Source: Candidatus Woesebacteria bacterium RIFCSPLOWO2_01_FULL_39_10
GTDB taxonomy: Bacteria; Patescibacteriota; Microgenomatia; UBA8517
Reading direction: 5' to 3'
Length of the DNA: 35,505 nt
Assembly (NCBI GenBank): GCA_001793015.1
Contig: MGHC01000011.1
Span: 18,604-54,108, forward strand
Positions 1 through 35,505 of this stretch are shown piece after piece; the first letter of the stretch is position 1, and each line of letters begins with the position of its first letter. The translations under genes were made by a program, and so were the position numbers. The notes below the pieces were generated by a model, which was given only the letters and a program-made list of their open reading frames with translations, did not search any database and was not told the DNA's origin.

Positions 1-2
1 CT

Positions 3-110
3 GAAGAGCTTGCCGCACTTGATTCTGCTTCTACAAATTTTTGGGCTGATGTGGGAGGTGGCCAAAGAAAAGGAAAAAGTACTAATCTAAAAACTCCTGG
101 GAGACGTTAA
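3..110 (+). CDS. C-terminal fragment of a truncated CDS (...EELAALDSASTNFWADVGGGQRKGKSTNLKTPGRR*)
   Basis: Open reading frame from the window edge to TAA at 108-110; family not recognisable. Confidence 0.4.
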   Translation, partial: EELAALDSASTNFWADVGGGQRKGKSTNLKTPGRR

Positions 111-178
111 AATAGCTAATTCCGACTAATAAGCTTTTTTCAAACTGCTTTACTTTCAGTGATTTAATGCTTCCTAAT

Positions 179-207
179 TTGCGTATGTAAACATCCTTTA
201 GTATAAT
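179..207 (+). promoter_or_regulatory. sigma70-type promoter TTGCGT-N17-TATAAT
   Basis: -35 TTGCGT at 179-184, -10 TATAAT at 202-207, 17-bp spacer. Confidence 0.6.
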
Positions 208-231
208 ACTATATTATTCAATAATAGGTTT

Positions 232-258
232 CTAGCTAGCAATTAGCTAGATTTTTTT
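232..258 (+). terminator. hairpin CTAGCTA-GCAAT-TAGCTAG followed by ATTTTTTT, inside the leader of the 1544-aa gene
   Basis: Perfect 7-bp stem plus T7; lies between the promoter at 179-207 and the ATG at 268. Confidence 0.55.
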
Positions 259-267
259 GTATTTGTT

Positions 268-3200
268 ATGAGTGACTTAAATATTATTATTCCTGTCAAA
301 AATGAAGCTGGAAATATAAAAGAGCTGGCTGATCGGATTCACGCCAGTCTTTATTCAGCAGGCATAAAGTATCGAATGATTTTTGTGGACGATCATTCGG
401 AAGATACAACCGTTGAAGAGATAAAAATGGTTTCTGGAAAGTATCCTGTAATACTTCACGTTAAGCAAGGAAAACCTGGTAAAGCATATAGCATTTTGGA
501 AGGGTCCAAATTTGCCACAACTGAAAAGCTGGCAATGATCGATGCAGATCTTCAGTATCCTCCCGAGGTCATTCCAGATATGTACAAACTACTGGACGCT
601 CACGGAGTTGTTGTATCAAACCGCAAAGGCCATAAAACCTCGTTAACAAGAAAAATAGGATCAAAAATGAACAGCCTGATCTTTGAGAAGTTTTTACATG
701 GCTTGAAGGTGGATACCCAGTCGGGCCTGAAACTATTTAAAAAAGAAATAATCGACCATTTGACAGAAGAAGATGTAACGGGATGGACGGTTGATATGCC
801 TCTTCTTAGAACTTCACTTGAGCTTGGCTACTCGATTGGGTGCGTTGATATAGAATTTACGGAAAGAAAAAACGGAAAATCAAAAGTGAATTTCCTAAAA
901 ACCGCACTTGAGATCGGGAGTCACTCTCTGAGACTTAAATTTAAGAAAAGAAAAGTTTATCCGATTAAATCTAAAACAATTGATTCTCCAATCGGTGCGG
1001 GATTGGCCCATAAAGGTAAGAGATTTATCACACACACCCACTTACCACACGAAATCTCAGCGTTAAACACTCTTCATTTGTGGCAAAAAATTGCACTTTT
1101 CTCGTCAATCACAATCCTAGTAGTTGGTTTATTAGTGACAACCAAGTTAACCGCCATCATTGTCATCGCCTTTTTATCATTTATTTATTTTCTTGATCTT
1201 TTGTTTTCTTTACGGGTTTTACTTAAATCTTTACATAATCCTCCTGAAATCAAGATTGATGACGTGGAGATAGCTTCACTTAATGATCAAGACCTGCCTT
1301 TGTATACAATTCTTTGCCCTTTGTACAAAGAGGCCAAAATTTTACCTGAATTTATTGAAAATATAGGAAAAATTGACTGGCCGAAGGAAAAGCTGGAAGT
1401 AATTCTTTTACTTGAAGAAGACGATGAAGAGACAATAAAGGCCTCCCAAAATATATTTATTCCCAGCTACATAAGAACGCTTATTGTTCCAAATTCGCAG
1501 CCAAAAACCAAACCAAAAGCCTGTAATTACGGATTGGCATATTCCAAAGGAGAGTATTTAGTAATTTATGATGCTGAAGATAGGCCGGATCCTCTTCAAC
1601 TGAAAAAAGCATACCTTGCTTTCAAAAAATTGGGTGAAGATGTTGTCTGTTTACAATCGAAACTAAATTACTACAATACAGGCCACAACATTTTAACGAG
1701 ACTTTTTACAAGCGAATACCTCCTGTGGTTTGATCTTATTTTGCCAGGATTACAAGTGGCAGGGACAGTTATTCCTCTAGGAGGTACTAGCAACCATTTC
1801 AAAACCAAGAAACTAAAAAATCTTCACGGATGGGATCCTTTTAACGTAACTGAGGATTGCGACCTGGGTGCAAGGCTTTTTAAAAAAGGTTACAAAACTG
1901 CACTTTTAGATTCAACGACTTATGAGGAGGCAAATTCGAGAATAATTTCCTGGATAAAACAGAGATCACGTTGGATAAAAGGCTATATCCAAACCTACCT
2001 GGTTCATATGCGTGATCCTATAAAGTTCCATAGAGAATTTGGACTTCAAGCTCTCATTTTTCAACTTGTTGTTGGTGCCAGAATGACGTTTATTCTTATA
2101 AACCCAATTCTTTGGCTGGCTACAATTTCTTACTTTGCACTGTACCAATTTGTCGGACCAACAATTGAGTCTCTTTACCCAACCCCGGTTTTCTATATAG
2201 CTGTCACATCTTTAGTTTTTGGTAACTTTATCTATTTTTACAACTATATGATTGGCTGTGCCAAAAAAGGACAGTGGAGTCTTATTAAGTGGGTATTTTT
2301 AATTCCACTCTATTGGCTAATGACTAGTATTGCGGCAATTGTAGCTTTTTATCAACTAATTGTCGCGCCTCATTTTTGGGAGAAAACTGAACACGGTTTG
2401 CATCTTAGTGTCAAAGCAAAACAAAAAGAAGCAATACGATTATTGCCAAGACTAGCTTTAAGCGACGCTGTTTTTGGTGGAAGTGTACTTATATTTGCCT
2501 CAATTGCCGCCAACTTTTCCAATTTTTTGTATAACGCTTATTTGGGAAGATCGGTTGACCTTTCGCAATTTGGGACAGTTGCCTTAATAGGAAACATATT
2601 TACTTTGGTTGGCGTAATAACAACTGCATTAGGAAGGACTGTTTCTTACAAAACCGCATACCTATTGGGTAAGTTTGGGTATACAGTTTCTGATTTTTGG
2701 GCTAAAACCCAAAAAGTATCCTGGTTTGGAGCATTTTTAACAACCCTTATTTGGCTTTTGGCTATACCGTTCTTGGCAAACTTTTTTAATGAAGTTGACC
2801 CTGTTCCCTTCTTACTTTTTACACCGTTTTGGATATTTGCCTTAGTTGGTTCAGTAAACCACGGATTTATTAGTGGGAATTTAAAATTCGGCACACTCGC
2901 AACAATTGTTTTTCTTGAGTCTTCAACCAAACTTCTTTTTGCGTACCTTTTTATCGAATTTGGATTAAAAGATCTGGTTTATGCGGCAATTCCGGCTTCA
3001 CTTGTTATTCCCTTTATTTTTGCATGGCTTATATCGGTAGGAATTAAAAAACAAAAACTCGTATACGAAGCTAAGATCGAACTTAATTTCCCAACCGGAT
3101 TTTTTACAACCTCGATTCTAACGAGCTTGGCAGGCGTTGCCATATTAACCTTTGACGTAATTTTGGCAAAACATTATCTTCCAGCAACAGAAGCCGGGCA

Positions 3201-4902
3201 GTACGCCCTTTTGTCGTTAAGCGGAAAGATAGTTTACTTTTTGGGATCCTTATTTACGCAATTTATTACACCTCTCGTAAGTAAGGGTGAGGGTGCCGGT
3301 AAGAGAACAGAGGAAGTTTTTTATAAGTTATTAAGCGGTTCGATTGCAACCTCGTTCGTCGGATTTATAGCAATCGGAATATTCGGCCACATAACAATTC
3401 CAATGTTATTTGGTGAAAAGGCTGTGAGCTTAATTCCACACCTTCCCTTATACGCACTGGCGATGTTTCAGTTTAGTGTTGCCTCGGGAATAGTAATTTA
3501 CCACCAAGTCAAAAAACATTATCTATTCCCAATAATTTCATTTTCTGTGGCAGCCCTTGAGGTTCTCGGAATAGCCTTAAGCCATAATAGTATTTCGGAT
3601 ATATCTCTTGTTGTTACTACTCTCGGATCAGTCCAGCTTTTCTTAGTTACTTTCTTTCATGTCCTGTACGACCCTTTACTAGTTTTATCTAGAAACGTAA
3701 GCGATTTTTTGGGTCTTTTTACTTCAATTAATGGAAACGGAAAACCTTCTCAAAATCTACGGATTTTGGTTTTAAATTGGAGGGATACAAAACATGTTTA
3801 TGGTGGTGGAGCAGAGGTTTATATAGAGGAAATTGCTAAAAGATGGGTTAAGGAAGGGCATAAGGTAACTATCTTTTGCGGAAATGACGGAAAATCGGAA
3901 AGAAATGAGGTTGTTTCCGGAGTTCAAATAGTGCGCCGCGGCGGATTTTATACAGTTTATATCTGGGCGTTTTTATATTATGTACTTAAATTCTCTGGCA
4001 AATTTGATATCGTCGTTGATTGCGAAAACGGAATTCCATTTTTTACACCCCTTTATGTAAGAGTTCCAAAGGTTCTTCTAATACATCACGTTCATCAGGA
4101 TGTATTTCGAAAACATCTTAGTTTTCCGCTGTCATACATTGCCATGGCGCTGGAATCAAAACTAATGCCGTATTTATATAAAAATTCTCAGATTGTAACT
4201 ATTTCCGAATCTTCCAGGCGCGATATTGTAAGACAGGGTTGGGCAATACGAGATAATATTCAAATTGTTAATCCGGGAATTAATGCTATAGCTTTCAAAA
4301 AAGCTAAAAGATCGGCTAATCCCACTTTTACCTATGTCGGTCGTTTAAAGCATTACAAAAATATTGACGTAGCAATTAAAGCCCAGGCCATAATTTCGAA
4401 AAAATATAACGAAGCCCGCCTATTTATTGCCGGTAAAGGCGAAGAAGAAAATTACCTAAAGGGGCTCGCAAAAGAACTTGGAACGAATGGATCGGTTGTA
4501 TTTAAAGGATTTATTAGTGAAAAAAGTAAAGCAAAACTGCTTTCCTCCTCATGGGCTGCTATTCAGCCCTCGTCTTTTGAAGGCTGGGGTATAACCGTTA
4601 TTGAAGCGAACGCTTGTGGGATTCCTGTGATTGCCTCAAAAACCAATGGCCTTTCTGATTCTGTCGTCGATGGAGTAACAGGACTTTTAGTACCACAAGG
4701 AAATCCTGAAGTTCTCGCAAAAGCTATGGAAGGAATCATTTTAGATAAAAAATTTAGACTCGAACTTGGCCGAAAAGCATATGAGTGGTCCAAAAATTTC
4801 AGCTGGGACAAGAGTGCAAACCAATTTTTGAGAATTATTTTTAAGACAATAGAAAAAGAACGAGAAGTTTTATTTGTGAGGAAACTAGAATTGGCAAAAT
4901 AA
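268..4902 (+). CDS. four-domain fusion: GT2 (DPM1-like) + BcsA/NdvC-like membrane GT2 + Wzx/MATE-like polysaccharide flippase + GT4 glycosyltransferase
   Basis: Uninterrupted 1544-aa ORF. N-terminal GT2 (LNIIIPVKNEAGNI...DADLQYPP); second GT2 with D..D..QRSRW motif flanked by TM helices; multi-TM flippase-like region from about nt 2440; GT4 from about nt 3760 (LRILVLNWRDTKHVYGGGAEVYI...FEGWGITVIEANACGIPVIAS). Confidence 0.88.
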   Translation: MSDLNIIIPVKNEAGNIKELADRIHASLYSAGIKYRMIFVDDHSEDTTVEEIKMVSGKYPVILHVKQGKPGKAYSILEGSKFATTEKLAMIDADLQYPPEVIPDMYKLLDAHGVVVSNRKGHKTSLTRKIGSKMNSLIFEKFLHGLKVDTQSGLKLFKKEIIDHLTEEDVTGWTVDMPLLRTSLELGYSIGCVDIEFTERKNGKSKVNFLKTALEIGSHSLRLKFKKRKVYPIKSKTIDSPIGAGLAHKGKRFITHTHLPHEISALNTLHLWQKIALFSSITILVVGLLVTTKLTAIIVIAFLSFIYFLDLLFSLRVLLKSLHNPPEIKIDDVEIASLNDQDLPLYTILCPLYKEAKILPEFIENIGKIDWPKEKLEVILLLEEDDEETIKASQNIFIPSYIRTLIVPNSQPKTKPKACNYGLAYSKGEYLVIYDAEDRPDPLQLKKAYLAFKKLGEDVVCLQSKLNYYNTGHNILTRLFTSEYLLWFDLILPGLQVAGTVIPLGGTSNHFKTKKLKNLHGWDPFNVTEDCDLGARLFKKGYKTALLDSTTYEEANSRIISWIKQRSRWIKGYIQTYLVHMRDPIKFHREFGLQALIFQLVVGARMTFILINPILWLATISYFALYQFVGPTIESLYPTPVFYIAVTSLVFGNFIYFYNYMIGCAKKGQWSLIKWVFLIPLYWLMTSIAAIVAFYQLIVAPHFWEKTEHGLHLSVKAKQKEAIRLLPRLALSDAVFGGSVLIFASIAANFSNFLYNAYLGRSVDLSQFGTVALIGNIFTLVGVITTALGRTVSYKTAYLLGKFGYTVSDFWAKTQKVSWFGAFLTTLIWLLAIPFLANFFNEVDPVPFLLFTPFWIFALVGSVNHGFISGNLKFGTLATIVFLESSTKLLFAYLFIEFGLKDLVYAAIPASLVIPFIFAWLISVGIKKQKLVYEAKIELNFPTGFFTTSILTSLAGVAILTFDVILAKHYLPATEAGQYALLSLSGKIVYFLGSLFTQFITPLVSKGEGAGKRTEEVFYKLLSGSIATSFVGFIAIGIFGHITIPMLFGEKAVSLIPHLPLYALAMFQFSVASGIVIYHQVKKHYLFPIISFSVAALEVLGIALSHNSISDISLVVTTLGSVQLFLVTFFHVLYDPLLVLSRNVSDFLGLFTSINGNGKPSQNLRILVLNWRDTKHVYGGGAEVYIEEIAKRWVKEGHKVTIFCGNDGKSERNEVVSGVQIVRRGGFYTVYIWAFLYYVLKFSGKFDIVVDCENGIPFFTPLYVRVPKVLLIHHVHQDVFRKHLSFPLSYIAMALESKLMPYLYKNSQIVTISESSRRDIVRQGWAIRDNIQIVNPGINAIAFKKAKRSANPTFTYVGRLKHYKNIDVAIKAQAIISKKYNEARLFIAGKGEEENYLKGLAKELGTNGSVVFKGFISEKSKAKLLSSSWAAIQPSSFEGWGITVIEANACGIPVIASKTNGLSDSVVDGVTGLLVPQGNPEVLAKAMEGIILDKKFRLELGRKAYEWSKNFSWDKSANQFLRIIFKTIEKEREVLFVRKLELAK

Positions 4903-4956
4903 TAGTTGCTAATCCTATAGTCACAGTTAATAAATTACCACTTTTAAATCTAAATT

Positions 4957-5874
4957 ATGAATAACAAACCAACAATAACTATCGGCATTCCAGCATATAA
5001 CGAAGAGCAAAACATCGCTAATATGCTTGATAGTGTCTTAGCTCAAAAAGGCAGTTTCAAGTTAGAGAAAATTATAGTTGCTTGCGACGGATGTCTGGAC
5101 AAAACCCCTGATATAGTCAGAAAGTTTCAAATGCAAAACAAAAATATAATCTTACTCGAAGGTAAGCGAAGAGAAGGTAAATTATATAGATTGAATCAAA
5201 TATACAAAAGAAGCAAAAGCGACATTTTACTAACATTCGATGGAGACATTCTTCTGTCGAATGAAACGGTAATTGAAAAAATGATTAGTAAATTAACTGA
5301 AGACAAGAATGTCATTTTGGTTGTAGCACACCAAGTACCTGTCAAACCAACTAATTTTAAGGAAACAATTTTCTATACTGCTTACAAAATTTGGGAGGAA
5401 ACCAGAGTTCATGTTAATGAAGGAGACCATATCCATAATTTGCAAGGCGCTGCTGTTGCAATGAGAGCCAAGTTAGCAAAAAAATTAAGGTATCCAAAAA
5501 CCCTCACAACCGATCAGGGCTATCTTTATCTGTTTGCTAAAAAGTACGGGAAATTTAAATATGCATACCAAGCAATAATTTTTTATAGAGTGGTAAAAAC
5601 ACTAAAAGATTTCAGGCGACTTTCCCAAAGGACCTTGCATCAAGATCAGCAAACAGCAGCAAAACATTTTGGAAAAGAAGCCTTGAATGAGTACAAGATT
5701 CCCGTTCACAATAAACTAAAAGCGTTAATAATAAACTTTGTAAAAAGTCCACTATTTACCTCTCTTGCAATTTTAGTAAACCTTTATGTTCGGTTATTTC
5801 CATTAAATAACAATGGAAAGCCAGAGAATAAGTGGAAAATAGTTACAACAACAAAGGAGGTGATACACGTATGA
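4957..5874 (+). CDS. glycosyltransferase family 2
   Basis: TITIGIPAYNEEQNIANML...FDGDIL; C-terminal TM segment. Confidence 0.9.
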   Translation: MNNKPTITIGIPAYNEEQNIANMLDSVLAQKGSFKLEKIIVACDGCLDKTPDIVRKFQMQNKNIILLEGKRREGKLYRLNQIYKRSKSDILLTFDGDILLSNETVIEKMISKLTEDKNVILVVAHQVPVKPTNFKETIFYTAYKIWEETRVHVNEGDHIHNLQGAAVAMRAKLAKKLRYPKTLTTDQGYLYLFAKKYGKFKYAYQAIIFYRVVKTLKDFRRLSQRTLHQDQQTAAKHFGKEALNEYKIPVHNKLKALIINFVKSPLFTSLAILVNLYVRLFPLNNNGKPENKWKIVTTTKEVIHV

Positions 5875-6764
5875 AGAAAAAACTTACATTAACAGTTGGA
5901 ATTCCAACGTATTATGGAGGGCCGGCATTAGTTAATGCGGCAAAAAGCGTGTTGGATTCAAAAAGTGTTGATAAATTTCGACTAATTGTGAATATAGATG
6001 GGAATCCTTTAGAGCCAGAAATAGAAAAACAGCTTTTAGACTTGGGAGTAGATGTTGTATTCAGCAAAGAAAGAGGAGGACAAGTTGCCAGAATTAAACA
6101 AATGATAGGGATGACAGATACAGACATCTTAGTTCTTACCCAAGATGATATTCAATTAGCGCCTGATACTTTAGCAAACATACTAAAGACCTTTGGAAAT
6201 TATCCCAAATTGACAATGATTGGGGCAAGGATGAGGTCAAAGAAAACTAACAAAATAATGGAAAAGATAGTAGATGTTGCGGTTGAGGGAAATAACGAAC
6301 TGGGACGAAGATGGAAAAACGGCAACAACTATTTAATGGCTTCAGGTCGATGTATGGCATTTAGAGCAGACTTTATTAAAAAGTTTGATATTCCTGAAGG
6401 AATCATTAACTCAGATTCTTACCTTTACTTTGAAAATAAAAGAAAAGGAGGAGAATTCCTGGCACTTAGCGAGGCTGTGGTATTTAACAAAACACCTGAA
6501 ACTCTAAAAGAACATCTTAAACAAAGCCGTAAATTCAGTGTTTCGAAAGGTGAAAACGAAAAATACGCAGGTGAAAATTTATCAGGTGAATATTCGATTC
6601 CCTTGAAACCAAAACTCGAAGCATTTGCGGCGATACTTTTAAGAAAGCATATTTGGGCAATTTTGTATTTAGGAATAAATCTCTATACAAAAATTGTAGG
6701 CAGAAATATGTACAAAGACGCCGTTAGATTTTGGGAAACAGATAAAACGACTAAAAAAGTATGA
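5871..6764 (+). CDS. glycosyltransferase family 2
   Basis: The ORF track starts at 5832, but ATG at 5871 follows a perfect Shine-Dalgarno AAAGGAGGTGAT and overlaps the upstream stop as ATGA; LTVGIPTYYGG...TQDDIQL. Confidence 0.88.
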   Translation: MKKKLTLTVGIPTYYGGPALVNAAKSVLDSKSVDKFRLIVNIDGNPLEPEIEKQLLDLGVDVVFSKERGGQVARIKQMIGMTDTDILVLTQDDIQLAPDTLANILKTFGNYPKLTMIGARMRSKKTNKIMEKIVDVAVEGNNELGRRWKNGNNYLMASGRCMAFRADFIKKFDIPEGIINSDSYLYFENKRKGGEFLALSEAVVFNKTPETLKEHLKQSRKFSVSKGENEKYAGENLSGEYSIPLKPKLEAFAAILLRKHIWAILYLGINLYTKIVGRNMYKDAVRFWETDKTTKKV

Positions 6765-7849
6765 AATCTATAGTAAGAAAATCAAAGTCAACAAATAGAA
6801 TAAACAGTGGCTCTCTGTCTGTGTGGAATGTTATTTTTGGTAATTTTCTAAGTTTAATAAGTTTTCTAGATGATGTTGAACATAAACATGATTTATACAA
6901 GATCAGCGGTTATAAGTTATTTGAAAAATTCAAAACAAACACGAGGAATTCTAATTGGGTAGCGGCAGTTTACAAAAATGCATCGAATAAAAAGGTATTT
7001 GTTAAAAGGTATTTTTACAAATATAAGGATATTAATTATCATCATATATTGAATATGGCGTTTTTTTTAACACAGACTAGATATTTACAAAATCAAAAAC
7101 ATGGCTCGTATACAGTCAAATTTCCAAAGGTAGTTGACTTCAACGATAATAAAAATAATGTGACTTTAGTCACAGAATTTTGTGAAGGTAAACCAATTTC
7201 TGAACATAAGGACGATACAATATTGGAAGTGCTAGGTGAGTGCTTAATAGAATTAAAAAGTCATACGTCTAGGTTAAATAAAGAAATTGTTAATCAGCTT
7301 CCAAAAAGAACCCCTTTATTGATTTTTCTAAACTTTAATTATTTATTATTGAAAAGTTTCGTAAAAGATTTAAAAAGCCCAACATTGTATATAAAAATTC
7401 TAGCTACTTTTTATAAGCATGCTATAACATTGGATTATTTTAGGCCAGAATATTCAATATCCCACAGAGATTTAACCCCGGATAATATTTTGATCGACAG
7501 AAATACTATTACAATTTTGGACACAGAATATTTGGTGATTGGGGACTCGGTGACTGATTTAGCTATCACTCCACGAATGTTTCTCAATAAGGTTGAACCA
7601 GAAAAATTGATTAGTCTTCTGAATAAGAATTTAAATAATACTTCGGAGAGAAACAGATTCATGGCTTTAAGTTTGTACTATACAGTGTTAACACTTTCCG
7701 TATCGGAAAAGAAAAGCCGTCACTATAATAATTCAAAATTGTATTTAAAGGAGTTTTTTGAAAACATAGCACCGAAAGTTTTTGAAATTATTGATGAACA
7801 TAACAGGGAAAAAGAATACTTTTGTGAAGGAGAGATTTTTAATAATTAA
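6761..7849 (+). CDS. protein-kinase-fold (APH/WaaP-like) phosphotransferase
   Basis: SHRDLTPDNILIDRNTITILDTEYLVIGDSVTDLA resembles catalytic HxDxxxxN and metal-binding D motifs; ATGA overlap with upstream gene. Confidence 0.7.
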   Translation: MKSIVRKSKSTNRINSGSLSVWNVIFGNFLSLISFLDDVEHKHDLYKISGYKLFEKFKTNTRNSNWVAAVYKNASNKKVFVKRYFYKYKDINYHHILNMAFFLTQTRYLQNQKHGSYTVKFPKVVDFNDNKNNVTLVTEFCEGKPISEHKDDTILEVLGECLIELKSHTSRLNKEIVNQLPKRTPLLIFLNFNYLLLKSFVKDLKSPTLYIKILATFYKHAITLDYFRPEYSISHRDLTPDNILIDRNTITILDTEYLVIGDSVTDLAITPRMFLNKVEPEKLISLLNKNLNNTSERNRFMALSLYYTVLTLSVSEKKSRHYNNSKLYLKEFFENIAPKVFEIIDEHNREKEYFCEGEIFNN

Positions 7850-8782
7850 ATGAAAAAACCAACAGTTACAATCGGAATCCCTGCCTATAACGAGGAGGCA
7901 AATATCGAATATTTGCTTAAAACACTTTTGGCAGATTCGTCCAGGATTGTAAAACTCGCCGAAATAGTCATTGTATCGGACGGAAGTACAGATGCTACAG
8001 TCACTTGTGCGAGATCGGTTAATGATCGACGAATAAGAATCATTGATCGAAAACAAAGACGAGGGCTCGTCGCCACCGAGAATGAGCTTTTGCGCAATGT
8101 CCATGGAGATATCTTGGTCATGTTAGATGCTGATGTAGTTCCAGTAGAATCCGATTTTTTGGATAGGATAACAGAGCCTATCAGGAAAAATTCTTCTGTT
8201 GGTTGTGTGGGGGCAGATATAATACCACTTCCTCCCAGGAATCTTTTTGAGCGTGTGATTGCAAACAGTCACTACCTGAAGCGACATCTCTATAGAAGAA
8301 TCAGTCATGGCAACAATGTCTATTTGTGTCATGGGAGGGCGAGGGCCTTTTCGCGCTCGTTTTATAAAAAGTTGCATTGGCCGGATGATTGTCCGGAAGA
8401 TGCTTTTTCTTATCTTACTTGTATTGCGAGAGGATTCAAATTTAAATATACAGATGCAGCTAGTATATTTTTTCGGTCCCCGGTCATTTTATTTGAGCAT
8501 AGGCTTCAAAGCTCTCGATTTGTTGCAGGAATAGACCGGCTTAAGGAATTGTTTAGTCCAGAATTTGTTAAGCGCGAGTATAGCATACCCTGGAAGTTGT
8601 TCGTTGGTACATTACTGAAATACTTATTTCGCAACCCTTTCTCTACACCTGCATATCTTGTAATCACGTCTTATATTCGATTAACTCACAGAAATACAGA
8701 TATTTATAAGTCTAGATTTGAGGTGGCATCAACTTCAAAACAAATAGTTGCATTTAAAGGTCAAAAACTATCAAGAGTATGA
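7850..8782 (+). CDS. glycosyltransferase family 2
   Basis: TVTIGIPAYNEEANIEYLL...MLDADVVP; start directly abuts the upstream TAA. Confidence 0.9.
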   Translation: MKKPTVTIGIPAYNEEANIEYLLKTLLADSSRIVKLAEIVIVSDGSTDATVTCARSVNDRRIRIIDRKQRRGLVATENELLRNVHGDILVMLDADVVPVESDFLDRITEPIRKNSSVGCVGADIIPLPPRNLFERVIANSHYLKRHLYRRISHGNNVYLCHGRARAFSRSFYKKLHWPDDCPEDAFSYLTCIARGFKFKYTDAASIFFRSPVILFEHRLQSSRFVAGIDRLKELFSPEFVKREYSIPWKLFVGTLLKYLFRNPFSTPAYLVITSYIRLTHRNTDIYKSRFEVASTSKQIVAFKGQKLSRV

Positions 8783-9999
8783 ATATTTTAATTCCAAATG
8801 CCACAGGGCCTACAAATCTCGGGGATCATACCATGCTCGAAGTATTGCTGGATCTTATTGAGTCGACGAAAGGAAAGAAAAAATTAATGATACATACGAA
8901 AAATCCTGAGCTATATGAAAGAAAATATGCGAGGATTATCGCACCGAGTATTTATCACTATGTTGCCCTGAGTAAAATAAATTTAATTGTAAGAACTCTT
9001 CGAATGATAAAAATACTTATGTATTCACAAATAGTAAAAAATAGATCTAGACCATTCATCTCGAAGCGAAGTGACACAGCGGTAAAAATTATGAATGATT
9101 ATATACAAGCTGATGTAATTATTTTTGCGGGCGGCGGATATCTCAGGTCACAAAAAGGCATGAGACAGTCATTGAACTTACTGCTGCAGTTAGTTCCGTT
9201 CATCGTCGCAAAAAGCGTTAAACGTAAGATAATAGTTGCTCCAAATAGTTTTGGACCTTTTGCCTATCACTGGCAGCTAAAACTTACAGCCAAAGTTCTA
9301 AATGATTGCGACGTGGTCGCCGTTCGGGAAGAAAAATCTTATACATTAATGAAATCATACGGAGTAAAAAATCTTCATCTTTTGAACGATTTAGCGTTAC
9401 TTGTTAAAAAAACCAAACCCACCAATAAGAAGAATAAAATTATTGGATTTACTATAAGAAACTGGCTGCGCAGTCGTGTTGAGCAAGACAAGCTCGAGTT
9501 TTCATACGCACATGCTCTTACGCGATTATCCAAGCGTACTGGGGTTACGATTCAGCCTATTATTCAAGTCGCCTCTCCGGATTTTCCCTTCGAAGATGAT
9601 AAGGAAGCAGTCCGGCGAGTATATAACCGACTTCGCGATGGACATGTCCCTGTGTCAGTCCCAATTAAACTTAAATCCGTGAAGCATGCCGCCAATGTAT
9701 ACGGATGTTTAGATTTACTTCTTGGTATGAGAATGCATTCAAATATTTTAGCAGCAACTCAAGGAGTACCGTTTGTTGCAGTGAGTTATGAGCACAAGAC
9801 CCACGGCATTACAAAGCAGATTGGCATGGAAAAGTATTGTATCTCATGTGAGAAGATAGACGGCGATGTTCTGTATAAGCTTCTCATGGTAGTCTATCGA
9901 AACCGTAAGCGACTCAGGGATCAATTAATAACAAACGTTGCGTCTATTAGAAGCATCGGTATCAACGAGTGGCAATCATTGCTTTCTAAAACAAACTAA
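8779..9999 (+). CDS. polysaccharide pyruvyl transferase family protein (CsaB-like)
   Basis: PTNLGDHTMLE...IFAGGGYLRS...APNSFGPF...GMRMHSNILAATQGVPFVAVSYEHKTHGI, typical of the family. Confidence 0.85.
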   Translation: MNILIPNATGPTNLGDHTMLEVLLDLIESTKGKKKLMIHTKNPELYERKYARIIAPSIYHYVALSKINLIVRTLRMIKILMYSQIVKNRSRPFISKRSDTAVKIMNDYIQADVIIFAGGGYLRSQKGMRQSLNLLLQLVPFIVAKSVKRKIIVAPNSFGPFAYHWQLKLTAKVLNDCDVVAVREEKSYTLMKSYGVKNLHLLNDLALLVKKTKPTNKKNKIIGFTIRNWLRSRVEQDKLEFSYAHALTRLSKRTGVTIQPIIQVASPDFPFEDDKEAVRRVYNRLRDGHVPVSVPIKLKSVKHAANVYGCLDLLLGMRMHSNILAATQGVPFVAVSYEHKTHGITKQIGMEKYCISCEKIDGDVLYKLLMVVYRNRKRLRDQLITNVASIRSIGINEWQSLLSKTN

Positions 10000-10004
10000 A
10001 AAAT

Positions 10005-11183
10005 ATGAAAATAGCCAATATTATTTGTTCTACAAAAAACGATAAAGTTGTTTTATCAGGACAGCTAATCTTAGATAGCGGTAAGAAACACGATATCTAT
10101 TTTGAGGTCGATGCGGAGTTTGAAAGGTATCTTTCTAAGGACGCGACTCCATTTATACCTCTCGCACTCCCTATTTCAATGAGAAAAAGAGAAGACCTAG
10201 AGGTGACTGATGCTTCTTCGAAAGTTATATCTAAGACTTCAAAAATCATGAGCATATTAAAGGGTTGGAATACGGGATTTAATAGAATCACAATCAAGTC
10301 GAAGAGTGCAAAGAAAAGCATAAGGCGAGTAAGTAACGTCGGATGTTTCTTTTCAGGTGGCGTTGACTCTTTTTATACGTATTTAAAGAACAAAAAAAAG
10401 ATAGACTTTTTAATATTTGTACATGGTTTTGATATCAGCACACAAAATACAGATTTCTATAAAAATGTTCAGAAAAATATAGTTCAAATATCAGAAAAAG
10501 AAAAAATCAAAATAATTAGGGTTAAAACCAATCTGCGGGAAACTCTAGAGCAATATTTCGACTGGGATATGGCTCATGAATTCGGACTAGCTAGTGTCTC
10601 CCTCTTTTTAAGCCGAGGATTGGGGGAAGTGTATATGTCTTGTGGCCAAACAAGTATTGGTGCGGATCATCATTACATGACTCCGGAGTTAGATACTCTT
10701 TGGTCAACGGAAACGATGAAAGTGAATCATTACGGGTGTACTGCTGACAAAATTAAAAAACTTAAATTTTTGTCTAATTTCGATATCGTAATGGAGACGT
10801 TACGGGTATGTTGGGTCAATACGTATGGACAATATAATTGTAGTGAGTGTGAAAAGTGTTTTAGAAATATGCTCGCTCTTTATGCAACGAATTCCTTGGA
10901 AAAATGCAAAACCTTTGAAAAACCGATTAACACAGAAAAGCTCAGGAAAATTAAGGTAAATCCATACGTTTTACGATACTTTGTTTCTGTATTAAACGTT
11001 TTAAAAATGAAAAAAGATAGATCGCAGATTCGCTACGCGCTGGAAGAATTTGTAACAAATAACAGGCATCCGTCATCGTTTCAAAAGTTTGTGAGAAAAT
11101 TAAGATCTTTTGTTTCAAAACTTGATAAAACCTATAACCATCATAGATTATATTGGTTTTTAGCTAGTAGGGGTTATGCTTAA
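10005..11183 (+). CDS. PP-loop ATPase-like (QueC-like) protein with Cys cluster
   Basis: PP-loop FFSGGVDSFYTYL and C-terminal NCSECEKC zinc-binding-type motif. Confidence 0.65.
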   Translation: MKIANIICSTKNDKVVLSGQLILDSGKKHDIYFEVDAEFERYLSKDATPFIPLALPISMRKREDLEVTDASSKVISKTSKIMSILKGWNTGFNRITIKSKSAKKSIRRVSNVGCFFSGGVDSFYTYLKNKKKIDFLIFVHGFDISTQNTDFYKNVQKNIVQISEKEKIKIIRVKTNLRETLEQYFDWDMAHEFGLASVSLFLSRGLGEVYMSCGQTSIGADHHYMTPELDTLWSTETMKVNHYGCTADKIKKLKFLSNFDIVMETLRVCWVNTYGQYNCSECEKCFRNMLALYATNSLEKCKTFEKPINTEKLRKIKVNPYVLRYFVSVLNVLKMKKDRSQIRYALEEFVTNNRHPSSFQKFVRKLRSFVSKLDKTYNHHRLYWFLASRGYA

Positions 11184-11286
11184 GAAAATATTATTTCCTT
11201 TTTAAAGAATATTTAGGACTATTGGATACGCGCTATTTTAATAGAAAGATTTTTTACGCTTTAAGTAAGTGGGGTTATATTTAAAT

Positions 11287-12891
11287 ATGAAAATAATTAA
11301 GAAAATATTTAAACCAGTATTTTTTATTCTTTTTTTGCTTTTTACTGTTTCAATATTGGCACTGAGTATACGTGGAGTTTATGGAAATCCAACTACAGAA
11401 ACACTTAATTCTTTATATTTCAAAGACGATGGGCCGTTAGAGTTATCTCCGGAAAAAGGGAGATTTGCGTTGATTTACTCATTGATCGAAGATAAATCAT
11501 TCCATTTTTCATTACCTGTGGCAAAAACTGTTACACCGGATTTGGGATATCAGGATGGTAAATATGTTTCTTTGTTCGACCCAGGAGTATCAATAATTGC
11601 TGCTCCGGGATATATTATTGGTAAGTATTTTAATGTATCGCAGTTTGGTAGTTTTGCAGTGATTGCTCTTTTTGCTTTAGCTAACGCCCTTCTTATTATG
11701 GGAGTTGCCAAAAAACTAGGTGCAAACGGGATTGCTTCTTCGTTGGCCGGATTGGTTTTTCTTTTTGGGACACCCGCCTTTGCATATGCCGTTACTTTAT
11801 ATCAACATCATGTAACAGTTTTCCTCATGCTTTTGAGCATATTCTTACTTGTGAAATACAAAGGAATTTTGCCATTATTTTTCGTTTGGATTTTGGTCGT
11901 GGGTTCTCTGATAGCAGATTATCCGAATTTTTTCTTATTTCTGCCGATAGGTATATATGCGCTGGGCAGGGTGTTTCCGATTGAAGATATAGATAATCGC
12001 GTGAAATTAAATATTAAAATATTAGGTCTTATAAGTTTCATTACAATCCTGATTCCTGTATCACTTTTTTTGTGGGTACATAAAGTATCTTATGGAGACC
12101 CACTGCAATTGGCGGGTACTGTACGGTCAGTAAAGGATTTTGATGTAGACGGTAGTCCTTTATTTAGAGAAGATTTATTAAGAAGGGAAGGTAAAGTGCT
12201 GGAAGCCGAAACCTTAAATAAGGGAAAAACCCCCATTGGTTTTTTCAAAACAAGAAACTTTATAAAAGGTTTGTATCTGCATCTAGTAAGTGATGAAAGA
12301 GGAATTTTAGTATTTACTCCCGTGCTGTTATTATCCTTAATCGGAATTTATTATTCTTATGTAAAAATACCCAAGGTAACAGCGCTTCTCTTGGCTTTGA
12401 TTGGGATGAATATCGCAGTATATTCAATGTGGGGAGACCCTTGGGGAGGTTGGGCTTTTGGGTCACGCTATCTAATACCCTCATACGCACTTTTATCGAT
12501 ATTTGTAGCGTTTACTTTGACAAAATTCAGAGGAAGAGGATTGGTTTTAATTCTATTTCTCGTATTAGCAGCTTACTCTATTTCGGTAAGTACCTTGGGG
12601 GCTCTTACTTCAAATAAAATTCCTCCGAAAGTCGAAGCTGTTGCACTGGAACCAATTTCTGGAAAAAAGGAACATTATACATATCTTCGAAATTGGGAGT
12701 TTTTAAGTAATAACGGTTCAAAGTCATTTGTTTTTCAAACATTTGGGAAGGATTATGTAACCGCACGACAATACTTTTTTATGGTTGTCGGGTCAATAAT
12801 TATAGTTATGACCGGACAAATTATTTATTTGTATTTGACTGCTAGAAAGGACCCTCCTTCGCGTAAAGCTACGGAGGGCGAGAGGATTTGA
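11287..12891 (+). CDS. multi-TM membrane protein, possible GT39-like glycosyltransferase
   Basis: Hydrophobic multi-TM ORF; ATG at 11287 preferred over GTG at 11269 (ORF-track start). Confidence 0.7.
   Translation: MKIIKKIFKPVFFILFLLFTVSILALSIRGVYGNPTTETLNSLYFKDDGPLELSPEKGRFALIYSLIEDKSFHFSLPVAKTVTPDLGYQDGKYVSLFDPGVSIIAAPGYIIGKYFNVSQFGSFAVIALFALANALLIMGVAKKLGANGIASSLAGLVFLFGTPAFAYAVTLYQHHVTVFLMLLSIFLLVKYKGILPLFFVWILVVGSLIADYPNFFLFLPIGIYALGRVFPIEDIDNRVKLNIKILGLISFITILIPVSLFLWVHKVSYGDPLQLAGTVRSVKDFDVDGSPLFREDLLRREGKVLEAETLNKGKTPIGFFKTRNFIKGLYLHLVSDERGILVFTPVLLLSLIGIYYSYVKIPKVTALLLALIGMNIAVYSMWGDPWGGWAFGSRYLIPSYALLSIFVAFTLTKFRGRGLVLILFLVLAAYSISVSTLGALTSNKIPPKVEAVALEPISGKKEHYTYLRNWEFLSNNGSKSFVFQTFGKDYVTARQYFFMVVGSIIIVMTGQIIYLYLTARKDPPSRKATEGERI
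12852..12878 (+). repeat. inverted repeat CCCTCC...GGAGGG encoding the C-terminus (PPSRKATEGERI) of the upstream protein
   Basis: CCCTCCTTCGCGTAAAGCTACGGAGGG; 6-bp perfect outer stem. Confidence 0.5.
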
Positions 12892-12892
12892 T

Positions 12893-14548
12893 ATGAAAAT
12901 GCCAAATTTCACCCTAAGTTTATCAATTCAAAAACATACACTTAGTAACATCCAAAACTGGATTGAAAGAAATGCATTGAGCCTTATTGTTTTTGTTTTA
13001 ACAATTCTTTCAATTTTATTGTTTCTCTTTTATTACCTCAACGGATTGGGGTTGGCGTATAACGATGCCAGGTCTCACTTAGACATAGGGCGCCGAGTTG
13101 TTGAAGGATTGAAACCCGGAATCGCTCAATTAGGATCTGTCTGGCTACCTCTTCCCCATGTATTAATGATTCCAACCATTTGGATTGATATTTTCTGGCA
13201 TTCTGGATTATCAGGAGCATTGGTTTCCATGGTTTCATTCGTTTCAATGGGAGTGATTATTTACCTTTTCCTAAAAAGTTTGGGAGCGGGGCTTTTAGGA
13301 AGATTTTTTGGAGTTATTGTGTTCGTCGCCAACTTAAACATTTTGTATCTTCAATCAACGGCTATGACGGAACTTCTTCTAATGGCAACGATGACGATAG
13401 GATGCTATTACCTACTTCTTTGGGCGAAAAAGGAGGAAGTACTTTATTTGATTAAATCAGCATTTTTTATAATGCTCTCGACACTAACTCGTTACGACGG
13501 ATGGTTTTTATTTTTATTTGCGGCATTATTAGTTGCCGTAAAAGTTCTCATTAAACACGGATTTAAAATAAGTCTTGGGCAATTGAAAGAAGTTTACCAA
13601 GAAACCGAAGGGAAGCTTATTCTTTTTTCAACTCTGGCGGGTTTCGGTATAGCTTTGTGGTTTTTGTGGAACTTAGTGATTTTTAAAGATCCTTTGTATT
13701 TTGCATTCGGCCCTTTCTCGGCTCGCACCCAGCAAGCCCAGCTTGAAGCCGCAGGAGAATTGCACACGAAATACAACATCGTTTTATCAACAGTTCTTTA
13801 TCTTTATGCACTAATTTACAATTCATATGCCTTCACGGTCATCTTAGGGCTTTTTGGATTGATTGCCTTGTGGTTTTCAAAAATTAAAACAGAGATAAAA
13901 GTTGCGGCAATGGCACTTCTTGCCCCTTTGTTTTTTAATGTCCTGGCCTTATTTTTAGGTCACTCTGTTTTGTTTATTCAAGGAATCTCAGGAAATACTT
14001 GGTTTAATGTCCGATATGGAATTATGCTTCTTCCGGCAATTGCTGTATTTACAGGATTTCTGGTTGATAAATTAAAAAACTTGCGGTGGACTTTTATTGG
14101 ACTGTTTGCTTTTACAACGTTTTTTGCATTCTCAAGCGGAGATTCTGTTGCAATCGATGATGCAAGAGTAGGATCAAGCCAGAAAAACGTTACTGAAGTC
14201 TCAGGCTGGCTTTCGAGAAATGCAAAGGATAGGACCGGTTTTATATTAATTTCAGCAGCATCCCATGATGCAATAATTTTTTCTTCAGGACTTCCTATGA
14301 AAAAATTTATTCACGAAGGAACCGGAGCGTATTGGGAGTCGGCCACAACAGCACCTGACAGATGGGCCCGCTGGATTGTAATGCGGACACATGACGACAA
14401 TGATTTAGTTTGGAAGGACGTAAGTCGCTCAGAAGGATTCAAAAAATATATTCTTGTTGACAGTTATCCTTTCGCAGATATTTACGAATTGGATGAAAAA
14501 TACCTTGGGGATTTAAATACAGGACCTACATTTGGTAAACAAAAATGA
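12893..14548 (+). CDS. GT39/PMT-like membrane glycosyltransferase
   Basis: Multi-TM protein with YNDARSHLDIGRRVVEGL...GSVWLPLPH, typical of GT-C-type enzymes. Confidence 0.75.
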   Translation: MKMPNFTLSLSIQKHTLSNIQNWIERNALSLIVFVLTILSILLFLFYYLNGLGLAYNDARSHLDIGRRVVEGLKPGIAQLGSVWLPLPHVLMIPTIWIDIFWHSGLSGALVSMVSFVSMGVIIYLFLKSLGAGLLGRFFGVIVFVANLNILYLQSTAMTELLLMATMTIGCYYLLLWAKKEEVLYLIKSAFFIMLSTLTRYDGWFLFLFAALLVAVKVLIKHGFKISLGQLKEVYQETEGKLILFSTLAGFGIALWFLWNLVIFKDPLYFAFGPFSARTQQAQLEAAGELHTKYNIVLSTVLYLYALIYNSYAFTVILGLFGLIALWFSKIKTEIKVAAMALLAPLFFNVLALFLGHSVLFIQGISGNTWFNVRYGIMLLPAIAVFTGFLVDKLKNLRWTFIGLFAFTTFFAFSSGDSVAIDDARVGSSQKNVTEVSGWLSRNAKDRTGFILISAASHDAIIFSSGLPMKKFIHEGTGAYWESATTAPDRWARWIVMRTHDDNDLVWKDVSRSEGFKKYILVDSYPFADIYELDEKYLGDLNTGPTFGKQK

Positions 14549-15804
14549 TTAAGACTAAATTCGCTTTAATAACTTTAATAGTAACGCTGGCAGTCATAAT
14601 GACAGTATTTTTACGTTCCTCGAATTTTTCCCGGGTTGCGTCAGTAACAGATAGCCAAAAAGTGTGGTGGGAAGTTCAGTCTATCGATACTGTTAAGTAC
14701 TCGCGTGATATTGCAAGAGAAAAAGCAAATGATGTTTCTTTTGATTTGGTAATTGATAAACAGGTTTCATTAATTGCAGGGACAGGTGCTACCCATATAG
14801 CAATTGGTACTCCATACGATGCGGAATTTTTACCTTTTATGAAGCGGTGGGTTTCAACTGCAAGAAAATATGGTTTAAAAGTTTGGTTCAGGGGGAATTT
14901 AGCAGGATGGGAAAGTTGGTTTGGTTACCCGAGAATATCAAAAGAAGAACATATCGAAAAAACTAAAGAGTTTATCTTGTCTAATGGGGAATTGTTTGAA
15001 GACGGAGACGTTTTTAGTTCCTGTCCTGAATGTGAGAATGGTGCACTGGGCGATCCGAGGCTAACAGGCGACGTTCGCGGTTATAGAAAATTTTTAATCG
15101 ATGAATATAAGGTGACAAACGATTCTTTCAGAAAAGTCGGGAAAAACGTGCGGTCTAACTTTATTCCTATGAATGGTGATGTCGCTAATCTTGTTATGGA
15201 CAAGGAAACTACAAAAGCTCTTGGCGGAATTGTTGTTATTGATCATTATGTTGCAACACCTGAAGGGCTTGCGGCTGATGTAAAAAAAATTGCCCAAAGA
15301 AGCGGTGGAAGGGTCGTCCTTGGCGAATTCGGCGCCCCAATTCCTGATATCCATGGAAATTTTTCTGAGCTCGAACAATATATTTGGGTTCAAGATTCTT
15401 TAGAAAGGTTGTCAGAGGTTAATGATTTAATAGGAGTAAATTATTGGGTCTCTTTTGGAGGAAGCACTAAATTATGGAATGATGATGGGTCCGAAAGAAT
15501 AGTTGTTGGAGTTCTTGAAACTTTTTTCAAGCCTAAAATGTTGACTGGAAAAATTGTAAATCAGATCCAAAAGCCTGTTGAAGGAGCAAAGGTTAACGTT
15601 GGAATAAAAACTACAATAACAAATGAAAACGGAGAGTTTACAATTCCTTATCTTTCCAACGAGGCGATGCTCAAAGTTGAAAAGGATGGTTATTTTCAAA
15701 GCCAGATAGCAGTTGGTGCGGTTAAAGGGCAAATAATCCTTATTCGAAATCCTGAGAATTTTATATTCAAAATTGAGAAATTTTTCTTTAACCTGTTTAA
15801 GTGA
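14545..15804 (+). CDS. membrane-anchored TIM-barrel glycoside-hydrolase-like protein with C-terminal carboxypeptidase-regulatory-like (Ig-fold) domain
   Basis: N-terminal TM; GVNYWVSFGG, VLGEFGAPIPD hydrolase-like motifs; C-terminal LTGKIVNQIQKPVEGAKVNVGIKTTITNENGEFTIPYL. Confidence 0.65.
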   Translation: MIKTKFALITLIVTLAVIMTVFLRSSNFSRVASVTDSQKVWWEVQSIDTVKYSRDIAREKANDVSFDLVIDKQVSLIAGTGATHIAIGTPYDAEFLPFMKRWVSTARKYGLKVWFRGNLAGWESWFGYPRISKEEHIEKTKEFILSNGELFEDGDVFSSCPECENGALGDPRLTGDVRGYRKFLIDEYKVTNDSFRKVGKNVRSNFIPMNGDVANLVMDKETTKALGGIVVIDHYVATPEGLAADVKKIAQRSGGRVVLGEFGAPIPDIHGNFSELEQYIWVQDSLERLSEVNDLIGVNYWVSFGGSTKLWNDDGSERIVVGVLETFFKPKMLTGKIVNQIQKPVEGAKVNVGIKTTITNENGEFTIPYLSNEAMLKVEKDGYFQSQIAVGAVKGQIILIRNPENFIFKIEKFFFNLFK

Positions 15805-15809
15805 AGCCT

Positions 15810-15841
15810 CCCCAAGCACGGAGCTTGGGGCATCTTTTTTT
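15810..15841 (+). terminator. rho-independent terminator CCCCAAGC-acgga-GCTTGGGG-catcTTTTTTT
   Basis: Perfect 8-bp GC-rich stem followed by T7 just after the 14545-15804 stop. Confidence 0.9.
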
Positions 15842-15847
15842 AAGATA

Positions 15848-15862
15848 GTCGCTTTCAGCGAC
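15848..15862. repeat. mini-hairpin GTCGCT-TTC-AGCGAC
   Basis: Perfect 6-bp stem, 3-nt loop. Confidence 0.7.
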
Positions 15863-15887
15863 AGGCTCCTATCCTAGGTTCATTCAC

Positions 15888-15909
15888 CCCCGAGTGAGGA
15901 GACTCGGGG
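15888..15909. repeat. hairpin CCCCGAGT-gaggag-ACTCGGGG
   Basis: Perfect 8-bp stem; same CCCC-N4/N4-GGGG layout as the terminator at 15810. Confidence 0.75.
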
Positions 15910-15935
15910 AATTCTGAAACTAGTCTTAAATCAAT

Positions 15936-15964
15936 TTGCATCTTAAATCCTATAGTGATATAAT
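15936..15964 (+). promoter_or_regulatory. promoter TTGCAT-N17-TATAAT
   Basis: -35 at 15936-15941, -10 at 15959-15964. Confidence 0.7.
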
Positions 15965-16016
15965 CACTCGATACTGTTTACAATCTGCCCCAAGGTAAAC
16001 TGCCGCAAACTTAAAA

Positions 16017-17345
16017 ATGTACGATTATATTTGGAAATTATTGGAAAAGAGGGAAAAGCCTATAGACGTAATTGTCGCGGGCTTAGGCTTTATGGGTTTT
16101 GGTTTTGTGAGTGCTGTAAGGAATGTTGTTGGAATGCGCGTTCCTCTTCTTATTTCAAGACGCCCAAAGGAATCAAAAAAGTATCTTGAAGAGCGAGGAT
16201 TCAAAGTCAAAATTGAGAGTAACCCGCAAAAAATAAAGGACTTTGCAGATAAGGGCTACATTTGTGTCTCCGATGATCTTTCATTAATTGAAACTTATGA
16301 AAATGAAGTTGTTCTGGAAATGACAGGTACTGTTGCCTACGGAACTGAGATTGGACTCCGAACGGTAAAAGCAAGAAAACACTTTATAACTATGAACCCG
16401 GAATTACAGGAAGTCGCTGGTACGGAACTTAAAAAACTAGCCGATCTTTATGGTGTAGTTATTACTGACGTTGTGGGTGACCAACCCGGAAGCCTGACTC
16501 GTATGATTTCTCAGGCAAAAATGCAAGGGTTCAAAGTTCTTGTTGCTGGAAACATGAAGCGATATATGGATAGGCATGCAACCCAGGTTAAAATGCAGCC
16601 ATGGGCCGACGACAAAGGTCTTAACGTTCGTCAAACAGTATCTTTTACTGACGGAACCAAGCAATCAATCGAGATGAGTTTGGTTGCAAATTATCTGGGA
16701 ATGGACCTACTTCAGTTTGGAATGAAAGGGCCTCAGGTCGAGGATATAAAAGAAGTACTAGATAAATTTAACTGGAATGAAATCCCCGAAGGCGGAATCG
16801 TTGACTATGTAATAGGTTTGAAGCTTTTCCCGGGAATTTTTTTGATAGTTGAACATAAAGATCCTCACCAAGCGAAATATTTAAGATATCTTGGATTGGG
16901 AGACGGCCCCCGATATGTACTTTTTGAACCATATCACCTTTGTCACTTGGATGTTGCAGGAACAATTGCTAAGGTAGTCCTTTTTAGGCAAGAGACGATA
17001 AATAACAGTACTAATCCAAGGACTAAAACTATAGCCGTCGCTAAATTCGATCTTAAAAAAGGTCAAAAGCTGGACGGAATCGGTGGAAACTTGGTATACG
17101 GGAATATAGATAAGATTGAATCTTCGGATGGATTTCTGCCTGTAGGTTTATCTGATGGGGCTATATTGAAAAATGACATCCATCAAGATCAACCGATTAA
17201 ACTAATTGATGTAGATCTGCCTGATAATGCAGCCACAAGACTTCTTGGGTTTTTAACACAAAGCAATAGTAATGGTGAAAATTTTGAAGAAAAAAAAGTG
17301 GAAAGACGCCCCACATGGTTAAGAGCGTTACATATTTTGGGATAA
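16017..17345 (+). CDS. homoserine-dehydrogenase-like NAD(P)-binding protein with C-terminal SAF domain (COG4091-like)
   Basis: DVIVAGLGFMGFG Rossmann motif; C-terminal region consistent with a SAF domain. Confidence 0.75.
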   Translation: MYDYIWKLLEKREKPIDVIVAGLGFMGFGFVSAVRNVVGMRVPLLISRRPKESKKYLEERGFKVKIESNPQKIKDFADKGYICVSDDLSLIETYENEVVLEMTGTVAYGTEIGLRTVKARKHFITMNPELQEVAGTELKKLADLYGVVITDVVGDQPGSLTRMISQAKMQGFKVLVAGNMKRYMDRHATQVKMQPWADDKGLNVRQTVSFTDGTKQSIEMSLVANYLGMDLLQFGMKGPQVEDIKEVLDKFNWNEIPEGGIVDYVIGLKLFPGIFLIVEHKDPHQAKYLRYLGLGDGPRYVLFEPYHLCHLDVAGTIAKVVLFRQETINNSTNPRTKTIAVAKFDLKKGQKLDGIGGNLVYGNIDKIESSDGFLPVGLSDGAILKNDIHQDQPIKLIDVDLPDNAATRLLGFLTQSNSNGENFEEKKVERRPTWLRALHILG

Positions 17346-17367
17346 TATCAAACTTGAAAGATTCAAT

Positions 17368-17396
17368 TTGCAATCACAATCCTATAATGATACAAT
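17368..17396 (+). promoter_or_regulatory. promoter TTGCAA-N17-TACAAT, near-duplicate of the 15936 promoter
   Basis: Spacer tcacAATCCTATAaTGA against cttaAATCCTATAgTGA. Confidence 0.65.
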
Positions 17397-17432
17397 AATG
17401 TAGTAATCTGCCTTTTCGCCTGCTTCCAAAAA

Positions 17433-18296
17433 ATGAACTTAATTCGTGTAATATTATTATTAATTGGGTTAATCTTTCTATCATTAATTGGTCCTAATTT
17501 CGCGAAAGCCCAAATAATACCTTCTTTTCCGGCATGTTCAAATCCGGGTGGAACACTTAGAGTTTTGTACACCGATGGCCAGCATGCAATTGCCGGTGAA
17601 TCAAACCTTCGTTTGGGTAGTGATGGAGTATATGACCTTACCAGTGGCGACCACGTTCAGTGTTTTTGTTCGGTAGACGGCTCAGGAGTTCAGACAAATT
17701 GGTGGAAAATAAGTTCCCTTGATCAGGATGAAATAGATACTTTGGTTAATTTGGGTTGGGTTTTTGTCCCAAGCGGTACTCCTTGGGGATTGGATGCTAG
17801 CGGCTATATGGCTTTCAATAGTCCATATGCCTGCGGTGGAAGCGGGATAACAACAACGTCATCTAGTGGAAGCACTGGAGCACCGGTTTGTAATTCAGAT
17901 AGACCAAACGCACCTGTTGTTACTTCAATTGTTAAAAGCGGAACAACTGCAACAATTTCCTGGACAAAAGTAGATATTGCAACACACTACACAATTGCCT
18001 ACGGACCTGCGGTTGGAAATTACCCTTACGGAGTTCCTAATACCGGAAATGTAACCAGTTACACAATCGGCTCGCTTGACCCAAACACCCAATACTATTT
18101 TGTTGTTTATGCAGTTAATGACTGTATGCCTTCTCTTCCATCAAGTGGTGGTCAGGTTCTTGGTGCTTCCACTGGGAATGTTTTAGGTCTGGCAGCTACA
18201 GGAAATTTACAGACAATCGTTTTAGTCGGATCAATAGGATTTACATCAACTCTTCTTGGAGTACTTCTAAAAAAGAAAAGCTCTTCTCATATTTAA
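17433..18296 (+). CDS. secreted fibronectin-III-like protein with C-terminal sortase sorting signal (LAATG + TM + KKK)
   Basis: Signal peptide MNLIRVILLLIGLIFLSLIGPNFAKA; FN3-like segment; C-terminus GLAATGNLQTIVLVGSIGFTSTLLGVLLKKKSSSHI (LAATG codons 18189-18203). Confidence 0.8.
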   Translation: MNLIRVILLLIGLIFLSLIGPNFAKAQIIPSFPACSNPGGTLRVLYTDGQHAIAGESNLRLGSDGVYDLTSGDHVQCFCSVDGSGVQTNWWKISSLDQDEIDTLVNLGWVFVPSGTPWGLDASGYMAFNSPYACGGSGITTTSSSGSTGAPVCNSDRPNAPVVTSIVKSGTTATISWTKVDIATHYTIAYGPAVGNYPYGVPNTGNVTSYTIGSLDPNTQYYFVVYAVNDCMPSLPSSGGQVLGASTGNVLGLAATGNLQTIVLVGSIGFTSTLLGVLLKKKSSSHI

Positions 18297-18309
18297 ATTT
18301 ATTACTCTC

Positions 18310-18852
18310 ATGAGAAATTTTCTTGCCAATCTACTTATTATCTTAGGAATAGGTTTTCTTTTGGCCTCCGCTTTTCTAGTTTGGCAAAGGTATAATCCAA
18401 GGCGATTAGCTTTTGATGGGATTAACGAGATAGAGTTCAGTGGAAATAAAGATGGACAAAATGCACACCCCATAGCCCTTTCTATATCTGATCTGGAAAT
18501 ATATTTACCGGTTGTTCCTGCAAATAATACTGGTGGAAAATGGGAAACAACAACCAAAGGGGTTTCATATTTGACTAGCTCAGCAAACCCCGGGGAGACT
18601 GGCAATAGCATTTTCTACGGACATAACTGGAATAATCTTTTGGGAAACCTTACTCGAGCAGTTCCGGGACAGGTTATCGAAATTATTTTTTCAGATGGAA
18701 GCCAAAAAAGATTTGTAGTTACCCACACTCAGGAAGTAACATCTTCTCAAACTCAGATTCTGAATAATTCCGAGGATAAAAGAATGACACTTTATACTTG
18801 TTCAGGGTTTTTGGATACAAAAAGATTTGTAGTTACTGCAGAAATTATATAA
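18310..18852 (+). CDS. sortase family transpeptidase
   Basis: N-terminal TM, NSIFYGHNW (catalytic His), TLYTCSG (catalytic Cys codon 18799-18801), DTKRFVV (Arg). Confidence 0.9.
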   Translation: MRNFLANLLIILGIGFLLASAFLVWQRYNPRRLAFDGINEIEFSGNKDGQNAHPIALSISDLEIYLPVVPANNTGGKWETTTKGVSYLTSSANPGETGNSIFYGHNWNNLLGNLTRAVPGQVIEIIFSDGSQKRFVVTHTQEVTSSQTQILNNSEDKRMTLYTCSGFLDTKRFVVTAEII

Positions 18853-18902
18853 TTTTGCTATAGTAAGGTGACTTTGCTAATATTGAACGTGCTAAAAAAT
18901 AT

Positions 18903-19982
18903 ATGAAGGCAATAATTCCAACAGGCGGTCGCGGGACGCGAATGCAGCCACTCACTTTCTCGACAAATAAACACTTCATACCTATCGCAAATAAACCCCT
19001 TATTTTTTATCCAATAGAGTCAGTTGCAGAGGCGGGAATAAAGGATGTAATTATTACATATAACCCGGGTTGGCTTGAGATTGTACAAAAACATCTGGGA
19101 GACGGCAAAAGATGGGGATTAAATTTTACCTATGTACTTCAGGAGAAGCCTTTGGGGCTTGCTAACATAATTCAGGTTTGTGAAGAACATATCAAAGGAG
19201 ATAGGTTCTTCTTACATCTTGGAGATAACATATTCAGCGAAGGAATTAAAGAATTAGTTGAATATTTCGAAAAAGAAAAGCCCGATGGTTTGGTAGCCAA
19301 AATTAAGCATCCTGAAAATTGGCGATTGGGCGTGCCAATATTTGATAAAAAAGGAAGACTTATAGATTATTTAGAGAAACCTTCCAGACCGCCGAACGAT
19401 TATGCAATACCTGGAATTTATTTTTTTGATAGCTTAATTTTTAATTGTTTCAAAGGGAAAGATGAAATAAAACCTTCTGAAAGGGGAGAATACGAAATAG
19501 TGGAACCATATAAATGGCTTATTAAGAAGGGTTACCGTGTTGATGTTTTGGAGTATAAGGGTAAGTGGCTTGATCCGGGTAAATTTAACGACTGGATTGA
19601 AGCAAACCAGGTTCTTTTGGATAGGATCGCTAATGGAGAAATAAAAAGTAAAGTTGGAGTTGGAAATACTGTACAGGGAAGAGTAAGTATAGGAAGTGGT
19701 TGTAAAATTAAAAATTCAAATATGCGTGGGCCTTCAATAATTGGTGATAATGCGACAATTGTAAATTCATATGTAGGTCCATATTCTTCTATATCGAGTG
19801 ATTGTGATATTCAAAACAGCAGTTTAGAAAATAGTGTTCTAATGGAAGGAGTTAAAATTCTTAATGTTAAGCAGCCTATTGATAATAGTTTAATTGGATC
19901 TGGAACAGAAGTAACTGATGTAAACGGTCATTCAAATTGTCTGGAACTTTTTGTCGGCGAAAAAAGCCAAGTGAGACTTTAA
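18903..19982 (+). CDS. rmlA: glucose-1-phosphate thymidylyltransferase (long form with left-handed beta-helix-like C-terminus)
   Basis: MKAIIPTGGRGTRMQPLTFSTNKHFIPIANKP...HLGDNIF; hexapeptide-like C-terminus. Confidence 0.85.
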   Translation: MKAIIPTGGRGTRMQPLTFSTNKHFIPIANKPLIFYPIESVAEAGIKDVIITYNPGWLEIVQKHLGDGKRWGLNFTYVLQEKPLGLANIIQVCEEHIKGDRFFLHLGDNIFSEGIKELVEYFEKEKPDGLVAKIKHPENWRLGVPIFDKKGRLIDYLEKPSRPPNDYAIPGIYFFDSLIFNCFKGKDEIKPSERGEYEIVEPYKWLIKKGYRVDVLEYKGKWLDPGKFNDWIEANQVLLDRIANGEIKSKVGVGNTVQGRVSIGSGCKIKNSNMRGPSIIGDNATIVNSYVGPYSSISSDCDIQNSSLENSVLMEGVKILNVKQPIDNSLIGSGTEVTDVNGHSNCLELFVGEKSQVRL

Positions 19983-19993
19983 GTACTATATAC

Positions 19994-20020
19994 ACCATGC
20001 GGGGACTGTCCTTGTATGGT
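19994..20020 (+). other. imperfect long hairpin in the rmlA-rmlB intergenic spacer
   Basis: ACCATGCGGGGACTGTCCTTGTATGGT pairs along most of its length with three G-U wobbles; no T-tract follows. Confidence 0.5.
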
Positions 20021-20031
20021 AGTCGTACAAT

Positions 20032-21036
20032 ATGAAACTTTTAGTAACGGGTGGAGCAGGATTCATAGGAAGCAACTTCATCCGGTATTGGTTGGAAAAA
20101 TACCCAAAGGATAAAATTACCAATCTAGATAAGCTTACTTACGCAGGAAGATTGGAAACAACTGAGGATTTTTCAAAAAACAAAAACTACACATTTATAA
20201 AAGGTGATATTGGTGATTTAAAAACTACTCTAAAAGCAACAGAAGGAATTGAGGTGGTTGTGAACTTTGCGGCAGAGTCCCACAACGATCGTGCAATTCA
20301 GGATCCGGGTATCTTTGTTCGGACAAACGTTCTTGGAACTCAAATTTTGCTCGAGGCAGCCAAAAGGCAAAATGTAAAAAGATTTCACCACATTTCAACA
20401 TGCGAAGTATTTGGAGAATTAGAACTTAATGAGAAACGTGCTTTTAAGGAAGAAGATCCTTTTCGTCCAAGAACTCCTTACAATGCATCGAAAGCAGCGG
20501 CTGATCATGTTGTAATGGCTTACTACCATACTTTTGGATCCCCAGTAACAATTAGTCATTGTTCAAATAATTATGGTCCATATCAATTTCCTGAAAAAAT
20601 TATTCCTCGATTTATTACAAACCTGATTGATAACCAAAAGATACCCCTTTATAAAAGTAGTCAGAATCGCAGAGAGTGGATTTATGTGGACGACCACAAC
20701 GAGGCTGTGGATATTGTAATTAGAAAAGGTAAGGTTGGTGAGATGTATAGCATAGGAACTGGGGTTGAAAAAAGTGTTGAAGATATTGCCGACTCTTTAC
20801 TGAAAATTTTTGGAAAACCCAAAAGTTATAAAAAGTATGTTCCCGACCGTGCGGGGCACGACAAACGCTATCTTCTCTCAACTAAAAAAATAAGAAGCGA
20901 GTTGGGATGGAAGGCAAAATATGAGTTTGATGCCTATCTTGAAAAAACAGTAGAATGGTATAAGGAAAATGAGTGGTGGTGGAGGCCTTTAAAAAAGGAA
21001 GCGGAGGCTCTTTACGCTAAAACCGGTCAAAAATGA
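20032..21036 (+). CDS. rmlB: dTDP-glucose 4,6-dehydratase
   Basis: MKLLVTGGAGFIGSNFIRYWL...NFAAESHNDRAI...TPYNASKAAADHVVMAYYHTFG. Confidence 0.93.
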   Translation: MKLLVTGGAGFIGSNFIRYWLEKYPKDKITNLDKLTYAGRLETTEDFSKNKNYTFIKGDIGDLKTTLKATEGIEVVVNFAAESHNDRAIQDPGIFVRTNVLGTQILLEAAKRQNVKRFHHISTCEVFGELELNEKRAFKEEDPFRPRTPYNASKAAADHVVMAYYHTFGSPVTISHCSNNYGPYQFPEKIIPRFITNLIDNQKIPLYKSSQNRREWIYVDDHNEAVDIVIRKGKVGEMYSIGTGVEKSVEDIADSLLKIFGKPKSYKKYVPDRAGHDKRYLLSTKKIRSELGWKAKYEFDAYLEKTVEWYKENEWWWRPLKKEAEALYAKTGQK

Positions 21037-21590
21037 GCGACACTATCAAAAAAACTTCTATCCCTGGGCTTTTATTGATTGAACGACCGACATATCCTGA
21101 TGAGCGGGGATTTTTCCACGAAATATTTCGTTTGAATGAATTGGAAGAAGTTATTGGGCGTAAGTTTAATCCGGTTCAGTGGAGCCATTCATATTCACTT
21201 CCAAAAGTAATAAGAGCAATTCACACCGAAGAATGGCAAAAAATAATTTATCCGGTTACAGGAAAAGTCTTTGCCGCCTTTGTCGACACAAGGCCGGATT
21301 CTAAGACTTTCAAAAAAGTAGAAACTTTCATATTTGATAATAGTAAAAAAGACTCTCCACATACTGCGATTTATGTTGCTCCAGGAGTTGGAAACTCGGT
21401 TTGCGTTTTGGGCGATAAACCCTTACATTACATGTATATCGTTGATGAGTATTGGGACAACAGTAAGGCAAAAGGGATTGCCTGGAACGATCCTGACTTG
21501 GCAATTGAGTGGCCAATAAAAGATCCGATAATTTCAGAAAGAGATAGAAAAAACCCGACCTTACGGGAACTTTATCCTGAGAAATTTTGA
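21033..21590 (+). CDS. rmlC: dTDP-4-dehydrorhamnose 3,5-epimerase family protein
   Basis: DERGFFHEIFR...QWSHSYSLPKVIRAIHTE...; ATGA overlap with rmlB. Confidence 0.85.
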   Translation: MSDTIKKTSIPGLLLIERPTYPDERGFFHEIFRLNELEEVIGRKFNPVQWSHSYSLPKVIRAIHTEEWQKIIYPVTGKVFAAFVDTRPDSKTFKKVETFIFDNSKKDSPHTAIYVAPGVGNSVCVLGDKPLHYMYIVDEYWDNSKAKGIAWNDPDLAIEWPIKDPIISERDRKNPTLRELYPEKF

Positions 21591-21605
21591 TAACAACAAA
21601 CTTTA

Positions 21606-21634
21606 TTTACTTCTTTTCTTAATTAACTTATAAT
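21606..21634 (+). promoter_or_regulatory. promoter TTTACT-N17-TATAAT, predicted leaderless start
   Basis: -10 at 21629-21634, ATG at 21643. Confidence 0.65.
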
Positions 21635-21642
21635 ACAAATTA

Positions 21643-21888
21643 ATGGCAGTAGAAAAATTAGAGGGAAGAGCAGAACAAGATCCTGGTAGTGTGGAGCGCG
21701 AACCGGAGCAACCTCTTTATGGGGGTTGGGTTACAACTCCAGAAAGAGCTAAAAGATTCAGTTCTGCCACTACTAACCCTTTAGATCCGAACAGGCGTAC
21801 AGAAGAACTAATTCCACTCACAAGTAAAGGTGGAGACGCAGTTCCAATGGGTAGACCTTCTCGTACTGAAGGACCAAAAGCCGAATAA
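21643..21888 (+). CDS. small hydrophilic protein of unknown function (81 aa)
   Basis: Own promoter; placed between rmlC- and rmlD-like genes; no recognised family. Confidence 0.6.
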   Translation: MAVEKLEGRAEQDPGSVEREPEQPLYGGWVTTPERAKRFSSATTNPLDPNRRTEELIPLTSKGGDAVPMGRPSRTEGPKAE

Positions 21889-21910
21889 AGTACACTCCAA
21901 AAAGTATTAG

Positions 21911-21939
21911 TTTACCTTTTAGATAGAAATTGCGATAAT
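21911..21939 (+). promoter_or_regulatory. promoter TTTACC-N17-GATAAT, predicted leaderless GTG start
   Basis: -35 at 21911-21916, -10 at 21934-21939, GTG at 21948. Confidence 0.55.
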
Positions 21940-21947
21940 AGTTAATT

Positions 21948-22865
21948 GTGAAAGGTTTAATTTTAGTTACGGGTTCTGAGGGACTAGTTGGATCCAGATT
22001 TGTTGAAATTTCCGAAAGGAAAAACTTTTTACATCTTCCAAAACAAGTTGAGTTGGATATCACAAACCCTTCCGAAATTAAAGCCGTACTTTCCAGTTAC
22101 AATTTTTCCGCTGTTGTCCATTTCGCAGCTTTCACCGACCTTAATGCGGCCGAAGAAGAAAGAGGAAATAAAGATGGCGCTTGCTGGCAGGTAAATGTCG
22201 AAGGGACTCGAAATCTTGTCGAGGCAGTAAGGCCTTATAAAGCAAAAGTCCACTTTGTCCATATTTCAACGGATGGAGTATTTTCCGGAAATTCGGATGA
22301 CCCAGGACCGTACAAAGAGGATCACCCGCGCGAGACTGATCCAACGAGAGTGACTTGGTATGGCTTCACGAAGGGAGAGGCAGAAAAGGCTGTTCAAGAA
22401 GTTTTGGGAGATTCTGCAACAATTTTAAGAATAATATATCCAGTGAGAACAGAATTTGAGGGTAAACTTGATTTTTTGAGAAAACCTTTAAAACTTTATG
22501 ACGAAGGTAAGTTATATCCAATGTTCACGGATCAGCAAATTTCAGTAAGTTTTATTGATGAAGTTTGTAAAGCACTCGATAAGATAATTATTGACGGCCA
22601 CAAAGGAATATTTCACGCGTGCTCTGATACTACAACTCCCCATAAGCTAATTTCTTATATGCTGGAAAAAACCCGAGGTGTAACAAATGCCGTTGAGGGT
22701 ACAACATTGAGAGAGTTTTTGGAAAAAACAGGAAATCCTTCCTATCGCTATCCGAAATTTGGCGGCTTAAAAGTAGGAGTTACGGAAGCAAAACTTGGAA
22801 TCAAATTCAGCACATGGCGCGAAATAGTAGATAAACTAGTTACTCAAGGCTTGGGAGAAAAATAA
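21948..22865 (+). CDS. rmlD: dTDP-4-dehydrorhamnose reductase-like SDR
   Basis: LILVTGSEGLVGSRF...VVHFAAFTDLNAAEEE...WYGFTKGEAEKAV; GTG start. Confidence 0.8.
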   Translation: MKGLILVTGSEGLVGSRFVEISERKNFLHLPKQVELDITNPSEIKAVLSSYNFSAVVHFAAFTDLNAAEEERGNKDGACWQVNVEGTRNLVEAVRPYKAKVHFVHISTDGVFSGNSDDPGPYKEDHPRETDPTRVTWYGFTKGEAEKAVQEVLGDSATILRIIYPVRTEFEGKLDFLRKPLKLYDEGKLYPMFTDQQISVSFIDEVCKALDKIIIDGHKGIFHACSDTTTPHKLISYMLEKTRGVTNAVEGTTLREFLEKTGNPSYRYPKFGGLKVGVTEAKLGIKFSTWREIVDKLVTQGLGEK

Positions 22866-22867
22866 TT

Positions 22868-23584
22868 TTACTTCTTTCTTGTACTTTTACGAGCGTGTTC
22901 TACCTTCCATTTTTCAATTTCTTTGTGATTTCCTGATAATAAAACATCAGGAACTTTCCACTCTTTATAATTTTCGGGTCGAGTGTATTGAGGATATTCG
23001 GTTGAGGTGATTAGTGATAAGCGGAGCTTGGTCAGCTTCGCTGGTTGGTGATTGGTGATTGGTGAGAAGGACTCTTCGGACAGGGATTGGGGGTTACCCA
23101 AAACTCCGGGGATAAGGCGAACTACCGTATCGACTAAAACCATAGCAGGAAGTTCACCGCCTGTGAGCACGTATTCTCCGATTGAAACTTCTTCATCAGC
23201 GAGGTGCTCTGCAACTCTTTCGTCTACCCCTTCATAATGTCCAGCAATTAAAATTAGCTGATCAAGCTTCGAATATTCAAGTGCTTTTTTCTGGGTAAAG
23301 ATCTTTCCCTTGGCAGAAAGTAAAATAATTCTCCCCTTTTCCTTTTTGGAAATTGGAAATTGGAAATTGGAAATTGCGCGGTCGACAATGTCGACGCGGA
23401 TAATCATTCCAGGGCCTCCTCCATACGGCCTATCATCAACAGTTTTGTGAGTATCTTTTGACCAGGCTCTTAAGTCGTGAATATTTATTTCGACCAAATT
23501 ATCGTCTTTTGCTTTTTTAAGCATAGATGTGTCAAAAGGCCCTTTAAACATGTCGGGAAAAATCGTCAAAATATCAATCTTCAT
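22868..23584 (-). CDS. trmD: tRNA (guanine-N1)-methyltransferase with two in-frame repeat insertions
   Basis: MKIDILTIFPDMF...VDDRPYGGGPGM...GHYEGVDERV...SIGEYVLTGGELPAMVLVD...YPQYTRPENY...VPDVLLSGNH; start at 23584 preferred over the upstream ATG at 23602. Confidence 0.95.
   Translation of the reverse strand: MKIDILTIFPDMFKGPFDTSMLKKAKDDNLVEINIHDLRAWSKDTHKTVDDRPYGGGPGMIIRVDIVDRAISNFQFPISKKEKGRIILLSAKGKIFTQKKALEYSKLDQLILIAGHYEGVDERVAEHLADEEVSIGEYVLTGGELPAMVLVDTVVRLIPGVLGNPQSLSEESFSPITNHQPAKLTKLRLSLITSTEYPQYTRPENYKEWKVPDVLLSGNHKEIEKWKVEHARKSTRKK
23009..23065 (-). repeat. in-CDS element in trmD: hairpin AGCGGAGC-TTGGTCA-GCTTCGCT (23020-23042) plus GGTGATT heptamers (23047-23065, about 2.7 copies)
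   Basis: Tandem heptamer and 8-bp stem read directly from the plus strand. Confidence 0.8.
23348..23398 (-). repeat. in-CDS element in trmD: (GGAAATT)x4 (23348-23375) next to hairpin CGCGgTCGAC-AAT-GTCGACGCG (23377-23398)
   Basis: Four exact 7-bp copies; 9-bp stem with one bulge. Confidence 0.85.
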
Positions 23585-23604
23585 GGCTATAGTATACTTC
23601 AACT
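23585..23604. promoter_or_regulatory. bidirectional promoter with shared palindromic -10 AGTATACT (23591-23598)
   Basis: TATACT on each strand, each followed by exactly 6 nt and then ATG of the divergent genes. Confidence 0.7.
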
Positions 23605-24363
23605 ATGTATCAAATTCCCGAACTTCTTAGATTTCCAAAACTCTTCCACTCATTTTCAACAATTGACGAAGGAAATATGGCAAACTCAATACTCTATAAG
23701 GTTAGAAATTTTGATCAGGTTGTAAAAAACAGGGAAAAGTTTCTTTCTAAACCTGGTCTTTCAATTGACTCGTGTATCTGCATGTGGGTACAACATAGGG
23801 ATCGGGTGACTATTGCAGATCAAAAAGTGGCAGGAGTTAGTATGAGAGATTATAACTATGCGGTTAAGGTTGACGGGTTAGTAACTAACGAGAAAGGATT
23901 ATATCTTTTTCTCTTGGTTGCTGATTGCCTGCCTTTAATTATTTACGATCCGAAAAAAGAAATTGTTGCAAACGTCCATGCTGGTTGGAAAGGAGTGGAT
24001 TTGGAAATTGCGAAAAAGGCTGTAAAGAAAATGAAGGCCGAATATGAATGTAAACCTAAAAATATTGTGGTAGGAATAGGGCCATGTGTTTACAAAGAAT
24101 CATTTGTGAAAGAAAATCCAAGTCAAAAAGACGATCCAAGATGGAGCGAATTTATCAATAAGGTCGGACCTTATTACGAAGTTGATTTAGTAGGTTTTAC
24201 TAAAAAACAATTAATTGACTGCGGAGTTGCCGAAGAAAATATTTTTGACAGCAAAATCGACACTATTAGAGATAAGCATTTTTTCTCCCACTTTAGAGAT
24301 GCGAAAGAAGGACATAAAGACAAAGGAAGATTTGCTTCTGTCGTCGGTTTAAGATCCAACTAG
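23605..24363 (+). CDS. pgeF: PgeF/YfiH-family multicopper-oxidase-domain protein (purine nucleoside phosphorylase/laccase domain)
   Basis: VADCLPLIIYDP...VHAGWKG...VGIGPCVYKESF. Confidence 0.9.
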   Translation: MYQIPELLRFPKLFHSFSTIDEGNMANSILYKVRNFDQVVKNREKFLSKPGLSIDSCICMWVQHRDRVTIADQKVAGVSMRDYNYAVKVDGLVTNEKGLYLFLLVADCLPLIIYDPKKEIVANVHAGWKGVDLEIAKKAVKKMKAEYECKPKNIVVGIGPCVYKESFVKENPSQKDDPRWSEFINKVGPYYEVDLVGFTKKQLIDCGVAEENIFDSKIDTIRDKHFFSHFRDAKEGHKDKGRFASVVGLRSN

Positions 24364-24396
24364 AAATTGTTTCTCTTTAGGTATAAAATGTCTTGG

Positions 24397-24419
24397 CGCT
24401 ATGTAAATAGCGTTTTTTT
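24397..24419 (+). terminator. rho-independent terminator CGCTAT-GTAA-ATAGCG-TTTTTTT
   Basis: 6-bp perfect stem, 4-nt loop, T7. Confidence 0.8.
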
Positions 24420-24441
24420 ATGCAATAGTGTGTGGCAATAT

Positions 24442-25479
24442 ATGGATGATAAAAGACAGAAACCTAATATTTTAAGAAGAATATTTAAAACCAGAAGACG
24501 ATTAATTCTTGTTTTGGTAATAATCGTTGTAGCAATATTAGGAGCAAGATTTATTGTATCAGGAAGAAACGGTGAGGTTGAAACTGCACGAGTATACAAA
24601 GGTACAGTACAAGAGGAATTGATTTTATCAGGAGAAATCAGAGCAGAGGAACACGCGAGTCTTTCCTTTCTTTCTTCAGGGGAACTTAATTTTGTGGGTG
24701 TGGCAGAGGGGCAAGTTGCTAAAAAAGGAGAGGTTTTGGCTAAATTAGATTCCACCAATACTCAACAAACATTTTTGCAGGCAGAGTCAGATCTGCGAAG
24801 GTATGATGCATCGTTAGCCAAAACATACGACGATGTTCAAGGACACGAAAATGATGAAAGTTTTAATCAACGTGAAACAAGAACGATTGCTGAAACAAAT
24901 AGAGATAAAGCCTATAGAGCTTATGTAATTGCGCGAAAAAATTTGACAAGCTTATCCCTTAAGGCACCGTTTGATGGAGTGGTCACAAATATTACACATC
25001 CTTTCACAGGAATAAATACGACCCTTACTGAGTCTCAAATTGAAATTGTTAATCCAAAAACAATTTATTTTGCGGTTAGCGCAGACCAATCAGAAGTTAC
25101 AGATTTAAAAATCGGTCAAAAAGTAAAAGTTGTACTTGATCCATTTTCAGATGAGGAAATAGAAGGCGAAGTTATTTATATAAGTTTTACCCCAAAATCG
25201 GGTGAGGTGGGAACAATATACGAGGTTAAAGTGAAGTTATCTTCAAATATCAATATACAAAAAGTAAGAATAGGTATGTCTGGTGACGCAAAATTTATAC
25301 TTATCGAAAAAGACGCTGTTTTGTTTGTGCCTCCTAATTTTGTTAAAACAGATGCAAAAGGAAGATATGTAAATCTTGGAAAAAAGAATAATAAAGTATA
25401 CGTAAAAACTGGTTTAGAGGGGGAAAAAAGAATTGAAATTAAGGGAGACATAAAAGAGGGCGACATGGTATATGATTAA
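24442..25479 (+). CDS. MacA/HlyD-like periplasmic adaptor (efflux RND/ABC type)
   Basis: N-terminal TM; SGEIRAEEHASLSFLSSGEL...EGQVAKKGEVLAKLD; LKAPFDGVVTNI; ATG at 24442 preferred over track start 24367. Confidence 0.85.
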   Translation: MDDKRQKPNILRRIFKTRRRLILVLVIIVVAILGARFIVSGRNGEVETARVYKGTVQEELILSGEIRAEEHASLSFLSSGELNFVGVAEGQVAKKGEVLAKLDSTNTQQTFLQAESDLRRYDASLAKTYDDVQGHENDESFNQRETRTIAETNRDKAYRAYVIARKNLTSLSLKAPFDGVVTNITHPFTGINTTLTESQIEIVNPKTIYFAVSADQSEVTDLKIGQKVKVVLDPFSDEEIEGEVIYISFTPKSGEVGTIYEVKVKLSSNINIQKVRIGMSGDAKFILIEKDAVLFVPPNFVKTDAKGRYVNLGKKNNKVYVKTGLEGEKRIEIKGDIKEGDMVYD

Positions 25480-26149
25480 GTTAGTAAATGTATGCAAATC
25501 TTATTTTTTGGGAGATGAGGAAGTTAAAGCAGTATGCAATATAAATTTAGAAATTAAAGACAAAGATTATATTGGAATATTAGGTACATCAGGTTCTGGA
25601 AAATCTACACTTATGTACCTTATTGGTTTACTTGAGCAGCCTACTTCCGGAAAAGTTATTTTAGAGGGAAAAGATGTATCTAAACTTTCTGATACCGATC
25701 TTTCCAAGATTCGTAATAAGACAGTTGGATTTGTTTTTCAGCAGTTTAATCTAATAAATCGATTTACAGTTCTTGAGAACGTTTTACTTCCTACTAAATA
25801 CAGCAAGCGCGATCTCGACTTTGATCCAATAAAGCGTGCGGATGAGTTACTCACTCACTTTGGAATATTTGATAGAAGGAATTTTTTCCCAAACAAGATT
25901 TCTGGAGGGCAGCAACAAAGAGTAGCAATAGCGAGGGCACTTATTATGAAACCGAAAGTAATTCTTGCGGATGAGCCGACAGGAAATTTGGATAGTAAAA
26001 CTGGGGATGAGATTATCAAACTTCTTAGCTCTTTGAATAAGGAGTTGGGTGTAACAGTAATTATTGTTACTCATGAGAAAGAAATTGCAAAAAAGACCAA
26101 AAGGCGAATATATATTAAGGATGGGAAAATTGTTGAGAAGTATCTATAA
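25472..26149 (+). CDS. MacB/LolD-type ABC transporter ATPase
   Basis: GTSGSGKST Walker [15 protein letters not shown] signature, [12 protein letters not shown] Walker B. Confidence 0.95.
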
Positions 26150-26153
26150 GATT

Positions 26154-27368
26154 ATGAAAATACAAAATGGTTGGCATTTAGTCAAGGCAGCTCTTGAGGG
26201 TTTCAAGAGAAATAAGGTAAGGAGTTTATTAACATCACTTGGAATTATGATTGGTGTACTCTCTGTGGTTCTTCTAATAGCACTTGGGTTAGGACTTAAA
26301 AATTATTTAAGACAGCAGTTTGAAAGCTTGGGAGCAAATTTAGTAATTATTTTTCCTGGAAATATTTCTTCAAGTGAAGAAGGTGGGGGAATTGCGAATT
26401 TCGGACCGGGGTTTGCAGGGGGTGCTGACTTTGACGAGAAAGATTACTTGAGCTTAACTCGTATAAGCGAAGCAGATTATGTCGTTCCCTTGTTTATGAA
26501 AAGTAGCGTGATTGAGTCTGAGACAGAAAGGAAATTTGGATATTTCATGGGCACAAATGAACAAGCTTTTAAAATACTGAATTTAGAAACATTAGAGGGA
26601 AAGTTTTTTACAAAAAGCGATTTAACAGCACGGACAAAAGTTGCGGTCTTGGGGCAAAACCTGGCCGACGGTCTTTATGAAGATTCGAAAGACGCTGTAG
26701 GGAAAACAATAAGGGTTGGTGAACAGCGTTTTAAAGTAATAGGAGTAGCCAAAAAAAAGGGTGATCGTGAGCAAGACAATGGTGTTATAACTCCCTACAA
26801 AACCTCTTTTGGAACACTAAATTCTGGTAAAACCTTTTTTACAATTTATTTGGGTACAACAGATGAGAAGAGCATTGAAGTGATTAAAAGACGGGCTGAG
26901 GAGATACTTCTTAAACGCTACAAAAAAGGGGACTTCACAGTTACCGAGCAAACTGAGATTCTTTCAACGGTTAATCAAATATTTTCAATTGTAAACGCGA
27001 TACTTGTGGCTATTGGATCAATATCACTTTTGGTTGGAGGAATTGGCATAATGAATATCATGTATGCTACAGTTACTGAACGTACTAAAGAAGTCGGTAT
27101 TAGACGGGCTGTTGGAGCAACTCAGTGGGATATTTTAAAGCAATTTTTGACTGAAAGTGTTCTTCTTTCAATTTTCGGAGGTAGTCTAGGATTGATCATC
27201 GCATCATTAATAGTATTGATTGTTCGTAGATTTTTCCCGGTCTCTCTTAATCTTTTGGCAGTATTTATAGCAATAGCCGTTTCTTCAGGAATTGGAATAT
27301 TTTTTGGAGTATTCCCCGCCCGTCGCGCAGCAAAGCTTCCGCCGATTGAGGCTATTCGGTACGAATAG
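26154..27368 (+). CDS. MacB-like/FtsX-domain ABC permease
   Basis: FKRNKVRSLLTSLGIMIGV...TVTERTKEVGIRRAVGAT...PPIEAIRYE*; ATG at 26154 preferred over track start 26064. Confidence 0.93.
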   Translation: MKIQNGWHLVKAALEGFKRNKVRSLLTSLGIMIGVLSVVLLIALGLGLKNYLRQQFESLGANLVIIFPGNISSSEEGGGIANFGPGFAGGADFDEKDYLSLTRISEADYVVPLFMKSSVIESETERKFGYFMGTNEQAFKILNLETLEGKFFTKSDLTARTKVAVLGQNLADGLYEDSKDAVGKTIRVGEQRFKVIGVAKKKGDREQDNGVITPYKTSFGTLNSGKTFFTIYLGTTDEKSIEVIKRRAEEILLKRYKKGDFTVTEQTEILSTVNQIFSIVNAILVAIGSISLLVGGIGIMNIMYATVTERTKEVGIRRAVGATQWDILKQFLTESVLLSIFGGSLGLIIASLIVLIVRRFFPVSLNLLAVFIAIAVSSGIGIFFGVFPARRAAKLPPIEAIRYE

Positions 27369-27370
27369 CC
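27350..27370 (+). other. perfect hairpin GGCTATTCG-GTA-CGAATAGCC spanning the MacB-like stop codon
   Basis: 9-bp perfect stem; TAG at 27366-27368 lies in the 3' arm. Confidence 0.8.
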
Positions 27371-27392
27371 GAAATACTGAGCTTGTCGAAGT

Positions 27393-27416
27393 ATTGAGGC
27401 AATACGCTACGAATAG
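27393..27416 (+). pseudogene. duplicated MacB C-terminal tail (IEAIRYE*)
   Basis: ATTGAGGCAATACGCTACGAATAG against 27345-27368 ATTGAGGCTATTCGGTACGAATAG; 3 mismatches, all synonymous third positions, same frame. Confidence 0.55.
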
Positions 27417-27481
27417 TTGTTAAGTGCAACTAGCTATGCCTTCAGTAATAATTAGGGTAATTTTTGCTATACTTTAAATAA

Positions 27482-28534
27482 ATGAATAATACTCTTACGG
27501 CGTTGAAAAGTGTTAAGGTTGGCCATTCCACACATCTTGATAAGATGACGGGTACTACTGTGGTACTTTTTGATAGAGATTTACCAGTTGCATATAAATG
27601 CTATGGAGGTTCTACGGGTACTTTTAATACAGATACGTTTCGTAATGGCAAGAGTGACAACAGAGCAAATGCAATATTTATATCAGGTGGTAGTTGGTCG
27701 GGCTTACAAGCTGCTGGAGAGATTATAAAACGATTAATTGAAAAAGAAATTGGTGAAAAAGTTTTTAAAATCATTAATCCTAATCTAACCGGAGCTATTG
27801 TTTTTGACTTAGGTACGAGAATCGAGAAATTTAATCCTTTGTATGGTAGAGAAGCAGTTGATAACGCTTCAGCTAATCCTGTGGAACGAGGTAATGTTGG
27901 TGCTGGAACTGGAACATCTGTGGGTAAGTTTCGATACTTTGATAATGGAAAGATATTTGCTGGGATGAAAGCAGGAGTGGGTTGTAGCCTAATAGATCTG
28001 AGTAACGGAGCTATTGTGAGTGCTTTATCTGTCGTAAATGCTATCGGTAATATTATTCTCCCTGACGGAAAAATTCTTGCTGGGAACAGAAATGTTGAAA
28101 AAGATGGAGAATTTCTTACATTTGAAAGTTTTTCGGATTTTGTAACCCAAAAAGAGACAAACACGACTATTACTGTTGTTGGAACAAACGTTAATCTTCA
28201 TACGCGTGAACATTATGAACGAGTTGCACATTTAGCTACACATGGACAGATAAGAGCAATAAATCCTGCGAATACAGGTCTTGATGGTGACACTGTATTT
28301 GTATTCTCAACGGAAGAAATAGATTCATTTATGTTCTCGGATGCAAAAACAAAAGCGCGAGGAAGTTATTGGAAAGATTTAGATGTAGATATTATTGGGC
28401 AGATTGCTGCAAAAGCAGTACAAGAAAGTATTTATGATGCATGTAGACAAGTAGATACAATCTCTCTCGAAGGCGCATACAAAGGAATAGTTCCGTCTAT
28501 CAAAGATTATAACCAAGAAACAAAATCACCTTAG
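27482..28534 (+). CDS. P1 (S58/DmpA-like) family peptidase
   Basis: GNVGAGTGTSVGKF, KETNTTITVVGTN, GLDGDTVFVFST; -10 TATACT at 27468-27473 implies a near-leaderless start. Confidence 0.85.
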   Translation: MNNTLTALKSVKVGHSTHLDKMTGTTVVLFDRDLPVAYKCYGGSTGTFNTDTFRNGKSDNRANAIFISGGSWSGLQAAGEIIKRLIEKEIGEKVFKIINPNLTGAIVFDLGTRIEKFNPLYGREAVDNASANPVERGNVGAGTGTSVGKFRYFDNGKIFAGMKAGVGCSLIDLSNGAIVSALSVVNAIGNIILPDGKILAGNRNVEKDGEFLTFESFSDFVTQKETNTTITVVGTNVNLHTREHYERVAHLATHGQIRAINPANTGLDGDTVFVFSTEEIDSFMFSDAKTKARGSYWKDLDVDIIGQIAAKAVQESIYDACRQVDTISLEGAYKGIVPSIKDYNQETKSP

Positions 28535-28582
28535 AGGTGAAAGCCTATTTACACGTTTGGTATTTTAGATTAAATTTAAGTT

Positions 28583-29260
28583 ATGCCAGGTAGAGGAGTT
28601 CCTCTTGTAAACGATGAGATTTATCACGTTGTTAATCGAGGAATTGCTTCACAACCTATATTCTTTAACAAAAAAGATTATGAGCGAAAAATTGCTACTA
28701 TTTCCTATTATCAACATGCGTACCCGCCATTAAGGTATTCCTTCTTTATTCGTTTACCAAAAGATAGAAGGCTGGAAATTATTGAAAAGTTTAAGAAAAA
28801 AGGCGATATCTTAGTAGAGATTATTGCTTATTGTTTGATGCCGAATCATTTACATCTTCTTTTGAAACAAAAAAGTAATAATGGTATTTCCTCATTTATG
28901 AGTAATATTTCAAATAGCTACACACGTTATCTTAATGTCAAAAATAAAAGATTTGGACCAATTTATCAAGGAAAATTTAAAGCCGTACGAATAGAAACGG
29001 ATGAGCAACTTTTACATGTTCAACGTTATATCCATCTTAACCCTTATAGTTCGCACGTTGTAAGAGACATTGAAGAACTTGAAAAGTATCCTTACTTCTC
29101 ATTGTCGGAATATTTAGATAAGTCTTATTTAGATCTTTGCAATAAAGAATTGGTTTTGGGTTTTTTCAAGAATAAAAAGGCATACAAAAAATTTATTTAC
29201 AATCAGGCCGATTATCAGAGGAAGCTTGACGATATTAAGCATTTAACATTGGAGCGTTAG
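28583..29260 (+). CDS. REP-associated tyrosine transposase-like (IS200/Y1_Tnp family)
   Basis: MPGRGVPLVNDEIYHVVNRGI...YCLMPNHLHLLL (HUH)...YIHLNPYSS. Confidence 0.92.
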   Translation: MPGRGVPLVNDEIYHVVNRGIASQPIFFNKKDYERKIATISYYQHAYPPLRYSFFIRLPKDRRLEIIEKFKKKGDILVEIIAYCLMPNHLHLLLKQKSNNGISSFMSNISNSYTRYLNVKNKRFGPIYQGKFKAVRIETDEQLLHVQRYIHLNPYSSHVVRDIEELEKYPYFSLSEYLDKSYLDLCNKELVLGFFKNKKAYKKFIYNQADYQRKLDDIKHLTLER

Positions 29261-29277
29261 TATCCTAACTCCAATGT
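29246..29277 (+). other. bulged hairpin ACATTGGA-gc-GTTAG-TATC-CTAAC-TCCAATGT over the transposase stop codon
   Basis: 8-bp + 5-bp stems with a 2-nt GC bulge; no T-tract follows. Confidence 0.75.
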
Positions 29278-29348
29278 GTGAACCTATCTCACCTCTAAGG
29301 TGCAGGTCCTCTTGTATTATTTCAAGCCTTTCTGCTACGATTGATTTG

Positions 29349-30500
29349 ATGGAAAAAGTTGTAATTGTGATGGCTGCTTGGAATGAAGCAGAAAACATTA
29401 AAAGGATGATGGATACCTTATTTGAGGAGGTCTTTCCCAAAATCTCCGCTGACATGCATCTTCTTGTAGCAGACAATAATTCAACGGACGGAATGACCCA
29501 GATTGTGGAACAGGAAATGAGGAAAAGGGAAAATCTTCACATAGTCCAACAGGGCGAGAAAAAAGGTTTGGGTCATGCTTATGTGGCCGGTTTTAAATAC
29601 GCTGTAGCTAAATTAGGGGCTGATGCGGTTATGGAAATGGATGCTGATGGGCAGCACCCGCCGCAGTTTGTAAAACCTATGGTAGATGCATACTTAGGAG
29701 GAGCTGATTACGTTATTGGTTCTCGTTATATTCCAGGAGGATCTGTTCCAAAAGAATGGGCATTTTCAAGACGCTTCATAAGTTTCGCGGGCAATTTATT
29801 TATAAGACTAGTTTTACTTAAACCTTCCCTTCATGATTTAACAACCGGTTTCAGATTGACTAAAGTTAAAGGGGTTTTGGATAGAATTGACTTAGACAAT
29901 CTTATGGAGAGAGAAAGGTTCGCGTACAAAGTTGATCTTTTATACCAATCAATTAAAAATGCAAAAAAAGTAGTAGAAGTACCACTGGAATTTAGACCAA
30001 GGACAACTGATAAGTCAAAATTCAATACGAAAGAGATGATTGCAACTTTTAAAGTCGCAATAATTTTAGGAATCAAAGATAAAGCAAAGTTTATTAAATT
30101 TGGTACGGTCGGATTCGCAGGATATTTGGTAAATGCACTAGGACTTTACTTTTTTAGTAGATTTGATTGGCCGGAGCCTGTAATTTGGGCGGCAGCAACA
30201 GAACTTGCGATAATTAATAATTTTATATTCAACAATATCTGGACTTTCAAATCTGAGAAAATTACCGGACTTGGTCGTTTACTATACAAATTCTTACAGT
30301 TTAATTTAACTTCAACAGGCGCTTTGATTATTCAAACTGTTGTTGGAACAGCAGGTGTCTTTGTTTTTGGTCCAAACTCCCGTCAAATTCTTTTGCCATT
30401 TATAATTCTTTTCTTGGTACTTCCTTACAATTATTTCATGTACAACGTTGTCATTTGGAAGAGCTGGAATCTGGCAAAACTTCTGAAGAGGCAGTCCTAG
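29349..30500 (+). CDS. DPM1-like GT2 fused to a C-terminal GtrA-like membrane domain
   Basis: VVIVMAAWNEAENIKRMM...EMDADGQHPP; GtrA-like FIKFGTVGFAGYLVNALGLYFF...NNFIFNNIWTF; start 29349 preferred over 29274. Confidence 0.9.
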   Translation: MEKVVIVMAAWNEAENIKRMMDTLFEEVFPKISADMHLLVADNNSTDGMTQIVEQEMRKRENLHIVQQGEKKGLGHAYVAGFKYAVAKLGADAVMEMDADGQHPPQFVKPMVDAYLGGADYVIGSRYIPGGSVPKEWAFSRRFISFAGNLFIRLVLLKPSLHDLTTGFRLTKVKGVLDRIDLDNLMERERFAYKVDLLYQSIKNAKKVVEVPLEFRPRTTDKSKFNTKEMIATFKVAIILGIKDKAKFIKFGTVGFAGYLVNALGLYFFSRFDWPEPVIWAAATELAIINNFIFNNIWTFKSEKITGLGRLLYKFLQFNLTSTGALIIQTVVGTAGVFVFGPNSRQILLPFIILFLVLPYNYFMYNVVIWKSWNLAKLLKRQS

Positions 30501-30711
30501 ATCCCTCGCCCCCTGATTCAGAGTCATAGACAGTTCCCGTATTCGAAGCCTGTGTAATGTTTCTTGAAGGACAATCTGGGTCGGGGCAAACTTCTCTCGC
30601 AGGAAAATGTACTACTCCACAGCCTTGACAATTTGATCCCTCGAGCCTAAGAAAGGGACCTTGCAGTCTTTTCCAACGTGCTGGTGAAAATGAAGTATTT
30701 GGTCTTTCCAC
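30451..30711 (-). CDS. short rubredoxin-like zinc-ribbon protein (DUF35 N-terminal-like)
   Basis: CQGCGVVHFPAREVCPDPDC motif; GTG start; 3' end overlaps the convergent GT2-GtrA gene. Confidence 0.5.
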   Translation of the reverse strand: MERPNTSFSPARWKRLQGPFLRLEGSNCQGCGVVHFPAREVCPDPDCPSRNITQASNTGTVYDSESGGEGSRTASSEVLPDSSSSK

Positions 30712-30788
30712 TCTGGAATATTAGTCGTATGACAAGTACAAGCCCCACGTTTTTCTTGATATCCTATTATCTTTTCATCCTAACATCT

Positions 30789-31946
30789 TCAAAGAAGAGG
30801 GGCCCAGTCGGAGATAGGCATAACGTTTTGGGAGATATAGGCGAGAGAAAAAAGATAGATTGGAATTATAAGAACAATCATTGCCAATTTAAATTCCTTC
30901 TTGACGATTGTTTCGGAAAAAGCGGCAAGCAAAAATGGAACTATCGGAAGAGAGTATCGGATAAGGTCCCTATGAGATACGAAAAGTATGGATACAAAAA
31001 ATACTCCCACAAACCATGCAAGCTGATTTTCCTTCATCTTTATTAACTTGATTAGTCCCAGGAGCCCGAAAAGATATACAAAAATTATCTCCTCTAACCA
31101 AAATGTACCTACCCAGGGTTGGCTGTAGTTAAATATCTGGAAGGGAGGAAAGAAAAGGTGAATATTGTCTCCTGAGTGAAAATAAGCCAGAAAATCGTCA
31201 AGCTGAACTTTATAAAACACAAAAATGACAATAAGTGCAAGTGGAATGATAAATATTGAAAGATAACTTTTTATATTTATCGAAGGAAGTAACTTAGTAA
31301 TAGCTGTTGTAGCCGCCTTCTTCAAAATCGGAAAAGTTAAGGCCAGGAAAAGCGCCACAAAAAGTAGTATCCCTGGAGATTTCGTAAGTTGCGCTAGGCC
31401 TCCCCAAAAACCTGCAGCCAGATACTTTTGTTTTCTAAAGTAATAAAAAGTTGCAATGATTGCAGCGATAAATAATGGTTCAGGAGAGCCCACCGATCGG
31501 ATAATTAACCATCTTGCCGGAAAAATTAAAAAAACTGTCGTCATCCATAAAGCATCTTTTTTATCAACGAAACCTTGGATAAAGAGATAAAAAAAGTAAG
31601 CTGCCAAAATCGAGGATACGCCTGTAACGAAAAGCATTGCATAAGGAAACCCTAAAAACGTTGCGAATGCTTTTATAAGAAGGGGGTATAGGGGAAAGTG
31701 CGCAGCATAATATTCGTTTGGAAGTCCAAAAGAAAAATTACTTACAAGATTCGGGTTATAGAGAGTTTTTGCAACGACAATATAAAGAGGCCCATCATAA
31801 TTAGCGACAATTGTGGCCATACCATCGTCAGGAAGCGGTATACCCCAGACAGATTCAAGTCGCAGAAAAAATGGTAGCCAAATGATAAAAATAGAGAGGA
31901 CAGAAAGAATAGTGAGAGCAATAACTAACCTAAATTTTGAAGCCAT
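30789..31946 (-). CDS. multi-TM GT-C/PIG-V-like mannosyltransferase-type protein
   Basis: Multi-TM; EYYAAHFPLYPLLIKAF; RYSLPIVPF. Confidence 0.65.
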   Translation of the reverse strand: MASKFRLVIALTILSVLSIFIIWLPFFLRLESVWGIPLPDDGMATIVANYDGPLYIVVAKTLYNPNLVSNFSFGLPNEYYAAHFPLYPLLIKAFATFLGFPYAMLFVTGVSSILAAYFFYLFIQGFVDKKDALWMTTVFLIFPARWLIIRSVGSPEPLFIAAIIATFYYFRKQKYLAAGFWGGLAQLTKSPGILLFVALFLALTFPILKKAATTAITKLLPSINIKSYLSIFIIPLALIVIFVFYKVQLDDFLAYFHSGDNIHLFFPPFQIFNYSQPWVGTFWLEEIIFVYLFGLLGLIKLIKMKENQLAWFVGVFFVSILFVSHRDLIRYSLPIVPFLLAAFSETIVKKEFKLAMIVLIIPIYLFSLAYISQNVMPISDWAPLL

Positions 31947-31985
31947 TTGAGAAAATGATATAACGTTTGGAGAACTTAAACAAGA

Positions 31986-32348
31986 TTAGCTGACTTCCGC
32001 GAACTCTCCGTCTAAAAGTAGATAATAAATTTTAACAACAAGACCTGGATATTTGTTATTAATTTCATCTCTGGCCTTTCTTAAATCTTCTGCATGTCTT
32101 TCTGGAGTACTTTCAGCACCGTATGCTCCACAATCCTCATGATGTATTAGGTGGACTTCTTTAATTGAATGAAGTCTTACCGAAATATCTATCTGATTCA
32201 TTATTGTTGGGAGATCCTTTGTAGCTCCTGCAAAACCGACATAGTCGAAAGTTTTATTTGTGAAGTTTTTATCTAGCCAATTTCGAATATGTTTCTGAAA
32301 TCGGAAGTCTATACAAGAAACTATAATTGCGTCACAGTTATGAGCCAT
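31986..32348 (-). CDS. small beta-carbonic-anhydrase-like protein
   Basis: CIDFR (CxDxR) and HHEDCGAYG (HxxC) zinc-site motifs in a 120-aa ORF. Confidence 0.65.
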   Translation of the reverse strand: MAHNCDAIIVSCIDFRFQKHIRNWLDKNFTNKTFDYVGFAGATKDLPTIMNQIDISVRLHSIKEVHLIHHEDCGAYGAESTPERHAEDLRKARDEINNKYPGLVVKIYYLLLDGEFAEVS

Positions 32349-32410
32349 GTTTATGAAAGTATATTGTCAAAAGTGAAAATTTTCAAGGAAATTAATTACC
32401 TACGACTTAT

Positions 32411-32830
32411 CTATCTGTATAAGTCAGAATCTATCATGAAAGGAGCTGCCGATCCGTGTCTGTGAGGTTCTGGGATTACAAAAGAGGTTCCGAATTGTTT
32501 ATTAAGATCTTGAACTTCTTCTCTTGCTGCAACTATTAATCCAGACTGAGCTTCATATGTTTGATATCCTTGTGTGAACATCCAACCGCACGCCAAGTGT
32601 CCTTCAAGAACTCCTCCTTTACCCTCGCGTTTAGAAACGTAGGGTAGTAAAAAACCGTTTAGGTGAAGCTTGACAACTCCACCAACAAGACGCCAGGCAG
32701 CTCTAGATTGAATGAGCGGGTCGCCGCAAGCAACAGCAGTCTCGTTAATTCTATTAAGATGTCTATAGTCGATCTGCTTCTCTTCCTTGGCAATAAATCG
32801 ATATAGTTGTTCTTCTGTTTCGATTCCCAT
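32411..32830 (-). CDS. conserved-looking hypothetical protein (139 aa)
   Basis: ORF with its own promoter and leader; no family recognised. Confidence 0.6.
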   Translation of the reverse strand: MGIETEEQLYRFIAKEEKQIDYRHLNRINETAVACGDPLIQSRAAWRLVGGVVKLHLNGFLLPYVSKREGKGGVLEGHLACGWMFTQGYQTYEAQSGLIVAAREEVQDLNKQFGTSFVIPEPHRHGSAAPFMIDSDLYR

Positions 32831-32857
32831 AAAAAAACCTATAGATTGTCCATAGGT
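32831..32857 (-). promoter_or_regulatory. leader hairpin ACCTAT-N9-ATAGGT + T-tract directly before ATG
   Basis: Minus strand reads ACCTATGGACAATCTATAGGTTTTTTTATG. Confidence 0.6.
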
Positions 32858-32865
32858 AAGGCGTT

Positions 32866-32894
32866 ATTCTAACACCTTGAGTCTCAAACTTCAA
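32866..32894 (-). promoter_or_regulatory. promoter TTGAAG-N17-TAGAAT with extended -10 (TGT) for the 32830 gene
   Basis: Minus strand; -35 at 32894-32889, -10 at 32871-32866. Confidence 0.6.
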
Positions 32895-32927
32895 CAACTT
32901 TAAAGTAAAAGAATTTTGGTTTTTATA

Positions 32928-32956
32928 TTGACTATTTTAAGAGATGAAGTTAAAAT
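32928..32956 (+). promoter_or_regulatory. ATP synthase operon promoter TTGACT-N17-TAAAAT
   Basis: -35 at 32928-32933, -10 at 32951-32956. Confidence 0.65.
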
Positions 32957-33039
32957 CAGTTGAAAAGTAGCAGGGTAATAATCTTACATTAAAAATCTCC
33001 TCCTATTTTTCTGATTTCAAAGAAAAATTACTAAATTTT

Positions 33040-33822
33040 ATGCATATTTCACTTGCGGCTGAGCCGCTTTTTCATTTGTACGGATTTACTGTCACAAATT
33101 CGCTTCTTGCTTCATTTATAACAAGCATTTTATTAATAATTATTGCAGTTTTAGTTTCTTCCAAGCTTAATAAGAAACCAGGTCGCTTCCAAACAATTGT
33201 TGAAGTAATTTTTATTTTTATTATCGACTTAGCAGAATCAGTTGGAGGCAAAAAGGCACGCGATTTTGTTCCTTTAGTTTTAACATTTTTCCTTTTCATT
33301 CTACTGTCGAATTGGTTAGGACTTCTTCCAGGATTCGGATCAATTGGTTTTAATGAGATTGAAGAAGGACACACTACTTTTGTGCCACTATTAAGAGGTG
33401 CAACTGCCGATCTTAACACAACTTTAGCTTTAGCTTTAATTTCTGTTTTTGCAATTCAATATTATGGTGTTGCAAAATTAAAACTTGGTTATTTTAAAAG
33501 GTTTTTGAATTTCTCAAACCCAATAAATTTTTTTGTAGGTATACTAGAATTAATATCGGATGTTGCAAAGGTCATATCGTTTTCCTTTAGGCTTTTTGGT
33601 AATATTTTTGCGGGAGAGGTTTTATTGGCAGTTATAACTAGCTTAGTGCCGATCATAGCTCCCTTGCCTTTTTTTGGACTCGAGATTTTTGTGGGTTTAA
33701 TTCAAGCTCTTGTATTTTCTATGTTAACATTAGTTTTCATCCAATTGGCAACCATTGAACATGGAGAGGCCCCCGGCCTAGATAGGCCTATGGCCAGGAA
33801 GGAGGTGGAACATGGGACCTGA
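33040..33822 (+). CDS. atpB: F-type ATP synthase subunit a
   Basis: SFRLFGNIFAGEVLL (essential Arg helix); operon context. Confidence 0.95.
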   Translation: MHISLAAEPLFHLYGFTVTNSLLASFITSILLIIIAVLVSSKLNKKPGRFQTIVEVIFIFIIDLAESVGGKKARDFVPLVLTFFLFILLSNWLGLLPGFGSIGFNEIEEGHTTFVPLLRGATADLNTTLALALISVFAIQYYGVAKLKLGYFKRFLNFSNPINFFVGILELISDVAKVISFSFRLFGNIFAGEVLLAVITSLVPIIAPLPFFGLEIFVGLIQALVFSMLTLVFIQLATIEHGEAPGLDRPMARKEVEHGT

Positions 33823-34039
33823 AGAAACAAAAATGTTGGCGACAGCATTAGTTATGGCGGTTGGAACGATAGCGCCCGCACTCGGTATTGGAATTTTAGC
33901 AGGTAAGGCCCTTGAGGCTATAGGAAGAAATCCTGAAGCAGCATCAAAAATTCAGACAAACATGATTTTAGCAATTGCCTTTACGGAAGCAATAGCGATT
34001 TATGCACTAGTAGTTGCCTTAATTATTAAATTCGTTTAA
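33812..34039 (+). CDS. atpE: F-type ATP synthase subunit c
   Basis: 75 aa, GKALEAIGRNPEAASKI loop, FTEAIAIYALVVAL; strong SD AAGGAGGTGG inside the end of atpB. Confidence 0.96.
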   Translation: MGPEETKMLATALVMAVGTIAPALGIGILAGKALEAIGRNPEAASKIQTNMILAIAFTEAIAIYALVVALIIKFV

Positions 34040-34062
34040 ATTCTTTTTTCGTCAGAGACAAT

Positions 34063-34536
34063 ATGGAAAGTTTAGGGTTAGATGTAAAAATACTATTAGC
34101 CCAAATTATTAATTTTGGGTTACTTCTTTTTATCCTGTCTAAGGTTTTGTATAAACCCGTGATTAAGTTGATTGATGAGAGGAATAAAAAACTGACTAAA
34201 GCAATTGAGGATAGTGCCGCAATTGAAAAGAAGTTAGAAAAAATCGAAGAATCTAAAAAAGATCTGCTCTCTCAAGCAAGACAAAATGCTAACAAGGAAC
34301 GCGAAGACCTAATAAAAATGGCACAAGAGGAAAGTCGAGTAATTATTGATAATGCCAAGAAGAAAGCGGAAAAAGAAATAGAGAAAGGTTTGACGATGCT
34401 GAAAACTGCAAAAGTTGAAGCAGAGAAAGAGCTGACTGACAAGTTTATGGAAAGAGTTATGGATAATCTTTTGAAAAAATTATCTCTTCAATCCAAAAAG
34501 AACGACTTTCCACTATTACGAAAAACTTTGAAATGA
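34063..34536 (+). CDS. atpF: F-type ATP synthase subunit b
   Basis: One N-terminal TM and a long charged helix; operon context. Confidence 0.93.
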   Translation: MESLGLDVKILLAQIINFGLLLFILSKVLYKPVIKLIDERNKKLTKAIEDSAAIEKKLEKIEESKKDLLSQARQNANKEREDLIKMAQEESRVIIDNAKKKAEKEIEKGLTMLKTAKVEAEKELTDKFMERVMDNLLKKLSLQSKKNDFPLLRKTLK

Positions 34537-34877
34537 AGGACAAAGAAAAAAAAATAGCAAAAGAAGTTGCAGAAGTAGTTATTGATTATTTGGAAAAAAA
34601 TGGTGTAGCAAGCGCACTTCCGATGGTTTTAGATCTTTTGCGAAAAAAGAGCGCGCAGAATTCTGTTTATATCTACACTCCCAGAGAACTTAAGAAAGAC
34701 GAGCGTTTAAGTTTGAAAAAAATGTTTACAAAATTAACAGACACGAATGTTGATAAATTCTCTTTTGTTAAAGACGAGAGTCTCTTGGACGGCGTAAAAA
34801 TTATGTATAAAGACAGAGTTTGGGATTTTAGTTTATCCGGACAGTTAAAAAGTTTGAAACAAAGTCAAAATGTCTAA
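34533..34877 (+). CDS. atpH: F-type ATP synthase subunit delta, short form
   Basis: C-terminal delta pattern DESLLDGVKIMYKDRVWDFSLSGQLKSLK; ATGA overlap with atpF. Confidence 0.85.
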   Translation: MKDKEKKIAKEVAEVVIDYLEKNGVASALPMVLDLLRKKSAQNSVYIYTPRELKKDERLSLKKMFTKLTDTNVDKFSFVKDESLLDGVKIMYKDRVWDFSLSGQLKSLKQSQNV

Positions 34878-35505
34878 AATACGAGATGAAATTTTAAAAC
34901 AGATTGAGGATAGAGTCACTAAATTCAGTCCTGGTTTTGGATACTCCAACGTAGGGAAAATTACAAAGTTGGGTGACGGCGTTGTTGCATTAACCGGTTT
35001 ATCTGAAGCAAAGATGGGAGAAGTTTTGGAGTTTGAGAATGGTATAGAAGCTGTTGTATTGAATCTAAAAAAAGAAGAAGTCGGAGCGATTGTCTTTGGG
35101 GACTTTAAATTACTTCGAGAAGGGGATATCGCAAAATCAACAGGAAGAATTCTATCAGTAAAAGTAACCGAGGATTTTTTAGGACGGGTAATTGATCCAT
35201 TAGGGCGTGCAATTGATGGGAAAGGTGCGCTTTCTTATGCAAAAAGTAAAGAAATGCTAGTTGAGAAAATTGCTCCGGGAATACTTTTTAGAGAACCGGT
35301 TACGACGCCTCTTTCAACAGGAATTAAGGCAATTGACACAATGATTCCGATTGGCAGGGGGCAAAGAGAACTTATTATCGGAGACAGGTACACAGGCAAA
35401 ACCGCACTCGTAATCGATACTATTATAAATCAGTCAAAACTTAATAAACAAAAAACCTCGTCCAAAGGACGATCTAGTCCAAAGGACCATCAGCCTTTGG
35501 CTGAG
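34870..35505 (+). CDS. atpA: F-type ATP synthase subunit alpha, N-terminal part (runs off window)
   Basis: My translation of 34870-35505 is fully open: MSKIRDEILKQIEDRV...GRVIDPLGRAIDGKG...PIGRGQRELIIGDRYTGKTALVIDTIINQ. Confidence 0.95.
   Translation, partial: MSKIRDEILKQIEDRVTKFSPGFGYSNVGKITKLGDGVVALTGLSEAKMGEVLEFENGIEAVVLNLKKEEVGAIVFGDFKLLREGDIAKSTGRILSVKVTEDFLGRVIDPLGRAIDGKGALSYAKSKEMLVEKIAPGILFREPVTTPLSTGIKAIDTMIPIGRGQRELIIGDRYTGKTALVIDTIINQSKLNKQKTSSKGRSSPKDHQPLAE
35460..35504. repeat. three mini-hairpins inside atpA: GTCC-AAA-GGAC twice, then TCAGCC-TTT-GGCTGA
   Basis: 35460-35470, 35477-35487, 35490-35504; all share a CC-(AAA/TTT)-GG core. Confidence 0.85.

Follow-up and report, generated by a model that had tools for sequence, protein, structure and literature searches.

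A single gene in a Woesebacteria genome, located at positions 268 to 4902 of the window (the whole 35,505-nucleotide stretch of DNA that was analysed), encodes a protein in which a glycosyltransferase of family GT2 (domain A), a membrane GT2 with a QxxRW motif (domain B), a MOP/Wzx-type flippase (domain C) and a glycosyltransferase of family GT4 (domain D) are joined, parts for which separate genes are usual. The same four-part protein was found in 30 sampled genomes distributed over 14 family groups of the phylum, and the protein is therefore a real, conserved fusion. Judged from sequence, its likeliest role would be that of a consolidated, membrane-anchored multi-component glycosylation system, because genes for GT-C (PMT_2-like) glycosyltransferases are its conserved neighbours.

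Envelope-glycan enzymes and flippases are commonly envisaged as loose assemblies in the membrane, which are difficult to capture. With a predicted synthase of lipid-linked sugars, a membrane glycosyltransferase, a Wzx-type flippase and a GT4 covalently joined, the protein offers a fixed stoichiometry for testing the coupling of synthesis and flipping, and it connects MOP flippases with GT-C glycosylation in Patescibacteria, a group with a poorly understood cell-surface chemistry. The enzyme families are known ones; for their architecture we could not find a published description, either of such a glycosyltransferase-flippase fusion or of such genes in Patescibacteria, among the titles and abstracts of the open-access literature.

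The fused gene and its domains

The fused gene and its parts were delimited as follows.

268..4902, + strand: fused gene A-B-C-D, 1544 aa, one uninterrupted ORF with full-length orthologues
268..957, + strand: domain A, GT2 of predicted polyprenyl-phosphate sugar synthase type (DPM1/GtrB/ArnC-like), PF00535, DxD at aa 92-94
988..2412, + strand: domain B, cellulose-synthase-like membrane GT2 (aa 241-715), from PF13641/PF13632, PgaC/CelA models, BcsA, conservation and hydropathy
2452..3663, + strand: domain C, putative MOP/Wzx-type flippase (aa 729-1132), from homologues' profile matches and a standalone paralogue
3739..4869, + strand: domain D, GT4 (aa 1158-1534), PF13439/PF00534, EGWGITVIEA motif

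The ORF starts with ATG at 268 and its stop lies at 4902. Pfam matches in the window protein were obtained for GT2 at aa 6-160 (E = 1.2e-35), for GT2_3/QxxRW GT2 at aa 346-572 (2.9e-20) and for GT4 at aa 1180-1507 (1.1e-44). The initial annotation, which had read one 1544-aa ORF in the order GT2, membrane GT2, flippase and GT4, was borne out at closely similar coordinates, its domain calls being supported by Pfam for A, B and D and by profile matches of homologues for C; the same order in other genomes, for which it had proposed a search, was also found.

Full-length A-B-C-D proteins of the same order were encoded at 45-61% identity in 6 other genomes (56 searched), and an independent Woesebacteria MAG carried a 61% identical version over 1544 aa; an assembly chimera was ruled out by these full-length orthologues. 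Separate proteins from internal starts, of which the initial annotation had also warned, were rejected, as a scan of the three junctions (aa 215-300, 690-760 and 1115-1180) showed no in-frame ATG and only TTG/GTG codons, one with a weak GGTG-like match. Although the host genome (1.15 Mb, 97% complete) is a draft assembly of 38 contigs, in which starts are hard to call because most are without a Shine-Dalgarno-like site, the independent MAG, the 30 four-domain proteins from the survey and the scanned junctions largely refute an assembly artefact or internally initiated separate proteins, and make this reading highly improbable.

Domain A is predicted to be a GT2 of the polyprenyl-phosphate sugar synthase type. 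Compared with the PDB it matched dolichol-P-mannose synthase (5mlz, 1.2e-17); it also matched phrog_841 (GtrB-like), and Foldseek with its model returned 5mlz, ArnC and GtrB. The DxD residues D92/D94 were kept in 98% of sampled copies, and by hydropathy the domain has no membrane helix of its own.

Domain B contains a pair of transmembrane segments (aa 274-315), TED (aa 528-530), QRSRW (aa 565-569) and more hydrophobic stretches (aa 593-694), and carries the motif set of cellulose-synthase-like processive GT2 enzymes (acidic, TED, QxxRW). D435, the TED motif (E529, D530) and the QxxRW motif (Q565, R568, W569) were 96-100% conserved among sampled copies; the membrane part was modelled mostly below 50 pLDDT. 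The domain is shared with cellulose-synthase-like membrane GT2 proteins (BcsA, PgaC; Geobacillus, actinobacterial and rhizobial homologues); the best of its homologues from other phyla are 38-47% identical, and the best of these matches span B only. Among plasmid records, none spanned 80% of the fusion.

Domain C, with 11 hydrophobic stretches by hydropathy, gave no Pfam match in the window copy (aa 729-1132). Among 43 homologous C domains, Polysacc_synt was matched in 14 (best 3.7e-11), MatE in 5 and Polysacc_synt_3 in 4; C homologues also matched the NCBIfam flippase models spoVB, MOP flippase and TuaB, and a standalone C paralogue in the same genome was a clear Polysacc_synt protein (7.4e-20). 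A MOP-family flippase is thereby supported through homologues and at the family level only. The domain would be shared with Wzx/MurJ of the MOP superfamily, from which it differs in being fused between two glycosyltransferases and, for the window copy, in lying below Pfam detection. With regard to the two-bundle fold of 12-14 helices that marks the superfamily, the structure model that included C had a mean pLDDT of 45, with MurJ as a weak match only. The sole match from a profile search of C against PDB chains, a receptor fusion, was taken as chance, and viral contigs scanned with the flippase alignment yielded no relative.

Domain D matched MshA/PimA/GlgA in the PDB, and its E1438/E1446 pair was conserved at 98% in sampled copies. 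The AlphaFold models, built from 4 (A+B) and 2 (C+D) sequences, were weak (mean pLDDT 58 and 45, respectively) because they were built on the window sequence and a few loci only, and the Foldseek matches for the C+D model were not relied on.

Architectures and divergence of relatives

Relatives were surveyed with domain B as the query in 374 genomes of the class and 380 genomes of the phylum at a cut-off of E<=1e-60, and domain B was detected in 59 and 20 genomes of these sets, respectively, some genomes being in both. The 81 B-bearing ORFs comprised 30 ABCD, 15 BCD, 12 AB, 13 B alone, 4 ABD and 1 BD forms, the latter two without flippase, and 6 that ran off the contig or the fetched end. The membrane GT2 is the only part never lost, which is partly a product of searching with B. 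At four loci (L092, L131, L137 and L139) AB and CD were adjacent genes in the same order, with spacings of -34, +7, -3 and +5 nt, and at L135 B and C were adjacent genes. Three loci with the ORF split inside B (L124, L125 and L126) may be frameshifts and were not counted as natural splits.

Mean identity among the ABCD proteins decreased from B (60%) through D (52%) and A (43%) to C (36%). Pairwise-distance correlations were above the permutation null for B-C (0.51), C-D (0.53), B-D (0.35) and A-D (0.35), and inside it for A-B and A-C (Mantel r 0.20 and 0.17). A single origin of the fusion is not demonstrated by the B tree, on which the ABCD label has to change 15 times, 3 of these changes being forced by well-supported branches. 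No A was recognised within the same ORF in the 15 BCD forms, 2 of which adjoin an A-bearing ORF (possibly by frameshift); A has lost DxD and is degenerate in L095 and looks degenerate in L121. As it is often missing, at least once degenerate and out of step with B in divergence, A is an exchangeable or dispensable module.

Two further arrangements were observed. A separate GT2-GT4 fusion of 668-672 aa adjoins a three- or four-domain gene at L118:4740-6746 (668 aa) and L140:8938-10956, and at L134:6625-8016 a further flippase gene, standing alone, shares a few nt with the end of a complete ABCD gene.

The operon and the GT-C genes

Downstream of the fusion, the following genes were identified, together with a sortase and dTDP-rhamnose-type genes.

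4957..8782, + strand: operon genes, three GT2 and one APH-like kinase-fold protein
8779..9999, + strand: polysaccharide pyruvyl transferase, CsaB-like
11269..12891, + strand: GT-C-like glycosyltransferase, family A4, NCBIfam LA_3751/3752 at 9e-10, below the model's cut-off
12893..14548, + strand: GT-C-like glycosyltransferase, family A5, weak PMT_2 match

PMT_2 matches were obtained for 4 of 22 members of family A4 and 6 of 21 of family A5. Genome-wide, a single strong member was found for either family, that of A5 being its only copy, and both lie in the fusion's operon. One or both families were represented near B in 55 of the 81 loci, a raw count in a setting where GT-C genes are clustered in this genome. 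At many short-form loci the GT-C gene directly abuts B. This neighbour accompanies B also at loci without A and C, and its link to A and C may therefore be indirect.

Genome-wide, 28 PMT_2 matches were counted, which look many for 1.15 Mb, and one GtrA-type flippase domain. Each of the four standalone Polysacc_synt (MOP) flippases has a PMT_2 match no more than about 2.5 kb away. On contig C6 (L168:4158-12156), relatives of the fused parts occur together as separate genes: a standalone flippase, a GT2, a GT4 and a GT-C-like gene.

Proposed role and competing explanations

Glycosylation of polymers outside the membrane is known to employ a polyprenyl-P-sugar GT2, a flippase and a GT-C enzyme, and the flippase can be of the MATE/Wzx type, as in a MATE-flippase pentofuranose system (PMC11127046), GacI-GacK-GacL (PMC8035078) and AglD-AglR-AglS (PMC3871713). 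The corresponding parts are present here as a GT2 of the polyprenyl-P-sugar-synthase type, a Wzx/MATE-type flippase (at the family level) and GT-C genes alongside (by weak Pfam matches in a minority of members), and the three roles could be filled by A, C and the neighbouring GT-Cs. We tentatively propose, as a reading with somewhat less than even support, that the conserved translational fusion brings together, on one membrane protein, those steps of a surface-glycan pathway that take place in the cytoplasm and in translocation across the membrane. We infer the domain activities, the flippase substrate and the membrane side of each step as follows. Domain A, anchored by the transmembrane segments of B, would charge polyprenyl phosphate with a hexose; B and D would add or polymerise sugars on the same glycan at the cytoplasmic side; C would move a lipid-linked sugar or a short glycan across to the outer side; and the GT-C enzymes encoded downstream would use the flipped polyprenyl-P-sugar outside. 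The proposal draws on the conserved order in a single ORF, the adjacent AB and CD genes, the family matches of A and C, the GT-C neighbours and the proximity of standalone MOP flippases to PMT_2 matches. Against it speak the GT-C neighbour's attachment to B, the divergence of A independently of B and C, the degenerate A of L095, the ABD and BD forms without flippase and the weak structure models. Like GtrA/GtrB/Gtr and the three systems above, the locus unites a GT2 of the polyprenyl-P-sugar type with a flippase and a GT-C gene; it differs from them in that a single chain holds GT2 and flippase, separated by a QxxRW GT2 and followed by a terminal GT4.

Such a transmembrane glycosylation system is more economical than the 'assembly line' that the initial annotation had envisaged, and the data do not call for direct hand-over between the domains. 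A is missing or degenerate in many relatives, C is absent from others, and the conserved GT-C neighbour had no part in that earlier model. Channelling across the membrane, in which a polyprenyl-linked sugar made by A and possibly extended by B/D would pass directly to C inside the complex, appears rather doubtful.

A reading close to that earlier model is Wzx-type assembly, in which A, B and D would build an oligosaccharide on a polyprenyl carrier, C would flip it, and the GT-Cs would act separately or decorate it later. The correlated distances among B, C and D, the proximity of flippase and GT4 paralogues on contig C6 and in many relatives, and two initiating phosphoglycosyltransferases (PF02397) elsewhere in the genome agree with it, whereas A is similar to synthases of polyprenyl-P-monosaccharides, which serve as donors and are not growing chains, and no initiating transferase was found among the annotated window genes; we regard it as possible and on the unlikely side.

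The GT-C link to B, at least as strong as that to A or C, leaves room for a further reading, in which B would be a self-exporting polysaccharide synthase core (BcsA/HAS-like, with its own channel) and A, C and D, fused mainly for co-expression and anchoring, would modify or prime the polymer. Domain B, also the query that found the loci, is the best conserved part, its QxxRW and TED motifs are near-invariant, and its Geobacillus homologue (47% identity) adjoins a BcsB-like gene and a GT39 gene; however, the flippase fused in most long forms is left unexplained, and the presence of B in every form is partly due to the search with B, so that this explanation is considered unlikely. An accidental fusion of adjacent genes during genome streamlining, with independent domains and no coupling function, would accommodate the split forms that persist in relatives and the other multi-glycosyltransferase fusions of such genomes (the 668-aa GT2-GT4 in L118 and a GT2-GtrA in the window), but it is improbable given that the same order and linkage, with intact catalytic motifs, are seen in 14 family groups.

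Two further likenesses to the fusion were noted. MprF likewise combines a synthase and a flippase in one membrane protein (PMC8131360), but acts on an aminoacyl-phospholipid with unrelated domains. GT2-GtrA fusions, such as that at window positions 29274-30500, likewise join a polyprenyl-P-sugar-synthase-type GT2 to a small flippase-type domain, but carry GtrA in place of the MOP flippase and are without B or D. The GtrA domain of this smaller synthase-flippase fusion is the single one detected genome-wide. An IS200-like (Y1) transposase gene is located at 28583-29260 of the window.
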